A stretch of 64,000 bases of DNA from an uncultured Clostridia bacterium (GTDB lineage Bacteria; Bacillota; Clostridia; TANB77; CAG-508): the NCBI GenBank assembly GCA_944386165.1, contig CALXAA010000003.1, positions 1 to 64,000 of the forward strand. Direction: 5' to 3'. The position numbers and the translations under genes were made by a program. Below the pieces are notes generated by a model, which worked only from the letters and a program-made list of their open reading frames with translations, did not search any database and was not told the DNA's origin. This document shows, one piece after another, positions 1 through 64,000 of this stretch (positions are counted from its first letter, which is position 1; the number at the start of each line of letters is the position of its first letter).

Positions 1-7
1 TGCATAA

Positions 8-60
8 TGTCAATAGTATTAACGAAATTGTAACATACATTTAACATTTTCGTAATATTT
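8..60 (-). promoter_or_regulatory. upstream control region with WalR-type direct repeat
   Basis: On the minus strand a TTGACA hexamer (8-13) points out of the window, so its -10 box lies to the left. Upstream of it, 30-46 reads TGTTAA-N5-TGTTAC, which fits the published WalR/YycF consensus TGT(A/T)A(A/T/C)-N5-TGT(A/T)A(A/T/C). A 19-bp block at 42-60 recurs exactly at 3526-3544 ahead of the sepF promoter. Binding by a WalR-like regulator is inferred. Confidence 0.5.
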
Positions 61-140
61 GTAATTTGCTTTATGTTTTTTTATGTTTTTATTTTACTTA
101 CATTTGTATTAGGATTTTTTAGCTCTTTACCAAACTAAGT

Positions 141-180
141 AAAAAGAGATAGAAAAACTTTTAATTTTCCACCTCTTTTT
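141..180 (-). terminator. terminator after the pilin-Hint gene
   Basis: An A-rich arm (141-148) pairs with a CTCTTTTT arm (173-180). On the minus strand the hairpin lies just past the stop codon at 187 and ends in a run of U. The stem is AT-rich, so its strength is uncertain. Confidence 0.45.
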
Positions 181-186
181 TTATTT

Positions 187-2355
187 TTATATTACATATT
201 TTTTTATTAATTTGTCAATATTTTTGTGATAGTATTTTACTAAGAACTCTATTTCACTTGGTTTAATATCGCCTTTGCCCATTGCAACTTTTAAATATTG
301 AACATTATATAATTCAAATGCTTCTTCTGGTATTAATTCTTTGAAATCATCATAAGTAAATAATCCATATGTTTCTATATCTTTTGCCATTTTTTCTTCA
401 TTATAACTTACTGTTTCTCTATCTATTTCAAATATATTGCAGAATCCTTCTATTAATGATGATATTGATAAAATTCCATTTGTAAAACATGTTAAATGTT
501 TATCTGTTACTACTTCATAAATTCCGGTATATTTCTTTTCCAATTTTACATCTATTAATTGTATTGATTCTAGTTGATTATTTGGTGCTTGTTTTAAGAA
601 ATGATGTCCTATATATTGTTTATAGTTTGCTTTTGATAATGATATATATTTATTTAGTTCTACATCATAGAATCCGTGGTCTCTTACCACTTCTATATCT
701 GTTCCATCAGAGAAATATAAATGTATAATTGTATTTATTCTTCTATCTCCGTCATGATTTATTATATATGCTATATTTGCTTCATCATAGTCTCCAGTAT
801 ACATGTTCCATATTAGAAGCTTTTCGTCACCGTTTAAGTCTTCTACTTTTACTTTTTCTCCATTTGCCAGTGTAATTAGTGTTCCGTCGGCTACACAGCC
901 TCCTCCACCACCAGAGCTTGATGAACTTGAACTACTTGAAGAACTTGACGATGAGCTAGATGAACCAGATGATGGTTTCTTTGAATGTCCAGTTAACGTT
1001 GCAACTGTACCAATAACTAGTCCTGCAACACCTGCGACAGCACCACCAATAGGTCCAAATACAGTTGTTCCCATTGCAGCTAGACCTGGTATTGCAACTA
1101 CCCAACTCCAATCATCTTCATATTCTTGATCTTGATTTGATCCACTTGATCCTGAGCCACCACCGTGACTTCCTCCACCAGAGCTTGAGCCACCGCCTCC
1201 GCCACCGCTAGAACTTGTTGATTTCATAGTTACTTGGCATTGTGCAGTCTTACCATTTCCAGTTGTAACTGTTATTACTGCATAACCACTTGATCTTCTT
1301 GTTACATTTCCATTGCTATCTACAGATGCAATATTTGAATTTGAACTAGACCAAGTTAAATCAGTATTAACATTTGCTGTATCAGGTGTTATAGTTGCGT
1401 TTAATTTAAATGAACCTGTTGTTGTTACTGATTCTCTATCTAAAGTTACTCCTGTTGGTGATGTAACAACTTTTACTGTTGCAGTAGTTGCTAATCCTAA
1501 ATCATTAGTTAAAGTTAATTGTGTTTCTCCATTTTTAATTCCTGTAATTAATCCTGTTTGATCTACAGTTGCTATACTAGTATCAGCAATTGTATATGTA
1601 AAAGTAATTCCAGTGTCTGCATCTTCAGGATAGTATTTTACAGTCATTTGATATGTTTTTTCACCACTTAGGTCTATTGTAACATCAGTTGAACTTAATT
1701 CTAGAGTTTTAACTGCATTTCTTACAGTAATAACACATTCTGCTATCAAACCATCTTTTTCAACAGTTATTGTTACAACTCCACTTTTTCTTTGTGCTGT
1801 AACTAATCCATTGTCATCTACTGTTGCAATAGATAAGTCACTACTTCTCCATATCGCATCAGTTATAGGAGTATCTCCTTCATCACTTCTCATTACTGCA
1901 TTTAATTGTAGTGTTTCTTCCCAATTTAGAGTTGCACTTTCATGATCTAATACAATCATTGGAAGATTTACAATTCCATCTAGAATTTCTCCATCTTTTG
2001 TTATTGTATACCAATTTTGTGTTGGTACCATTTGTAAAATATATGATTTACTATTTTCTCTGTATTCAAAATTAGTATAATTTTCTGGGCGAACATGTTG
2101 ATCTAAATGATCTCTAAAAGGATCTTCTAGTAGTTCACCTTTATTATCAGATGTCATTGTTTCTTGTATAGCCAATCTTAATGCATTTTTTTCTTCTGTA
2201 ACATTAGCCTCTGTTTTGGCTTGTTGTCCCATAAAAATTCCATTAAATTGTCCGGTTAGAGCAGATATAGAAATACCAGCTATAATTAATATAACAATTA
2301 TAGTAACAACTAAAGCAATCAGTGTTACACCTTTTTCAAATTTCTTTTGTATCAT
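187..2355 (-). CDS. pilin-like secreted protein with Big2 repeats and a Hint domain
   Basis: A 722-residue surface protein. Residues 1-40 form a type IV prepilin-like leader: a short basic stretch ending in Gly, then a hydrophobic helix starting VTLIALVV. Three bacterial Ig-like (Big_2) repeats follow, roughly 130-215, 220-300 and 303-380, each with the xIATVDxxGxVT-type motif. Next come a Gly/Ser linker, a glycine-zipper-like hydrophobic segment (about 418-455), a run of 17 serines and five glycines. A Hint (hedgehog/intein) domain then begins at Cys487 in CVADGTLITL; it has a His at 560 and an FTNGILS block near 626. About 80 uncharacterised residues end the protein. The intein-type terminal HN is absent, so cleavage rather than splicing would be expected. 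A longer TTG frame begins at 2376, but AGGGGA sits correctly before the ATG at 2355. It follows divIVA by 26 bp, probably in one operon. Its target and function are unknown. Confidence 0.8.
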   Translation of the reverse strand: MIQKKFEKGVTLIALVVTIIVILIIAGISISALTGQFNGIFMGQQAKTEANVTEEKNALRLAIQETMTSDNKGELLEDPFRDHLDQHVRPENYTNFEYRENSKSYILQMVPTQNWYTITKDGEILDGIVNLPMIVLDHESATLNWEETLQLNAVMRSDEGDTPITDAIWRSSDLSIATVDDNGLVTAQRKSGVVTITVEKDGLIAECVITVRNAVKTLELSSTDVTIDLSGEKTYQMTVKYYPEDADTGITFTYTIADTSIATVDQTGLITGIKNGETQLTLTNDLGLATTATVKVVTSPTGVTLDRESVTTTGSFKLNATITPDTANVNTDLTWSSSNSNIASVDSNGNVTRRSSGYAVITVTTGNGKTAQCQVTMKSTSSSGGGGGGSSSGGGSHGGGSGSSGSNQDQEYEDDWSWVVAIPGLAAMGTTVFGPIGGAVAGVAGLVIGTVATLTGHSKKPSSGSSSSSSSSSSSSSSSSSGGGGGCVADGTLITLANGEKVKVEDLNGDEKLLIWNMYTGDYDEANIAYIINHDGDRRINTIIHLYFSDGTDIEVVRDHGFYDVELNKYISLSKANYKQYIGHHFLKQAPNNQLESIQLIDVKLEKKYTGIYEVVTDKHLTCFTNGILSISSLIEGFCNIFEIDRETVSYNEEKMAKDIETYGLFTYDDFKELIPEEAFELYNVQYLKVAMGKGDIKPSEIEFLVKYYHKNIDKLIKKYVI

Positions 2356-2381
2356 TTTCTCATTTCCCCTATTCAATTTTT

Positions 2382-2870
2382 TTATTCATCATCTTTGTTT
2401 ATTTCTTTAATTAATTCTTCTTGTGAAATTAAAAGTGATTCCATTTTTGCTTTATAAACATCAAATTGTTTTTTTACTTCTTCCATTCTTCTTTCTTTAG
2501 CTATAATTTGTTGTTGTATTTCAGAAAGTTTTTGTTCTGCACTTCCTTTCGCCTGTTTAACAATTTCATCAGCCTTAGATTTTGCATCACTTATTATTTG
2601 ATCTGCTTGTTGCTTTGCAACACTTTTAACTTCTTCTGCTGTACTTTGTGCTATAACTAAAGTATTATTTAAAGTAGATTCTATATTTTTGTATTTTTCT
2701 AAGTCATTCATTAATTTTTCAATTTTGCTATTTGCTTCTGCTAATTCTTTGTAATTTTTTCCATAGTCTTCAACTAACTCATCTAGGAAGTCATCTACAT
2801 CTTCGACATTATATCCATTCATTACTTGCTTACTAAACTTTTTGTTTTCAATATCTAATGGTGTAATCAT
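2382..2870 (-). CDS. divIVA: DivIVA-family cell division protein
   Basis: A 162-residue coiled-coil protein of the DivIVA/GpsB family, which marks curved membrane at poles and septa and recruits division or wall-synthesis proteins. The N terminus MITPLDIENKKF followed by GYNVEDVDDFLDEL is the family's membrane-binding signature. The rest (about 35-155) is a charged coiled coil with several Ala-rich heptads. The frame is open from 2885, but GGAGG is inside that extension and lies eight bases before the ATG at 2870. It sits between sepF and the pilin-Hint gene, echoing the sepF-divIVA linkage of the Bacillus ylm cluster, although ylmG and ylmH are absent here. Confidence 0.9.
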   Translation of the reverse strand: MITPLDIENKKFSKQVMNGYNVEDVDDFLDELVEDYGKNYKELAEANSKIEKLMNDLEKYKNIESTLNNTLVIAQSTAEEVKSVAKQQADQIISDAKSKADEIVKQAKGSAEQKLSEIQQQIIAKERRMEEVKKQFDVYKAKMESLLISQEELIKEINKDDE

Positions 2871-2894
2871 ATTAGAATCCTCCATTCTGTATAA

Positions 2895-3377
2895 TTAATT
2901 TATGTTATTATTTTTAAGCCATGAAACTGACAATTTGTTTTTTATTTCTTCTCTTGCCATTTCATTTGTAATTTCATAGTTTGTTGGCGCAATTAAAAAT
3001 ATTGAATTAGAAATTTTTTGGATATGTCCATCTAGAGCATAAACTCCACCACTAATAAAATCAACTATTCTTCTAGCGACTTCTTTACTTACATATTCTA
3101 AATTTACAATTACAGATTTTTTCTCTTTTAATAAACTACAAATCTCTTCTGATTGTTCAAATGAAGTTGGTTGTGAAATAACCATTTTAACAGATTGTGA
3201 TTGTGGCATAGGTACAACTTTGCCTTTTCTTCCAAAGAATTTTCTGTCTTCTTCCTCTTCTTCATAGTTATCATATGTATCTACTTCATAGTCCTCTGCT
3301 TCTGTATCTTCTGCCTGTGATTGATTATTATTCATCCCAATTACTCCCCAGATTTTGTCCATTATAGCTCCTGCCAT
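2895..3377 (-). CDS. sepF: SepF-like cell division protein
   Basis: A 160-residue protein that in other Gram-positives tethers FtsZ to the membrane and shapes the septum. An N-terminal amphipathic helix (MAGAIMDKIWGVIG) is followed by a very acidic linker (about 22-43). The SepF core (about 60-150) contains SVIVNLEYVSKEVARRIVDFISG and GHIQKISNSIFLIAP. AGGAGG is seven bases before the ATG. It heads the operon with divIVA and the pilin-Hint gene. Its own promoter lies at 3460-3488 with an operator-like repeat further upstream. Confidence 0.92.
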   Translation of the reverse strand: MAGAIMDKIWGVIGMNNNQSQAEDTEAEDYEVDTYDNYEEEEEDRKFFGRKGKVVPMPQSQSVKMVISQPTSFEQSEEICSLLKEKKSVIVNLEYVSKEVARRIVDFISGGVYALDGHIQKISNSIFLIAPTNYEITNEMAREEIKNKLSVSWLKNNNIN

Positions 3378-3459
3378 TTTTTTAACCTCCTAATATTTTA
3401 CACTTACTTTTTTAGTTAAACCTACATAAATATGGATATAACTATAAACTCATGCATAT

Positions 3460-3488
3460 AGTATCTAACTTTTTTTGTTGTTTGTCAA
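3460..3488 (-). promoter_or_regulatory. sigma-A promoter of the sepF operon
   Basis: TTGACA (3483-3488) and GATACT (3460-3465) on the minus strand are separated by 17 bp. The leader to the sepF start is about 75 nt. Confidence 0.7.
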
Positions 3489-3501
3489 TAGTTTTTATGT
3501 G

Positions 3502-3544
3502 TGTTACAAAAACTTAATATTTCTGTAACATTTTCGTAATATTT
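3502..3544 (-). promoter_or_regulatory. inverted repeat and conserved block upstream of sepF promoter
   Basis: 3502-3512 and 3520-3530 form a near-perfect inverted repeat (TGTTACAAAAA against TGTTACAGAAA, 7-bp gap). Its centre is about 30 bp upstream of the -35 box. The flanking block 3526-3544 is identical to 42-60. On the minus strand TGTTAC-N5-TATTAA here is one base off the WalR consensus. It lies right after the stop codon at 3545 but lacks a U-run, so a regulatory role is preferred to a terminator. Confidence 0.45.
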
Positions 3545-4774
3545 TTATTTTTGTGGATTTAGTATAATTTCATCGTAATTTGATATTTTTTTATAGTTTT
3601 TTATATCTTCTTCATTAAAACCTAAGTCTTGTAATTCATTTGTTTCATAAGATGATATGATTGCAAATTTATCATTTTGTTTTTCTATTTTAACAAAAAT
3701 TTCTGTTTGTACTCCAGACTTATTTCTGATAATATAATTTAACTCATTACCATTAACTGTTTTTGTTAGAATTGCTTGATTTGGAACTTTATAGCCTGTT
3801 GTTTCCCACCAAATTATATCAACTGCAACTTTTCTATAATTTATTAAATTTTGGCTCATATTATTTACTTCAAATATAATAACTCTGTTTCCGCTTCCTT
3901 CATTAATTTGTACTATTTCTGCACTATCTTCTTCTGTTGTTGAAATTCTAAGTGTTACTTTATCTCCAATTTTTGCTTGTTTAGACAGCTCTGAATCTAT
4001 TACTACTGCTACATAACATTTAAAATTATCAATAACTTTTCCGTATTCACTACTAGTTGAAATAATTTGTCCAGTTTTTAGTTCTAATCCTTCAAGAAAT
4101 GTATCTGTTAAATTTGATAAATTACTTGGAGTAAGTTCTTCTTCTAATCCATCAACTTTATATGAAACAACACCACTTATTGGAGTAGATTTATATGATG
4201 CTCCATTTGTTAGTTGCTTTTCATATTCTTTTCTTTCATTTACAATTGATTTTATTTCATTATTTTCTGTACTCTCACCAATATAATTGATTTTCTTTGC
4301 AATTAGTTCTTCTATATTATTTTTATAATCACTAATTTCTTGGTAATTTGTCAAACTATTTATTTTAATTAATTTTTCTTCAATTTGGTTTTCTATGACT
4401 TTTATGTCTGCTGATGGTTCATTTTTTTCTTTTTCTAATAGTTCTTGAATTTTATAATCTAATTCTTTTATTTTTTCTGTTGTTTCTATTTCACTATCTT
4501 TATAATACCTAAAGACATATTCCCCTTTTGCTACTTTTTGTCCTTCTGTAGCAATTTTGTATATTCCATTTGTTTTTTCTTCATCTTTTATAACTTGTTC
4601 ATCTCTAATAATATATCCAACAGTTTCGTCTTCTTCTAGTAATTCTCCTTTTGTTAATACATATATATTGTTTGGATTTAATAATAACAAAAACATCGCA
4701 TATATTATATATATAATTATACAAAATACTATAATTATAGCAATTATTTTCTTCAGTTTACTCGTTTTTCTCAT
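3545..4774 (-). CDS. HlyD-like single-pass envelope protein
   Basis: A 409-residue protein with one N-terminal membrane segment (about 8-33) and an extracytoplasmic body. Residues 40-75 and 190-240 resemble the two halves of a biotinyl-lipoyl-like domain, split by a long coiled coil (about 100-185, rich in Glu/Lys). A beta-barrel-like region follows (about 250-330). This is the layout of HlyD/RND-type membrane fusion proteins. No transporter partner is adjacent; instead it lies between miaA and sepF, so a role in division or envelope assembly is possible but inferred. AAGGAG abuts the ATG with no spacer, which is unusual, and no other in-frame start is nearby. Confidence 0.65.
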   Translation of the reverse strand: MRKTSKLKKIIAIIIVFCIIIYIIYAMFLLLLNPNNIYVLTKGELLEEDETVGYIIRDEQVIKDEEKTNGIYKIATEGQKVAKGEYVFRYYKDSEIETTEKIKELDYKIQELLEKEKNEPSADIKVIENQIEEKLIKINSLTNYQEISDYKNNIEELIAKKINYIGESTENNEIKSIVNERKEYEKQLTNGASYKSTPISGVVSYKVDGLEEELTPSNLSNLTDTFLEGLELKTGQIISTSSEYGKVIDNFKCYVAVVIDSELSKQAKIGDKVTLRISTTEEDSAEIVQINEGSGNRVIIFEVNNMSQNLINYRKVAVDIIWWETTGYKVPNQAILTKTVNGNELNYIIRNKSGVQTEIFVKIEKQNDKFAIISSYETNELQDLGFNEEDIKNYKKISNYDEIILNPQK

Positions 4775-4788
4775 CTCCTTATTTTGGA

Positions 4789-5715
4789 CTATTCAATATT
4801 GCTCTCTTTTTCAATAAATTTTATGTTATCATCTATATTTTCAAGTCCATTTATCCAAATAGTTTGTTTGTTTTTCTTAAACCAGGTTATTTGTCTTTTT
4901 GCATATCTTCGACTTTCCTGTTTTATTTTATTTATCATTTCTTCTTTTGTAATTTGATTTTGTAAATATTCTTTTACTTCTTTATAACCTAAACCTTGCA
5001 TTGCTGTAGGAAACTGATCATATTTTTCTAGTAAACTTTTAACTTCTTGTACTAGGCCTTTTTCAATCATAAAGTCTACTCTTTTATTTATTCTTTCATA
5101 TAGTTTTTCTCTGTCCATATTAATAGCAAAAACAATATAATTATATTTAATTTCATTTTGTCTTGATATTGCTTCTATTTCTGTTTTATTCTTTCCAGTT
5201 GAATGATAAATTTCTAAAATTCTTAAAATTCTTTTTTTATCATTTGGGCTAATTTTTTGAATTGCTTGTTCATCAATTTGTTTTGCTTGTTCATATAATT
5301 CATCTAATCCTTCTTGTTCAACTTTTTTTTCTAGTTTTAATCTATATTTTTCGTCAAATTCAATTTGTGGATATTCAATTCCATATATTAATGCATCAAT
5401 ATATAATCCTGTTCCTCCAACAACAATTGGTGTTTTTCCTTTTTTTATTATTTCTTCAATAGCACTTTCTGCATCTTTTTTATATTCTGCTACACTATAT
5501 CTTTTATTTGGTAAAACAAAATCTAGCAAGTAGTGTTTTATTCCTTGCATTTCCTCTTTTGTTGGTTTGGCAGTTCCTATATTCATATCTTTATATATTT
5601 GCATAGAATCACATGAGACAATCTCTCCATTTACTTTTTTTGCAAGTTCTATTGATAATGCTGTTTTTCCAGATGCTGTTGGTCCACATATAACTATTAC
5701 TTTTGGTTTTTGCAT
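4789..5715 (-). CDS. miaA: tRNA dimethylallyltransferase MiaA
   Basis: A 308-residue enzyme that transfers a dimethylallyl group to N6 of A37 in tRNAs reading UNN codons. It has the P-loop GPTASGKTALS (residues 10-20), the substrate segment SCDSMQIYKDMNIGTAKP, the VGGTGLYIDALI motif near 100, and the C-terminal RYAKRQITWFKK signature. Length is normal. Its stop lies 14 bp from the start of the HlyD-like gene, which suggests co-transcription. miaA next to mutL is a common bacterial arrangement; one small membrane gene separates them here. Confidence 0.95.
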   Translation of the reverse strand: MQKPKVIVICGPTASGKTALSIELAKKVNGEIVSCDSMQIYKDMNIGTAKPTKEEMQGIKHYLLDFVLPNKRYSVAEYKKDAESAIEEIIKKGKTPIVVGGTGLYIDALIYGIEYPQIEFDEKYRLKLEKKVEQEGLDELYEQAKQIDEQAIQKISPNDKKRILRILEIYHSTGKNKTEIEAISRQNEIKYNYIVFAINMDREKLYERINKRVDFMIEKGLVQEVKSLLEKYDQFPTAMQGLGYKEVKEYLQNQITKEEMINKIKQESRRYAKRQITWFKKNKQTIWINGLENIDDNIKFIEKESNIE

Positions 5716-5746
5716 TATTATTTTTGTTCCCTTCTTTATTATTTCT

Positions 5747-6175
5747 TCATATTGATTTTGAATATTCTATTATTCCTAATTGTATATTTTTAAAGTAATT
5801 TATTTCAATAATTGTTCCTATAACTAATAGTATTATAAATATTATTAGTTTTCTTTTTGTTTGTTCTTTGTTTATTTTTCTGGTTCTAATGTCATTTAGC
5901 ACTTTAACCAAGTATGGTATTAGAATAATGCCATTTACTGGTGTGAAAATAGCTACAAATGTTTTTGTTATAGTTTGTTTTTCATTTAAGTTTTGATACT
6001 GTATTCCTTTTGATGATATTGAAAAAATAATTAGTGTTAAACTTAAACAAATTATTAATGATAATACACATGTTATTATTTTTTTTCTTAATTCAAATGT
6101 GCTTAATCTATTCCAAATTAAAATTAATAATATTGCAAAAAGCATTATTGATATCAGAACAATTATAGTTGTCAT
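5747..6175 (-). CDS. small hypothetical membrane protein
   Basis: A 142-residue protein with four probable membrane helices (about 3-22, 32-52, 78-98 and 112-132) joined by short basic loops. No family is recognised. AAAGGGAA lies six bases before the ATG at 6175 and falls inside the longer frame from 6190, so the shorter start is preferred. It lies between mutL and miaA in the same direction and is probably carried in the same transcript. Confidence 0.6.
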   Translation of the reverse strand: MTTIIVLISIMLFAILLILIWNRLSTFELRKKIITCVLSLIICLSLTLIIFSISSKGIQYQNLNEKQTITKTFVAIFTPVNGIILIPYLVKVLNDIRTRKINKEQTKRKLIIFIILLVIGTIIEINYFKNIQLGIIEYSKSI

Positions 6176-6201
6176 AATTTTCCCTTTCATTTAAGCTATT
6201 T

Positions 6202-8301
6202 TTATTTTCTTGCAAATTTTCTTTCTATGTCATATTTTGACATTTTTATTGCAATTGGAGTTCCATCTGTTGCTATAAATGGATTTGGTAATATTAAAAG
6301 TTTATCTATTAAATTTTCTATTTCATCTTGTTTGGTATCTATTTCCAATTTTTTGGCAACATTTTCTGCTATTATTTGTGCAAATTTTTCTTTAACCTCT
6401 GATTTTTGAGTTCTTGCAACAGAATTAATTTTTTCTAATATCTCTAAAAATAATTCTTTTGTTTCTAAATCTGCACATATTTCTGGAACTTCTGTTAATT
6501 TTACAGTGTTTTCTCCAAAATTATCAAAAATGAATCCTGCTTTTTTCAACATTTCTGCATTGTCTTTTACTATTTCCATGTCTTTATGTGAAAGTGTTAT
6601 TACATCTGGTATTAAAAGTAATTGTGAATTTCCATTTTCTCCGCTATTAATACTATTTATTATTGATTCATATAAAATTCTCTCTTCTGCAACTTTTTGA
6701 TCTAATAAATATACTTCATTTTCTATTTCTAATATTACATATTTTTCAAATGCCATTCCTATAAATTTGTAATTTATTTTGTTTTGTTCTGGAGTTTCTT
6801 CAAAAATTGAAACATTTTCAGTTGTTGCTATATCATCTAATGTTTCTTCTTTTTCTTGTTCTTCATTTTTTTCTTCTATTTCTTCTTTTTTTATTGGTTT
6901 TGTTCCAAATGTTTTTAAATACATTTCATCAAATTCTGGTTTGTTTTCTGTTACATTATATTGTGTACTTGGTTCTTCAGTTTTTGTATTTGTAGAATCA
7001 TTTTCGGTTATATTGTATTTTATTCCATTAGGTTCTTTTTCTTCATGTTTCGTAGGTTCTTCTTGATGTATTTTCTCTTCTGTTATAGGTTCTTCAATAA
7101 TTTCTTCATTTTCTGTTTGTATTTCTTTATCTAATTCCTCTGTTATTTTTTTATTTTCTTGTATCATTTTTTCTTTCATGTCTTGTAATTTTCTTAGTAT
7201 TTCTTGGCTTTTTAAAATTGTTTCATCTTCAATTAATTTTTTTTCATTATTTGATTCTTGAATTTTGGGTGTTTCAATTGTCTTTTCTTCAAAATTTTCT
7301 GTTTCATTGTTTTCTTTTTTCATTAAGTTTTCTTTTATTGCATGATATATCGCTTTAAAAATAACATTTTCGTCTTCAAACCTCACTTCTAATTTAGCTG
7401 GATGTACGTTTACATCTACTCTTCTAGAGTCCATATCTATATTTAAAATTACAAAAGCAAATTTTCCCATAGGAATTATATCTTTATATGCTCTTTCTAC
7501 TGCTGATGCTAGTGTTTTGTCTTTTACATATCTTTTATTTATAAAAAATATTTGGTTTGCTCTATTTGAACGAGCTATTTCTGGTTTTCCTATTACTCCA
7601 TAAATATGTATATCATCTGCCTTATAATCTACATCTATTACCGAATTTGCGATTTCTTTACCATAAATACTATAAATAGTTGTTTTTAAATCTCCACTTC
7701 CATTTGTTTGTATTACAGTTCTACCAGAATTTATTAATTTAATTGCAATTTCTGGGTGAGATAGTGCAATTCTTGAAACAGCATCTTCAATATATCCTGC
7801 TTCTGTAAAATCTTTTCTTAAAAATTTATATCTAACTGGTGTATTGTAAAATAAGTCTGTTACTATTATTGTAGTTCCTATAGGAGCTCCTGTTTCAGAT
7901 TTTTCTAGAATATTGCCTCCTTCTACAATTACTCTATATCCATTTTGCTGGCTAGATGTTCTTGATATCATTTCTACTTTTGAAATTGCTGCAATACTAG
8001 CTAGTGCTTCTCCTCTGAATCCCATGGATTTTATTGTATTTAAATCTTCAGCAGATCTTATTTTACTTGTTGCATGTCTTTCAAATGCCATGTCTAAATC
8101 ATCATTTGCAATTCCTTTTCCATTATCTGTTATTCTTATGTATGATATTCCACCATTTTTTATTTCTATTATTATATTAGTTGCTCCGGCATCAATAGAA
8201 TTTTCTAACATTTCTTTTATTGCTGATGCTGGTCTTTCTATTACTTCTCCTGCAGCTATTTTATTTATTGTTAAATCATCTAATAATACTATACTTCCCA
8301 T
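6202..8301 (-). CDS. mutL: DNA mismatch repair protein MutL, nuclease motifs degenerate
   Basis: A 699-residue MutL. The GHKL ATPase domain (about 1-330) is intact: EMLENSIDAGAT, TDNGKGI, ATSKI and GFRGEALASI. A long Glu/Lys-rich linker spans about 340-500, and the C-terminal dimerisation domain follows. In nuclease-type MutL the C-terminal site reads DQHA-X2-E-X4-E, with CPHGRP near the end. Here the first reads DQKVAEERILYE (from D534) and the second IATDGTP (about 676-682), so the metal-binding His and Cys are replaced. ATP-driven signalling may remain while the strand-nicking step is probably lost. No mutS is present in the window. AAGGA precedes the ATG. Confidence 0.93.
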   Translation of the reverse strand: MGSIVLLDDLTINKIAAGEVIERPASAIKEMLENSIDAGATNIIIEIKNGGISYIRITDNGKGIANDDLDMAFERHATSKIRSAEDLNTIKSMGFRGEALASIAAISKVEMISRTSSQQNGYRVIVEGGNILEKSETGAPIGTTIIVTDLFYNTPVRYKFLRKDFTEAGYIEDAVSRIALSHPEIAIKLINSGRTVIQTNGSGDLKTTIYSIYGKEIANSVIDVDYKADDIHIYGVIGKPEIARSNRANQIFFINKRYVKDKTLASAVERAYKDIIPMGKFAFVILNIDMDSRRVDVNVHPAKLEVRFEDENVIFKAIYHAIKENLMKKENNETENFEEKTIETPKIQESNNEKKLIEDETILKSQEILRKLQDMKEKMIQENKKITEELDKEIQTENEEIIEEPITEEKIHQEEPTKHEEKEPNGIKYNITENDSTNTKTEEPSTQYNVTENKPEFDEMYLKTFGTKPIKKEEIEEKNEEQEKEETLDDIATTENVSIFEETPEQNKINYKFIGMAFEKYVILEIENEVYLLDQKVAEERILYESIINSINSGENGNSQLLLIPDVITLSHKDMEIVKDNAEMLKKAGFIFDNFGENTVKLTEVPEICADLETKELFLEILEKINSVARTQKSEVKEKFAQIIAENVAKKLEIDTKQDEIENLIDKLLILPNPFIATDGTPIAIKMSKYDIERKFARK

Positions 8302-8366
8302 ATTATTCCTTGCCTTATGTATTTTATTTAGGTTTTTATGTTCCCTATAAACATTTTTACATGTTT

Positions 8367-8395
8367 ATTTTATAATAAAAAGAAAAAAATAGCAA
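8367..8395 (-). promoter_or_regulatory. possible mutL promoter
   Basis: On the minus strand TTGCTA (8390-8395) and TAAAAT (8367-8372) are 17 bp apart. The -35 overlaps the terminator of the upstream glycosyltransferase gene, so this is a moderate call. Confidence 0.35.
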
Positions 8396-8416
8396 GAAAA
8401 TCCTTACTATTTTTTG
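8384..8416 (-). terminator. terminator after the glycosyltransferase gene
   Basis: On the minus strand the arms AATAGTAAG and CTTGCTATT pair (one G-U) around a short loop and are followed by seven Ts. The hairpin lies 23-55 bases past the stop at 8439. Confidence 0.75.
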
Positions 8417-8438
8417 ATTTGTTTTTATATAATTATTC

Positions 8439-9731
8439 TTATGCAAATATTTGACGTTTTTTAAATGGTAAAATGTTTGTAATTTCTTTTTCTTGTGAAT
8501 TTGCCTTTTTTTCGGCTCTTGCTCTTTCTTGTTCAAGTTGTCTTTTTTGTCTTTCTGCCATTTTTTCACATATTGCTTTTTGATAAATAAAGTGTGTATC
8601 TTGAGCAATTTTTTGCCAGTTGTAATTTTCTTTCACTTTTACTTTGGCTTTTTTTACAATATTTGCACATAATTCTGGATTAAATAATAATTCAAGTATA
8701 CAGTCTGCAATTGAATTTGGATTTCCACAATAGCTTTTCATTCCTGTAACTCTATGTTCTACTATTTCTCCTAATCCTCCTGCATCAGAAACTACTATTG
8801 GTCTTTCTGCTAGCATTCCTTCTAATGCTACAATTCCGAATGGTTCATATAAACTTGGAAATACTGATATGTCTGCTGCTTTGTACATTCTTTCTACATC
8901 TTTTCCATTCATATATCCTGCAAAATATACTTTGTTTGCTATTCCTAAATAGTCTGCTTGTGATCTTAGTTCATCTAACATTCCACCTTTTCCTGCAATT
9001 ACAAGTTTTGCATCATGGTATGCTGATAATACTTTTGGCATTGCTGCTATTAGGTTTTGTATTCCTTTTTCATATACAAGTCTTCCCATGAATAGAATTA
9101 TTTTTTCATTGTCCATTGCATATCTTCTTCTAAAGGTATAGTCTCTGTCCATTCCAGAAAATTTATTTAGGTTTACTCCATTTGGAACAACATTTATTTT
9201 TTCAAATGGTAATCCAAATAGTCTTTGTATTTCGTTTTTCATGTAATTGCTGTTTACAATTACTTCGTTTGATTCATATGTAAGCATCCATTCTGTATCA
9301 TTTATGTATTTTTGTTGAGCTTCTCTAATTCCTCCATTTCTTCCTGCTTCAGTGGCATGTATTGTTGCTACTATTGGGATATCGTAAGAGTTTTTTAATG
9401 TTTTTGCTGCATTTGCAACTAACCAGTCATGTGCATGTATTACATCAAACTTTCCTTGTTCTAATATTATTTGGCTTGCCTTTTCTACCATGTTGAAATT
9501 TAATTGCAATATCCAGTCTATAAAGTTGTTTGGTTGTATCATGTAATTGTCTACTCTATAAACTTTTACTCCTTTGTCGTCTTCAAAATATGGAACTTCT
9601 CCATCTCTGTATGTTATTACAGTTACTTCATGACCATCTTTTATTAGTCTGTGTGATAGGTCATATACTACTCTTGCTATTCCACCTACTACTCTTGGTG
9701 GATATTCCCATGTTAGCATCAATATTTTCAT
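8439..9731 (-). CDS. GT4 glycosyltransferase (glycogen-synthase-like)
   Basis: A 430-residue GT-B fold glycosyltransferase. The N-terminal acceptor domain opens with MKILMLTWEYPPRVVGGIARVV, which has the Gly-rich loop of family GT4. HAHDWLVANAA follows near 100. The donor domain has GRLVYEKGIQNLI (about 215) and the EPFGIVALEGM nucleotide-sugar motif (about 300). The form resembles bacterial alpha-glucan synthases and related GT4 enzymes; the substrate cannot be fixed from sequence. A basic, Gln/Glu-rich tail of about 40 residues follows the catalytic core. It has its own promoter and terminator, so it is likely monocistronic. Confidence 0.85.
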   Translation of the reverse strand: MKILMLTWEYPPRVVGGIARVVYDLSHRLIKDGHEVTVITYRDGEVPYFEDDKGVKVYRVDNYMIQPNNFIDWILQLNFNMVEKASQIILEQGKFDVIHAHDWLVANAAKTLKNSYDIPIVATIHATEAGRNGGIREAQQKYINDTEWMLTYESNEVIVNSNYMKNEIQRLFGLPFEKINVVPNGVNLNKFSGMDRDYTFRRRYAMDNEKIILFMGRLVYEKGIQNLIAAMPKVLSAYHDAKLVIAGKGGMLDELRSQADYLGIANKVYFAGYMNGKDVERMYKAADISVFPSLYEPFGIVALEGMLAERPIVVSDAGGLGEIVEHRVTGMKSYCGNPNSIADCILELLFNPELCANIVKKAKVKVKENYNWQKIAQDTHFIYQKAICEKMAERQKRQLEQERARAEKKANSQEKEITNILPFKKRQIFA

Positions 9732-9792
9732 TGATTTTGTACCCCTTTCCTATGTTTTAAGTTTTTCTTATGTTTAGCTCTTCACTTGTTAT

Positions 9793-9821
9793 ATTGTATA
9801 CAAAAAATTTGCTTTTGTAAA
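9793..9821 (-). promoter_or_regulatory. sigma-A promoter of the glycosyltransferase gene
   Basis: TTTACA (9816-9821) and TACAAT (9793-9798) on the minus strand are 17 bp apart. The rest of the 9732-9960 gap is T-rich and holds only the terminator at 9914-9956. Confidence 0.65.
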
Positions 9822-9913
9822 CATTTTTTTCAAAAAAAAATTTTTTTCTTTATTTTACTATTTTTTCTTGCAATTTGCTTCATTTTTTTGGTTTTTTTTT
9901 ACTATAAAGTAAT

Positions 9914-9956
9914 AAAAAGTTGAGGCAAATATTTTTATATTTCACCTCAACTTTTT
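9914..9956 (-). terminator. strong hairpin terminator
   Basis: AAAAAGTTGAGG (9914-9925) and CCTCAACTTTTT (9945-9956) pair perfectly over 12 bp. It lies five bases past the stop of the gene at 9961, with a T-run on either strand. Confidence 0.88.
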
Positions 9957-9960
9957 ATAT

Positions 9961-10287
9961 TTATTCTTCTCGTCCTTCACGTTCAGACTCTTTTTGTGGT
10001 TTAACTCTTGTTGATTCTTTGATAGTTTCCTTTTGGCTTGGCCCTTCTGTTTTTATTACTTTCCTACCTTGCTTACCTTTTTCTTTTCCGTCACTTTCAA
10101 GTTGTTTTAGTAATTTAGTAGTAAAGTCTTCTGATTTTTTAAATGCTTCAAAATCACTTGAACTAATTTCTCCACTCTTTTCTAAATTTTTTAAATATTC
10201 ATTTCCCCACTCTGCAACTTGTTGTGGTTGTTTAAATCCAAAAAGTCGTGCAAATGTTTCTTTTATATTTTTTAATAATTCTTTCAT
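9961..10287 (-). CDS. small charged hypothetical protein
   Basis: A 108-residue protein with no recognised domain. The first 70 residues look helical (LLKNIKETFARLFGFKQ, WGNEYLKNLEKSG). The tail is disordered and rich in Lys, Glu and Ser. No signal peptide or membrane segment is visible. It has a strong terminator, and its Shine-Dalgarno site is set 27 bases from the ATG with a small perfect hairpin in between (see 10297-10325). Confidence 0.6.
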   Translation of the reverse strand: MKELLKNIKETFARLFGFKQPQQVAEWGNEYLKNLEKSGEISSSDFEAFKKSEDFTTKLLKQLESDGKEKGKQGRKVIKTEGPSQKETIKESTRVKPQKESEREGREE

Positions 10288-10296
10288 AATTTATTT

Positions 10297-10325
10297 ATTC
10301 TAATTTCTTAGAATCTCCTCTCTTT
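10297..10325 (-). promoter_or_regulatory. ribosome-binding site separated from start by a GNRA hairpin
   Basis: On the minus strand an extended AGAGAGGAG site is followed at once by ATTCTAA-GAAA-TTAGAAT, a perfect 7-bp stem with a GAAA tetraloop. Nine more bases lead to the ATG at 10287. If the stem forms, the apparent spacing falls from 27 to 9 nt. Confidence 0.6.
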
Positions 10326-10400
10326 AAAATACTATATAGTATTATATCACATTATTTTAAAAAATACAAGTGCTATAAATTGATTTTTCATACATATATG

Positions 10401-11285
10401 TTATTTTTGCATTTCATTTTGTCTTTCTTTTTGGGCTAAAACTAATATTTGTTTTAAAATTTCTTTTTCTTCTTCACTTACAAAATCATTTTCCAATAGT
10501 TTTAATAAAATTGCCTCATTTTTTATGAAATATTCATTTGCTAGTTTTTTGTCTTCTTCTCTTCCTCCAAAAACAGCAAATCTTGCATTAGGGAATCTTC
10601 CCATTTCTACTTCTGTACTATCATATATTTTTATTGGTTGGCTTGGAATGTTTCCTCTCTTGTATACTTCTACAGAATCTACAACTTTTGATTTTTCTAT
10701 TTCATCTATTGTTTGTGGCATTGCATTATATGTTTCATAAAAATGGTCTAATGTTACTAGTCTTCCCCAACCTTTTGCTTTAACTTGAAATTCATATCTT
10801 TCTAATATTGAAATTAAACAGTTAAGTTCATTTACTGCCATACCTCTTACTGTTACATGATATTTTTGCATTTTGTTTTTTATTGTTTCTAATATTCTAG
10901 CATTTCTTCCTGTTCCTTCAAAAATTACATTATATCCATTTTTTAATGCTTCATCAAATAATGTACTTGTCCATGTGTTACTTTCTTGGTCTGTAATTTT
11001 GGTAAAATATTGTGGATATAATCTAGCTATTTCATCTACTTTTGGATGAAATGGTTTGAATTCGTCACTATTTATTATGACTACATTATTGTCAAAAAAT
11101 TGGTCTTTTCCGAATCCATTTAACCCTGTTTTTCCAGAAGCTGGTGGCGCTATATCTATAATTGCTTTAGGGTTTTCAACTGGAAATTTGTCATCAAACC
11201 ATATTCTTAATATTGCTTGTTGTATTTCATCATGTTCTTCATTAGTTAGTTTATATCTCTTTTTTATTTCTTCTAATTCTTCCAT
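10401..11285 (-). CDS. zeta-toxin family kinase
   Basis: A 294-residue P-loop kinase of the zeta-toxin family (PF06414). Members phosphorylate UDP-N-acetylamino-sugars and so block peptidoglycan synthesis. The Walker A motif APPASGKTG is at 46-54. INSDEFKPFHP at 72-81 matches the zeta substrate-binding motif with its catalytic Asp (D74), and FEGTGRNARI near 122 matches the conserved EGTGR block. It lies 17 bp after a small ORF of antitoxin size in the same direction. Family membership is clear; toxicity is inferred. Some chromosomal zeta kinases are metabolic or phage-defence proteins. Confidence 0.85.
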   Translation of the reverse strand: MEELEEIKKRYKLTNEEHDEIQQAILRIWFDDKFPVENPKAIIDIAPPASGKTGLNGFGKDQFFDNNVVIINSDEFKPFHPKVDEIARLYPQYFTKITDQESNTWTSTLFDEALKNGYNVIFEGTGRNARILETIKNKMQKYHVTVRGMAVNELNCLISILERYEFQVKAKGWGRLVTLDHFYETYNAMPQTIDEIEKSKVVDSVEVYKRGNIPSQPIKIYDSTEVEMGRFPNARFAVFGGREEDKKLANEYFIKNEAILLKLLENDFVSEEEKEILKQILVLAQKERQNEMQK

Positions 11286-11302
11286 TTTTATTTCCCTTCT
11301 TT

Positions 11303-11527
11303 CTATGCATTTTTATATTTTTCTTTTATTTGAGGTCCATATACATTTATTATTTTATCTATAGTTTTTTCGTCTCCTGAATATAATTTGTCTCTTTCTT
11401 CTAATAAAGTTTTCATTTTTTCATCTTTTACACTGTATCCTTCATTTGATGCATTTGCTATCATTGCAGATATGATTTCTAATCCTACTTCTAATTTTGT
11501 GTTTAGACTCATTTTCATATTTTCCAT
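11303..11527 (-). CDS. putative antitoxin partner of the zeta kinase
   Basis: A 74-residue, mostly helical protein immediately upstream of the zeta kinase, the usual position of an epsilon-type antitoxin. The motif LLEERDKLYSGDEKTIDKI is its most distinctive part. It is not obviously similar to classical epsilon. The start is uncertain: ATGs at 11527, 11518 and 11512 are all possible and none has a good Shine-Dalgarno site. A strong AAGGAG instead precedes an ATG at 11561 in a different, overlapping frame (about 39 codons). Confidence 0.6.
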   Translation of the reverse strand: MENMKMSLNTKLEVGLEIISAMIANASNEGYSVKDEKMKTLLEERDKLYSGDEKTIDKIINVYGPQIKEKYKNA

Positions 11528-11687
11528 TTTTTTGATTAATGTTAATCTCTATGACCAACATTTTCTCCTTTTTCTTTTATTTAGGTTTTTTGGTTTTACC
11601 TATAAACCTTTTTATATAAACTTTTGTAATTATAACACACTTTTTTATTTATTTCAACTAATTTATGTAAATGATTATTTAAATATT

Positions 11688-11719
11688 GCAAAGAGGTCCC
11701 CATATGGAGACCTCTTTGC
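11688..11719 (-). terminator. hairpin terminator of the beta-CASP gene
   Basis: GCAAAGAGGTC (11688-11698) pairs perfectly with 11709-11719. It lies 35 bp past the stop at 11754. The trailing sequence on the minus strand is only weakly T-rich. Confidence 0.65.
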
Positions 11720-11753
11720 ATTTGTTTGAGTTCTATCAACCTCTTTCTTAAAT

Positions 11754-13268
11754 TTATCTGCTCTTACATACAAAATAGCTATTGAAACGCTTTCTTACGG
11801 GAATTCTACCTTCTTTCTTATATTTTTCAGTGCTGTTGTCTTCTTTAGGCATTTTAACACTATATATCTTAGAGCCCATAATCTTGATTAATCCAAATTT
11901 TCCAACTACAGCAGAATGCTCACTAAGGATTTCCACCCTTTTAGTAAATTCTGCATTAATAATTTTTTGTGCAAAAATTTGTTGAGATTCTTTTTGCCCA
12001 TGGTTAATCAAAACCAATTGGACATTTCCTGCTTCCTTGAGTTTAGCAATCATCTCATCTGCTTTTGCATGTGAGGAAAATTCGGAAGTGCTGTAAACAT
12101 CTACGTTTACATCATAATCCTTCCCCTTTATTGTTATTTTCCCATCTTTGGGATTCATAATCTTGTTAGCAAAGCTGTCTTTGGAAACATATCCCGAAAA
12201 ATAAAATACCATATCATATCTTGAAACAAATTCCGGGACATAAATACATGCAGGACCATGGTCTGCCATTCCAGATGTTGTCAAGATAATTTTCTGCTTA
12301 GTTTCAGATATCACATTTTGCCGATTTTCTTTGTTTACTAATGTGAAGTTTTCAGGAATAAAGTTCCTTTTATCTTCATCAATTTCTTCAGAATTTTGGT
12401 ACATTTTTGTATTAATTTGCGCCAATTTTCCGTCAAGGTAAATCGGAATTTTTTTGCTTAATCTTCCACCATCTTGCATTGTTTTGAGTACATACAAAAC
12501 TTCTTGTGCTCTGCCTTGTGCAAACACAAAAATTGTAATACTCTTTCCTTGACTAAGAATTTTCTGAATATCACTTTCAAAATGATATTCAACTTCATTA
12601 CTGTCCATATAACCATATGTGGATTCAGTAACTACAGTTTTGGGAAGTTCTCTTATCCATTCTGGAATTTGGCGAATCTCTTTCCAAATTGTTGTTGGCT
12701 TATAGTCCCCGGTAAAGAGGATGTTTAAATCATCTTCACCATAACAACTAATTTGAACAGAAATACTTGCAGCTCCAAGTAAATGCCCATTATCCAAAAA
12801 TGTTACTTTTACATTTGGATTTACATATACTGTTTCTTCAAGAGCACAACATTCAGTGTGTTCAATAACCTTGTAAATGTCTTCTTCGCTATACCAAGGT
12901 TTTTGCTTTTTTTCCTTGGCATTTGATAACATGATTTTGTAATCGTCCAATAGGGAAAATTGCATATGTCTCTTTGTTGTTGCTGTCGTGTAAATTTTTC
13001 CTTTAAACCCTTCTTTCATTAAGATTGGAAGTCTTCCATTATGATCTGCATGATTGTGTGTGATCAATGCAAATGCAATTTTCGAACTGGTAAATGGCAA
13101 TGTTTGACTATTTAATTGTTTGTAAGGTTTTTCTTGGAAAATCCCACAGTCAACAATAAACATCATAATATTACCATCAGGGTAATGCACAGTTACAAGC
13201 AAACATGAGCCAGTAACCTCTGGATGTAATGCTGTAATTGTGTAAAAGAACCCTTGCTTCGAACTCAT
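11754..13268 (-). CDS. beta-CASP metallo-beta-lactamase-fold RNA hydrolase
   Basis: A 504-residue member of the metallo-beta-lactamase superfamily with a beta-CASP insertion, the fold of RNA-processing nucleases such as RNase J and CPSF73. Zinc ligands are seen in THNHADHNG (H71, H73, D75, H76), DNGHLLGAAS, LFTGDYKP and TTSGMADHGPA, with the C-terminal His in STSEFSSHA. AAGGAG lies eight bases before the ATG at 13268; a GTG nine bases earlier is less likely. Base composition is higher in G+C than the neighbours: 26 of 60 bases at 12661-12720 against 13 of 60 at 14641-14700. It has its own promoter and terminator, so it may be a horizontally acquired single-gene unit. Confidence 0.85.
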   Translation of the reverse strand: MSSKQGFFYTITALHPEVTGSCLLVTVHYPDGNIMMFIVDCGIFQEKPYKQLNSQTLPFTSSKIAFALITHNHADHNGRLPILMKEGFKGKIYTTATTKRHMQFSLLDDYKIMLSNAKEKKQKPWYSEEDIYKVIEHTECCALEETVYVNPNVKVTFLDNGHLLGAASISVQISCYGEDDLNILFTGDYKPTTIWKEIRQIPEWIRELPKTVVTESTYGYMDSNEVEYHFESDIQKILSQGKSITIFVFAQGRAQEVLYVLKTMQDGGRLSKKIPIYLDGKLAQINTKMYQNSEEIDEDKRNFIPENFTLVNKENRQNVISETKQKIILTTSGMADHGPACIYVPEFVSRYDMVFYFSGYVSKDSFANKIMNPKDGKITIKGKDYDVNVDVYSTSEFSSHAKADEMIAKLKEAGNVQLVLINHGQKESQQIFAQKIINAEFTKRVEILSEHSAVVGKFGLIKIMGSKIYSVKMPKEDNSTEKYKKEGRIPVRKRFNSYFVCKSR

Positions 13269-13321
13269 TTTATCCACTCCTTGAATAATTATTCTTTTGA
13301 GTAAGTGCGGACTATGTACAT

Positions 13322-13350
13322 ATTATACATTATCTTTTTGCATAAATCAA
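13322..13350 (-). promoter_or_regulatory. sigma-A promoter of the beta-CASP gene
   Basis: TTGATT (13345-13350) and TATAAT (13322-13327) on the minus strand are 17 bp apart, about 50 bp upstream of the start codon. Confidence 0.7.
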
Positions 13351-13366
13351 GGATTTTGACATATTT

Positions 13367-13918
13367 CTACAAAATTCCACTGGTTGGAATATAAGTATTG
13401 TCTGGAATTGGTACAAAGGGTTCTTCTGGCTCTTCTGCTTCTTTTATTTTTTCAACATCTATAATTGGTATTTCCTCATTATGATATTTTCCTTTTTTAA
13501 TTGTTCCTGTAATTTCAATCCAGGTTCCATCTTGAAATTGATTAATACCTGAATAATTGCTCAAAAATCCTACAATTACAGATTGTGTTCCTTCATCATT
13601 TATTACCATATCTCTTGCTAATACAAATTGATCTTCTTCAAAATCTAATACTCTATAAACATATCCAGTAAATTTTATTTTTAATCCTACATATGAATCT
13701 AAATCTTCATGTACAGCTTGTAATATGTTAGTATAGTTTTCTGGTTCTATTTCTGTTACCTCTTCTGCTGTTATTTTATCTTTTACAAAAAATTTTCCAC
13801 TTGAAAAAAATATTCTGTAAACACTAAATAAAAATACAATAAGCATAAATAATGATAACAAAAATATTATAATTTTTAGTACTAAACCTCCATTTAATTT
13901 TATATTATAAACACGCAT
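13367..13918 (-). CDS. membrane-anchored OB-fold-like protein (YcgQ/DUF1980-like)
   Basis: A 183-residue protein with one N-terminal membrane segment (about 13-36). An extracytoplasmic domain (about 55-160) contains GLKIKFTGYVYRV, FVLARDMV and DGTWIEITGTI, resembling the C-terminal OB-fold-like domain of the TIGR03943/DUF1980 family usually found with a permease. That permease is not adjacent here. A Pro/Glu-rich tail ends the protein. GGAGG precedes the ATG. The match rests on pattern only. Confidence 0.55.
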   Translation of the reverse strand: MRVYNIKLNGGLVLKIIIFLLSLFMLIVFLFSVYRIFFSSGKFFVKDKITAEEVTEIEPENYTNILQAVHEDLDSYVGLKIKFTGYVYRVLDFEEDQFVLARDMVINDEGTQSVIVGFLSNYSGINQFQDGTWIEITGTIKKGKYHNEEIPIIDVEKIKEAEEPEEPFVPIPDNTYIPTSGIL

Positions 13919-13989
13919 TTAAAAGTCCTCCACTTAAATTATTTTATTTAAGTTTATGAACTTTTATATAAAAAAATGACCTTTATATT

Positions 13990-15078
13990 TTAAAAAAATT
14001 TGTTATAAATTCCTTCATCAAGTTCTTTTGCAAAAATACTTTTTAAAATAATTAATACAATTGGTCCAACTAACATTCCCATTACTCCGATTAATTTGAA
14101 ACCTGTATACATCGCAATTAATGTAAATATAGGATGAATACCAATTTTTCCACTTACTATTTTAGGTTCTAAAAATTGTCTTACAATTGACATTATAATC
14201 CATAAAACTACAATAGATATTCCAAGTTTTATATCTCCATTTAATGCGGAAATTACTGCCCATGGCACCATAACTGCTCCAGACCCTAAAATTGGTAATG
14301 CATCAACAAAGCCAATTCCTAAGGCAATTAATAATGGGTATTTTATGTTCATACCAAATATTTTAAATACATACAATCCTATTAATGAAATTATAAAAGA
14401 TATTATTATTAATATAGCTTCTGCTTTTAGATATCCTCCTAAACTTGAAGTTATTTCTCTTATATGTTTTCCAATTTTTTGAACCCATTTTTGAGGCATA
14501 TGATGTTCTAAAAAATCTAACATATATATTTTATCTGTACACATAAAATACAATGACATTATTGTTATTGCAATATAAATTGAAATTGTAGGAATTGATG
14601 TTATAACATTTATAAATTTAGTTAAAAAATTTGTCATCCAATTTGATATCTTTACTAAAATTTCCTGTGATGAATTTTTGAACAATTCTAGTATATCTTT
14701 TGAAATACTTAGTTTTTCTATATTTATTTTGCTAATATTTTCTTGAATTTGTGTATATGCTTTATTTATGTATAAATTTAACATCTCTAATAAATTTGTT
14801 GCTTCTGAAACTAATGATACTATTCCCCATACAACTCCACCTATTATAATTGAAAATATTATTAGAAAAATAATTATTGAACTTAATTTTCTATTTAATT
14901 TCATCTTTTTCATAAAAAATTTTATTAATGGTTCTATTAGCAAATATATTATAAATGCTATTAAAAATGGCATATAAAATACAGATAGTTTTATTCCCAA
15001 ATATAATGCTAAAAATATCAAAATTATATTTATTGTTTTTCTTAGAATTTTACAAATATAATTAAAATCTTCTGACAT
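13990..15078 (-). CDS. AI-2E family transporter (PerM-like)
   Basis: A 362-residue polytopic membrane protein with about eight helices. It has the family's layout: paired N-terminal helices, a soluble coiled segment (about 85-140), and the conserved C-terminal DALPILGSGAVMVPWAV and LEPKIVSGKIGIHP motifs. The family includes exporters of varied small molecules and sodium-proton antiporters, so the substrate cannot be named. AAGAGG precedes the ATG. Confidence 0.85.
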   Translation of the reverse strand: MSEDFNYICKILRKTINIILIFLALYLGIKLSVFYMPFLIAFIIYLLIEPLIKFFMKKMKLNRKLSSIIIFLIIFSIIIGGVVWGIVSLVSEATNLLEMLNLYINKAYTQIQENISKINIEKLSISKDILELFKNSSQEILVKISNWMTNFLTKFINVITSIPTISIYIAITIMSLYFMCTDKIYMLDFLEHHMPQKWVQKIGKHIREITSSLGGYLKAEAILIIISFIISLIGLYVFKIFGMNIKYPLLIALGIGFVDALPILGSGAVMVPWAVISALNGDIKLGISIVVLWIIMSIVRQFLEPKIVSGKIGIHPIFTLIAMYTGFKLIGVMGMLVGPIVLIILKSIFAKELDEGIYNKFF

Positions 15079-15099
15079 TTTACCTCTTTTCTATGTATT

Positions 15100-15119
15100 G
15101 TGGCTCGTAAAGGAGCCAC
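15100..15119 (-). other. 7-bp GC-rich hairpin between two genes
   Basis: GTGGCTC (15100-15106) and GAGCCAC (15113-15119) pair perfectly. On the minus strand it lies between the CBS gene and the start of the AI-2E gene and has no U-run, so it is more likely an attenuator or processing signal than a terminator. Confidence 0.4.
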
Positions 15120-15129
15120 TCTGCATTTC

Positions 15130-15576
15130 TTAACAATTGTTTTTGGTTTGTCCATTACAACAACATATATTTCCCATTGTATTGCAAAAATTTTCTTCTC
15201 CAATTTCTTCATTATATCTTGCTAAATCTCCTAATGTTAGTATTCCTATAACTTTGTTATTATCTACTACAGGTAATCTTCTTATTTGATTTTCAGACAT
15301 CTTTCTCTCAGCTTTTTGTATTTCATCATTTTCATTACATGTGCATACATTACATGTCATTATTTCACTTGCAGGTGTTGTATTTGTATCTTTACCACAT
15401 GCAACTCCACGTAATATAATATCTCTGTCTGTCACTAGTCCTACTAAATAATTTGAATTGTCACAAACAGGAACACATCCTATATGATTTTTTTCCATTA
15501 GTTTTGCCACATCAGTAATTTTGGTTTCTGGCTTTACACAGCAAACATCTCCACACATACAGTCTTTAACTTTCAT
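15130..15576 (-). CDS. paired CBS-domain protein
   Basis: A 148-residue stand-alone Bateman module: two CBS domains (about 5-60 and 70-125) that typically bind adenosyl ligands and control a partner. Motifs include IGCVPVCDNSNYLVGLVTDRDI and IRRLPVVDNNKVIGILTLGDLA. It is unusually rich in Cys (CMCGDVCC near the start, CNVCTCNE in the middle, CNTMGNICCCN at the end), which hints at metal binding or redox sensing. A GTG nine bases upstream is less likely because AAAGGA spaces better to this ATG. Confidence 0.85.
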   Translation of the reverse strand: MKVKDCMCGDVCCVKPETKITDVAKLMEKNHIGCVPVCDNSNYLVGLVTDRDIILRGVACGKDTNTTPASEIMTCNVCTCNENDEIQKAERKMSENQIRRLPVVDNNKVIGILTLGDLARYNEEIGEENFCNTMGNICCCNGQTKNNC

Positions 15577-15664
15577 TTTTATCACATTCCTTTCATTTTT
15601 TTATTTTATGCTTTAATTACATAATTGCATGAATACATGCTTTTATATATTTTAGTCAAAAATA

Positions 15665-15696
15665 AAAAAGATTATTCTTTTTTGAATAATCTTTTT
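15665..15696 (-). terminator. bidirectional hairpin terminator
   Basis: AAAAAGATTATTC (15665-15677) and GAATAATCTTTTT (15684-15696) pair over 13 bp, 11 bp past the stop at 15707. Confidence 0.85.
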
Positions 15697-15706
15697 TTCT
15701 TAGTTT

Positions 15707-16288
15707 TTAATATTCATAAATATTTTCATCTTGTTCGTATAAATCTCTATTAAATGGCGGTCTTCCCATACCAGGTCTCATTGGAGGTCTTGGTGGACGT
15801 GGTGGTCTTGGCATTGGTGGTCTTGGTCTAAATATTGGTTTATTAATTAATTCTCTTAAAATTAGTATTTTTATCAAATCTCTAAGTCCTTGATTTCCTA
15901 CTACTCCTTGTCTATCATTATATCCTCGATTTTCTTGCTTTTTTTGAGATTGATTGTTTGTTATATCTCGCGATTTGTTTTGTTCTACAGATCTATTTAA
16001 ATTGTCATCTTCTATTGCAAAATATATTTCATCTGTCATTTGGTCAATTAGTTCATTTGAAATAGATCTTGTATTTTGCATACATGTTTTTTGAACCATT
16101 GGATATACTAGTTTATATATATCTGGATAACAATTTTCTAGCATTTCATTATTTCTATCTGTTTGTTGAGGCATTGAATAATTTGCATAATCCATATAAT
16201 CATTGTAATCTTGTTCATATGTATTTCTATAATTGATTTGGTTAAATCCAAAAGTATTTTTCATATAATCATCATATACAGAACTCAT
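15707..16288 (-). CDS. hypothetical protein with proline/arginine-rich tail
   Basis: A 193-residue protein. The first 40 residues are rich in Tyr, Asn and Asp. A helical middle (about 50-95) contains CYPDIYKLVYPMVQKTC and ELIDQMTDEIYFAIE. A polar linker leads to a short hydrophobic helix (about 135-150) and a Pro/Arg/Met-rich tail of RPPMPRPP-type repeats. No signal peptide is visible. The build is reminiscent of small clostridial coat- or wall-associated proteins, but this is only an impression. It has its own terminator. Confidence 0.6.
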   Translation of the reverse strand: MSSVYDDYMKNTFGFNQINYRNTYEQDYNDYMDYANYSMPQQTDRNNEMLENCYPDIYKLVYPMVQKTCMQNTRSISNELIDQMTDEIYFAIEDDNLNRSVEQNKSRDITNNQSQKKQENRGYNDRQGVVGNQGLRDLIKILILRELINKPIFRPRPPMPRPPRPPRPPMRPGMGRPPFNRDLYEQDENIYEY

Positions 16289-16375
16289 TTTTATATTTTC
16301 CTTTCTTAAGGCTATTTGCCAAAAATTTTAATATATTATATGTTCTGTATATAATTTTTGATACCAATTTGGGCT

Positions 16376-17545
16376 TTAATTTTCTGTTGCTTTAGTTGGA
16401 ACTTTTATTACAACTTCTGTTCCTTTTCCAACTTGACTTTTAATGTCTATACTTCCTCCATTTCTATCTAGTAAATCTTTTGCAATAGAAAGTCCTAAAC
16501 CAGTTCCTCCCATTTCTCTGCTACGTGCTTTGTCAACACGGTAAAATCTTTCAAAAATTCTATTTAAATGTTCTTCTGGAATTCCTATTCCATTATCAAA
16601 AATTTTAATATATGCATCATTATAAACAAATCCTACATATATTTTTATTTCTCCTCCTTCTTTTGTGTATTTTATACTATTTGTCAAAATATTTAATACA
16701 ACTCTTTCAATATCATCTTTATCAGCATAAACAGGTGGAACATCAGCTGTAACAAAACAATTTACATTATGATTTTTTCTTTTTATTTCTATTGCTAATT
16801 TATCTTGACATTTTTTTACAAGTTCTCCTAAGTCAAATTGTTCTTTTCTTACAATATTTGTATTACTATCATTTTTTGATAATGTAAGTAAATCTGTTAC
16901 TAATTTTGCCATTCTTCTTGCTTCTGATGCTATTACACTTAAAAACTTGCTTTGTGTTTCTTTATCATATTCTTCTTCTAGTAATGTATCTGCATATCCC
17001 ATTATTGATGTAATTGGTGTTTTTAATTCATGTGATACATCTGCAATAAATTCTTTTCTCATATTATCTAGTTTTACATGTTCTGTAATGTCTTGTAAAA
17101 CTGCAATAACTCCTACTGTTTTATCATTTTCTTTTTTGAATGGTGCAAAATATGCATTTATAAATCTATCTTCTATTTGTATTCTTTCTTCAGTGTTTGT
17201 CCAATTTTCTAAGTAAATAATTTTTTCTAGATTAATGTTTAATTTTCCAAAAATCTCCTCAAAGGTTGAATTTTTTTGAGAGATATTCATCATGTTTTTG
17301 GCAGCTGGATTTATTAAAATAACTTTTCCATCTCTATCAAAAGCAATAATTCCATCTGTCATATGCAAAAATACACTATTATTTATATCTAAATCATCAT
17401 TTGTAACTCCTGCCCCTTTTATCATTCTTGTTTTTGGAAATAATATCTTTCGTTTTAAATATTTTTTTAATAAAATTTCACTTATAAATAATATTATTAT
17501 GTCTATAAAAATTACTAGTATTATAAATTTAAAATTCTCTTGCAT
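16376..17545 (-). CDS. PAS-containing sensor histidine kinase (PhoR/WalK-like)
   Basis: A 389-residue membrane kinase with one N-terminal helix (about 5-27) and no extracellular sensor. A PAS domain (about 55-155) is followed by HisKA with the phospho-acceptor His172 in FIADVSHELKTP. The ATPase domain follows, with N box ILTNSIKYT and G boxes DNGIGIP and GGTGLGLSIAKDLL. Its ATG overlaps the murG stop codon by one base, so the two are translationally coupled. No response regulator is encoded in the window. Linkage to murG and the WalR-type sites upstream of sepF suggest wall surveillance, which is inference. Confidence 0.88.
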   Translation of the reverse strand: MQENFKFIILVIFIDIIILFISEILLKKYLKRKILFPKTRMIKGAGVTNDDLDINNSVFLHMTDGIIAFDRDGKVILINPAAKNMMNISQKNSTFEEIFGKLNINLEKIIYLENWTNTEERIQIEDRFINAYFAPFKKENDKTVGVIAVLQDITEHVKLDNMRKEFIADVSHELKTPITSIMGYADTLLEEEYDKETQSKFLSVIASEARRMAKLVTDLLTLSKNDSNTNIVRKEQFDLGELVKKCQDKLAIEIKRKNHNVNCFVTADVPPVYADKDDIERVVLNILTNSIKYTKEGGEIKIYVGFVYNDAYIKIFDNGIGIPEEHLNRIFERFYRVDKARSREMGGTGLGLSIAKDLLDRNGGSIDIKSQVGKGTEVVIKVPTKATEN

Positions 17546-18669
17546 TATTTGTCACCTTTTACCAATTTCTTTATTTCGTTATATATTTTTTCTTGAACAT
17601 TTTCTACTGATTTTGTAGATGCTTTTTCACCCATTTTTCTCATATTCTCAGGATTTGAAATTATATCTAAAATTTCATTATTTAATATATTTTTTTCTAA
17701 TTTATCATTTAATATTATTTTTGCAGCTCCTATTTTTTGTAATACTTCTGCATTTCTTAGTTGATGATTTTGACTTACATTTGGAAGTGGTATTAGTATT
17801 GATGGCTTTCCTAAATTTGATATTTCTGTTATAGTCATTGCACCACTTCTTGCAACAATAACATTAGATATGTTCATTAATTCTTCCATATTATATATAT
17901 ATGGAAGAATTTTTGCATTTTTAATATTTTCTATATCTATCGATTTTTGTTTTAATTCATTTTTTACAATATCATATTGTTTTGGCCCTGTTGCCCATAT
18001 TATTTGATATTTTGTGTTTAGCTTATCTTCTATTATTCCCACAATTGCTTCATTTATTTTTTGAGCTCCTTGGCTTCCTCCAAAAATTAAAACAATTGGT
18101 AAGTTATTGTCTAAATTAATTTCTTTTAAAATCTTCTTTTTTTCTTCTATGCTATAATTTTGTTTTTTTATCTTAACTGGTGTTCCAGTAAATACAATAT
18201 TTTTAGCATTAGGAATTCTTTCTCTTGCTTCCTCAAATGATATTAAAACTGTATCTGCTTTTTTGGCAAGATATTTTACTGCTTTGCCAGGAAAAGCATT
18301 ACTTTCATGTAAAACTACAGGTATATTTTCTTTTTTTGCAGCCCAAACTACTGGTCCACATATATATCCACCTGCACCTACTATAATATCTGGCTTAAAT
18401 TCTTTTATTATTTTTCTAGCTTTAGATGTTGCTCTTAAAGTAGTACACATTTTCTTTATGTTTTCTATTGATATTTTTTTGCTTAGTCCATATGCATCAA
18501 TGGTTTTTAATTCATAACCAGCACGTGGTACCAAATCATTTTCTAATCCTCTATTTGTTCCAATAAAAATTATTTTAGAATCTTTTTCTTCTTCTTTTAT
18601 TTTATTTGCTATGGCTAAACCAGGATTTATATGACCAGCTGTTCCTGCTGCTGCAATTATAACCTTCAT
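17545..18669 (-). CDS. murG: MurG N-acetylglucosaminyltransferase
   Basis: A 374-residue GT28 enzyme that adds GlcNAc to lipid I to make lipid II at the inner membrane face. It shows the GTAGHINPGLAIA loop at the N terminus, HESNAFPGKAVK, FGGSQGAQKINE (about 185) and the donor-site region around ILIPLPNVSQNHQ. The open frame extends to 18750, but AAAGGA precedes the ATG at 18669 and MKVIIAAAGT is the normal MurG start. It lies 30 bp after ftsW and overlaps the kinase start. Confidence 0.95.
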   Translation of the reverse strand: MKVIIAAAGTAGHINPGLAIANKIKEEEKDSKIIFIGTNRGLENDLVPRAGYELKTIDAYGLSKKISIENIKKMCTTLRATSKARKIIKEFKPDIIVGAGGYICGPVVWAAKKENIPVVLHESNAFPGKAVKYLAKKADTVLISFEEARERIPNAKNIVFTGTPVKIKKQNYSIEEKKKILKEINLDNNLPIVLIFGGSQGAQKINEAIVGIIEDKLNTKYQIIWATGPKQYDIVKNELKQKSIDIENIKNAKILPYIYNMEELMNISNVIVARSGAMTITEISNLGKPSILIPLPNVSQNHQLRNAEVLQKIGAAKIILNDKLEKNILNNEILDIISNPENMRKMGEKASTKSVENVQEKIYNEIKKLVKGDK

Positions 18670-18698
18670 ATTTTTTATCCTTTCTATTTTTTGTAATC

Positions 18699-19874
18699 TT
18701 ACTGTTTTGAGCTTGCCCTCGATATACTTAAGAGCACTCCTACTTCGCATAATAATATGAATAGTGCTGTACCACCATAACTGAAAAATGGTAATTGCAT
18801 TCCTGTTGCTGGCATTGAAGATGTTACAACAGCAACATTTATTATTGCTTGAATTCCAACTAATGTAGTTATACCTATTGCTACTAAGCTACCAAACATA
18901 TCTGGAGCTTTCATTGCAATTAAAACTCCTCTCCAAATAAATATAGCAAATAATACAAATACTACAAAACATCCCACAAAACCAAACTCTTCTGCAAGTA
19001 CTGAAAAAATAAAATCATTATGTGGTTCTGGCAAATATAAATATTTTTGCTTACTTTCTCCAAGCCCACTTCCAAATAATCCTCCAGATCCTATAGCATA
19101 TAGACTTTGTATAACTTGCCATCCATCTCCTGTAGCATCTTTCCATGGGTCTAAAAATGTTGTTATTCTAGTAACTACATATTGAAATCTTTCTTGAAAT
19201 TTTGTACTTAAAAAATATAATGCTGTAGCTCCTATTCCACCAATTCCACCAACAACTATTCCTGACACTAAAAATTGCCAAAATTTACATCCTGCTATTA
19301 TCATCATTACACAACATACTATTATAATAACAATTGATGTACTTAAATGAGGCTCCATTAGCAAAAGTCCTATTATTGGTATAAGGAATAAAACATGATA
19401 TACTAATCCTTTTAAATATTTTCCTAAATTCTCTCTATTTTTTACTAATATTCCTGCATAAAAAATTATCATTAGAAATTTCACCATTTCTGATGGTTGA
19501 AATGTGGTTATTTTTAAATCTATCCATCTTTTTGCACCATGACTTTCTGTCCCAAATATCAATACTGCAGCAAGTGATATAATTGATATTACCCATGCCC
19601 AGAAATAAAATTTTTGGAATATTCTATAGTCAAATTTTGATATAAACCACATTGCGAATACTCCTAATACTCCAAAAAATAATTGTCTAAAAAAATACTT
19701 ATAACTTGTGCCATATTCTTGCAAAGATGATGGTGCACTAGCTGATAGCAACATTACTAATCCTATAGATAATAATAGTAAAACTGTTATTAAAAGTGTA
19801 AAATCTACAGGATTATTTAAATAACTGGAAAAACCTTTTACTTCATTTTTTTTTGCTTTTTGATTCTTTGCCAT
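18699..19874 (-). CDS. ftsW: FtsW/SpoVE-family lipid II polymerase
   Basis: A 391-residue SEDS protein with ten predicted membrane helices, which polymerises glycan strands from lipid II with a class B PBP. Diagnostic segments are GLVMLLSASAP near the N terminus, GAKRWIDL, TFQPSEMVKFLMI, the loop FLDPWKDATGDGWQVIQSLYAIGSGG, and PATGMQLPFFSYGGTAL. It may serve division (FtsW) or sporulation (SpoVE); the sequence alone does not decide. It lies between mraY and murG. No cognate PBP gene is in the window. Confidence 0.92.
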   Translation of the reverse strand: MAKNQKAKKNEVKGFSSYLNNPVDFTLLITVLLLLSIGLVMLLSASAPSSLQEYGTSYKYFFRQLFFGVLGVFAMWFISKFDYRIFQKFYFWAWVISIISLAAVLIFGTESHGAKRWIDLKITTFQPSEMVKFLMIIFYAGILVKNRENLGKYLKGLVYHVLFLIPIIGLLLMEPHLSTSIVIIIVCCVMMIIAGCKFWQFLVSGIVVGGIGGIGATALYFLSTKFQERFQYVVTRITTFLDPWKDATGDGWQVIQSLYAIGSGGLFGSGLGESKQKYLYLPEPHNDFIFSVLAEEFGFVGCFVVFVLFAIFIWRGVLIAMKAPDMFGSLVAIGITTLVGIQAIINVAVVTSSMPATGMQLPFFSYGGTALFILLCEVGVLLSISRASSKQ

Positions 19875-19895
19875 TCCAGTACAATTCCTTTCTTT

Positions 19896-20873
19896 TTATA
19901 TTATCTTTAGTCCTAATATACATGCAAATAATGTTATTACACTAAATACCATTACAACTTGATTTTCTCTCCATCCTGATAGTTCAAAATGATGATGTAT
20001 TGGTGCCATTTTAAATATTCTTTTTCCTGTTTTCTTGAATACTAAAACTTGTATCATAACAGATATCGTTTCTATTACTGGTATTATTGCTATTACTAAT
20101 AGTAAAATTGGCATTTTTAAATATAGTGCAATTCCTGATACAACTCCTCCTAAGAATAATGAACCTGTATCTCCCATAAATGCTTTTGCAGGATAAATAT
20201 TAAACATTAAAAATCCCAATGTTGCTCCTATAACAATTGCTCCAAATACAATTATTTCTTTTGCTTCATACATTGTTGCTATAACTGTTAAACAAGTAAT
20301 TATTATTGTACTTACACTAGATGATAATCCATCTATTCCGTCTGTTAAATTAATTGCATTAGTAGTTGCAAGTATTACTAAAATAGCAAATGGTATATAA
20401 ATCCATACAGGAATATTGATATAAATATCTGCAAATGGTATATATGTTTCTGTTCCTAATTTTAAGCCCCAAACTAAATATGTTACAAATATTACTGATA
20501 TTATAAGTAATCCAAACATTTTTAAGCTTGGTTTTAATCCTTCAGTGTTTTTTAAAAATAGTTTTTTAAAGTCATCTATTAGTCCTATTACTCCGAAACC
20601 TGTTGTTAAACATAATATTGGTATTAAATGTTTTGCAAGTTCTGGATCTTTACTTTTATAATATATATATGCAACAGTTGTTACAATTATTATTCCTAAC
20701 ATTATAATAATTCCACCCATAGTTGGTGTACCTTGTTTTTTTAAATGTGATTGAGGTCCGTCTGCTCTTTCTATTTGACCTATTTTAAATTTCCTTAATA
20801 TTGGTACTATTATTAATCCAAGTATTACTGTCACTCCAAATGATGCTAACAGCATTTTTGTTTGAAAATCCAC
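19896..20873 (-). CDS. mraY: MraY phospho-MurNAc-pentapeptide transferase
   Basis: A 325-residue integral membrane enzyme that makes lipid I from UDP-MurNAc-pentapeptide and undecaprenyl phosphate. Key motifs are GTPTMGGI, the DD pair in GLIDDFKK, NAINLTDGIDGL, FMGDTGSLFLGG and APIHHHFEL. A GTG at 20873 is the probable start, nine bases after AAAGG; a TTG at 20882 directly abuts it. It follows murE by about 20 bp, where most dcw clusters would carry murF. Confidence 0.95.
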   Translation of the reverse strand: MDFQTKMLLASFGVTVILGLIIVPILRKFKIGQIERADGPQSHLKKQGTPTMGGIIIMLGIIIVTTVAYIYYKSKDPELAKHLIPILCLTTGFGVIGLIDDFKKLFLKNTEGLKPSLKMFGLLIISVIFVTYLVWGLKLGTETYIPFADIYINIPVWIYIPFAILVILATTNAINLTDGIDGLSSSVSTIIITCLTVIATMYEAKEIIVFGAIVIGATLGFLMFNIYPAKAFMGDTGSLFLGGVVSGIALYLKMPILLLVIAIIPVIETISVMIQVLVFKKTGKRIFKMAPIHHHFELSGWRENQVVMVFSVITLFACILGLKII

Positions 20874-20893
20874 TTTTATCAACCTTTCTTATT

Positions 20894-22357
20894 TTATCCT
20901 ATAATTTCTTTTACAATAATTCTTTCGTCAAATGGGTATTTTTTTCCATTTATTTCTTGATATGGTTCATGACCTTTTCCAGCAAGTACAATAATGTCTT
21001 GCTTATTTGCCATATTAATTGCTTCTTTGATTGCTTCTTTCCTATCTACTACTACTTTATATTTTCCTTTTGTTTTCTTTATTCCCTCTTCAATTTCTTT
21101 AACTATTTCTTCTGGAGATTCTGTACGAGGATTATCTGTTGTAATAAATGTAAAGTCAGCAATTTTTCCTGAGATTTCTCCCATTATTGGACGCTTTGTT
21201 TTATCTCTATCTCCTCCACATCCAAATACAGAAATAACTCTGCCTTTTGTGTAACTTTTTACTGCAGATAATATGTTTTGTAAGCTTTCTGGTGAATGTG
21301 CATAGTCTATCATTATTGGTATTTCTCTTTTATTTGGTACCATTTCAGATCTTCCAGGTACTTTTATTTCTGCTAATGCTTCTATTACTTTATCTGATGG
21401 AACTCCTATTTTTTTTGCAACACAAATAGCTGCTAATGCATTATATACACTAAATCTTCCTGGTATGTCTACTTTTACTCTTTCATTTTTATCAGATACT
21501 TTAACTCTAAAATCAACATATGAGTTTGTAATTGTAATGTCCTTTGCCAACATTTGACAGTAATTATCTATTCCATATGTCATTATATTACTATCTGGAA
21601 ATAGTTTTGGAATTTTAGATACTTGTAAGTCATCAACATTTATTATTCCATTATCACACATTTTGAATAATTTTAATTTTGATTCAAAATAATCTTTCAT
21701 GTCTGGGTGCTCATTTGCACTTATATGATCTTCTGAGAAATTTGTAAAAACGACTATATTAAAATCACATCCATCTACTCTATGTAGTTTTAAACTTTGT
21801 GATGAAACTTCCATAACTACATATTCTACACCAGCTTCAACCATTTGTGCAAATATTTTTTGTAATTCAATACTTTCAGGTGTTGTTCTACTGCTCTCAG
21901 AAACCATTTTACCATTTATGTAAGTTGCAATAGTTCCTATTAAACCTACTTTATATCCAGCTCTTTCAAGTATTTCTTTAATCATAAATGTTGTTGTTGT
22001 TTTTCCCTTTGTTCCTGTTACACCTATTAATCTAAACTTTCTTGAAGGATTATTGTAAAAATTGCAACTACATATTGCTAGTGCATGCCTTGTATCTTTT
22101 GCCATTATTAGTGTTACATCTGAAGGTAATTTTATCTTTTTTAAGTCACACCCTTCTTGTACCATTATAGCCTTAGCTCCAGCCTCTATAGCATTATTTA
22201 TGTAATCATGTCCATCAACACTAAATCCTTTAATTGCAATAAACAAGTATCCCTCTTTTACATTTTTTGAATTACTTTCTAATCCAGTAATATCAATATC
22301 TAAATCTCCTTTAGCCTTTAAATTTTCTAAACCTACTAATATTTTACTTAATTTCAT
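20894..22357 (-). CDS. murE: MurE UDP-MurNAc-tripeptide ligase
   Basis: A 487-residue Mur ligase that adds the third stem-peptide residue. The ATP loop GVTGTKGKTTTTFM is near residue 112. TTPESIELQ and HSPESLQN are typical, and the substrate-specificity motif is DNPRTESPEEI (about 408). DNPR is the form seen in meso-diaminopimelate-adding enzymes, so the wall is probably DAP-type. AAAGGAG precedes the ATG. It heads the murE-mraY-ftsW-murG-kinase run and has a perfect palindrome in its leader. Confidence 0.95.
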   Translation of the reverse strand: MKLSKILVGLENLKAKGDLDIDITGLESNSKNVKEGYLFIAIKGFSVDGHDYINNAIEAGAKAIMVQEGCDLKKIKLPSDVTLIMAKDTRHALAICSCNFYNNPSRKFRLIGVTGTKGKTTTTFMIKEILERAGYKVGLIGTIATYINGKMVSESSRTTPESIELQKIFAQMVEAGVEYVVMEVSSQSLKLHRVDGCDFNIVVFTNFSEDHISANEHPDMKDYFESKLKLFKMCDNGIINVDDLQVSKIPKLFPDSNIMTYGIDNYCQMLAKDITITNSYVDFRVKVSDKNERVKVDIPGRFSVYNALAAICVAKKIGVPSDKVIEALAEIKVPGRSEMVPNKREIPIMIDYAHSPESLQNILSAVKSYTKGRVISVFGCGGDRDKTKRPIMGEISGKIADFTFITTDNPRTESPEEIVKEIEEGIKKTKGKYKVVVDRKEAIKEAINMANKQDIIVLAGKGHEPYQEINGKKYPFDERIIVKEIIG

Positions 22358-22388
22358 TTAAGTCTCCTTTATACATAGCTTTTTTTAT

Positions 22389-22408
22389 AAAATGTCAATT
22401 GACATTTT
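22389..22408. promoter_or_regulatory. 20-bp perfect palindrome in the murE leader
   Basis: The sequence reads AAAATGTCAATTGACATTTT on both strands, 32-51 bp upstream of the murE start and downstream of the likely promoter. It contains a TTGACA hexamer in each direction. It looks like an operator for a dimeric repressor, or overlapping -35 boxes; no other copy was noticed. Confidence 0.5.
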
Positions 22409-22426
22409 TATTCTATTATCGCATAC

Positions 22427-22455
22427 ATTATATAACTAAATTTTAAATTTGTATA
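22427..22455 (-). promoter_or_regulatory. likely promoter of the murE operon
   Basis: TATACA (22450-22455) and TATAAT (22427-22432) on the minus strand are 17 bp apart. Its transcript would include the palindrome at 22389-22408. Confidence 0.45.
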
Positions 22456-22478
22456 GTAAAAAATAAAAAAAATTGTCT

Positions 22479-22543
22479 GGGTAATTTGGTGCCGGTTCTT
22501 TTTTGTCCCTTTGGGCAATTTGGTACCGGTTCTTTTTTGTCCC
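22479..22543 (+). repeat. REP-like repeats, two direct copies
   Basis: Two 31-bp copies (22479-22509 and 22513-22543) of a unit beginning GGGYAATTTGGTRCCGG, passing through an A/T run and ending GTCCC. The GGG and CCC ends can pair, so each unit is a small imperfect hairpin. The second ends four bp from the RAYT stop codon. Confidence 0.85.
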
Positions 22544-22547
22544 TTTT

Positions 22548-23321
22548 TCATTTAAAAATTTTCTTGATTTTCTTTCTATTCACTCCAATCACCCTTGATA
22601 TTTGAGTTATATTAGTTCCATTAATTTCTTTTAACAATATTAAATTATTTTCTATATCTTCATTGGTTTTATTTTTAAATAAATGCTTTATTTCTTGTTT
22701 ATTTTCTAATTTGTACAAATTACATATTATATCAGCTAGTTTTTCATCTGATAATTTATCTATCATTTCATATTCTGCAAAATCATTTATATTTTCATAT
22801 TTATTACCTATTGTATATTTTATAAATTCATCAATATTATTATCAAAATAATGTAGTAGTACTTTTTTATTTATTATTTTTTCTTTCCCTATATATTCTT
22901 TGTAACTACTCCATTTATAATCTTCTGTTTTGGATATTTTAGCCTTTTCTGGATTTCTGTGAACATATCTGCAAACATCCATAAAATACCTTTGATTTTC
23001 TACATTTTTACTCTTGAATCTGTTTTGAAGAAATGGTCCAACTCTTTCGTATTTTTGGTTAAAATAATGTGCATACCTTATTGATAGACTTTGCATAGAT
23101 TTAGATAAAAAATCATTTTCGACTCTAATTACCATATGAATATGATTGCTCATTAAACAATATGCATATACTTGAAAATAAAATTGTTTTTTAGTTAATT
23201 GAATTTGATTTAGAAAAAAATTTCTGTCATCATTGTTATAAAAAATATCTTGACTATCTATTCCTTTCAAAATAATATGATAGATTTTTGAATTACTATA
23301 TGTTCTTAATGGTCTTGGCAA
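22548..23321 (-). CDS. REP-associated tyrosine transposase (RAYT)
   Basis: A 257-residue Y1 HUH endonuclease of the IS200-like RAYT class, which nicks single-stranded REP DNA and spreads REP sequences. The HUH pair is in MSNHIHMVI (His60, His62). The probable catalytic Tyr119 is in CRYVHRNPEKA, and GPFLQNRFKS is also typical. The C-terminal 60 residues end in a helix-turn-helix-like segment (ISRVIGVNRKKI). The start is a TTG at 23321 giving MPRPLR, set five bases after AGAGG. The gene looks intact, and its flanking repeats match other copies in the window, so the family may still be active. Confidence 0.9.
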   Translation of the reverse strand: MPRPLRTYSNSKIYHIILKGIDSQDIFYNNDDRNFFLNQIQLTKKQFYFQVYAYCLMSNHIHMVIRVENDFLSKSMQSLSIRYAHYFNQKYERVGPFLQNRFKSKNVENQRYFMDVCRYVHRNPEKAKISKTEDYKWSSYKEYIGKEKIINKKVLLHYFDNNIDEFIKYTIGNKYENINDFAEYEMIDKLSDEKLADIICNLYKLENKQEIKHLFKNKTNEDIENNLILLKEINGTNITQISRVIGVNRKKIKKIFK

Positions 23322-23397
23322 GTTTACCTCTCTTTCTATTATTCATAATTAGAATTATAACACAAAAAAACAAAAAATGCTATAGATTTAAAAAAAG

Positions 23398-23467
23398 GTC
23401 AAAAAAAGAACCGGCACCAAATTGCCCAAAGGGACAAAAAAGAACCGGCATTTTTTTTAGCCGGCAC
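23398..23467 (-). repeat. REP-like repeats that also form the por terminator
   Basis: One full copy (23398-23427), one truncated copy (23431-23450) and a fragment up to 23467. CCGGC (23445-23449) can pair with GCCGG (23460-23464). On the minus strand this hairpin is followed by a U-rich run just after the porB stop at 23472, so the repeat probably ends por transcription. Confidence 0.8.
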
Positions 23468-23471
23468 TTTT

Positions 23472-24425
23472 TTATTCTTGGTTTGTTATTTGTTCTAATT
23501 TAAGTAGTTCATTCCATCTCTTGTCTACTTCTTCTTGGAATTCTTTTATCATCCATTCGTTTCCTGGTTTAAACATATGTTTAAATCTTTTTTGTGGACG
23601 TAAAAATTCTTCGATTGGAAGTTTTTTTGCTGGTTTGTATGTTATTTTGTATTTGCCATCAACTACTTCATATAGTGGCCAATAACATGTATCTGCAGCT
23701 AATTTGTTTATCATCATTAAATCCTCTGTTGGATACCCCCATCCTCTTGGACATGGTGCTAATACATTTAAGAATGTTGGACCTTCTGTATAAATTGCTT
23801 TTTCTGCTTTTTCATATAAGTCTTTGAAGTTTGTCATTGCAAGAGTTTGTGCTACATAAGGAATATGATGACCTACCATGATTTCAGTTAAGTCTTTTCT
23901 TACTTGCATTTTTCCTGGAATTACTTTTCCTGCTGGTGATGTTGTTGTGTCTGCAAAATGAGGTGTTGCTGATGAACGTTGAATTCCTGTATTCATATAT
24001 GCACCATTATCATAGCATACATATACCATATCATGTCCTCTTTCCATTGCTCCTGATAAGCTTTGAAGACCTATATCATATGTTCCTCCATCTCCTCCAA
24101 ATGCTATAAACTTTGTGTTTTTATCTTGTGGTAGTTTCCCTTGTTTTTTTAATGATTTATATGCTGCTTCTGCTCCTGAACATGTTGCTCCTGCACATTC
24201 AAATGCAGTATGTATAAATGAATCTGTCCATGAAGTATATGGATATATAAATGATGATACTTCCATACATCCTGTTGCATTTGCAACTACTGCATGATCT
24301 TCTGGTTTTAATGCTCTCATTATCATTCTTGTTACAACTGGAGCTCCACATCCTGCACACATTCTATGTCCTTCTGTAAATCTAGATGGTTTTTCAACTA
24401 TTACTTTTTTTAAATCATATGCCAT
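23472..24425 (-). CDS. porB: 2-oxoacid:ferredoxin oxidoreductase, beta subunit
   Basis: A 317-residue thiamine-diphosphate-binding subunit, most likely of pyruvate:ferredoxin oxidoreductase, which makes acetyl-CoA, CO2 and reduced ferredoxin. MCAGCGAPVV near residue 22 supplies Cys ligands for a cluster. The ThDP motif is GDGGTYDIGLQSLSGA (about 110) with YDNGAYMNTGIQRS. Its ATG lies one base beyond the porA stop, so translation is coupled. It is the last gene of porG-porD-porA-porB and is followed at once by REP repeats. Confidence 0.92.
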   Translation of the reverse strand: MAYDLKKVIVEKPSRFTEGHRMCAGCGAPVVTRMIMRALKPEDHAVVANATGCMEVSSFIYPYTSWTDSFIHTAFECAGATCSGAEAAYKSLKKQGKLPQDKNTKFIAFGGDGGTYDIGLQSLSGAMERGHDMVYVCYDNGAYMNTGIQRSSATPHFADTTTSPAGKVIPGKMQVRKDLTEIMVGHHIPYVAQTLAMTNFKDLYEKAEKAIYTEGPTFLNVLAPCPRGWGYPTEDLMMINKLAADTCYWPLYEVVDGKYKITYKPAKKLPIEEFLRPQKRFKHMFKPGNEWMIKEFQEEVDKRWNELLKLEQITNQE

Positions 24426-24426
24426 A

Positions 24427-25617
24427 TTAGTTCTCCTCCCTTCTTAAGCCTAAGTATCGATATGGATTACCAATATCACCACTGCTTGCAATTTTTTGTA
24501 AATCTTCATATACTGATTCGATTTGTGCTTCTGTTGTGTCTCTTCCACCTATTCCATATACATAATTTACCATAGGTACTTGTTTTTTGTTTACATACAT
24601 GCTAGAAGTTACATCTTCAAATAATGCTCCTCCTGCTCCATTTAAAGAATCTGCTTTGTCTAATATTGCTACTGCTTTTAAATGAGAAAGTGCTTCTGCT
24701 ACTTCATCTACAGGGAATGGTCTATACATTCTTATTTTTAATAGTCCTGCTTTAATTCCATTTTCTCTTAATTTATTTACTACTGCCTTTGTTGTACCTG
24801 CTGTTGAGTTCATACAAACAATTGCAATTTCTGCATCATCTAACATATATTTTTCAAAAAATTCATATTTTCTACCTGTCCATTTTTCGAATTCTTCAGA
24901 AACCTCTTTTATGACTTGTTTTGCATTTTTCATTGCTTCTGCTTGCTGTGCCTTATGTTCAAATAAAAATGCTTGTAAATCTAATGGTCCTACTGCAATT
25001 GGTTCTTTATCATTTAATAAATAATGTTCTGGTTTATATGTACCTATAAATTTCTTTACTTCTTCATCACTTTCTAACTCAATATTTTCAATTGAATGTG
25101 ATGTTATAAATCCATCTTGACATACCATTAATGGTAATAATACATTTTTATTTTCTGCAATTTTATGTGCCATTAACATATTATCATATGCTTCTTGATT
25201 ATTTTCTGAAAATAACATTATCCATCCTGCATCTCTAACTCCCATTGCGTCTGAATGATCATTATGTATGTTTAAAGGTCCAGAAACTGCTCTGTTTACT
25301 AGAGCCATAACAATTGGAAGTCTAAGGCTTGATGCTATATATATCATTTCCCACATTAAAGATAATCCATTTGCTGATGTTGCTGTCATTGCTCTTGCTC
25401 CTGCTGCTTCTGCTCCAATTGTAGCAGACATAGCTGAATGTTCGCTTTCTACTGCAACAAATTCAGTATCTACTTCTCCATTTGCTACAAATGTTGAAAA
25501 GTATTGTGGTATTTCTGTTGATGGTGTTATTGGAAATGCTGCTACAACATCTGGATTAATTTGCTTCATGGCAATTGCTGTTGCTTCATTTCCACTTAAT
25601 CTTTCTCTTATACTCAT
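24427..25617 (-). CDS. porA: 2-oxoacid:ferredoxin oxidoreductase, alpha subunit
   Basis: A 396-residue subunit carrying the pyrimidine-binding and transketolase C-terminal-like domains. It begins with GNEATAIAMKQINPDVVAAFPITPSTEIPQ-type sequence, with the conserved TPSTE. ESEHSAMSATIGAEAAGAR, TSANGLSLMWE and NIHNDHSDAM follow, the last typical of pyruvate-type enzymes. GREENH-like ends are absent. It pairs with PorB in the catalytic core. Confidence 0.92.
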   Translation of the reverse strand: MSIRERLSGNEATAIAMKQINPDVVAAFPITPSTEIPQYFSTFVANGEVDTEFVAVESEHSAMSATIGAEAAGARAMTATSANGLSLMWEMIYIASSLRLPIVMALVNRAVSGPLNIHNDHSDAMGVRDAGWIMLFSENNQEAYDNMLMAHKIAENKNVLLPLMVCQDGFITSHSIENIELESDEEVKKFIGTYKPEHYLLNDKEPIAVGPLDLQAFLFEHKAQQAEAMKNAKQVIKEVSEEFEKWTGRKYEFFEKYMLDDAEIAIVCMNSTAGTTKAVVNKLRENGIKAGLLKIRMYRPFPVDEVAEALSHLKAVAILDKADSLNGAGGALFEDVTSSMYVNKKQVPMVNYVYGIGGRDTTEAQIESVYEDLQKIASSGDIGNPYRYLGLRREEN

Positions 25618-25637
25618 TTTCTCTATTCCTTTCTTTT

Positions 25638-25928
25638 TTATACTTCTTCCATTTCTATTGCTTTAAATGGGCATACTTTTGCACATACACCACATCCTTT
25701 GCAATAGTCATAATTATAATCTTTTCTTTTTAAATCTTCTCCAACTGGAATTGAATTGTCTGGACAAACTGGAAAACATAATCCGCATTGTTTACATTTT
25801 TCTTCTATCCAAACAGGCTTCATGCTTCTCCAATCTCCTGTCTTAAATTCTCTTGCATTTCCAGCACAATATATGCTTCCACCTGTTGTTAATTTTTCCA
25901 TTGGTGTTTTTGAATTTATATCTGTCAT
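25638..25928 (-). CDS. porD: 2-oxoacid:ferredoxin oxidoreductase, delta (2x[4Fe-4S]) subunit
   Basis: A 96-residue ferredoxin-like subunit with two [4Fe-4S] motifs, CKQCGLCFPVCP (about 47) and CKGCGVCAKVCP (about 76), that carries electrons to ferredoxin. The frame is open from 25943, but GGAGGT overlaps that ATG and is spaced correctly for the ATG at 25928. It is followed by porA. Confidence 0.93.
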   Translation of the reverse strand: MTDINSKTPMEKLTTGGSIYCAGNAREFKTGDWRSMKPVWIEEKCKQCGLCFPVCPDNSIPVGEDLKRKDYNYDYCKGCGVCAKVCPFKAIEMEEV

Positions 25929-25945
25929 TAATTTTACCTCCATTT

Positions 25946-26527
25946 CTATTGAATTTGTTTTACTTCTTTTAATGATAATTCTAAAGCTTTCATATTTCCA
26001 TCAATAACTTCTGGTTTTTTTGCAAATTTATGTTTAAATGATGCTTTCATGTCTTCTATAAATGCCTCATCACTCATTATTCCTGTAACTTTAACTATTG
26101 CTGCAAGCATTGGTGTATTAGGAAAATATTTTCCTAATGCTTCTTCTGAAATCTTTTTAGCATCTATTGTAAAAATTTTTCCTTTGTATCCATTTAGTGT
26201 TTCTTTTAAATATTCTGGAGATTTTGTAGTATTAATTACTATTGCTCCATTGTCTTTTAAACCTGCTGTTACAGGTACGCTTTTTAGTAAAGTATCATCA
26301 ACAACTACAACATAATCTGGTTCATATATGTTACTGTGTATTGTTATTGGTTCATCACTTATTCTGTTATAAGCTGTTATTGGTGCTCCCATTCTTTCTG
26401 GTCCATATTCAGGAAATCCTTGTATATATTTTCCTGTATTGAACGCTGCATCTGCAAGTAATAATGAGGCTGTTTTTGCTCCTTGTCCTCCTCTACCATG
26501 CCATCTAATTTCAATTAAATTACTCAT
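25946..26527 (-). CDS. porG: 2-oxoacid:ferredoxin oxidoreductase, gamma subunit
   Basis: A 193-residue subunit with the conserved start EIRWHGRGGQGAKTAS and FPEYGPERMGAPI. It is the structural gamma domain of the complex. It is the first gene of the operon, three bases or so from porD after the start is corrected. A consensus promoter lies at 26597-26625. Confidence 0.93.
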   Translation of the reverse strand: MSNLIEIRWHGRGGQGAKTASLLLADAAFNTGKYIQGFPEYGPERMGAPITAYNRISDEPITIHSNIYEPDYVVVVDDTLLKSVPVTAGLKDNGAIVINTTKSPEYLKETLNGYKGKIFTIDAKKISEEALGKYFPNTPMLAAIVKVTGIMSDEAFIEDMKASFKHKFAKKPEVIDGNMKALELSLKEVKQIQ

Positions 26528-26596
26528 TCTGGTACCATTCCTTTCTAAAAAAATAAATTCTTTTAAACTTTTTATTATAAAGAATTTATAAGCATA

Positions 26597-26625
26597 GTAT
26601 ATTATTATTTTGTATTGATGTCAAG
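26597..26625 (-). promoter_or_regulatory. sigma-A promoter of the por operon
   Basis: TTGACA (26620-26625) and TATACT (26597-26602) on the minus strand are 17 bp apart, with about 70 nt of leader. Confidence 0.8.
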
Positions 26626-26680
26626 ATATTTTTAATACTAATTAGTCTAATTAATTTTCGACAATTTATATCAAAAACAA

Positions 26681-26709
26681 TTGACATTAAATATGTCTTG
26701 TAGTAAAAT
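26681..26709 (+). promoter_or_regulatory. sigma-A promoter of the 26817 gene
   Basis: TTGACA (26681-26686) and TAAAAT (26704-26709) are 17 bp apart and diverge from the por promoter. The transcript would have a leader of about 100 nt. Confidence 0.8.
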
Positions 26710-26749
26710 TATATTTATGTGAGTTTTGAAAGCCATTCGAACGTCAAAA

Positions 26750-26780
26750 ACATCGGAGGCTTTACCAAAACCTCTGATGT
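26750..26780 (+). promoter_or_regulatory. leader hairpin upstream of the 26817 gene
   Basis: ACATCGGAGG (26750-26759) pairs with CCTCTGATGT (26771-26780), one G-U, around an 11-nt loop, then TAAAATAATTTTT. It resembles an intrinsic terminator inside the leader. The 5' arm contains GGAGG, like the gene's own ribosome-binding site. Confidence 0.6.
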
Positions 26781-26816
26781 TAAAATAATTTTTCATCAAT
26801 TGGAGGTTTGGTATTT

Positions 26817-27182
26817 ATGAGCACATATCCATTTATCCAAGAAGTTGGAACTCTAGCACTAGATGTAACTATCGAAATATCTGATGTTATAGTTCCTGCG
26901 CCTTTGTTTGAAGATTATTCCGTTACAAAATGGTATAATTTCTTCAGCAAAAAAGCAAAAGATTTTCCCAAATACTCGGATAAGTTCAAATTGTTGCATA
27001 ATGCAACATATGCAATTCGTTCTATCCAAAAAGAAAATGGTACTATAGAAAATGTTACTTTTAAGCGAACATTTTCTTTTAAAAAGAGAATCTGCTTTAC
27101 TATTCTTTTTCCAGATGAAACATCTAAGAATGATTATTTGTGGCTTATTTCCCAGAAATTTGGTAATGTGCTACTCAGTTAA
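26817..27182 (+). CDS. hypothetical protein (higher-GC single-gene unit)
   Basis: A 121-residue soluble protein with no recognised family. It has mixed alpha/beta character, with two basic clusters (KKAKDFPKYSDKFK and FKRTFSFKKR) and no signal peptide or Cys pairs. GGAGGT lies nine bases before the ATG; a TTG at 26808 is closer but less likely. It has its own promoter, a structured leader and a strong terminator. Codon use is less A/T-biased than the neighbours, one of several such islands in this window. Confidence 0.6.
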   Translation: MSTYPFIQEVGTLALDVTIEISDVIVPAPLFEDYSVTKWYNFFSKKAKDFPKYSDKFKLLHNATYAIRSIQKENGTIENVTFKRTFSFKKRICFTILFPDETSKNDYLWLISQKFGNVLLS

Positions 27183-27217
27183 CATGTTGTTAAATAACAA
27201 TTTATAAGACAACAAAA

Positions 27218-27260
27218 AGCATGATAAGGTATTTAACTAATCAAAATATCTTATCATGCT
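27218..27260. terminator. bidirectional terminator between convergent genes
   Basis: A 17-bp stem (27218-27234 with 27244-27260, one G-U), ten-base loop, T-rich on both sides. It serves the 26817 gene and the CmpB-like gene ending at 27269. Confidence 0.88.
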
Positions 27261-27268
27261 TATTTATA

Positions 27269-28060
27269 TTATTTGTTTTTTCTAACTTTTTTTATTATTT
27301 CTCTTTTTGAATCTTCTATTTTGTCTCTAAATTCTTGTTTAGAATCTTCTATTTTATCTTTGAATTCTTGCCTTGACTCTTCTATTTTTTTCTTAATTTC
27401 TTCCCAACTATTATATCTTACATATTCACTAATTCTTGGGAATGCTTTAACTAATCTTCTATATAATCCAATCTTCCAACTTCTAATTCTTCTTTTTACC
27501 TTTTCAGAAATTTCTTCAGTATTATCTTTTAATTCTTTTGAAATATCTTTCAAGTCAAAGATTAGCTTAAATGAAATTACTATATCTACCAAGAAAATTA
27601 CAGTAATAAATCCTAATACTATACCAAGTGGTAATTCTGGAATTTTATTTATATATTTTATAAAAAATGGATTAATTACAAATACAATGGCTGTAGCTAA
27701 AATTCCAAAAACAATTAAATTAAATAAACAAACTCTACCATTTAAATTAAACTTTCTTGTAGAATAATCCCACCATCTTGCTTTAAATATTTTTTCCATA
27801 ATATAACTTGTTAAATATTCAAGTATACCACATATTATTATTGACATAACAAAAGTTGCTAAAACATCATCACTATATTTTTTTAATAATATTGTAATTA
27901 ATACAACTCCTGTACCATATATTGGGCAATAAGGTCCAATTAAAAATCCTCTATCTACAAACCTTTTTTCTCTAATCGAAATCCCTACAGCCTCCATTAG
28001 CCAACCTAAAAATGAATAAATATAAAATAAAGCTAAATATTCTTCTATTTGCATTACCAC
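27269..28060 (-). CDS. CmpB-type putative ABC transporter permease
   Basis: A 263-residue membrane protein of the PF06541 (ABC_trans_CmpB) family, with five or so helices in the first 170 residues. The conserved segments FLGWLMEAVGISI, FVDRGFLIGPYCPIYGTG and WDYSTRKFNLNGRVCL are clear. The soluble tail ends in about three near-identical 12-residue units (RQEFKDKIEDSK type), a charged amphipathic helix unusual for the family and visible as DNA repeats near 27310-27390. The start is GTG (28060) or ATG (28054). No ATPase gene is adjacent, and the family's transport role is unproven. Confidence 0.75.
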   Translation of the reverse strand: MVMQIEEYLALFYIYSFLGWLMEAVGISIREKRFVDRGFLIGPYCPIYGTGVVLITILLKKYSDDVLATFVMSIIICGILEYLTSYIMEKIFKARWWDYSTRKFNLNGRVCLFNLIVFGILATAIVFVINPFFIKYINKIPELPLGIVLGFITVIFLVDIVISFKLIFDLKDISKELKDNTEEISEKVKRRIRSWKIGLYRRLVKAFPRISEYVRYNSWEEIKKKIEESRQEFKDKIEDSKQEFRDKIEDSKREIIKKVRKNK

Positions 28061-28087
28061 TTTTCTTATTTCCTTCCTTAAAAGATT

Positions 28088-31000
28088 TTATACATTTGTT
28101 GTAGTTTTTATACTTTCTTCTTTAATTTCTTTTTGAGTAGTTTTTCTTTCTTTTTCCTTTAATTTTAGATTATCTTTTGCGACTGTCATAAGAAGTTTTA
28201 TTCTGTTTGTTTGATTTGCCTCACTTGCTCCTGGATCATAATCAACTGGAACAATATTTGCATCAGGAAACTTGTCTCTTATTGTTTTTATAACACCTTT
28301 TCCTACTACATGATTTGGTAAACAAGCAAATGGTTGTACACAAATAATATTTTTTATATCATTTTCCATATATTCAAGCATCTCTGCTGTTAAAAACCAT
28401 CCTTCACCTGTTTGATTTCCGGTTGACAATACTTCTTTTACATTATCTGCCAAATGCCAAATATCACAAGTTGGCAAATAACCTTTTTTTGATTTTGCTA
28501 AAGCTTTTCTGGTATCCTTTTCAAAAGAATTAATTAATTTTATAGCAGTTCCAAATAATGCAGATTTTAGTGGTTTATCTTTTAATAATTTATGTGAAAT
28601 TACACTATTTGCTGCCACATATTTAACAAATCCCATAAAATCAGGAAGTACAACTTCAGCTCCTTCTTTTTCTAACAAATCTGTAACATGATTATTTCCA
28701 AATGGATGATATTTTATAAGTATTTCTCCTACTATACCAACTTTTGGCTTTTCTTGAGATTTTACCCATTCTATTTTTTCAAAGTCATCAACTATATCAT
28801 AAATACTTTTAGAAAATTCTTTTAAACTACTATTTATGGCAAGTTTTTTTGCTTTTTCCATCCATTCATTAAATAATTTTTCTGTTTCTCCTTTATTTTT
28901 TTCATATGGTCTATTTTTGTATAACATTTTTTGCAAAAGATCGCCATATTCCATACTTTTTAATAATTTCTCTACCATACTGAATGTAAATTTAAATCCT
29001 GGATTTTTTTCCATACCTACAACATTAAATGAGATTACTGGAACTTGTGGAAAGCCTGCATCTTTTAGTGCTTTACGTATAAAACCAATATAATTTGTTG
29101 CTCTACAACCTCCACCTGTTTGTGACATAATTAATGCTACTTTATTTAAATCATATTCGCCAGACTCTAATGCTTCAATCATTTGTCCTGTTGTTATTAT
29201 TGATGGATAACATGCATCATTATTAACATATTTTAATCCTGTTTCAATTGTTTTTGGTGTACATTCTCTTAAAAGTTTTGCTTTATATCCTTCACTTTGC
29301 AATATTGGCTCAAGAAAATCAAAGTGAATTGGTGCCATTTGTGGTATTAATATTACAAATTCCTTTTTCATTTCTTTTGTAAATGGATTTTTCTTTAAAT
29401 AATAATCACCTGTTGCTTTACTTGTATCCTTTTTGGCATTTAGTCTTTTATTTATACTTGCAAGTAATGAACGTAAACGAATTCTTACAGCTCCTAAATT
29501 ATTTACTTCATCTATTTTTATTAGTGTATACATCTTGCCAAAGCTTGTTAAAATTTCTTCAACTTCATCTGTTGTAACAGCATCAACTCCACAACCAAAT
29601 GAATTTATTTGAACTAACTCTAAGTTATCATGTCTACCAACAAAGTCAGCTGCTGCATATAATCTTGAATGGAACATCCATTGGTCTACAACACGTAATG
29701 GTCTTTCTGGTATTGATTTATCTGCAACACTGTCTTCTGTTAATACACACATTCCTAAACTTGTTATTAATGTATCTATTCCATGGTTAATCTCTGGGTC
29801 TATATGATATGGTCTACCAGCAAGTACTATTCCCTTTAAGTTATTTTTTTCTATATATTCTAATGTTTCTTTTCCCTTATTATGTATGTCTTCTCTGCAT
29901 TTTTTATATTCTTGCTGAGCTTTTTCTATTGCAACTTTTAGTTCTTTTTTCGTAAAATTATATTCCTTGAATTCATCTAATTCCATCATTCTTTTTAATA
30001 ATGCTTCTGATTCAAATGGTAAAAATGGATTTATGAATTTTACATTTTTTAGTTCTTCTACATTATTTTTTAGTACTTCTGAATATGATATTACAATTGG
30101 ACAATTATATCTATTATTTGAGTCTTTATATTCTTTTCTTGAATATGGAATACATGGATAAAATATTGTTTTTATTCCTTTTTGTATTAAACTGATTACA
30201 TGTCCATGAGATAGTTTTGCCGGATAACATACTGATTCTGATGGCATTGATTCTATCCCTTTTTCATATATCTTTCTAGTACTTTTTTCTGATATAATTA
30301 CTCTAAATCCTAAATTAGTAAATAGTGTAAACCAAAATGGATAATCTTCATACATATTTAGTACCCTTGGAATTCCAATTGTTCCTCTTGGTGCATCTTT
30401 TTCTTCTAATGGCTTATAATCAAATATTCTTTCATATTTGTATTTTACAAGATTTGGTAAGTCTTTGTGTGAATTTACTATTCCCTCTCCTTTTTCACAT
30501 CTGTTTCCAGATATGTGAGTCTTACCATTACTAAATTTGTTAATTGTTAATTGACAGTGATTTTCACATCCATTACATCTTGTGTGTGTAACTTTTATAT
30601 CTAGTTTATCAATTTGTTCTACTGTTGCAATTGTTGAATGATATTCCATATCCATATTTGCTTCATATTGTTCACATGCAAGTAATGCCATTCCATATGC
30701 TCCCATAAGTCCTGCAATATCTGGTCTTATTACATTTCTTCCTACAATTAATTCAAATGCTCTTAATACTGCTTCATTATAAAATGTTCCACCTTGTACT
30801 ACTATATGGCTTCCTAATTTTTTTACATCTCTAATTTTCATTACTTTTTGAATTGCATTTTTTATTACTGAATATGATAAACCTGCAGATATATCTCCTA
30901 CAGAATATCCTTCTTTTTGAGCTTGTTTTATTTTAGAATTCATAAATACTGTACATCTTGAGCCCAAGTCTACAGGATGTTTTGCTTCTAGAGCTTCTTC

Positions 31001-32404
31001 AACAAATTTTTCTATACTTAAGTTTAAGCTTTTTGCAAATGTTTCTATAAATGAACCACATCCTGATGAACAAGCTTCATTTAACATGATATTATCTATT
31101 GTGTTATTTTTTAATTTGATATATTTCATGTCTTGTCCACCAATATCAACAATACTTGTTACTTTTGGTTCGAATTTTTTGGCTGCTGTGTAATGAGCTA
31201 TTGTTTCTATTTCGTTTAAATCTACATTTAATGCTGTTTGTATTAGTTTTTCTCCATATCCTGTAACTCCACTATAACGTATAACTGCTTTTTCTGGTAA
31301 AACTTCATATAATTTTTTTAACATTTCTATAACACTGTCTAGTGGTTTTCCTTCATTGCTTTGATATGCTGAATATAATAGTGTTCCATCTCTATCTGTT
31401 ACTACAAGTTTAGAAGTTGTTGAGCCTGCATCAATTCCAATAAAACAGTCTCCTTTGTGTTCTGAAAGTGGTTTTTTTGGAACTACATCTTTATCATGTC
31501 TTTTTTTGAATTCTTCATATTCAATATTGGTTTTGAATAGTGGTTGTAGTGGCTCTGATGTTGTATCATGAGATTGTCTTAATACTTGAATTTTGCTTTT
31601 TAATTTTTCTACACTTATTGGCTCATTTTCTATTGCATCTAAACATGCTCCTTTTGCAACTAATAAATGTGCTTCTTCTGGAACTATAGTCTGTTCTGGT
31701 GTTAAATGTAATGTTTCTACAAATCTTTTTCTTAGTTCTGGAAGATATGTAAGTGGTCCTCCTAAAAATGCTACATTTCCTCTAATTGGTCTTCCACAAG
31801 CTAAGCCTGAAATTGTTTGGTTTACAACTGCTTGCAAAATTGAAACAGCAATATCTTCTTTTGCTGCTCCTTCATTTAATAATGGTTGTACATCTGTTTT
31901 TGCAAATACACCACATCTTGAGGCTATTGGATATATTGTTTGATATCCTTTTGCAAGTTCATTTAAACCAGCTGTATCTGTATTTAGTAATGATGCCATT
32001 TGGTCTAGAAATGCTCCTGTTCCTCCTGCACATGTTCCATTCATACGTTGTTCTATTGATTTTCCAAAATAAATTATTTTGGCATCTTCTCCTCCAAGTT
32101 CTATTACAACATCTGTTTGTGGTATGTATTTTTCTACAGCTCTTTTACATGCAACTACTTCTTGGATAAATGGTACATCTAAAAATCTGGCTGTACTCAT
32201 TGCTCCAGATCCTGTTAATGCTATTGTAAATTTATAATCTCTATATTTTTCTGCTAATTCTTCTAATACTTTACATACTGTGTTTTTTGTATCAGAATAA
32301 TGTCTTTCATATGATGTGTATATTTCTTCTAATTTTTCGTTCATTACAGCTATTTTGACTGTTGTTGAACCTACGTCCATTCCTATATGTACTAATTTAT
32401 TCAT
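28088..32404 (-). CDS. 2-hydroxyacyl-CoA dehydratase activase-type fusion protein
   Basis: A 1438-residue protein. Two ASKHA ATPase/activase domains of the BcrAD/BadFG/HgdC type lie at about 1-260 (MDVGSTTVKIAVM, ELGGEDAKI, NGTCAGGTGAFLDQ) and 320-585 (GIDAGSTTSKLVV, DIGGQDMKYI, NEACSSGCGSFIE). Each contains the Cys that ligates the bridging [4Fe-4S] cluster. A Cys-rich segment (CNGCENHCQ, about 625) and a large HgdB-like region with DUF2229 follow (about 650-1400), with Cys in SESVCYPAKLSHG, NDACYPS and GGGCRATNY. This fusion is widespread in Clostridia, and its substrate is unknown. Relatives couple ATP hydrolysis to low-potential electron transfer in double-cubane enzymes. It could take electrons from ferredoxin made by the nearby Por complex, which is inference. 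The Shine-Dalgarno site sits in a hairpin loop. Confidence 0.88.
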   Translation of the reverse strand: MNKLVHIGMDVGSTTVKIAVMNEKLEEIYTSYERHYSDTKNTVCKVLEELAEKYRDYKFTIALTGSGAMSTARFLDVPFIQEVVACKRAVEKYIPQTDVVIELGGEDAKIIYFGKSIEQRMNGTCAGGTGAFLDQMASLLNTDTAGLNELAKGYQTIYPIASRCGVFAKTDVQPLLNEGAAKEDIAVSILQAVVNQTISGLACGRPIRGNVAFLGGPLTYLPELRKRFVETLHLTPEQTIVPEEAHLLVAKGACLDAIENEPISVEKLKSKIQVLRQSHDTTSEPLQPLFKTNIEYEEFKKRHDKDVVPKKPLSEHKGDCFIGIDAGSTTSKLVVTDRDGTLLYSAYQSNEGKPLDSVIEMLKKLYEVLPEKAVIRYSGVTGYGEKLIQTALNVDLNEIETIAHYTAAKKFEPKVTSIVDIGGQDMKYIKLKNNTIDNIMLNEACSSGCGSFIETFAKSLNLSIEKFVEEALEAKHPVDLGSRCTVFMNSKIKQAQKEGYSVGDISAGLSYSVIKNAIQKVMKIRDVKKLGSHIVVQGGTFYNEAVLRAFELIVGRNVIRPDIAGLMGAYGMALLACEQYEANMDMEYHSTIATVEQIDKLDIKVTHTRCNGCENHCQLTINKFSNGKTHISGNRCEKGEGIVNSHKDLPNLVKYKYERIFDYKPLEEKDAPRGTIGIPRVLNMYEDYPFWFTLFTNLGFRVIISEKSTRKIYEKGIESMPSESVCYPAKLSHGHVISLIQKGIKTIFYPCIPYSRKEYKDSNNRYNCPIVISYSEVLKNNVEELKNVKFINPFLPFESEALLKRMMELDEFKEYNFTKKELKVAIEKAQQEYKKCREDIHNKGKETLEYIEKNNLKGIVLAGRPYHIDPEINHGIDTLITSLGMCVLTEDSVADKSIPERPLRVVDQWMFHSRLYAAADFVGRHDNLELVQINSFGCGVDAVTTDEVEEILTSFGKMYTLIKIDEVNNLGAVRIRLRSLLASINKRLNAKKDTSKATGDYYLKKNPFTKEMKKEFVILIPQMAPIHFDFLEPILQSEGYKAKLLRECTPKTIETGLKYVNNDACYPSIITTGQMIEALESGEYDLNKVALIMSQTGGGCRATNYIGFIRKALKDAGFPQVPVISFNVVGMEKNPGFKFTFSMVEKLLKSMEYGDLLQKMLYKNRPYEKNKGETEKLFNEWMEKAKKLAINSSLKEFSKSIYDIVDDFEKIEWVKSQEKPKVGIVGEILIKYHPFGNNHVTDLLEKEGAEVVLPDFMGFVKYVAANSVISHKLLKDKPLKSALFGTAIKLINSFEKDTRKALAKSKKGYLPTCDIWHLADNVKEVLSTGNQTGEGWFLTAEMLEYMENDIKNIICVQPFACLPNHVVGKGVIKTIRDKFPDANIVPVDYDPGASEANQTNRIKLLMTVAKDNLKLKEKERKTTQKEIKEESIKTTTNV

Positions 32405-32409
32405 AATTA

Positions 32410-32429
32410 GCCTCTATCCTCCTTGAGGC
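32410..32429 (-). promoter_or_regulatory. hairpin presenting the activase ribosome-binding site
   Basis: On the minus strand GCCTC and GAGGC pair around a ten-base loop that contains AAGGAGG. The start codon follows five bases after the stem. The placement could tune translation. Confidence 0.45.
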
Positions 32430-32500
32430 AAAAAATCTGGTTAAAAAAATTTCGACTTTTTTCAACCTTTTTCCTCTAAATATTTTTTCAATTCAATTGT

Positions 32501-32529
32501 ACTATAACATAAAGCTTGAGATTTTTCAA
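32501..32529 (-). promoter_or_regulatory. sigma-A promoter of the activase gene
   Basis: TTGAAA (32524-32529) and TATAGT (32501-32506) on the minus strand are 17 bp apart. The -35 box directly abuts a REP copy. Confidence 0.7.
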
Positions 32530-32560
32530 GGGCAATTTGGTGCCGGTTCTTTTTTGTCCC
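32530..32560 (+). repeat. single REP-like repeat
   Basis: A complete 31-bp copy, GGGCAATTTGGTGCCGG to GTCCC, in the same orientation as the pair at 22479. It is the only copy upstream of a gene rather than at a 3' end. Confidence 0.85.
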
Positions 32561-33102
32561 TTTTTTGTTCCTTTTTCTTTGCTCCATTGACTGTCTATGA
32601 TTTGTTACTTTTTGTCGCTTTTTGTATAATACTTTTTTATTATACATTTTTTTTATGAATATTGTGTGAATTAATTAGAACAAAAGTGAACTTCGTTCAC
32701 TCATAGCACTAGTTTAATATTAGTGCTTTTTATAAAGATGTTGTTTTTAAGTTTCCACCTATTTTTAGGCAACCCTTTTTTTAATGGTCGTTGTTCTCGA
32801 CCAATATCCATCGCTATTTCTAGGTTTGGACTAAAGATTCTTTTTATATATTTTCTACATTATAATTTCTATCATTATAAGTATTTTTATGTTATTAGAT
32901 ATTTCTGTCTATATGTAAAAATTTTCTAATAAATAAAAAAAACAATATTGCTAAACTAAGGAATCAACTAAAAAACTTGATTTTTCTTTTGAAAATAAAA
33001 TCTCATTTATATAATAGGGTCTTGTTTTTTGAACGCAAAGTCCCTATTGTCTAAATATTACATATTTTACCATTTGTCTTTTATTGAATTTATTTCTATT
33101 TT
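32561..33102. other. non-coding region with several hairpins left of IS110
   Basis: No convincing gene. Hairpins occur at 32623-32646 (9-bp stem followed by eight Ts on the plus strand), 32686-32700 (GTGAAC-TTC-GTTCAC), 32705-32727 (AGCACTA with TAGTGCT), 32786-32802 region (GGTCG with CGACC) and about 33016-33050 (AATAGGG with CCCTATT, with inner pairing). The right part is probably the 3' flank of the IS110 element. Confidence 0.4.
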
Positions 33103-34344
33103 TTAACTAGCAATTTCTATTTTATATCCTTTTTCTTTCAATTCTTTTATCATTCTTTGTTCTTTTTTCTTTTGTAGTATTTTTTCATAGTCTTCTTTTT
33201 CTCGTTCTTCATATTTTATACCACTTACTAATATATGATAGCATAATCTTAATATTAAATTTCCAACCGCATGTATTGCTTTTTGTGGTCCCATCCTTTT
33301 TACAAATCTCCAATATGTTGCTGATATTCTATTTTTCTTACTTCTTACACATGACCAAGCACATTCATTTAGTGTTGCTCTTAAGCTTCTATTTCCTTTT
33401 GTCGTTTTCCCCTTTTTTTTTATTCCTGCACTCTCATTATTTCCTGGACTCATTCCTGCCCATGATGTCAAATGTTTTACTGTTGGGAATTGGTTCATAT
33501 CTGTTCCTATTTCTGCTATTATTGCTTTTGCACTTTCTTCATTTATTCCTGGGATACTATCTAGCAATTCTATTTCTTTCTTATATTTCTCACATGCTTC
33601 ATTTATCATTTTATCTATTTCATCTTGTTCTTTTTCTAAATATTTTAAATGCTCATATATTAGTTTTATCATCTTTCTATGATGTGCCCTTGTTGTTCCT
33701 TTTAGTCCTTCTTTTATTTGTGGTATTTTTCCCCTTAAACTGGCTTTTCCTCTTCCTGCTGTTACTTCTATTAAATCTTCATTGCTTATTTCTTTTCCTT
33801 CTATTATTTTTTCTAATAGTTTTCTTCCTGTATCTCCAAATATATCACTTATATCTGTTGTCATTTTTATGTTCGCATCTTGCAATATTTTATGAATTCT
33901 ATTCTTTTCTGCGCTTGCTTCTTGTATTATTTTTCTTCTATATCTTATTAAATCTCTTAGTTCTCGTATTTCTACATTTGGTACAAAGCTACTCTTTATT
34001 AATCCACATCTTAGCAACTCTGCTATCCATTGTGCATCTTTTACATCCGTTTTTCTTCCTGGTATATTTTTTATTTCTTTTGCATTTGCTAGTTTTATTT
34101 CATATTTTTCATCTTCTATGATATTCCATACACATTTCCAGAATATCCCTGTACTCTCCATTGCTATCTGTTCTATTTCTTTTTCTAGCAACCATTCATG
34201 TAATTCTTCTAAATCTTTTGTATATGTTTCAAATGTTCTAATTTCACTTTCTGGTTTTTTATCTAGCTCTCCTGTTAGAACACATGCTACAATTGTTTCT
34301 TGATGTACATCTAATCCTGCACACCTTTTTACCATTGCCTCCAT
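33103..34344 (-). CDS. IS110-family DEDD transposase (recombinase)
   Basis: A 413-residue IS110 recombinase. The DEDD RuvC-like domain is N-terminal: CAGLDVHQETIVACV, IAMESTGIFW and GRKTDVKDAQWIAELL. A coiled-coil linker follows. The C-terminal transposase_20 domain has SIPGINEESAKAIIAEIG, SWAGMSPGNNESAGI and the nucleophilic-Ser region NRSLRATLNECAW. These elements lack terminal inverted repeats and use an RNA guide encoded beside the gene. An upstream ATG at 34377 is possible, but the GDVH-type start favours 34344. The gene appears intact. Confidence 0.9.
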   Translation of the reverse strand: MEAMVKRCAGLDVHQETIVACVLTGELDKKPESEIRTFETYTKDLEELHEWLLEKEIEQIAMESTGIFWKCVWNIIEDEKYEIKLANAKEIKNIPGRKTDVKDAQWIAELLRCGLIKSSFVPNVEIRELRDLIRYRRKIIQEASAEKNRIHKILQDANIKMTTDISDIFGDTGRKLLEKIIEGKEISNEDLIEVTAGRGKASLRGKIPQIKEGLKGTTRAHHRKMIKLIYEHLKYLEKEQDEIDKMINEACEKYKKEIELLDSIPGINEESAKAIIAEIGTDMNQFPTVKHLTSWAGMSPGNNESAGIKKKGKTTKGNRSLRATLNECAWSCVRSKKNRISATYWRFVKRMGPQKAIHAVGNLILRLCYHILVSGIKYEEREKEDYEKILQKKKEQRMIKELKEKGYKIEIAS

Positions 34345-34507
34345 ATACTCACCACTTTCTATCAAGTATCTAAACATTTCTAATCATTTTAAAATTTTCT
34401 TTCACGTGCTCTTTGGCTACAATTTTTTGCTCTTAGTAAATGCTTAGTTTCAGTTTCCTAACGGATTGTATCATACCACTAAATCGTCGAATTACTTTAT
34501 ACTTGAC
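34345..34507 (-). ncRNA. candidate bridge (guide) RNA of the IS110 element
   Basis: The promoter at 34514-34542 would start a transcript near 34507, leaving a leader of about 160 nt with no gene ahead of the transposase start. IS110-group elements carry their bridge RNA in exactly this position. I could not define its loops by eye, so this rests on position and promoter. Confidence 0.4.
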
Positions 34508-34513
34508 ATATCT

Positions 34514-34542
34514 ATTATATATGCTTTTTGTATGTTTGGCAA
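34514..34542 (-). promoter_or_regulatory. promoter of the IS110 leader and transposase
   Basis: TTGCCA (34537-34542) and TATAAT (34514-34519) on the minus strand are 17 bp apart. Confidence 0.6.
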
Positions 34543-34683
34543 TTTATTTTCACTTTGAGTTGCGTAACTTAAAGTTTCATATTGTTTCCTATTAAACAAA
34601 AAAGTTCTCACTACTAATTAACTGTTAAATAAACTTTTACATAGTTAAATAAAATTAAATGCACAATTTGTAAATGTCGAAAT

Positions 34684-34712
34684 TTGCATATTATGTAAAT
34701 TTGTGTTATAAT
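34684..34712 (+). promoter_or_regulatory. promoter of the 34826 gene
   Basis: TTGCAT (34684-34689) and TATAAT (34707-34712) are 17 bp apart. The spacer plus -10 (34690-34712) is identical at 22 of 23 bases to the promoter of lemA (56211-56233, minus strand). Confidence 0.65.
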
Positions 34713-34735
34713 ATAAACATCGTATATTTTTATAT

Positions 34736-34777
34736 ACCCGTAGGCTGGGTACAAGTGTATAGGAGAAAGGCTATACA
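34736..34777 (+). promoter_or_regulatory. two hairpins in the leader of the 34826 gene
   Basis: ACCC/GGGT around seven bases (34736-34750), then TGTATAG/CTATACA around GAGAAAGG (34756-34777), a perfect 7-bp stem. They lie between promoter and ribosome-binding site and could be a cis-regulatory RNA. Confidence 0.45.
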
Positions 34778-34825
34778 AGTCCAAACTACCACATTTTAAT
34801 AGGAATCAATCCGAGGTGAGATTTT

Positions 34826-35263
34826 ATGAATTTGAATTTTAATTTTAATTCAATTATCAAGTTTGAATTAATGGGATTTGCCGAGCCAATTTATAAAATT
34901 GGCAAGGTTACCAATGTTGATTCAACTGAGGTGGCTATAATCCCTCAGTTGAAAGTTTACAGAAATGTTCATGGTTCTATTCATGGAAGATTGGATCAGT
35001 ACTGCACTGCTGACGACGATTGTGTTGTTCACATTCGCCGGAGTCTGATTGCAAGCTGGTGTTACGCTAAAGCTACAGATATTGAGATTCGGAAATTTAT
35101 TTCTGAATCCGATGTTCAGTTTTCTATTCAGAAAACTGGGAGTACCAAAAAGTTCGAAGATTATACTTTTAATGAGTATAATCATGTAACCGGCTTCCAT
35201 AAAGGGAACGGAAGGAGTTGTGCTCTTATAAAAGAAGCACAACAAACCATTGGTAACACCTAA
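34826..35263 (+). CDS. hypothetical protein (higher-GC single-gene unit)
   Basis: A 145-residue soluble protein without a recognised family. It opens with an Asn/Phe-rich stretch, then KIGKVTNVDSTEVAIIPQLKVYRNVHGSIHGRLDQYCTADDDC and a basic helical part. Two Cys lie in QYCTADDDCVVH. GAGGTGAG precedes the ATG. Base composition is richer in G+C than the neighbours (23 of 60 bases at 35041-35100). It has its own promoter, structured leader and 11-bp terminator. Confidence 0.65.
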   Translation: MNLNFNFNSIIKFELMGFAEPIYKIGKVTNVDSTEVAIIPQLKVYRNVHGSIHGRLDQYCTADDDCVVHIRRSLIASWCYAKATDIEIRKFISESDVQFSIQKTGSTKKFEDYTFNEYNHVTGFHKGNGRSCALIKEAQQTIGNT

Positions 35264-35283
35264 AATTTGAACTATAACCCAGC

Positions 35284-35310
35284 AGGAGGTCGCTGTAATA
35301 GCGACCTCCT
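35284..35310 (+). terminator. strong terminator of the 34826 gene
   Basis: AGGAGGTCGCT (35284-35294) and its exact complement (35300-35310) form an 11-bp stem with a five-base loop, followed by TTCCTTTTT. Confidence 0.92.
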
Positions 35311-35381
35311 TTCCTTTTTATATTCTAATAACTATCTACATATTTTGTATCCACTTTTTTCAAATTTAAGAATTAATGAAA

Positions 35382-35403
35382 CCCCACTCCTATAGAAGTG
35401 GGG
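35382..35403 (-). terminator. terminator of the secreted-protein gene
   Basis: On the minus strand CCCCACTTC and GGAGTGGGG pair over 9 bp (one G-U) around TATA, then TTTCATT, 25 bp past the stop at 35428. Confidence 0.75.
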
Positions 35404-35427
35404 CTGTGTGCTGTATTTGTGTAATTG

Positions 35428-35994
35428 TTAGAGAAGTGTTGTCTTGCCTTCATTATCAATAACAGCAAGACGATTATTTCCATTCATGCTTACCCATTCA
35501 AACTGAGTGGCATTATCTGAAACAATCTTAATCTTGTTTGTCGATACATCAATCGACATTAGCTTGTCATTTGCACTTATGATATATATACATTCACCAT
35601 AAGTCTCAATGAACTTAATTCGTGGCATTTGATAAACAACCTTATCCAGGTTGTCTAATTTCTTTACTTTCAAATTCTTCAGCCCTCCTTCTACAGGAGT
35701 AACTTCAAACTGAAAGTACTCGCTTCCTATATAGGCCAACCATACTTTCGTATCAGCTGACTCTACTTCAAAAGTGCACCCAGGACATGAATCAGATTCT
35801 TCTGATTCATCTTCCTCTAAACCCAAAATTTTCCGGATTTTTTCCCCAATGTTTTCAAACAAATCAGAGAAAAATTCCAAACAGTTTTCGTTTTTGACCA
35901 CATCCTGCTGACCATTCTGAATGGCCAATGATGGAATTGAAAAAGTCGCCATCATCATCATGACAACTGCCAGAGCTGCTATTTTCTTTTTCAT
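35428..35994 (-). CDS. secreted hypothetical protein
   Basis: A 188-residue exported protein. A classical signal peptide covers residues 1-24 (MKKKIAALAVV, Met-rich core, SLA-type cleavage). An acidic helical segment follows with a CPGC motif (about 70). The remainder is beta-rich (VWLAYIGSEYFQFEV, IYIISANDKLMSIDV, RLAVIDNEGKTTLL), resembling a few blades of a propeller. AAAGGAAAG precedes the ATG at 35994; the longer frame to 36036 is rejected because the signal peptide starts here. It has its own promoter and terminator and higher-GC composition. Confidence 0.7.
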   Translation of the reverse strand: MKKKIAALAVVMMMMATFSIPSLAIQNGQQDVVKNENCLEFFSDLFENIGEKIRKILGLEEDESEESDSCPGCTFEVESADTKVWLAYIGSEYFQFEVTPVEGGLKNLKVKKLDNLDKVVYQMPRIKFIETYGECIYIISANDKLMSIDVSTNKIKIVSDNATQFEWVSMNGNNRLAVIDNEGKTTLL

Positions 35995-36066
35995 AAGTCT
36001 TTCCTTTCTTCCTGTTAACAAACTAACAGCACACATTATCAGCCAAACCTTTTGACTTTAACCTAT

Positions 36067-36095
36067 ATTTTACCATATTTTCAACTTTACGTCAA
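36067..36095 (-). promoter_or_regulatory. sigma-A promoter of the secreted-protein gene
   Basis: TTGACG (36090-36095) and TAAAAT (36067-36072) on the minus strand are 17 bp apart. A CTGTTA/TAACAG hairpin follows in the leader. Confidence 0.7.
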
Positions 36096-36124
36096 CTATT
36101 TTTATGGTTTTGATTAAAAAAAAA

Positions 36125-36189
36125 GGGAAAAAAAAGAACCGGCACCAAATTACCCAAAGGGAAAAAAGAGAACCGGCACTAAATTACCC
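36125..36189 (-). repeat. REP-like repeats overlapping the uvrA stop
   Basis: Two variant copies (36125-36155 and 36159-36189) with TACCC in place of TGCCC and an altered GGGAA end. Read on the minus strand, the second begins GGGTAA, which supplies the last Gly codon and the TAA stop of uvrA. Confidence 0.85.
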
Positions 36190-39009
36190 AAGATATTTTT
36201 TTAAGAATTTTCCTGTATAGCTTCTTTCATTTTTGCAGATTTGTTCAGGTGTTCCAACAGCAATTATTTCTCCTCCTCCGTCTCCACCTTCTGGTCCTAA
36301 GTCTATTATATAGTCTGAGGTTTTTATTAAGTCTAAATTGTGTTCTATTACAATTATTGTGTTTCCAGTGTCAACTAGTCTTTGTAAAATATCTACTAAT
36401 CTGTGAACATCTGCAATATGAAGTCCTGTTGTTGGTTCGTCTAAAATGTATAGTGTTTTTCCTGTTGCTTTTTTAGATAATTCTGTTGCAAGTTTAACAC
36501 GTTGTGCTTCTCCTCCTGATAGTGTTGTTGATGGTTGTCCTAATTTGATATATCCTAATCCAACATCATATAGTGTTTGAATTTTGTTTTTGATTTTTGG
36601 TATATTTTCGAAGAATTCTAATGCTTCTTCAACTGTCATATCTAAAACATCTGCTATATTTTTTCCTTTATATTTAACTTCTAATGTTTCTCTGTTATAT
36701 CTTTTTCCCTTACATACTTCACAAGGTACAAAAACATCCGGCAAGAAATGCATTTCAATTCTATGAACACCGTCTCCAGAACAGCTTTCACATCTTCCTC
36801 CTTGTACGTTAAAACTAAATCTTCCTTTTTCATATCCTCTCATTTTTGCTTCATTTGTTTCCGCAAAAATATCTCTTATTAAATCAAATGCTCCAGTATA
36901 TGTTGCAGGATTTGAACGTGGTGTACGTCCAATTGGAGATTGGTCTATATTTATGATTTTGTCTATATTATCTAGTCCTTTAATTTGTTTGCATCTTCCA
37001 GCTTTTTCTGTTGCTCCATTTAATTTTTGTGCAATATTTTTGTATAATACTTCATTTATTAATGTACTTTTTCCTGAACCTGATACACCAGTAACACATA
37101 TGAATTTTCCAAGTGGAAATTTTACACTTATATTTTTTAAGTTATTTTCTGTAGCACCTATTATTTCTATACTTTTTTTATTTCCTGTTCTTCTTTTTTT
37201 AGGTACTGTAATTTGTTTTCTTCCACTTAAATATGCTCCTGTAATTGAATTTTCTACATTTTTTATTTCTTCAGCAGTTCCTTGTGCCATTACTTTACCA
37301 CCATGCACTCCAGCTCCTGGTCCAATGTCAATTATTTGGTCTGCTGCATACATTGTGTCTTCATCATGTTCTACTACGATTAGTGTGTTTCCTAAATCTC
37401 TTAATTTCTTTAATGTTGCAATTAGTTTATCATTATCTCTTTGATGCAAACCTATACTTGGCTCATCTAGTATATATAATACTCCTGTTAATCCTGAACC
37501 TATTTGTGTTGCTAAACGTATACGTTGTGCTTCTCCTCCTGATAGTGTTCCTGCACTTCTTGATAATGTTAAATATTCTAGTCCTACATCTATTAAAAAT
37601 TGAAGTCTTGAATTTATTTCTTTTAAAATTAGTTCTGCAATCATTTTTTGTGAACTTGTAAGTTCTAAGTTTGAAAGAAATTCTTTTAAATGTTTTACTG
37701 ATAGGTCTGTCATTTCATTTATGTTGATTCCACCAACTTTTATTGATAATATTTCTTTTTTTAGTCTTGTGCCATGACATTCATCACATGGTAATTCACT
37801 CATATATAATTCATAAAAATCTCTCATTCCTTGAGATTTTGTTTCGTTGTGGCGTCTTTCAAGTGTTGGAATTACTCCTTCAAATGGAGCAGTAAATTGT
37901 CTTTTTCCTATTGATGATTCATATTCAAAATCTATTTCTTCATTTCCTGTTCCATATAGGATTTTATCCAAAAATTCTCTTGGTAAATCTTTGATTTTTT
38001 TGTTTCTTATATCTATTCCATAATGTCTTCCTACACTTTCAAAATACATTTTTGCCATTGTGTCGCCTTTTTTCATAGTGCTTGAGCCAAATGCTTTTAC
38101 TCCATCATATAATGTTTTGTTTTTGTCTGGAATTATTAGGTCTTCATCCATTTTCATTAAATAACCTATTCCTGAACATTTTGGACATGCTCCATATGGA
38201 TTATTAAATGAGAACATTCTTGGTGTTAATTCTGGAAAACTGAATCCACAGTCTGGACATGCATAGTTACAGCTATATAGTACTGGCTTTTTCCCTACTA
38301 CATCAATTAATACTAAGTTTTCTGCATGTTTTAATGCTACTTCTATTGATTCTGTAAGTCTTCCTACAATATCTTCTTTTATGACTAATCTGTCTACTAC
38401 AATTTCTATTTCATGTTTTTTATTTTTTTCTAGTTTAATTTCATCTGATAAGTCATATATTTCTCCATCAACTCTTACTCTGGCAAATCCATCTTTTTGT
38501 AAGTCTTCAAATAATTTTGTGTATTCTCCTTTTCTTCCTCTTACAACTGGTGCTAAAACTTGTATCCTTGTTCCTTCTTCTAATTTCATTACATTGTCTA
38601 CAATTTGGTCTATTGATTGTTTTTCTATTTTTTTACCACAATTAGGACAATATGGTGTTCCTATTCTTGCATATAGTAAACGTATATAATCATATATTTC
38701 TGTTACTGTTCCTACTGTTGAACGTGGATTTTTTGAGGTTGTTTTTTGGTCTATTGAAATTGCTGGTGATAATCCTTCTATTGATTCTACTTCTGGCTTT
38801 TCCATTAGTCCTAAAAATTGTCTTGCATATGATGATAGACTTTCTACATATCTTCTTTGTCCTTCTGCATATAGTGTGTCAAATGCTAATGAAGATTTTC
38901 CTGAACCTGATAATCCTGTTATTACAACTAATTTGTTTCTTGGAATTTCTAAATTTATATTTTTTAAATTATGTTCTTTTGCTCCTTTTATTATTATTTT
39001 ATCGTTCAT
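36184..39009 (-). CDS. uvrA: UvrABC excinuclease subunit A
   Basis: A 941-residue DNA damage-recognition ATPase of nucleotide excision repair. It has two ABC modules: Walker [13 protein letters not shown] (about 30) with signature [12 protein letters not shown], and [12 protein letters not shown] with [12 protein letters not shown]. The zinc modules are [11 protein letters not shown] and [19 protein letters not shown]...CEVCKGKRY. Length is normal. The ATG at 39009 is nine bases after AAAGGA; an ATG at 39018 is too close. A REP copy provides its stop codon. uvrB is nearby but divergent and separately promoted. Confidence 0.96.
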
Positions 39010-39048
39010 TTTCCCCATTCCTTTTTACTCTTTTAATTGTTCCGCATT

Positions 39049-39077
39049 ATTTTATCACATTTTAGTCGACTTTACAA
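39049..39077 (-). promoter_or_regulatory. uvrA promoter
   Basis: TTGTAA (39072-39077) and TAAAAT (39049-39054) on the minus strand are 17 bp apart. No clear LexA box was seen. Confidence 0.55.
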
Positions 39078-39172
39078 TATATAAAACAGTTGTTTTTATA
39101 TTTTTATAGTAGTATTTTTAGCTAAAATATGATATAAATAAAAAAGTAATACCATAAAAAGGAGTACTTATC

Positions 39173-39654
39173 ATGAAAAAAGATAAACAAATTGAAAAGA
39201 TTCCAGATGAAAAACTAACAGAACTTTTTAATCAAGCTGATTCTACTCAAGAAAAACTACAATATTTTTCCAAAATACAAGATTATAATATACAAATGAA
39301 ATTATTAGAAAGTATTCCAATCAATGAAAAATACAAATTTATAGGAAAAATAAAATCAACACAAGGAATTGCAATATCATTAAATAGCTTAGGTGATGAT
39401 AAAACTAAAAGTAAAACATTTAATTATATAGCAAAACAATTTAAAGGAAATAATGAAGGAATATTAAAAATATTGAATTTGATATGTGCATATTTAAAAA
39501 TAAAAAAGAACTATCAGAAAAAATACAATCAATAATTATATATAATTGCCAAGATTTTAATATAAATATTTTAAAACAAACTATAAACTTAGAAGAACAA
39601 ACAAAAAAAGTTGATATTTTACTGGATGGAATCTTTCAAAATAATAATGGATAG
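39173..39654 (+). pseudogene. hypothetical gene interrupted by a one-base frameshift
   Basis: The first frame runs 39173-39535 (120 residues, Lys-rich, helical). From about 39470 a second frame continues with the same character (FDMCIFKNKKELSEKI) to a stop at 39652-39654. Adding one A to the A5 run at 39466-39470 joins them into a single 160-residue protein, exactly in frame. It is a pseudogene, a slippage-expressed gene, or a sequencing or assembly error at a homopolymer. AAAGGAG precedes the ATG. Function unknown; tandem helical units suggest a repeat scaffold. Confidence 0.6.
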
Positions 39655-39676
39655 CTTGTGCTTATCTCTCTTAAGA

Positions 39677-39720
39677 ATAGAGCATATTATGATATTAACT
39701 TAATATTCAATATGCTCTAT
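39677..39720. terminator. 12-bp hairpin between convergent genes
   Basis: ATAGAGCATATT (39677-39688) pairs perfectly with 39709-39720 across a 20-base loop. It has no strong T-run, so it is a probable but weak terminator. Confidence 0.5.
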
Positions 39721-39787
39721 CTAAATCAAAACTAACAAAATTGGCTAATTTTTTCTTAAAAAAATTTCTAATAATTTATCCTATTCA

Positions 39788-40363
39788 TCATATAATATCA
39801 TTATCAATAAAATATTTCATTTTCTTTTCAAATTCTGCTTTAAAATTTATGTCTGTTTCTATTTTTTCTTTAAATATATCTCCATATAATTTTTGTTCTA
39901 TGTTTTTGATATTAAAATGGCTTAAAAATTCTTGTATTTGCTCTTTTTCATTTTGTGCCTTTTGAAATTCTATTTCAATAAAACTTCCTAGCATATCTAC
40001 TTCATCTATGTATATTTTTAAATCTTTATATTTTCTAATTTGTCTTTTCCTGTTTATATATAAATATGGTTTCATTCCTATTAGACTCAAAAAATTTATT
40101 CCTTCGCTAAATTCTTTAAGTTTAATTTTAGATTCATTCCAAATGTTATCTTTTATCTTCTTTTTACATTCTAAATATATTTCATCATTCTTCTTTCTTA
40201 CTCGACAAATAAAACCATACTTATCCAAGGATTCAAATCCTTTCCACCCTAACACTAAGTCTATGGTTTCACTTTTTTCTTGTATTTCTTCTGTTTCTAA
40301 CTCAATTTCCTTAATTTTTGAGTCACTTTCTATTTTAAATCTTATCTCTTTTTCTATCTCCAT
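39788..40363 (-). CDS. CYTH-domain protein
   Basis: A 191-residue single-domain member of the CYTH superfamily (class IV adenylate cyclase, thiamine triphosphatase and inorganic triphosphatase). The N-terminal charged strand MEIEKEIRFKI carries the ExExK-like signature. RVRKKNDEIYLECKKKI and YIDEVDMLGSFIEIE provide the other tunnel residues. The substrate is not predictable; most bacterial stand-alone members hydrolyse triphosphate. GGAGA precedes the ATG. Confidence 0.75.
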   Translation of the reverse strand: MEIEKEIRFKIESDSKIKEIELETEEIQEKSETIDLVLGWKGFESLDKYGFICRVRKKNDEIYLECKKKIKDNIWNESKIKLKEFSEGINFLSLIGMKPYLYINRKRQIRKYKDLKIYIDEVDMLGSFIEIEFQKAQNEKEQIQEFLSHFNIKNIEQKLYGDIFKEKIETDINFKAEFEKKMKYFIDNDII

Positions 40364-40502
40364 ATTTTTTTCTCCATATTTTTCTATTAGATAATATAAA
40401 TAAATCTTTACTTATTCTGATAAATTTATTAATTTAACAAATATATTATAGCAATAATTTTAATTAAAGTAAAGAAAAGACGAACTTGCTCAAGGTACTA
40501 TC

Positions 40503-40531
40503 TTGTACTTTTGAGTAAAATATGGTATAAA
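40503..40531 (+). promoter_or_regulatory. uvrB promoter
   Basis: TTGTAC (40503-40508) and TATAAA (40526-40531) are 17 bp apart, giving a leader near 85 nt. The rest of 40364-40623 shows no gene. Confidence 0.6.
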
Positions 40532-40623
40532 TAATATGTTACATATAGGAAATTATTTGAAATGAATTAACTTTTATTACTATGTGTGCCTTTAGATTAA
40601 AGCAAGAAGGGAATGAATTTTTT

Positions 40624-42579
40624 ATGTTTAAATTACATTCAGAATACAAACCAACAGGCGACCAGCCACAAGCAATAGAATATTTAAGTAATGGTGTAAA
40701 AAAAGGCAAAAAATATCAAACTTTGCTTGGTGTTACTGGTTCTGGAAAAACTTTTACAATGGCAAATATAATACAAAATGTGCAAAAACCAACATTAGTT
40801 TTAGCACATAACAAAACACTTGCAGGACAGCTATATTCAGAATTCAAAGAATTTTTTCCAGAAAATCATGTAGAATATTTTGTAAGTTATTACGATTATT
40901 ACCAACCAGAAAGTTATATAGCTCAAAGTGATACATATATAGAAAAAGATGCCTCAATTAATGATGAAATTGATAAATTACGTCATTCAGCTACAGCTTC
41001 TTTATTTGAAACACGAGATGTTATAATTGTAGCATCTGTTTCTTGTATATATGGATTAGGTGACCCTATAGATTATGAAAACATGATTGTTTCTTTAAGA
41101 CCTGGAATGGAAGTTTCTAGAGAAAAGATTATGAAAAAACTTATTAATATGCAATATTCTAGAAATGAAATTGATTTTAAAAGAGGAACTTTTAGAGCAA
41201 AAGGTGATATTTTAGAAATCTACCCTTCAGATAAAAGTGAATCTGCAATAAGAGTTGAATTTTGGGGTGATGAAATAGAAAAAATTTCAGAAATAAACCC
41301 TGTAACTGGTAAATCTATTGGAACACGTAGTCATGTTATGGTCTTCCCTAACTCCCACTATGTTACATCAAAAGAAAAGATGGAAAGAGCATTAAAAACA
41401 ATAGAACAAGAATTAGAAGAAAGAGTTGAATATTTTAAAAGTCAAAATAAGTTAATTGAAGCTCAAAGAATTCAAGAAAGAACAAATTTTGATATGGAAA
41501 TGATGAAAGAAACTGGTTTTTGCCAAGGAATAGAAAATTATTCAAGACATATTAGTGGTAGAGAACCTGGAAGTGCACCTTTTACCCTATTTGATTATTT
41601 TCCAAAAGATTTCTTACTTTTAATTGACGAATCTCATGCAACTATCCCTCAAGTTAGAGCAATGTATAATGGGGATAGAGCTCGTAAAGATTCTCTTGTA
41701 AAATATGGTTTTAGACTACCTTCTGCTTATGACAACAGACCTTTGACTTTTAAAGAATTTGAGGAAAGAATTAATCAAGTTATTTTTGTTAGTGCTACAC
41801 CAGCAGAATACGAAAAAGAACATTCTAAAGATAATGTTGTAGAACAAATTATTAGACCTACAGGATTATTGGATCCAAAAATCGAAGTAAAACCTGTTTC
41901 TAACCAAATTGATGATTTAATTGAACAAATAAGAATTAGAGTTGAGCGTAATGAAAGAGTTTTAGTTACTACTTTGACAAAAAAGATGGCTGAAGATTTA
42001 ACAGCATATTTAAAAAGTTTAGATATTAAAGTAAATTATATGCATTCAGATATTAAAGCTTTGGAAAGAATGGAAATTATTCGTAATTTACGTTTAGGTG
42101 AATTTGATGTTTTAGTTGGAATTAACCTTTTAAGAGAAGGTCTTGATATTCCTGAAGTTTCTTTAGTAGCCATATTAGATGCTGATAAAGAAGGCTTCTT
42201 ACGTTCTGAACGTTCTTTAATTCAAACAATAGGACGTGCTGCAAGAAATACTAATGGTACAGTTATTATGTATGCAGATGAACTTACAGATTCTATGGAA
42301 AAAGCTATTACTGAGACGAACAGAAGACGTGCTATTCAAGAAGCTTATAATAAAGAACATAACATCGTTCCAAAAACTATTAATAAATCTATTAGAGATT
42401 CTATTAAAGCTATTCAGGTTGAAAATATTGGTGTCGAATATAAGTTTGAAAAAGAAGATGATATTAAAGATACAATTTCAAAACTTACTGATGAAATGCT
42501 AGAACATGCAAGTCGTATGGAATTTGAACAAGCTGCAGAATTAAGAGATAAAATTAAAGAATTAGAAAAATTATTATAA
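40624..42579 (+). CDS. uvrB: UvrABC excinuclease subunit B
   Basis: A 651-residue helicase-like subunit that verifies damage and loads UvrC. It has [14 protein letters not shown] (Walker A), the beta-hairpin [34 protein letters not shown], the helicase motifs around [11 protein letters not shown] and QTIGRAARN, and the C-terminal UVR motif for UvrC. The conserved start [18 protein letters not shown] begins at 40624, although the frame is open from 40582. A REP repeat starts a few bases after the stop. Confidence 0.96.
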
Positions 42580-42665
42580 CAACAAAAAAGGGACAAAAAA
42601 GAACCGGCACCAAATTGCCCATAACAACAAAAAAGGGACAAAAAAGAACCGGTACCAAATTGACC
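42576..42665 (-). repeat. REP-like repeats in a 45-bp tandem duplication
   Basis: Two copies (42590-42620 and 42635-42665) are each preceded by the same 14 bp, which begins in the uvrB stop region. The unit 42576-42620 is therefore duplicated as 42621-42665. The second copy has GGTACC and TGACC variants. Confidence 0.85.
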
Positions 42666-42681
42666 AAATTTACCTGAAAAT

Positions 42682-42706
42682 GACCGGCTGGAACCTCCAG
42701 CCGGTC
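42682..42706 (-). terminator. GC-rich hairpin terminator
   Basis: GACCGGCTGGA (42682-42692) and TCCAGCCGGTC (42696-42706) form a perfect 11-bp stem with a three-base loop, seven bp past the stop at 42713. Confidence 0.8.
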
Positions 42707-42712
42707 TAAAAC

Positions 42713-42916
42713 TTAATTGGACTTTTCTACCATGCAGACAAACCTTTTGTCTGCAGTTTGAGCACTCTTTTGGATAGAAACTTGCGGATATCTCCGCTTC
42801 ACGTTGATAATTTCCGGTCCGTTCATACAGACCTTCATCTTCATGGCATTAGATGCCATGAAAACTTCCATCAAGTGGAAGATGTTGGGATTCGAACTCC
42901 GCATTTTTCTTTTCAT
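42713..42916 (-). CDS. small basic protein (higher-GC single-gene unit)
   Basis: A 67-residue basic protein rich in Met, Lys and Asn, with no recognised domain. It has two Cys, in VCMNG and FVCMV. Support for a real gene is strong: AGGAGG eight bases before the ATG, a consensus promoter, and a perfect terminator just past the stop. Its composition differs from adjacent genes. A small regulator, bacteriocin-like peptide or toxin are all possible; none is shown by sequence. Confidence 0.65.
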   Translation of the reverse strand: MKRKMRSSNPNIFHLMEVFMASNAMKMKVCMNGPEIINVKRRYPQVSIQKSAQTADKRFVCMVEKSN

Positions 42917-42980
42917 TGTTTTTTCCTCCTAAGTAGGTCTATTAAAAGTCTTAGTTTTTTCAGCAAAAACTGCTTCTTCT

Positions 42981-43009
42981 ATTATACAACAAATTCCTAA
43001 ATTTGTAAA
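42981..43009 (-). promoter_or_regulatory. sigma-A promoter of the 42713 gene
   Basis: TTTACA (43004-43009) and TATAAT (42981-42986) on the minus strand are 17 bp apart. Confidence 0.75.
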
Positions 43010-43117
43010 CTTTTTTATTTTAAAAGATTTCTTTCATAATTATATTCTTTTTTAATAATAATTCTTGAAATATAATATGTAATTATATATAATTATCAAA
43101 AAAAGGGAAAAATTTAT

Positions 43118-44605
43118 ATGTTAAGTTTAATAAAAAATGAATTAATAAAAATTTTTAAAAGAAAAAGTATATACTTCTTGTTCATTTTATCAATAATAGC
43201 AATAATTATTTACAATTATAAAAATCCTGACCAAAATGAAATATCTAGTGAAGGAAGTAAGAATATGCATATAATTAGTGATACTTCTTTAGAAAGTGAT
43301 AAAAGCAATCCAGAAAGCTACATTTCTTCACTAGCATATAATGAATTGGCTAAATTATATAATGATAATTTTGAAGAAAATTCGTGGCAAAGATATGCTT
43401 TAAATGAAGAAAGAGGTGGATATTCTTTTAAAAATATTTTCACAGAATATAATCAAGATATTCTGAATTATTTAATTAATATCAAAGATTATGAATATAA
43501 TCCAAATACTCAAATAACAAATGAAATATATGAAACATCAAAAACTAAATATAATGAATATGTAGAAGCATTAAAGTCAAATGATTGGAAAAATTTTGTT
43601 AATTTAAAAATTAAAAATTTAGAAGGAAGAAAAAACACTCAAACTCTTCTACCAGAAGAAATTGAAGAAATAAATTTTGAAATAGATTGGTATTATTTAA
43701 GATTAAATAATAATATTAATTATGATGATAATATTATTAATCAATATTTGTCAGAATATAAAGGTATTTATTATCTGATTGTTTATAGAGAATCTTTAAT
43801 AGATGTAAACTCTCAAGCTGATATTAGTGAATTAAATGACTACAAAGCAAAATTAGAATTATACAAATATGCCATTGAAAATAATATAAATTATGATATG
43901 TCAGCTGAGAAAAATCTCATTTTAAATAATAAAATTGATGCAAGAATTTCTTTTATTAGGACTTTTGACAATTTTAATTTAATACTAATTATAATAACAA
44001 TATATATTTCATCAACTATAATAACTGAAGAAATATCTAAAAAAACAATTAAAAACCTATTAACAAAACCTCATAAAAGATTAACAATTATAATGTCTAA
44101 AGTATTTGCTTGTATAATAACTATCATTATTTCAATGATTTTTATAGGTATAGTTCAATTTTTTGTTGGAGGCTTAACTTTCGGATTTGATAGTTATGCT
44201 AATGGTTATGTAGGATATGATATTAATAATAATAAATTACTTAATATGAACTTATTAAGTTATATTATAATTAGTGGAATTACTAAACTTCCTGAATACA
44301 TAATAATTAGTTTGTTTTGTATTTTTATTGGAATTTTTAATAAAAATATAGCTATGTCTATGATTTTAACATTAATGATATGTATCTTTGCTAATACTGC
44401 TTTAGCAGAATGGTCTAAAGTGGATGCTCTTTCTAAAATTACAAGATATTTCATAACAAATAATTGGAATTTTAGTACATATTTATTTGGAAATATTTCA
44501 AGTATCAATGGAATAAACTTATGGCATTCAATTGTTGTATATTTTGTTTATTTTGTTTTACTATTAAAAATAACAGTTTTCAAATTTAAGAAATTAGAAG
44601 TATAA
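43118..44605 (+). CDS. ABC-2 type transporter permease
   Basis: A 495-residue membrane protein with the ABC-2 layout. It has an N-terminal helix (about 18-34) preceded by LIKNELIKIFKRKSIYF, a long extracytoplasmic domain (about 36-280), then five helices, with EEISKKTIKNLLTKPHKR just after the second helix. Such permeases need a separate ATPase; none is adjacent, and the heterodimer downstream is complete in itself. An orphan permease or one paired with a distant ATPase is likely. AAGGGA precedes the ATG. Confidence 0.75.
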   Translation: MLSLIKNELIKIFKRKSIYFLFILSIIAIIIYNYKNPDQNEISSEGSKNMHIISDTSLESDKSNPESYISSLAYNELAKLYNDNFEENSWQRYALNEERGGYSFKNIFTEYNQDILNYLINIKDYEYNPNTQITNEIYETSKTKYNEYVEALKSNDWKNFVNLKIKNLEGRKNTQTLLPEEIEEINFEIDWYYLRLNNNINYDDNIINQYLSEYKGIYYLIVYRESLIDVNSQADISELNDYKAKLELYKYAIENNINYDMSAEKNLILNNKIDARISFIRTFDNFNLILIIITIYISSTIITEEISKKTIKNLLTKPHKRLTIIMSKVFACIITIIISMIFIGIVQFFVGGLTFGFDSYANGYVGYDINNNKLLNMNLLSYIIISGITKLPEYIIISLFCIFIGIFNKNIAMSMILTLMICIFANTALAEWSKVDALSKITRYFITNNWNFSTYLFGNISSINGINLWHSIVVYFVYFVLLLKITVFKFKKLEV

Positions 44606-44619
44606 AAATAATTTATTAC

Positions 44620-44659
44620 AATAAAGCATATGATAATAAGTTTTATCACATGCTTTATT
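44620..44659. terminator. bidirectional terminator
   Basis: AATAAAGCATATGATAA (44620-44636) pairs with 44643-44659 over 17 bp with one mismatch, between the plus-strand permease and the minus-strand exporter. Confidence 0.8.
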
Positions 44660-44723
44660 TTCTTTGTCAGTTGCCAGCAGAAATTTTGAAACCAGCCATT
44701 AATATTATAAGTTCAAATTGATA

Positions 44724-46544
44724 TTATAGTTCAAATTGAGAATTATATAATTCTGCATATGCCCCATTTTTAGCCATTAATTGATCATGATTTCCTTGTT
44801 CAATAATATTACCATTTTTCATAACTAAAATTAGGTCTGCATTTTTTATAGTTGATAATCTATGAGCAATAATAAATGAAGTTCTTCCTTCTGTAAGTTT
44901 ATCCATTGCTTGTTGAACTAGCTCTTCTGTTCTTGTATCTACATTTGAAGTTGCTTCATCTAATATTAAGAATGGAGAATCTTGTATCATTCCTCTTGCA
45001 ATTGTTAATAATTGTTTTTGTCCTGCAGATACTGTATCATTTTCTGATAAATATGAATTATATCCATTTGGTAATGTTCTAATAAAATGGTCTAATCCTA
45101 CTTCTTTACATACTTCTATTACTCTTTCATCACTTACATTTTCTTGGTTATAAATTATGTTTTCTTTTACAGTACCTTCAAATAACCAAGTATCTTGTAA
45201 TACCATTGTAAATAAATCATGTATATTTTCTCTTGTTAAATCTTTTGTAGAAACTCCATCAATTCGAATATCTCCAGAATTAATATCATAAAATTTCATT
45301 AATAAATTTACCATTGTGGTTTTTCCGGCTCCAGTAGGCCCTACTATGGCAATTTTTTGTCCTGGCAATGCTGTTGCTGTAAATCCATTTATTGTAGGTT
45401 TATCATTATTATCATATTGGAATACAATATGATCAAATTCAATTTTTCCTTTTACTTTATTTTTGTCTAAATATTTTTTGTTTTCTGTTTGTTCTGGCAT
45501 TTCTTTTTCGTCTAAAAATTCAAATACTCTTTCACTAGCAGCTGCTGTTGATTGTAGTGATGTCATACTTTGCGCAATTTGTGATAATGGATTTGTGAAT
45601 AATCTTACATATGTAATAAATGCTACAATTACTCCAAAAGATATAATATTATTCATTGTAAGTAATGCACCAACTATACAAACTGCAACATATCCAAAAT
45701 TTCCTATAAATGCCATAATAGGTTGCATAATTCCTGATAAAAATTGACTCTTTTGATTAGCTATAGAAACTTTTCTATTATATTCATCAAATTTTTCATC
45801 TGATTCTTTTTCTCCATTATATGCTTTTACTACATTCAATCCTGAATAGATTTCCTCTATATGTCCATTTAAATTTCCTAATTCTTCTTGTCTTTGAACA
45901 AAGTATTTTTGAGATTTTCCTAGAATGAAGAACATTCCTAAAAATCCAAATAGACTTGCTCCTATTGCAGTTAATGCCATTATCCAGTTTGTAATAAACA
46001 TCATTATAATTGAACCTAAAAATAATGTTATATTGGTTACTAAGCTTCCTAAAGATTGGTTCATTGTTTGGGCTATCATGTCAACATCGTTTGTAACTCT
46101 TGAAAGTGTATCTCCTGCTTGGTGTTGATCAAAATAGCTTAATGGTAATTTGTTTATTTTTATTGATATTCTTTTTCTTAAACTTCTTGCAAAATTATTG
46201 GCAACATTTGTCATACATAAACCTTGTATAAATGTAAATATTGCACTACATCCATATATACAGATTAAAAATATTGTTATCGATTTAATTGCATTCATAT
46301 CCATTTCTGCCATTAAACCTTTTTGTATTTCATCTGTCATTTTTGATAATTGGTCTGGTGCTGATATTGATAAAATTGCTCCAATTATTGCTAAGATTAA
46401 AGATATAATTATTAAAATTTTAAATTTTCCTAATTCTTTTATAAGTCTTCTAACAGCTTCTTTAAAATCTTTTGCTTTTTCACCAGCTGCCATTCCTCGT
46501 CCCATGGGTCCTCTCCTTGGAGTTCCTGCTCCATTGCTACTCAT
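44724..46544 (-). CDS. ABC exporter half-transporter, catalytic subunit
   Basis: A 606-residue fusion of six membrane helices (about 40-340) and an ATPase domain (about 360-600). Walker A is GPTGAGKTTM. The signature is VSAGQKQ. Walker B LILDEATS retains the catalytic Glu, and the H-loop is IAHRLST. A basic Gly/Pro-rich N-terminal extension precedes the first helix. With the gene at 46575 it forms a heterodimeric multidrug-type exporter; the two are 30 bp apart. Confidence 0.9.
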   Translation of the reverse strand: MSSNGAGTPRRGPMGRGMAAGEKAKDFKEAVRRLIKELGKFKILIIISLILAIIGAILSISAPDQLSKMTDEIQKGLMAEMDMNAIKSITIFLICIYGCSAIFTFIQGLCMTNVANNFARSLRKRISIKINKLPLSYFDQHQAGDTLSRVTNDVDMIAQTMNQSLGSLVTNITLFLGSIIMMFITNWIMALTAIGASLFGFLGMFFILGKSQKYFVQRQEELGNLNGHIEEIYSGLNVVKAYNGEKESDEKFDEYNRKVSIANQKSQFLSGIMQPIMAFIGNFGYVAVCIVGALLTMNNIISFGVIVAFITYVRLFTNPLSQIAQSMTSLQSTAAASERVFEFLDEKEMPEQTENKKYLDKNKVKGKIEFDHIVFQYDNNDKPTINGFTATALPGQKIAIVGPTGAGKTTMVNLLMKFYDINSGDIRIDGVSTKDLTRENIHDLFTMVLQDTWLFEGTVKENIIYNQENVSDERVIEVCKEVGLDHFIRTLPNGYNSYLSENDTVSAGQKQLLTIARGMIQDSPFLILDEATSNVDTRTEELVQQAMDKLTEGRTSFIIAHRLSTIKNADLILVMKNGNIIEQGNHDQLMAKNGAYAELYNSQFEL

Positions 46545-46574
46545 CTTTTTTTCATCCCTTTCTTGGTCTATATT

Positions 46575-48335
46575 TTAAGCTCCCAATTCTTTTTCAGATA
46601 ATTGAGATAATGCTATTTGTTTATATACTTCACAGTTTTTTAATAATTCTTTATGTGTTCCTTTTCCAACTACTACACCATTATCTAGTACAATAATTTG
46701 GTCTGCATTCATTATTGTTCCTATTCTTTGTGCTACAATTAAACTTGTTGCATCTGCTGTATATTTTTTTAGTTCTTTTCTTAATACACTGTCTGTTTTA
46801 TAATCTAGTGCTGAAAAACTGTCATCAAAAATGTATATTTCTGGATCTCTTGCTATTGCTCTTGCTATTGCTAATCTTTGTTTTTGACCTCCAGATACAT
46901 TTGTACCTCCTTGTGCTATATGACTTTCATATTTGTCATCCATTTTTTCTACAAAGTCTTTTCCTTGTGCTACTTCTATTGCCTTTTTTATTTGTTCTTC
47001 TGTTGCTTTTTCTTTACCATTATCTCCATAGGCAATATTTGAACTTACTGTTCCATTGAACATAACAGCTTTTTGTGGTACATATCCTATTTTATTGTGT
47101 AAATATTCTTGTGTATAGTCTTTTACATTTACTCCATCAACAAGAACTTCTCCTTCTGTTGCATCATAAAATCTTGGTACTAAATTAATTAATGTAGATT
47201 TTCCACTTCCTGTTGAGCCAATAAATGCTACTGTATCTCCTTTATTGGCTTTAAATGAAATATCTTTTAATAGGTATTCATCTGCATCAGGATATTTGAA
47301 TGATACATTTTTAAATTCAACTGTTCCAACTTCTTTTGTCGTTGGTTTATCAATCTTTCCATCTTTTATACTAATTTGTGTATCTAATACTTCATTTATA
47401 CGGTTTGCAGATACTTGTGCTCTTGGTAACATCATAAATATAAATGCAAGCATTAAAAATGCCATTATTACTTGCATAGCATATGAACTAAATACAACCA
47501 TATTACCAAATAATACTACTTTGTCAGCAATTCCTGCTTCTTTTATTAGTGTTGCTCCTACAAAGTATATTGCAAGTGTTACTGAATTCATAATTAAATA
47601 CATTAGTGGTTGCATTATAGAAAATAAACTTTGGTTAAATAATTGTTGATTTGTTAAATTATTATTTGCTACATTGAATTTATCTTCTTGATATTGTTCT
47701 GCATTAAATGCTCTAACAACTCTTATTCCTGTTAGGTTTTCACGTGTTACACCATTTAATTTATCTATTAATTTTTGTACTCTTCTAAATCTTGGCAATA
47801 CTATTACCATTAATATTGCTATAACTGACATTAATACTACAACTGCTATTCCTGTTATTGTACTCCATTGCCAACTTTTGTTCAAGATTTTTGTTACAGC
47901 CCATATTGCTGTAATTGGTGCTTTAATTAATAATTGCATTCCCATTGCTATTAACATTTCTATTTGTGTTACATCATTTGTTGTTCTTGTTATTAAACTG
48001 TTCGTAGAGAATTGTTTTACTTCTTGCATTGCTAAATTTTCTACTTTAGTAAAGATTTTCTTTCTGATGTTTTTTGAAAAATTTGAAGATATTTTTGAAG
48101 TTATATATCCTGTTACTATTGCTGCAACTAAGCTTCCAAATGCACATGCAAGCATATATCCTCCATTAATTAATATATCTTTCATCTCACTTCCTTCTGT
48201 TTGTACGAGTTGTGTTATTTCTGACATATAGTCTGGCATTTTTAATTCTAGCCATACTTGTGTAAATATAAGTGCTAGAGATATAAGAATAAATAACCAG
48301 TCTTTTTTTGTAAAGTTTTTAAATAGTTTTAACAT
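46575..48335 (-). CDS. ABC exporter half-transporter, degenerate-site subunit
   Basis: A 586-residue half-transporter with Walker [13 protein letters not shown], signature NVSGGQKQRLA and Walker B IFDDSFSALD. The catalytic Glu is replaced by Asp, and the H-loop His by Gln in IVAQRIGT. Heterodimeric exporters such as BmrCD and TM287/288 have exactly one such weak site, so this subunit pairs with 44724. Substrate unknown; lipid or drug export is typical. The promoter is at 48378-48406. Confidence 0.9.
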   Translation of the reverse strand: MLKLFKNFTKKDWLFILISLALIFTQVWLELKMPDYMSEITQLVQTEGSEMKDILINGGYMLACAFGSLVAAIVTGYITSKISSNFSKNIRKKIFTKVENLAMQEVKQFSTNSLITRTTNDVTQIEMLIAMGMQLLIKAPITAIWAVTKILNKSWQWSTITGIAVVVLMSVIAILMVIVLPRFRRVQKLIDKLNGVTRENLTGIRVVRAFNAEQYQEDKFNVANNNLTNQQLFNQSLFSIMQPLMYLIMNSVTLAIYFVGATLIKEAGIADKVVLFGNMVVFSSYAMQVIMAFLMLAFIFMMLPRAQVSANRINEVLDTQISIKDGKIDKPTTKEVGTVEFKNVSFKYPDADEYLLKDISFKANKGDTVAFIGSTGSGKSTLINLVPRFYDATEGEVLVDGVNVKDYTQEYLHNKIGYVPQKAVMFNGTVSSNIAYGDNGKEKATEEQIKKAIEVAQGKDFVEKMDDKYESHIAQGGTNVSGGQKQRLAIARAIARDPEIYIFDDSFSALDYKTDSVLRKELKKYTADATSLIVAQRIGTIMNADQIIVLDNGVVVGKGTHKELLKNCEVYKQIALSQLSEKELGA

Positions 48336-48377
48336 ATTCTTCTCCCTTCTTTTATTGTAAAATTTTGCGCATATTGT

Positions 48378-48406
48378 ATTTTATTACTTTTGAGGCATTT
48401 TATCAA
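48378..48406 (-). promoter_or_regulatory. promoter of the ABC exporter operon
   Basis: TTGATA (48401-48406) and TAAAAT (48378-48383) on the minus strand are 17 bp apart. Confidence 0.6.
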
Positions 48407-48434
48407 GATAAATTATAAATGTTTCACAAAAAAT

Positions 48435-49277
48435 TTACATTTTATTAGATGCCAAGGGGTTGTCAAAATCTCCGTCCCCATTGACAACTATTTCAGCTCC
48501 TAAAAATACAATGTAAAAACATACATATGTCCACATCATTATAAGCATTAATGTTGTTAGACTTCCATATGTTATAGAAAATCCTTTAAATATATCTAAA
48601 TATATTGAAAATACAAATGATACTAATTTTATAACTACTGCTGAAAATAATGCTCCTAGTACTAGGCTTTTTATTTTTTTGTTTGATTTTACCATATATT
48701 TGTATAGTATTAGGATTATAATAAATGTAATAGTTATTAATCCAAATTCTATAAAAATTTTTTCTATAATTCCTAAATTAAATAAAATTCCAAATTGTTC
48801 TTTTAAAAGAGATATTAATATTTTTCCAAAAACAAGGACTATTAATGCCATTACTATTAATATTATGAAAAATATGGTTTGTATTATTGATTTAAATCTT
48901 AGATAGAAATAATTTGTTTGAACTTTATTTTTTACTCCATAAATTTTTTGTAATCCTTTTGTAAATGCATATAGTCCTTTTCCTGCAGACCATAATGTAA
49001 ATATTATTGATATTGAAATTGTTCCTATTGATTTTGAATAGACTTCTTGAACTATGTTTAAAACTAGTTCTTCCATGTTTGATGGGATTATTCTAGATAT
49101 AACTTCAAATAGTGTTTTTTGGTTTATTCCAGTATATTGTATCATTGTTAATAATAATATTATAAATGGAATAAATGATAGTATTGTGTAATATGCACAT
49201 TGTGCAGAATATTCACTAACATTGTCTTTTGAAAGATTTGCAATTATTTTTTTTGCAAAAGAATATATTTTTTCCAT
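48435..49277 (-). CDS. YihY/UPF0761 family membrane protein
   Basis: A 280-residue protein with six membrane helices. The family signatures are SAQCAYYTILSFIPFIILLL, LWSAGKGLYAFTKGLQKIYGV and YGSLTTLMLIMMWTYVCFYIVFLGAEI. Formerly called RNase BN by error; its role is unproven and it is sometimes linked to envelope or transport functions. GGGAG lies 12 bases before the ATG. It lies downstream of rnpB, whose terminator separates them. Confidence 0.85.
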   Translation of the reverse strand: MEKIYSFAKKIIANLSKDNVSEYSAQCAYYTILSFIPFIILLLTMIQYTGINQKTLFEVISRIIPSNMEELVLNIVQEVYSKSIGTISISIIFTLWSAGKGLYAFTKGLQKIYGVKNKVQTNYFYLRFKSIIQTIFFIILIVMALIVLVFGKILISLLKEQFGILFNLGIIEKIFIEFGLITITFIIILILYKYMVKSNKKIKSLVLGALFSAVVIKLVSFVFSIYLDIFKGFSITYGSLTTLMLIMMWTYVCFYIVFLGAEIVVNGDGDFDNPLASNKM

Positions 49278-49302
49278 AATTGTTGTTTACTCCCAAAAAT
49301 AA

Positions 49303-49332
49303 AAAAGACTTATATTATATTATAAGCCTTTT
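49303..49332 (-). terminator. rnpB terminator
   Basis: On the minus strand AAAAGGCTTATA pairs with TATAAGTCTTTT over 12 bp (one G-U), followed by a long T-run. It lies about 20 bp past the 3' end of RNase P RNA. Confidence 0.85.
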
Positions 49333-49349
49333 ATGGAATTTTTATTATT

Positions 49350-49749
49350 AATTTAAGTAAATCTGTAAGCCGGGTTCTGTCATTTAAAATAGTCATTTAT
49401 CTAGAACATATATTGCTATATGCTTCAAGCCACGCATTTCAGAAGACGCCGAGCAGACTTAATCTTCTACTTAGGTGTTGCTCCAGATGGGGTTTACACT
49501 GACCCATTATGTCACCATACTGGCGGTGAGCTCTTACCTCGCCTTTTCACCCTTACCTCACTAATATTTAAGGATTTAATCCTAATATATAAAGTAGTTA
49601 AAACTACACAAAATTGAGGCGGTTATTTTCTGTTGCACTTTCCTTAAGGTTTCCCTCACTAGACGTTATCTAGCATCATTGCTCTATGGAGCCCGGACTT
49701 TCCTCTCGTAAATCCTTTCGAATTTTACCAGCGACTATTCAATTTACTC
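49350..49749 (-). ncRNA. rnpB: RNase P RNA
   Basis: The catalytic RNA that matures tRNA 5' ends. On the minus strand it has the conserved 5' core GAGGAAAGTCCGGGCTCC (near 49690-49708), the GGGTAAGAGCTCACCGCC and GTGTAAACCCCATC elements in the middle, and the 3' signature ACAGAACCCGGCTTAC (near 49364-49379). AGTAAAT at the 5' end pairs with ATTTACT at the 3' end as helix P1. An AT-rich insertion near 49560-49615 extends a peripheral stem. Ends are set by P1 and the promoter. Confidence 0.95.
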
Positions 49750-49755
49750 TAAGAT

Positions 49756-49784
49756 ATTATAGCATTTTTTTACTAATTAATCAA
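49756..49784 (-). promoter_or_regulatory. rnpB promoter
   Basis: TTGATT (49779-49784) and TATAAT (49756-49761) on the minus strand are 17 bp apart, squeezed between the polA stop and the RNA 5' end. Confidence 0.75.
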
Positions 49785-49787
49785 GAT

Positions 49788-52472
49788 TTATTTACAATCA
49801 TACCAATTAGTTGCTTCAGAAATTTCTGCAATTAGAGGAACTTTAAGTTGAGTTGCATTTTCCATTTTGTTTTTTAATATTTCTTTAATTTCTTCCGCTT
49901 CATCTATAGGTGCTTCAATCATCATCTCATCATGAACTTGTAATACTATTTTAGATTTTAAATTACGTAATTTTATTTCTTTTAAAACATTTATCATTGC
50001 AATTTTCATAATATCTGCAGCTGTTCCTTGAATTGGTGTGTTCATTGCTGCTCTTTGTCCAAATTGTCTTACCATATAATTATTTGATTTTAGTTCTGGA
50101 ATATATCTTCTTCTTTTAAATTCTGTTTCTACATAACCTTTTTCTTTTGCTTCTTCAACAATATTTGTCATAAATTGTTTTATTCCTGAATATAATTCTA
50201 AGTATTGGTCTATATATTGTTTGGCTTGTTTTCTTGAAATATGCAATTGTTCTCCTAATCCAAAGTCACTTATTCCATATACAATACCAAAATTTACTGC
50301 TTTTGCACTATTTCTTTGTTCTTTTGTTACTTCATCAATTGGTATATTAAATACTTTTGAGGCTGCTTGTTTATGAATATCTTCTCCATTTTTAAAAGCT
50401 TGTATCATATGTTCATCATTTGAAATATGTGCTAGTACTCTTAATTCTATTTGTGAATAATCAGCATCAATATATATACAATTTTCAGCTGGTTTAAATA
50501 CTTTTCTTAATTGTTTTCCTAATTCAAATCTTGTTGGTATATTTTGTAGATTTGGCTCTGTTGAGCTTATTCTTCCTGTTGCTGTTATTGTTTGGTGGAA
50601 AAATGAATGTATCCTTTTTGTTTTTGGATTAACATAAACTTTCATTCCTTCTACATATGTTGAATTTAATTTCATTAATTGTCTATATTCTAATAATTTT
50701 TCAATAACAGGATGTTCTTCTACTAGTTTTTCTAATACATCAACATCTGTTGAATATCCATTTTTTGTCTTTTTTACTACTGGTAATTTTAATTTTTCAA
50801 ATAATACTTCTCCTAATTGTTTTGGAGAATTTATGTTAAATTCTTCTCCGCATAATTTGTATATTTCATCTGTTAATGAATTTAATCTTGTTTTTAACAT
50901 ATCTCCATAGTTTTCTAATTCGTTTACATCAAGATACATTCCATTCCATTGCATTTCTGCTAATACTTCTACTGTTGGCATATCAATATTTTTGAATAAT
51001 TCTATTTCTTCTGCTTCCTGAAGCTTTTTTAGTGTTATTTCAGATAATTGGTAAATTTCTTTTGCATATATACAACATTTCATTTTTGAAAGCTGATTTT
51101 CTTCTTTTGGCGAGTCAAATAAAGATGTTTGCTTGGCTTCTTCATTTAAACCATTTGAAGCAAAAATTTCATTATTGTCTATTTCTAGATAATCTCTAGC
51201 AATAATGTCTATATCTAATTTACTTGTTGGTTCTAAAATGTATGTTGCAACTTTTTGGTCATATACTATATTTTTCATGGTAATTCCAGTTTGCTTTAAT
51301 AAAATATAGTCTTCTGCTAAGTTATATCCATATTTTTCTATTTTTTCGTTTTCAAAAATTTCTTTTAATATTTTTTCAAACTCTGCGCTTTTTGATATAT
51401 AATATAGTTTTTCATTACTATATATTCCAATTCCAACTATATCTTTTTTTATTATGTTTTCTTCATTATTGTTGTTTTCTAATTCTAAATAATAATATAG
51501 TTTTCCTTTTAAATCAGGAATTTGGTCTGTTTCTATTATTTCTATTTTTTGATTTTCTTCTTTTTTTACATTTACATTTTCTGCTGTTCTTAAACTAAAT
51601 TTATCTATATATCTTTGAAAACGTAATTCTTCAAATAGTTCTAATACTTTTGGTCTATCCCACTCTTCTACTTTTAGGTCTTCTAATTTTTGGTCTAATG
51701 GTACTTTTGTGTCAATTTGTCCTAGTGTTCTTGAAAGTTCTGCCATTTCTTTATTTGCTATTATGTTTTCTTTTTGTTTTCCTTTTAAGTCATCTTTTCC
51801 TTTTTCTATTTTTTCATATAATTCTTTTACTGAATGATATTTTTGTATTAGTAATAGTGCTGTTTTTGGTCCTATTCCTGGTACTCCTGGAATATTATCA
51901 GATGTGTCTCCTTGTAATGCTTTTACTTCAATTAGTTGTTTTGGCTCTATTCCATATTCTTCTATAATTTTTTCTCTGTTATAATTTTCTGTTTCTGTTT
52001 TTCCTGCTTTTGTTCTTGGAATTCTAATTGTTATATTGTCACTTGCAAGTTGGAATGTGTCTCTATCTCCTGAAAGTATTGTTACTTCTAGCCCTTTCTT
52101 TTCTCCAAATTTAGCAAGTGTGCCTAAGATGTCGTCTCCTTCATATCCTTCTTTTTCTAGTATATCTATATTCATTGCTCTTAATACGTCTTTAATAACA
52201 GGCATTTGCTCTGCTAGTTCTTCTGGCATTCCATGTCTGTTTGCTTTATATCCTTCAAATAGTTCTTTTCTTTTTAATTTACCTTTTACGTCAAATGCAA
52301 CTGCCATGTATTCTGGTTTTAAATCTTCTACTATATTAAATAATATTGCTAAAAATCCATATATTGCATTTGTGTATTTTCCGTCTTTTGTTGTTAGCAT
52401 TTTACTTCCCATTATTCCATAAAATGCTCTATTCATTATACTGTTTCCGTCTATTAAAACAAGTTTACTCAT
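49788..52472 (-). CDS. polA: DNA polymerase I
   Basis: An 894-residue repair and Okazaki-fragment polymerase. The 5'-3' exonuclease (about 1-290) begins KLVLIDGNSIMNRAFYG and has EGYEGDDILGTLA and LQGDTSDNIPGVPGIGPKTA. The middle exonuclease-like domain has lost its acidic residues (YYLELENNN where FDTET is expected), so proofreading is probably absent. The polymerase domain shows DADYSQIELRVLAHIS, AKAVNFGIVYG and LQVHDEM. The open frame extends to 52541, but MSKLVLIDGN at 52472 follows AAAGGA. rnpB lies just downstream. Confidence 0.95.
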   Translation of the reverse strand: MSKLVLIDGNSIMNRAFYGIMGSKMLTTKDGKYTNAIYGFLAILFNIVEDLKPEYMAVAFDVKGKLKRKELFEGYKANRHGMPEELAEQMPVIKDVLRAMNIDILEKEGYEGDDILGTLAKFGEKKGLEVTILSGDRDTFQLASDNITIRIPRTKAGKTETENYNREKIIEEYGIEPKQLIEVKALQGDTSDNIPGVPGIGPKTALLLIQKYHSVKELYEKIEKGKDDLKGKQKENIIANKEMAELSRTLGQIDTKVPLDQKLEDLKVEEWDRPKVLELFEELRFQRYIDKFSLRTAENVNVKKEENQKIEIIETDQIPDLKGKLYYYLELENNNNEENIIKKDIVGIGIYSNEKLYYISKSAEFEKILKEIFENEKIEKYGYNLAEDYILLKQTGITMKNIVYDQKVATYILEPTSKLDIDIIARDYLEIDNNEIFASNGLNEEAKQTSLFDSPKEENQLSKMKCCIYAKEIYQLSEITLKKLQEAEEIELFKNIDMPTVEVLAEMQWNGMYLDVNELENYGDMLKTRLNSLTDEIYKLCGEEFNINSPKQLGEVLFEKLKLPVVKKTKNGYSTDVDVLEKLVEEHPVIEKLLEYRQLMKLNSTYVEGMKVYVNPKTKRIHSFFHQTITATGRISSTEPNLQNIPTRFELGKQLRKVFKPAENCIYIDADYSQIELRVLAHISNDEHMIQAFKNGEDIHKQAASKVFNIPIDEVTKEQRNSAKAVNFGIVYGISDFGLGEQLHISRKQAKQYIDQYLELYSGIKQFMTNIVEEAKEKGYVETEFKRRRYIPELKSNNYMVRQFGQRAAMNTPIQGTAADIMKIAMINVLKEIKLRNLKSKIVLQVHDEMMIEAPIDEAEEIKEILKNKMENATQLKVPLIAEISEATNWYDCK

Positions 52473-52567
52473 AATTTGGTTTCCTTTCTTGTTGTTTCTT
52501 TTCATACTTGTTAATATATCATAGAATTTGTAATTATTCAATTATATTTATATATATTTGTAAATAA

Positions 52568-52617
52568 AAAAAGCATGATAAGTATTCTAAAATTTAGAAT
52601 AACCTATAATGCTTTTT
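52568..52617. terminator. terminator after rpmA
   Basis: AAAAAGCAT (52568-52576) pairs with ATGCTTTTT (52609-52617), enclosing a second TATTCTAAA/TTTAGAATA stem. It resembles the terminator at 27218-27260. Confidence 0.75.
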
Positions 52618-52632
52618 CTATGTAGTAAAAAA

Positions 52633-52911
52633 CTAATTGTTTGCTGTAACTGTTTCTTCAACTGGATATACACTTACTTGTTTTTTATCTTTTCCTTTTC
52701 TTTCAAATTTTACTTTTCCGTCTACTAATGCATATAGTGTGTCGTCACTACCTTTTCCAACATTAGTTCCAGGATGCATTTTGGTTCCTCTTTGTCTTAC
52801 TAGGATGTTTCCTGCTAAAACAAATTGTCCATCAGCTCTCTTGACACCAAGTCTCTTAGATTCACTGTCTCTACCGTTCTTGATACTACCTTGACCTTTT
52901 TTATGTGCCAT
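52633..52911 (-). CDS. rpmA: 50S ribosomal protein L27
   Basis: A 92-residue L27, which reaches the peptidyl-transferase centre. It starts [24 protein letters not shown]. Most Firmicutes make L27 with an extra N-terminal peptide removed by the protease Prp; here the mature form is encoded directly and no prp gene lies between rplU and rpmA. AAAGGAG is spaced for the ATG at 52911, not for the GTG at 52920. It has a Lys/Val-rich tail of ordinary length. Confidence 0.96.
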
Positions 52912-53014
52912 GATTTTCACTCCTTTCAGTTCTTAGTCTAGTCTTTTTAAAGACTGATTTAGGATAAATTTTTATATTTATTATCTCATTATTAACTTTG
53001 TAAATTATTTTTTA

Positions 53015-53410
53015 CTAAGCTTCAACTTTTTCTGTTTTTTCAGCTTTTTCTACTTTTTCAGTTGTCTCTGCTTTTTTTGCTGTTTCTGCTTTTTTTGTTG
53101 CTGTTTTTATTCCTGTAATTTCAACTTTTGTGTATGGTTGTCTGTGTCCTTGTTTTGTTCTTTCGTTCTTTTTAGCTTTCATTTTGAAAACTATGATTTT
53201 TTTAGATTTTCCGTGAACAATAACTTTTCCTTCAACCTTTACACCTTTTACATATGGATTTCCTACTTGTACTTTTCCATCATCAGATACTAATATTACT
53301 TTGTCAAAAGTGATTTTCTTTCCTTCTTCAGCATCTAATTTTTCGAAAAATACTACATCTCCTTCTGCAACTTTGTATTGTTTTCCACAACTTTCAATTA
53401 CTGCGTACAT
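53015..53410 (-). CDS. rplU: 50S ribosomal protein L21 with C-terminal extension
   Basis: A 131-residue L21, binding 23S rRNA. The core (about 1-102) has [21 protein letters not shown] and the [15 protein letters not shown] signature. About 28 extra residues follow, built from Lys-Ala-Glu-Thr-type repeats, absent from typical 102-104 residue forms. It is the first gene of rplU-rpmA and carries a structured leader and a consensus promoter. Confidence 0.95.
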
Positions 53411-53442
53411 TTAAAATGCACCTCCCTTATTTGTATACTCGC

Positions 53443-53505
53443 TAATCCTTAAAAAAGGTAGTTATTTTTATTTATAACTTTTAGATACCTTGACTAAGCG
53501 GATTA
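53443..53505 (-). ncRNA. L21 leader (ribosomal protein autoregulatory RNA), candidate
   Basis: In the 5' leader of rplU, TAATCC pairs with GGATTA at the base, enclosing AAGG/CCTT and AGTTAT/ATAACT stems. The position and bulged-stem layout match the Firmicute L21 leader idea, in which L21 controls its own operon. The family match was not verified by covariance model. Confidence 0.6.
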
Positions 53506-53514
53506 CAGTTAAAT

Positions 53515-53543
53515 ATTTTAACATATTTATACATGTTTGTCAA
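53515..53543 (-). promoter_or_regulatory. rplU-rpmA promoter
   Basis: TTGACA (53538-53543) and TAAAAT (53515-53520) on the minus strand are 17 bp apart, placing the transcript start just before the leader structure. Confidence 0.8.
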
Positions 53544-53562
53544 TATTTTTATTTGTATTTTT

Positions 53563-54099
53563 TTATTTGTATTTTTTTCTGTCAATTATATTTCCTTCAA
53601 CATCTTTTAGTATTAATTCTTGGTCATCAATAATCATGTAACTATGTTTTGTATTATTTTTTGGTAAAGATATTGAGCCTGGATTTGCAAATATAATTCC
53701 ATATTGTTCTTCTATAAATCCTGTGTGGAAATGTCCATATACAACAACTTTTCCAACTGGCGGTAAATTATCCATATTGTATTTGTGTCCATGGCTAAAG
53801 AAAAAGTCTACTCCGTTTATGTTTAATTCTATATAATCTTCAAATTTAAATTCTGAAATCATTGCATCTACTTCTGCATCACAGTTTCCTTTGGTGCATA
53901 AAATAATGTCTTTGTATTCATTTAATATTTTGGCTACTTCCATTGGGTTATATTCATCTGTTAATGAATTTCTTGGTCCATGATAATATAAATCTCCAAG
54001 TAAAATTATTTTGTCTGGATTTTCTTTATTGTATATTTCTTTTATCTTTTTTGCATAATAGCTTGATCCATGTATGTCTGATATTACTAAATATTTCAT
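53563..54099 (-). CDS. yfcE: YfcE-type metallophosphoesterase
   Basis: A 178-residue binuclear metal phosphodiesterase. Metal ligands are seen in VISDIHGS, LLGDLYYHGPRN, TKGNCDAEVD, FSHGHKYN and VYGHFHTG. Relatives hydrolyse phosphodiesters such as artificial nucleotide diesters; the natural substrate is unknown. It lies 17 bp downstream of dgt, likely the same transcript. Confidence 0.88.
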   Translation of the reverse strand: MKYLVISDIHGSSYYAKKIKEIYNKENPDKIILLGDLYYHGPRNSLTDEYNPMEVAKILNEYKDIILCTKGNCDAEVDAMISEFKFEDYIELNINGVDFFFSHGHKYNMDNLPPVGKVVVYGHFHTGFIEEQYGIIFANPGSISLPKNNTKHSYMIIDDQELILKDVEGNIIDRKKYK

Positions 54100-54116
54100 T
54101 TTTTCTTTCCTTTCTT

Positions 54117-55310
54117 TTAAAAACCTATTATTTTATTGTATTCATTTATTGCAAAATTATCTGTCATGCCTGATATATAATAAATTATTGCTTTGCAAAA
54201 GTCTTTTTCGTTTTCAACATTTATTATAATGTCATTTTGAAATGTGTTATTTCTTTGTAAATTCCAATAATTTGATAGCCATTGCTCAAAACCTTCGAAA
54301 ACTGTTGGATATACCTTTTTCAGTTTTTCAAATTTTGCAATTGTGTTTTTTCCGTCATATGCACTTTTTAGTGTATTAAAAATTTCGTTTATTACAAGAT
54401 TAAAATATCTTCTTCCTGGTTTTATTCTTTCTGATAAATATATATTTTTATAATTAAATGCTTTTATTTCTTTTACTAAATTAAAGGTTTCTTCTGAAAA
54501 ACATAATCCACTTTCAGGAGAAGAATTTGTGCATAAATCTTGTACTAGATGATTAATTATTATTGTGTTGTTTATAACTTGTTTTGATTTTAATATTTGA
54601 GATAATTCTTCTAAATTTTCATCTAAAATTCCTATTGTAATTGCATCTTCTATGTCTCTTCCTAAGTATGAAATTTTATCAGCTACTTTTACTACACAGC
54701 CTTCCCAAGTGTATGGAGCAAATTGGTTTGGCATTGTATATTCTTTTAAATCTATATATTCTTCTCTTGGCTTTAATTTATTTTCGTCTATTTCTCCACA
54801 ATGTGATATAATTCCATCACGTACTGCATATGTTAAGTTTAAATTTTGTTTATTTTTATTTATGTCTTCTAAAAGTTCTATTTTATCTACATATTCTAGT
54901 CCATTTCTTTCATGCCAAAATGATTCTCCTATTTCTTTTTTTGAAATTTCTGATAATATTCTTTCTCCTTCATGTCCAAATGGGCTATGTCCTATATCAT
55001 GTGCTGTTGCTATTGCTTTTGTTAGTTCTGTGTTTAATCCTAAATATTTTGCTATTGTGTAACTTATAGATTCTACATGCATTACATGTTCTATTCTTGT
55101 ACAAATGTGGTCATTTTCTGGTGAGAAAAATACTTGAGTTTTGTGTTTTAGTCTTCTATATGCATTGCAATGTATTATTCTTGTGTAGTCTCTTTCAAAA
55201 TCTGAACGCAAATCGTTTTTTCTTTTATATATTTCTTTTTCTCTTTTTATCATGTTTTGCCATTTTGGATTGTTTTCATTTGCTGAATAATTTTTGAAAC
55301 TGTTTTCCAT
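54117..55310 (-). CDS. dgt: deoxyguanosinetriphosphate triphosphohydrolase-like protein
   Basis: A 397-residue HD-domain enzyme that removes triphosphate from dGTP or other dNTPs. It has RIIHCNAYRRLKHKTQVF, the HD ligands in TRIEHVMHVES and ATAHDIGHSPFGHEGE, and DISYLGRDIEDA-like VADKISYLGRDIEDAI. Length fits the family. It probably helps control dNTP levels or resist foreign DNA. AAAGGAG precedes the ATG. Confidence 0.88.
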   Translation of the reverse strand: MENSFKNYSANENNPKWQNMIKREKEIYKRKNDLRSDFERDYTRIIHCNAYRRLKHKTQVFFSPENDHICTRIEHVMHVESISYTIAKYLGLNTELTKAIATAHDIGHSPFGHEGERILSEISKKEIGESFWHERNGLEYVDKIELLEDINKNKQNLNLTYAVRDGIISHCGEIDENKLKPREEYIDLKEYTMPNQFAPYTWEGCVVKVADKISYLGRDIEDAITIGILDENLEELSQILKSKQVINNTIIINHLVQDLCTNSSPESGLCFSEETFNLVKEIKAFNYKNIYLSERIKPGRRYFNLVINEIFNTLKSAYDGKNTIAKFEKLKKVYPTVFEGFEQWLSNYWNLQRNNTFQNDIIINVENEKDFCKAIIYYISGMTDNFAINEYNKIIGF

Positions 55311-55356
55311 AAATTTTCACTCCTTTTTATATTTCCGTACTTTTATCTACTTTTGT

Positions 55357-55385
55357 ATTTTATCACATTGTTTATTTAAACTCAA
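55357..55385 (-). promoter_or_regulatory. dgt promoter
   Basis: TTGAGT (55380-55385) and TAAAAT (55357-55362) on the minus strand are 17 bp apart. Confidence 0.55.
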
Positions 55386-55398
55386 TATTATTGAATAG

Positions 55399-55443
55399 AA
55401 AAAGCTCTCTGGCTAGGTATTAACCTTGCTAGAGAGCCTTTTT
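55399..55443 (-). terminator. lemA terminator
   Basis: A long stem, AAAAAGCTCTCTGGCTAGG with CCTTGCTAGAGAGCCTTTTT, 16 bp past the stop at 55459 and T-rich on both sides. Confidence 0.85.
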
Positions 55444-55458
55444 GACTATTTAAGTTCT

Positions 55459-56088
55459 TTATTCTTCCACATTAACTAAGTTTATGCTACTTTCTTGTCC
55501 ATCTGCTTGGAAATATTCTATCTCTTTAAAACCTAATACTGGTGCTAAAAGATTTCCTGGAAAGCAATTTATGTTTCTGTTGTATTCATATACAGCCATA
55601 TTATATTTTTCTCTGGCTTCAGAAATTTTATTTACTCTCTCTTGCAGTTGGTTCATGACTTCAACATAATTTCCATCTTCTTTTACTTCCTGATTGGATT
55701 CTGCTACGGCAATTAGTTCATTTACTGCCGTTGTAAGATTGTCATTAGCTTCTCCAATCTTTTCTAAGCTGTATCCAGAATTTAATATTTCTGCAAGAGT
55801 CTCATGAGCATTTAAAACTTCTTTAAATGTTTGGCCTTGGCTAGTATGTGACTCTACAATTTCTACTAAGTTTGGAATGAGCTCAAGTCTTTTTTGCATT
55901 GTTGCCTCAAGATTGGCTTCTGCAAGTGTTACATTTTCCTGCAAATTGACCAAGTTGTTATAGGCAAATATAAATGTTCCTGAAATCGTAAAAAATACAA
56001 ATGCCATAATAATGGCAAATACTATAAGGGCTATGCTAAATATCCGAAGAAATTTGTCCCCTCTGTTTTCATAATAATGTTTGGCCAT
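55459..56088 (-). CDS. lemA: LemA family protein
   Basis: A 209-residue membrane-anchored protein. One N-terminal helix (about 15-42) is followed by the LemA helical domain: YNNLVNLQENVTLAEANLEATMQKRLELIPNLVEIVESH, then EAREKYNMAVYEYNRNINCFPGNLLAPVLGFKEIEYF. Function is unknown; LemA often occurs with DUF2207 or TPM-domain membrane proteins, and a DUF2207 gene starts 7 kb away. GGAGG lies 11 bases before the ATG. It has its own promoter and terminator and higher-GC codon use, and shares a promoter core with the 34826 gene. Confidence 0.9.
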   Translation of the reverse strand: MAKHYYENRGDKFLRIFSIALIVFAIIMAFVFFTISGTFIFAYNNLVNLQENVTLAEANLEATMQKRLELIPNLVEIVESHTSQGQTFKEVLNAHETLAEILNSGYSLEKIGEANDNLTTAVNELIAVAESNQEVKEDGNYVEVMNQLQERVNKISEAREKYNMAVYEYNRNINCFPGNLLAPVLGFKEIEYFQADGQESSINLVNVEE

Positions 56089-56210
56089 AATGTTATTTAC
56101 CTCCGTGCTTTTTTTATGAATTTTGCATTGGTGGATTTTGAACTAAAAACTCAAATAATCAATCTCCTTTCAACTGTGAATAAGATTTTGCATAAAAATG
56201 CTCAAATTAC

Positions 56211-56239
56211 ATTATAACACAATTTTACATAATGTTCAA
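56211..56239 (-). promoter_or_regulatory. lemA promoter
   Basis: TTGAAC (56234-56239) and TATAAT (56211-56216) on the minus strand are 17 bp apart. The spacer and -10 match those of the 34826 gene at 22 of 23 bases. The leader is about 120 nt and contains a second, unused-looking AAAGGAG. Confidence 0.75.
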
Positions 56240-56256
56240 GTGGTCAATGTGGACGG

Positions 56257-56632
56257 CAGTAATGAGGAATAAATTTTAAATTTTTAAAATTATTTCTCAT
56301 CATTCTTAATTTCTAAGATTTTTAAGAATTTTTTTAGAGTATCTTCTGTAATTTTCACATAAAATCCTTTTCTATTCTCCATCTCTGCCTTCCAAAATTT
56401 ATGATTTCTTTACTATTTCTCGCCGTTATTTTAAAAGATACTATCCACATATATTCTTTTCCTTCATTATGCACTCTTTTTAAGCAATGCTTACAATGTC
56501 TTTTTTTAAACTTCATCATATTGGTTCCATCTATTCTTTGTTACAATCTTTTTTCTTTATTGTATCAAATGATGGCTTTTCATTCTACTTTTCTACTTTT
56601 TTATTGCGAAAAATTTTTATTCCTCATTACTG
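56257..56632. mobile_element. 376-bp deletion remnant of a transposon with terminal inverted repeats
   Basis: CAGTAATGAGGAATAAA (56257-56273) recurs inverted at 56616-56632, 17 of 17. Inside, on the minus strand, is a 54-codon fragment of a DDE-type transposase with its middle missing. No target-site duplication was evident. Confidence 0.7.
56355..56519 (-). pseudogene. internally deleted transposase fragment
   Basis: A 54-residue frame. RHCKHCLKRV resembles the N-terminal Cys motif of a clostridial DDE transposase family, joined directly to EYMWIVSFKITARNSKEI and GRQRWRIEKDF, which resembles its C-terminal GRxRWxIEN block. The several hundred residues between are gone, and the frame ends at once. 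Confidence 0.6.
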
Positions 56633-56664
56633 TTAAATTATATTTTGCAAATTTTAGCAATTTA

Positions 56665-57744
56665 TTAATTTGATGGAAATTCTTCACCTTTTTCATTATC
56701 TTCCATATCTTTATTTAGTTGTAAAATTGGTTCACCTTGTTTTTTTTGACTTTTAGCATGATTAAATGCTGTAGCAATTCCGCTAAGTAAAACAAATAAG
56801 TAGAAATTAATTCCCCTATTTAGTAAAACTGCTGTACTCATTATTGTTTCTGGATAAACAGCTCTAAATATTTCTGTATAAGCACCTTCTGTTACTCCTA
56901 CAGATCCTGGAGATGGTATTCCAGATACTGTTGCAAATAAAATTGATTGCATTGAAATTATTTTAAACATTCCATATTCTGAAAATCCTAATGCTCTATA
57001 TGTCCAATAAGTTACACTATAATAAATTAGAAATTGTACTACTGTTGTTAATAATATTTTGATAATTAGTAATTTATTGTTTTTAATATATACTGCTCCT
57101 TCTTGATATTTTTTTAATTCTGCTTCGAATTTTTCTTTCTTTTCTTCTATGTTTTTAACTTTAAAGAATTTTAGTATTTTTATTGCAACTTTAATTAACC
57201 ATTCTGATAGTCTTTTTGAAAATATTCCTATTATAAGTAGTGCAAGTGCACTTAAGTTTAAACTTATTCCTACTACAAATAAAATTTTTAGTAATGTGTT
57301 TAAGGTTTGATAGTTAAATATTAGGCTTATAAATGCTATACCTAATGTTGATATTTGCATACTTGCTAAATTTAATAACAATGCTAGTGTTGAATGTGAA
57401 ACAGCAATTCCGTCTTTGTGCATATAATATATTTGCATTGGTTGCCCTCCACTTGCTGCTGGTGTTACTGCACTAAAGAAAAATCCTATTAATGCATATT
57501 TGAAATTTTTAAAAAAAGTTGATTTTTCATTTAATTTTTTTAGTGTTCTTCCTATATTTACAGCTTCCAGTGCTAAATATATAAACATACATGCTATTCC
57601 TAATACTACAAATTCTATTTTTGCAGATAACATAATTTTAATTATATCGATTGGGCTTTGGTCTTTTAATAATATATAAAAAGTTAATAATATTAGTAAA
57701 ATAAATATAGTTGAGTTTAATATAAATTTTTTACTATTTTTCAT
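56665..57744 (-). CDS. lysylphosphatidylglycerol synthase TM-region (flippase-like) protein
   Basis: A 359-residue membrane protein of the PF03706/UPF0104 family with about eight helices. Diagnostic parts are FFSAVTPAASGGQPMQIYYM, ISMQSILFATVSGIPSPGSVGVTEGAY and the LNRGINFYLFVLLSG helix. The C-terminal lysyl-transferase domain of MprF is absent, so lipid translocation without aminoacylation is the likely role. The tail is acidic. Confidence 0.85.
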   Translation of the reverse strand: MKNSKKFILNSTIFILLILLTFYILLKDQSPIDIIKIMLSAKIEFVVLGIACMFIYLALEAVNIGRTLKKLNEKSTFFKNFKYALIGFFFSAVTPAASGGQPMQIYYMHKDGIAVSHSTLALLLNLASMQISTLGIAFISLIFNYQTLNTLLKILFVVGISLNLSALALLIIGIFSKRLSEWLIKVAIKILKFFKVKNIEEKKEKFEAELKKYQEGAVYIKNNKLLIIKILLTTVVQFLIYYSVTYWTYRALGFSEYGMFKIISMQSILFATVSGIPSPGSVGVTEGAYTEIFRAVYPETIMSTAVLLNRGINFYLFVLLSGIATAFNHAKSQKKQGEPILQLNKDMEDNEKGEEFPSN

Positions 57745-57824
57745 CTTCCAAACATTCCTTTAAGTTTTTTTATATGTTATCATATTAGAAAAGGTTTATC
57801 AACAACAATTTTATTAATTTTTCT

Positions 57825-58118
57825 TTAATTCCTTTTATTGTTTTCATTCATTAATTCATTTAATTCTAACATTTCTTTAATGCCTTCTCTTTGTTTTTCA
57901 TCTGCTATATATTTAATATATAATTTTATAAAGATTTCACAAGCTTCTGTACTTATATTTTGTTCAGAAAAATCTTTATTTTTATCAAATGTAAAATCAT
58001 AATCTTCATCTTTTCCTAAGATTAGTTTGCTAATTTCTTCTCTTGGAATTTTAAAATAATGTTTTATTGGTATATGTTTTAGTATTTCTAATACTTCATT
58101 ATATGACTTTTTACTCAT
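57825..58118 (-). CDS. small conserved-looking hypothetical protein
   Basis: A 97-residue protein. It opens SYNEVLEILKHIPIKHYFKIPREEIS, followed by the acidic DKNKDFSEQNIS and a helical C-terminal half ending in poly-Asn/Lys. No signal peptide or metal motif. The pattern recurs in clostridial genomes as an uncharacterised small family, from memory only. It lies 35 bp downstream of the HEPN-motif gene and could be co-transcribed with it. Confidence 0.6.
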   Translation of the reverse strand: MSKKSYNEVLEILKHIPIKHYFKIPREEISKLILGKDEDYDFTFDKNKDFSEQNISTEACEIFIKLYIKYIADEKQREGIKEMLELNELMNENNKRN

Positions 58119-58153
58119 ATTTTCTTAATCCTTCCACTAATAATTTAGATTTT

Positions 58154-59878
58154 TTATCTACCATCATCATTAGGTTTTGGTCGTGATTTAGATCTATTAT
58201 TTTGTTGTTTTTGTGATTTTGAAGTATTATTATTTTGTAAGTCTGATGTTTTAATTTTTCTATGTACTAATGAATCTTTTAAAGCTTCTATTTCTATATT
58301 ATGTCCTTCTGTTGACAAATTAATTCCTTCATTTATTTTTTCTCTGAAATTTTCAATAACTTTTATAAGGTTTTTTGCAGAAATTTGTACTTCAAAGTCT
58401 CTTTCTCTACTAATTGGATAATATGTTGGAAATGAAAACATAATTTCATCCACATTTCTTGTATTGTAATATTTGCTGTAATCAATTTCATACCATCCAT
58501 GTGCTATACAATCTCTTATGTGTCTAAAAAAGTTAGAACTATCATTAACTTCATTCCCATATCTTGAAATAAGTTTCTTTATTTTTTCTTTCTTTTTTGG
58601 ATTAGTTTCTTTTTCATACTCTTCTTGCAAATTTCTTTTTTTAATATGTTCTCTTCCTTCTTCTTTAAATATTGTTTTAAATCCTGATGTGTCAATATTC
58701 ATATAATCACAAATTGGTTGTTCTCTTCCTTTGTCTACTTCTCTTACATAATTAAATATGTAATATGATAATGACATGATAATATCTGAATATACAAAAG
58801 GCTTTTTAGCAGATAATAAACTTAGCATTGTTTTGATTGATTGTTTATATTCGTCACTGCTAATATCTTCACCTAGATCTAATTTTTCTGGCGAAATGCC
58901 TTTTTTTACATTTTCGTCTTTTTTGGCATCTAGAAAGTTTTGAAAGTCTGATATTTGTTGAGAATAATTCTCTTGTTCTCTATTTTGTATGTCTTTATCA
59001 CTAATATATTCTTGCATCTCAGAATTGTTAAAATATAAGTTTAGTTGGATAAGCAAAAAGCCAAATAATTGTAAATCGCATTTTTCTTTAATTGGTTTAT
59101 AAACTTTTATATCATCTTCTTTTTCAGCAGTGCAGTTTATCATATCTGAAAGCATTGTATTTATTGATAAGCTTTCTATTTCTTGATCTTTTTTGTTTGT
59201 GCTAGAGGTTTTAAATTTGTCTATTCCCATTTTATCAATCCATTTTTTTAATGTTGCTATTCTTTTTTCATTTAGTCCTTGATTATTGATTTTAAAACTT
59301 CTAACAAATTTATTTATTGCTTTCTTTTTGTCTGGAATGTCTAAACAGGTACTGTCATAACTTAAAATTCCTACATTTTTATATTGGCAAAAGTTATTGT
59401 ACCAACTTGTGTATTTATCTGCAATTTCAACAAAGTCTTCAAACTTTATTGCTCCTTTTAATTTTCCGTTGTTTAAGTATAAATATGCATTTTCTCCATC
59501 TTTACTAAATCTGATTTCATACATTGAGTGTGCTAGGCTATTTCGTAATTGCCTAATTTTATAATTTTCTGAAGTTGTTTGATTTTCAGGAACTTGAAAA
59601 CCTCTTAATAAACTATTACCTTGGAAAAATTTATCAATTTCGTTATTTACTGCTGTAACATTGTGGAATTGTTCTTCTATTTGTATAATTCTTAATGTTT
59701 CTGAAGATATATTGGCTCTAAAAAATGCTATTAATTCATTTTCTGTTGGTTCTTTTGCTTCACTTCTTAGTTCTTCAATATTAATATTATTTCTTAATTT
59801 ATTTTTTGTGAAATTTAGCATTCTCTCAAAAAATTGCATTACTTCATCAAAATCACTGATTTTATCTAATGCAGTCAT
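58154..59878 (-). CDS. hypothetical protein with two HEPN-type R-X4-H motifs
   Basis: A 574-residue, mostly helical protein. Two segments match the HEPN ribonuclease signature: IRQLRNSLAHSMYEIRF (Arg112, His117) and FRHIRDCIAHGWYEIDY (Arg455, His460). Both have a hydrophobic helix before and an aromatic-acidic end after, so they look like a duplicated domain. The middle (about 170-400) is unassigned, and the tail (about 540-574) is disordered, rich in Ser, Asn, Gln and Lys. Cas13 has two HEPN domains of R-X4-H type, as do some abortive-infection RNases, but no CRISPR array or Cas gene is present and the protein is much smaller than Cas13. GGAGG lies six bases before the ATG at 59878. RNase activity is inferred. 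Confidence 0.6.
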   Translation of the reverse strand: MTALDKISDFDEVMQFFERMLNFTKNKLRNNINIEELRSEAKEPTENELIAFFRANISSETLRIIQIEEQFHNVTAVNNEIDKFFQGNSLLRGFQVPENQTTSENYKIRQLRNSLAHSMYEIRFSKDGENAYLYLNNGKLKGAIKFEDFVEIADKYTSWYNNFCQYKNVGILSYDSTCLDIPDKKKAINKFVRSFKINNQGLNEKRIATLKKWIDKMGIDKFKTSSTNKKDQEIESLSINTMLSDMINCTAEKEDDIKVYKPIKEKCDLQLFGFLLIQLNLYFNNSEMQEYISDKDIQNREQENYSQQISDFQNFLDAKKDENVKKGISPEKLDLGEDISSDEYKQSIKTMLSLLSAKKPFVYSDIIMSLSYYIFNYVREVDKGREQPICDYMNIDTSGFKTIFKEEGREHIKKRNLQEEYEKETNPKKKEKIKKLISRYGNEVNDSSNFFRHIRDCIAHGWYEIDYSKYYNTRNVDEIMFSFPTYYPISRERDFEVQISAKNLIKVIENFREKINEGINLSTEGHNIEIEALKDSLVHRKIKTSDLQNNNTSKSQKQQNNRSKSRPKPNDDGR

Positions 59879-59923
59879 ATTTTTCCTCCGTTTTTCTATA
59901 TTCATATGTGTATTTTTATTTTT

Positions 59924-60535
59924 TTAGAGTTTTTTATTAAAATATACTATTGTTTCATTTAACAATTCATTTAGTATTTTTTCTGTTAAAATTTTATATT
60001 TATTGTTTGATTTTTGTTGTTCTTTCAAAAATTTTTCTACTTTTTTTATGTCTTCTTCATTTATTGAAACTCTGTCTATTTCTTTTGCTTTTTGTACTAG
60101 TTCTTGTGTATAAATAAATTGTGGTTTGTTCTCTATAAATAAGTCATTATACGCTTTAAAATCGTCTTGTTTTATTTTTCTTTTTTCTGCATGTGATAGT
60201 CCTTGTAATTTTTCATGATTTTCATAGTTTGTGTAAAAGTAATTGTTCCAGGTGTAATCTGTGTATAAGTGTATATATACCCCTAATATTAGTGGGTCTT
60301 CATAAATTTTGTTTTTATATCTATTTTCAAAATTAATATATGATGGGGTATTTATTTCATCTTGATAATGTGTATATTTATGGTCTAACTTTTTGGAAAT
60401 GTCTGTTACTATATAACAGTTGTTTATGTCTGGCAATATACTTCCTAAATTAAATTCTTCTAGTTCTTTTCCTGTATAGTTTTGTTTTTGATTTATTCTT
60501 TTTGCTATTTCTAAATGTACTTTCCAGTTTGGCAT
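59924..60535 (-). CDS. zinc-dependent phospholipase C-like hydrolase, putative
   Basis: A 203-residue protein resembling the Zn-dependent phospholipase C/S1-P1 nuclease fold. It has MPNWKVHLEIAKRI with an early His, LGSILPDI with an Asp, HKYTHYQ, and GVYIHLYTDYTWN with His and Asp spaced like metal ligands. No signal peptide is visible, so it would act in the cytoplasm. It lies 45 bp upstream of the HEPN-motif gene. Assignment is moderate. Confidence 0.55.
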   Translation of the reverse strand: MPNWKVHLEIAKRINQKQNYTGKELEEFNLGSILPDINNCYIVTDISKKLDHKYTHYQDEINTPSYINFENRYKNKIYEDPLILGVYIHLYTDYTWNNYFYTNYENHEKLQGLSHAEKRKIKQDDFKAYNDLFIENKPQFIYTQELVQKAKEIDRVSINEEDIKKVEKFLKEQQKSNNKYKILTEKILNELLNETIVYFNKKL

Positions 60536-60628
60536 TTGTTTTTCTCCTATTTCTTTATTCTATATTAATATACCATATTATTCGAAAGATGTCTATATTT
60601 GTTTAAAAAAACAAAAGAAGAAAGATTT

Positions 60629-62131
60629 TTATCTTCCTTCTTCAATTTCTGCTTCTAAATTAGTGCTTTCTGCTTGTTTTGCTTCTTTTATTAGTGTTTG
60701 TAAAATGTCTTTGTTTGATTCACTTATTTTTCCTGAATTATCATTAATGATATTGTAAAATATTTCTTTTGCTTCTGGTGATAAATAGTTAATTAATGTT
60801 TTTAGTCTTGAAATTGTCATTTGATTTTCTATTTTTTCAATTGTTGTATCATCTGTTACCCATCCATAAATTTTTTCTTTGTCTTCATCAATACAATTAA
60901 TGTGATAAGAAAATGTTCCATTTGGATGTTTTTCCTTAATTTCATTTATATTTAGTCCATCAGAGACTTTATAGTGTTTGAAACCATTTTCATCAATTAC
61001 ATCAACATCTGATATATATAATTTGTCTTCAGCTTTTATGTTTCCATGAGCTCCTGTTCCATCAGGACTTTCCCAATAAGTTCCTTCTGTTAAGCTAAAT
61101 GTTGTGTTGTTTCCTATATTAAGATCAACTATTTCTTTTAATGTTTCTTTTAGGTTTACTTGTAATTCATTATTTTCTTTTTCGACAAAAATCTCTTTGC
61201 TCATATTTTTTGCTTCATAATTTATAGATTGACTATTATTGTTTGTATTTGTTTTTGTTTGGCTTTCTGGTTGCGCTGTTTGAGCTATATTAGGTGTTAA
61301 CATTGATGCAACTCCAACTGTCATTAATGTTAATGCTCCTACTCTTGCTAGTTTTTGTTTTATTTTTTTATGTATTTTTGGTTCTTGTGCTTTTTTTCTT
61401 AAATCATTTATTAGTCCTTTTGCTGATTTAAATGTCTTATTTTCTTTTAATTTGTTTTGTATGCTATTTATTCGATCATTTAATGTAAGTTTTGGAGATG
61501 TTTCTTGAAGTTCTTCTGCTGTTTGTAATTCTTCTTCTTCATATATGTATGGTTCTTCTTCTTTTCTGTTTAAAAAAGAAATTTTTGATATTCTTCTGTT
61601 TTTTATGGCTGATTTTATTGCTCTTATTTTATCAAAAAAACCTCTTCCCAAAATATTAATTCCACTCAAATCATAGTTTAAAAGAATGCCACTATTTTCA
61701 AGTTCAACTCTTTTTACTAATTCTAATCTTTTTTTATAATCTCTATTTTTTTCATACATTTGTCTTTCAAGATTTATTGTCATAATCTTCGCATATTCAT
61801 TATCTTTTCTTTCACCATTAATTTTCATTGATTCAAATTGATATAATACATTCATAATACTAAGGTCAATGTTTTTGCAAATATTTTTCCACATATTTGT
61901 GCTATCTTCTTTTATTATACCTTCATCTAATAAATTATAATATATATCTTTATATACCTCTTTTTTATGTGGTACTTTGACAATTTCTGCATATCGGCCA
62001 TTTGATTGGATTCCTCTAAATGGATAAACTTTTTTGTTTATTGGATTGTCTAAATCTTCTACTATAATTTTTCTTTCACCAACTTTTACTGTAACTGATA
62101 TTTTATTTGTTTTTTTGGAACTATTTTTCAT
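60629..62131 (-). CDS. hypothetical bitopic membrane protein
   Basis: A 500-residue protein with a single membrane helix near 262-279 (VGALTLMTVGVASML), preceded by a strongly basic segment. The N-terminal 255 residues are cytoplasmic and charged; a Glu-rich stretch lies at 190-210. The exported C-terminal part starts with an Asn/Gln/Thr linker, then a possible beta domain (about 345-440, with SPDGTGAHGNI and YGWVTDD resembling SH3-like folds), then helices. No family recognised. Confidence 0.55.
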   Translation of the reverse strand: MKNSSKKTNKISVTVKVGERKIIVEDLDNPINKKVYPFRGIQSNGRYAEIVKVPHKKEVYKDIYYNLLDEGIIKEDSTNMWKNICKNIDLSIMNVLYQFESMKINGERKDNEYAKIMTINLERQMYEKNRDYKKRLELVKRVELENSGILLNYDLSGINILGRGFFDKIRAIKSAIKNRRISKISFLNRKEEEPYIYEEEELQTAEELQETSPKLTLNDRINSIQNKLKENKTFKSAKGLINDLRKKAQEPKIHKKIKQKLARVGALTLMTVGVASMLTPNIAQTAQPESQTKTNTNNNSQSINYEAKNMSKEIFVEKENNELQVNLKETLKEIVDLNIGNNTTFSLTEGTYWESPDGTGAHGNIKAEDKLYISDVDVIDENGFKHYKVSDGLNINEIKEKHPNGTFSYHINCIDEDKEKIYGWVTDDTTIEKIENQMTISRLKTLINYLSPEAKEIFYNIINDNSGKISESNKDILQTLIKEAKQAESTNLEAEIEEGR

Positions 62132-62216
62132 TTTTATTTCCTTCCTTTTACATTTTTCTACAAAAAACTCTTTTACTATTATAGCACTTTTGAATTATTA
62201 TGTCAACTTTTTTGTG

Positions 62217-63188
62217 TTAAACTAGTTTTTCATAATCTAGTAATTCTATTTTATTTGATATAAATTCAGAATTTGTATCTATATCTTTTGATAAATCTGT
62301 TGATAAATATTTTTTATTATCATCAGCAAAAACCGTAACCACTGCATCTTTTATTTTGTCTGCAAGTAATACACTTCCTATAAAGTTTGCTCCTGATGAA
62401 ATTCCAACTCCTATTCCTAAATCTTTTGCTATTTTTCTAGACATATTAATTGAATCATCATCATTTACTAAAATTATTTTGTCTATTTTATTTTTATTTA
62501 CTAATTCTGGAATAAAATCATCTCCTATTCCTTCTATTTTATGATTTCCTAGTATTTTTCCTCCATGTAACAAAGGCATTTTATCTGGTTCAATAGCAGT
62601 TATATACATATCTTTATTTTTTTCTTTTAGTTTTTCTCCTACTCCCATTAATGTTCCACCAGTGCCTACTCCAGATACAAATCCTCCTATTTTTTCAGGA
62701 ATTTGAGATAGAATTTCTTCTCCTGTTGTTTCGAAATGCGCTAAATAATTATCTTTATTTGCAAATTGATTAGCACAAAAACCATTTATTTCTTTTGCTA
62801 ATTTTTTGGATTCTTCTACACATCTTATAAATCCTCCTTCTTCTTTAGAATATAAAATTACTTTAGCTCCATATCCTTTCATTAAATCTATTCTTTCTTT
62901 ACTTGCCCAATCAGGCATAAATATATAAACTGGATGTTTATAGTAACTTCCTATAGCAGATAATGCAATTCCTGTATTTCCACTTGTTGCCTCTATTATT
63001 GGCATTCCTTCTTTTAATATACCTCTTTTTTTAGCATTATTTATTATGTAAAATGCTACTCTATCTTTTATGCTCCCAGTTAAATTAAAAAATTCTAATT
63101 TGGTAAAAATACTTTTCTTCTTTCCATTATATTTATAATTTATTTTTATCATTGGTGTATTACCTATAATATCATTTTTTTCAAACAT
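62217..63188 (-). CDS. cysK: cysteine synthase-family PLP enzyme
   Basis: A 323-residue fold-type II PLP enzyme. The PLP lysine is in NLTGSIKDRVAFY. The substrate loop is EATSGNTGIAL, the phosphate-binding loop GVGTGGTLMGVG, and ISSGANFIGS binds the PLP ring. It most resembles O-acetylserine sulfhydrylase; the C-terminal residues do not distinguish it from cystathionine beta-synthase-like paralogues. No cysE or sulfate genes are nearby. AAGGAGG precedes the ATG. Confidence 0.82.
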   Translation of the reverse strand: MFEKNDIIGNTPMIKINYKYNGKKKSIFTKLEFFNLTGSIKDRVAFYIINNAKKRGILKEGMPIIEATSGNTGIALSAIGSYYKHPVYIFMPDWASKERIDLMKGYGAKVILYSKEEGGFIRCVEESKKLAKEINGFCANQFANKDNYLAHFETTGEEILSQIPEKIGGFVSGVGTGGTLMGVGEKLKEKNKDMYITAIEPDKMPLLHGGKILGNHKIEGIGDDFIPELVNKNKIDKIILVNDDDSINMSRKIAKDLGIGVGISSGANFIGSVLLADKIKDAVVTVFADDNKKYLSTDLSKDIDTNSEFISNKIELLDYEKLV

Positions 63189-63339
63189 ATTATCCTCCTT
63201 CTTTTTGAAACAATTTTATATATTATATGATATTTTTTTTATTTTTTCTATATTTATTATTTGACTTTTCTAAAGTTCTTTACAAACTTTAACTTTTTTT
63301 ATATAATTCAATTAATATTTTATAAAGGGGATTATTTAA

Positions 63340-64000
63340 ATGAAAAAGAATTCATCTATTATTATTTTTATTGTTTTTATGCTTATTTTTGCTTATTCTG
63401 AAGGTTTATTAGATTTTTTGGCAGAAATAAATTGGAATCCTTTTGATTATGCTAGAATAACAGATGTAGATTATAAAGCCGTTTTAGTTGATGAACCAAA
63501 TAGTGAGGGTAAAGTAGTTGTTACTGAAAGATTAACTTTTGATATTCACGCTGCTTCAAAAAATAATCTTTTTTGGGAATTATGGCGTGATTTACCAGAA
63601 AGTTATATAGATGGTGTAAAAGTTGATTATCAAGTAAATTCTGTAAAACAAATTCTTGATGACGGTTCAGAAATAGTTTATGAAGAAAGTCCAAGACTGT
63701 ACTGGGAGGATTCAGATTATTTAGCTAGCAATAAAAGATATGGACCAGGAAAATGGTTTCATAGCGAAGGTCCTTATAGTGAATCTGCAAGAAATTATGA
63801 ATGTGTATTTTTCTATGTTGATGGTTTATATCGCGAAAAAGTCACATTTGAAATTGAATATGAAATGCATAATGCAGCTTTACGTTATGGAGATTGTTCT
63901 GAATTATATTTATCTTTATATTCTGAAGATTCTATAAAATATTTAGAAAGCTATAAGGCTCAAATACTAATTCCTAATAAAGATATGCCACAAGCTGGAA
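63340..64000 (+). CDS. DUF2207-type membrane protein, cut by the window edge
   Basis: At least 220 residues, open at the right edge. A signal-anchor (about 5-27) is followed by an extracytoplasmic beta domain with VVVTERLTFDIHAASKN, LFWELWRDLPE and VTFEIEYEMHNAALRYGDCSELYLSLYS, typical of DUF2207 (YciQ-like) proteins. These are often partners of LemA. AAAGGGG lies nine bases before the ATG. The C-terminal membrane part is outside the window. Confidence 0.75.
   Translation, partial: MKKNSSIIIFIVFMLIFAYSEGLLDFLAEINWNPFDYARITDVDYKAVLVDEPNSEGKVVVTERLTFDIHAASKNNLFWELWRDLPESYIDGVKVDYQVNSVKQILDDGSEIVYEESPRLYWEDSDYLASNKRYGPGKWFHSEGPYSESARNYECVFFYVDGLYREKVTFEIEYEMHNAALRYGDCSELYLSLYSEDSIKYLESYKAQILIPNKDMPQAG

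Follow-up and report, generated by a model that had tools for sequence, protein, structure and literature searches.

The window, a stretch of 64,000 nt that forms the start of contig C3 in the assembly G000, carries on its minus strand a single open reading frame (187-2355; ATG at 2355, stop at 187) for a protein of 722 aa, and the contig ends 186 bp past the stop codon. The composition claimed for this protein in the earlier note was borne out by the reading frame, by Pfam and by AF2 models searched with Foldseek; a prepilin-like N terminus, three Big_2 repeats, a Gly-rich segment, a tract of 17 serines and a Hint domain are joined in one chain. The features of the locus, some of which were recognized by comparison with the genomes G080 and G159 of sister species, are as follows.

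1-77: 77 nt shared exactly with the end of the rsmD-bearing contig C7; assembly break (sequence match)
141-180: stem-loop and T-run behind the gene, terminator-like (aaaaagag...ctcttttt; by eye)
187-2355, minus strand: prepilin-like / Big_2 / Hint protein, 722 aa, fused ('ON') form (ORF; alignment with the flipped G080 gene)
190-459, minus strand: predicted helical C-terminal extension behind the Hint domain, about 90 aa, conserved (AF2, family alignment)
460-897, minus strand: Hint domain, residues 487 to about 632, with nucleophile Cys487 and block-B His560 (AF2 and Foldseek, BIL2 profile match, conservation)
913-963, minus strand: 17-Ser tract, residues 465-481 (codon reading)
988-1122, minus strand: Gly-rich hydrophobic (glycine-zipper-like) segment, residues 412-456 (translation, by eye)
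1132-1221, minus strand: Gly/Ser linker, which houses the recombination site in G080 and G159 (sequence comparison)
1138-1155, minus strand: 18-nt recombination-site remnant (TCAGGATCAAGTGGATCA), 100% identical over 18 nt to the left half of the arm in G080
1222-1962, minus strand: three Big_2 Ig-like repeats, about residues 132-378 (Pfam PF02368, E 2.9e-26, three stretches)
2248-2355, minus strand: prepilin-like leader and transmembrane helix, residues 1-36 (sub-threshold N_methyl; G/VTLIALV motif by eye, the slash marking the cleavage site)
2382-2885, minus strand: divIVA, 26 nt upstream of the Hint gene (Pfam PF05103, E 9e-33)
2895-3377, minus strand: sepF (Pfam PF04472, E 6e-27)

The context of the putative leader cleavage site is KG/VTLIALVVTIIVILIIAG. 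Type IV prepilin leaders usually carry Glu at position +5; the window protein has Ala there, and so does not show Gly-1 and Glu5 together, and its match to N_methyl is sub-threshold (13.7 bits against a Pfam cut-off of 21.2, E 0.049). The leader is therefore correctly called prepilin-like, while 'prepilin' is unproven. Two Peptidase_A24 prepilin peptidases, both over cut-off, are encoded in the genome, so that processing of the leader is possible. The same genome encodes paralogous prepilin/Big_2 proteins that are Hint-less and have quite different C-termini (G000:C1:78108-79271, locus L002, and G000:C35, locus L003). In the serine tract, the count of 17 given in the earlier note was right, whereas its six codon types were not; five types are used and TCC is absent. 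Relatives have tracts of 17, 21 and 24 residues in mixed codons, which makes microsatellite slippage an unlikely origin, as had been argued.

From Cys487 onwards the protein is a Hint fold, as judged from structure modelling and profile comparison. No Hint family of Pfam attained its cut-off on the window protein, and the match to NCBIfam intein_Nterm was weak (16.9 bits against a cut-off of 24.5), with its start exactly at 487. A profile of 8 relatives matched the solved BIL2 domain (E 4e-9), and a first AF2 model made with the same number of relatives (pLDDT 79) had its matches among inteins, Hedgehog and BILs. With 18 relatives the model reached a pLDDT of 89.7 and a pTM of 0.87; Foldseek then ranked the Hedgehog autoprocessing domain 1at0 first (E 6e-8, TM 0.77 by target length), with inteins and the C. 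thermocellum BIL next. The Hint domain that the earlier note had read in the sequence is supported by the family profile and by structure prediction.

Conservation was read from 18 relatives, the family having at least 18 members in the order. Cys at Hint position 1 (Cys487 in the window) and the block-B His are both present in 18/18, although identity within the family drops to about 20-25%; the invariant columns are Cys1, Thr6, Gly35, Phe62, His74, Gly97 and Asn154. Most members, those of the window's subgroup among them, have a hydrophobic residue (V/I/F) where the TxxH motif has Thr, which weakens the prediction of full Hint activity; in Hedgehog, T326A strongly lowers activity (PMC9163320). 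None of the 18 relatives has the C-terminal His-Asn, the window reading FTNGIL-SIS there; several remoter Hint proteins of the same order retain it. The pairing of this motif with a C-extein nucleophile, by which an intein is recognized, was not found in the window Hint. Because the terminal His-Asn is missing, N-side cleavage alone is expected, with neither splicing nor C-side cleavage. The motif pattern, intein-like with the C-terminal motif missing, agrees with that of B-type BILs, which still cleave on the N-side (PMC7765530). The helical extension matched no known domain, Foldseek alignments spanning the Hint part alone, and no homology to the sterol-recognition region (SRR) was found in it by Foldseek.

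By analogy with Hedgehog (PMC9163320) and B-type BILs (PMC7765530), Cys487 would most likely attack the carbonyl of Gly486 after export, and this N-S acyl shift would yield a thioester; chemistry at the Gly486-Cys487 bond, as the earlier note expected, is supported as a prediction from sequence and model. Water or another nucleophile would then resolve the thioester, so that the pilin/Big_2 part may be freed from the Hint domain or attached elsewhere. For both the cleavage and the choice of nucleophile or adduct, these analogues are our guide.

When 388 genomes of the order were searched with the Hint profile, 23 contained a match and 18 matches were strong. The carriers are mostly prepilin-like (the window, G080, G159, G105, G266 on contig C9, G222, G414, G307 and G351, and, with a frameshift before the Hint domain, G089, G291 and G356), and SipW/TasA-like proteins are found as well (G035, G112, G058, G319 and G266 on contig C20), most of them with fn3; the carrier in G056 is another secreted protein. 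As prepilin and Hint meet in several genomes of the order, the combination is recurrent rather than a single oddity. In another family of the order, G091 (L122) has joined prepilin, Big_2 and Hint independently; it shares the three-part combination with the window protein and differs in its canonical His-Asn Hint, which passes the Pfam cut-offs for PT-HINT and Intein_splicing.

Several of these loci had features of their own. The SipW/TasA-like carriers at L027, L029, L031, L130 and L134, mostly with fn3, lie amid further small TasA-like genes, and such clusters possibly serve matrix assembly. Carrier and Hint are separated by a break in the reading frame at L028 (G089) near 2558, at L130 (G266) near 7290 and at L131 and L132 (G291 and G356); no obvious homopolymer was seen at these breaks, which reflect either phase variation or assembly error in the four genomes. 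The prepilin-Hint interval of L131 (2250-2800) could not be aligned with that of L132 (6980-7700). Between these two genomes, DNA identity is 78% in the prepilin part and 93% in the Hint part, with the homology boundary 14 nt ahead of the codon for the Hint Cys, which suggests on sequence grounds that the interval is hypervariable or swapped. A SecA gene adjoins the prepilin-Hint gene at L138 (G351; 7027-9297, Pfam-confirmed) and at L135 (G222; SecA-like by sequence), possibly as a dedicated exporter. Inverted repeats of at least 20 nt were absent from 15 related Hint loci, and these were rejected as invertible.

In the window, sepF and divIVA lie just upstream of the Hint gene, as the earlier note described, and the 26-nt gap is that of a gene probably co-transcribed with divIVA. 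The deployment at the septum that the note drew from this position was rejected, because the gene is present in only 4/211 genomes of the genus and because a neighbourhood survey found related prepilin-Hint genes with other neighbours. Elsewhere in the window, an IS110-like transposase (33103-34377) and a REP-type (Y1) transposase (22548-23321) were noticed by eye in the translations.

No close Hint relative was found in the genome collection by a peptide-pattern search; a search with the prepilin profile instead led to G052, G159 and G080. In G080 the gene occupies the same syntenic place as in the window (mutL ... miaA - HlyD-like - sepF - divIVA - prepilin - ... - rsmD - ftsK). Its prepilin/Big_2 reading frame comprises 465 aa and ends in a short glycine-zipper tail; a segment of the glycine-zipper kind is found in both alternative tails of G080. 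Behind this frame, on the opposite strand, lies a Hint cassette that has no start codon and whose open frame starts exactly at an inverted repeat. The repeat is a perfect 28 bp inside a 41-nt arm of 88% identity, one arm lying in the Gly/Ser linker and the other at the outer edge of the cassette; by comparison, 60 dinucleotide shuffles gave longest inverted repeats of 11.8 nt on average and 15 nt at most, and five control stretches gave 11-13 nt. In-silico inversion of the segment produced a single ORF of 740 aa, whose product aligned with the window protein end to end (70% identity over 737 aligned columns). G080 thus has inverted repeats within the coding sequence and in-frame alternative 3' cassettes, the hallmarks of a C-terminal inversion system.

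Past the far arm, at a distance of about 225 bp, G080 carries a lone 345-aa tyrosine recombinase (Phage_integrase, E 4e-32), and then rsmD. In G080 and G159 this adjacent recombinase has its catalytic residues intact, with the motifs RIGE, HMLRH, GH and IYGD. Its kin are the integrases of mobile elements, from which it differs in missing 85-90 N-terminal residues while keeping the core-binding and catalytic parts; no other element genes were found beside it. For the inverted Hint domain of G080, the dN/dS ratio (Nei-Gojobori) was 0.14 against the fused one of G159 and 0.18 against that of the window; for the recombinase, present in two species, it was 0.17. By these ratios the silent, inverted Hint of G080 and the recombinase appear to be under purifying selection; the low Hint values make the G080 cassette unlike a silent relic, as would also be the case after a very recent inversion.

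G159 is 93% identical to G080 in DNA (95% in the DNA and 97% in the protein of the prepilin part), has the fused Hint form with an identical 28-bp site, and its contig C13 begins inside the orthologous recombinase, followed by rsmD. The short tail is absent from the 436 bp behind its Hint stop, where IS-like sequence lies instead, so that G159 and G080 are not simply two orientations of one arrangement. This sequence (L129 3400-3812 and L090 1-90), directly behind the Hint gene, was judged by eye to be an ISL3-type transposase fragment, and about 78 bp of it recur in G052, at the contig end nearer to rsmD. The G052 assembly shows the short tail and lacks a Hint domain. By the prepilin part, G000 pairs with G052 (82%) and G080 with G159 (97%). 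The Hint tail occurs in G000, G159 and G080, and G052 and G080 have the short one; judging from this distribution, the common ancestor probably had both.

At the window's own locus the full 28-nt site was not found within 8 mismatches, leaving the 18-nt half-site, and a search of the genome bin found neither an ortholog of the recombinase nor a partner repeat; the bin's best recombinase matches are element-type at 38%. With recombinase and partner site missing from the locus, its Hint form is probably locked in the fused state, and an unbinned variant of the locus that bears the recombinase may exist. The assembled layout of G000 runs from Hint through about 110 bp and the shared 77 bp to rsmD. 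Contig breaks were dropped as proof of inversion; those in G052 and G159 fall at IS-like sequence, and the break between C3 and C7 of G000, with its 77-nt overlap, shows assembler ambiguity only, since no third contig of the bin has that sequence. A recombinase search across relatives was likewise dropped as uninformative, because generic element integrases were too numerous.

We consider it rather probable that the gene is, or derives from, a two-state switch of the shufflon kind, in which a recombinase exchanges the tail cassette and the Hint domain acts on its N-side. The product would be a membrane-anchored, pilin-like surface protein of Ig repeats with an exchangeable tail. In one state the Gly/Ser linker would lead into the short glycine-zipper tail, and in the other into glycine zipper, Ser tract, Hint domain and helical extension. 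In the G080/G159 lineage the adjacent tyrosine recombinase probably flips the stretch of tail between the two 28-bp linker sites, and cells would thereby alternate between plain and Hint-bearing protein. Opposite orientations of the cassette were seen between sister species and never in a single genome; present-day inversion is what we infer. A fuller version of the switch is possible but distinctly more tentative, namely that a recombinase-controlled, phase-variable switch adds and removes a Hedgehog-like self-cleaving domain, that Hint and extension attach the pilin/Big_2 part to a nucleophile of the envelope, and that the DNA flip sets whether the adhesin is held in the membrane or is covalently attached or released.

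The main competitor, which we think somewhat unlikely, is a static fused Hint protein, with the inversion in G080 a one-off and the recombinase a remnant of a mobile element. The inverted layout in only 1/4 species, the kinship of the truncated recombinase with element integrases, the IS sequences near the locus in G052 and G159 and a window locus without recombinase or second repeat would all fit it. It leaves unexplained a perfect repeat that is in frame at each of the two joints and marks the exact start of the open frame, an inverted Hint kept intact in G080, the conservation of both tails across species, and a recombinase with low dN/dS in two species and no element genes alongside. About equally doubtful is a catalytically weak or dead Hint domain whose role is that of a folded module for binding or capping; the replaced Thr of TxxH and the missing His-Asn speak for it, whereas Cys1 and His have persisted in every relative at low overall identity and B-type BILs cleave without the C-terminal motif (PMC7765530).

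Pretoxin Hint domains release effectors in polymorphic toxins, and the conserved helical extension of about 90 aa could in the same style be an effector freed by the Hint domain. We regard this as improbable, for the extension is conserved in the family and not polymorphic, matches no known domain, and the residues for C-side cleavage are missing. Insertion of a mobile intein into a host protein would account for the Hint fold and the weak intein_Nterm match; it is already excluded by sequence as far as we can judge, since the protein lacks the terminal His-Asn, the C-extein nucleophile and a homing endonuclease, and the Hint domain sits at the C-terminus of unrelated carriers. Several points go beyond the earlier note: the Hint tail is exchangeable, and inverted beside a recombinase in a sister species, the combination recurs in the order, and His-Asn is absent.

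Each component has known counterparts. Like B-type BILs as they are portrayed in PMC7765530 (Amitai 2003; Dassa 2004), the window family has the Hint fold, an N-terminal Cys, no C-terminal His-Asn and variable, non-conserved bacterial host proteins; unlike them in that account, it sits on prepilin-like and SipW/TasA-like carriers, has a helical extension and in one lineage forms an invertible cassette, the resemblance to type B being one of motif pattern. The Hog domain of Hedgehog (1AT0), the best structural match, likewise has Hint followed by a C-terminal helical region and cleaves on the N-side only, as is predicted for the window Hint, whereas the window Hint is bacterial, about 12% identical, has the TxxH Thr replaced and yielded no sterol-recognition homology. 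In the R64 shufflon (PilV/Rci), a tyrosine recombinase beside a type IV pilin-like gene picks alternative C-terminal segments by DNA inversion (PMC11852207), as is proposed here; the G080/G159 locus differs in having two states instead of several, in its chromosomal setting in Clostridia, in a tail with Hint and in a recombinase of another lineage, that of element integrases minus their N-terminal region. Intragenic invertons, in the account of Chanin et al. 2024 given in PMC11868660, recode a protein by inversion within the coding sequence, whereas a locus of the G080 type would switch a whole second 3' cassette with the recombinase alongside. The earlier note knew of no described system with this combination, and among the papers searched here none has both 'Hint domain' and 'prepilin'.

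Bacterial Hint and BIL domains have been known since about 2003, and to our knowledge their biological purpose is little understood. Throughout the order of uncultured Clostridia studied here, such a domain is tied to a defined class of carriers, namely surface proteins of the pilin-like and SipW/TasA-like kinds. One lineage appears to turn its Hint domain on and off genetically, which permits the surface fate of the adhesin to be compared with and without Hint. Systems of C-terminal inversion would thereby be extended from the pilins of conjugative plasmids to chromosomal pilin-like proteins of Clostridia.
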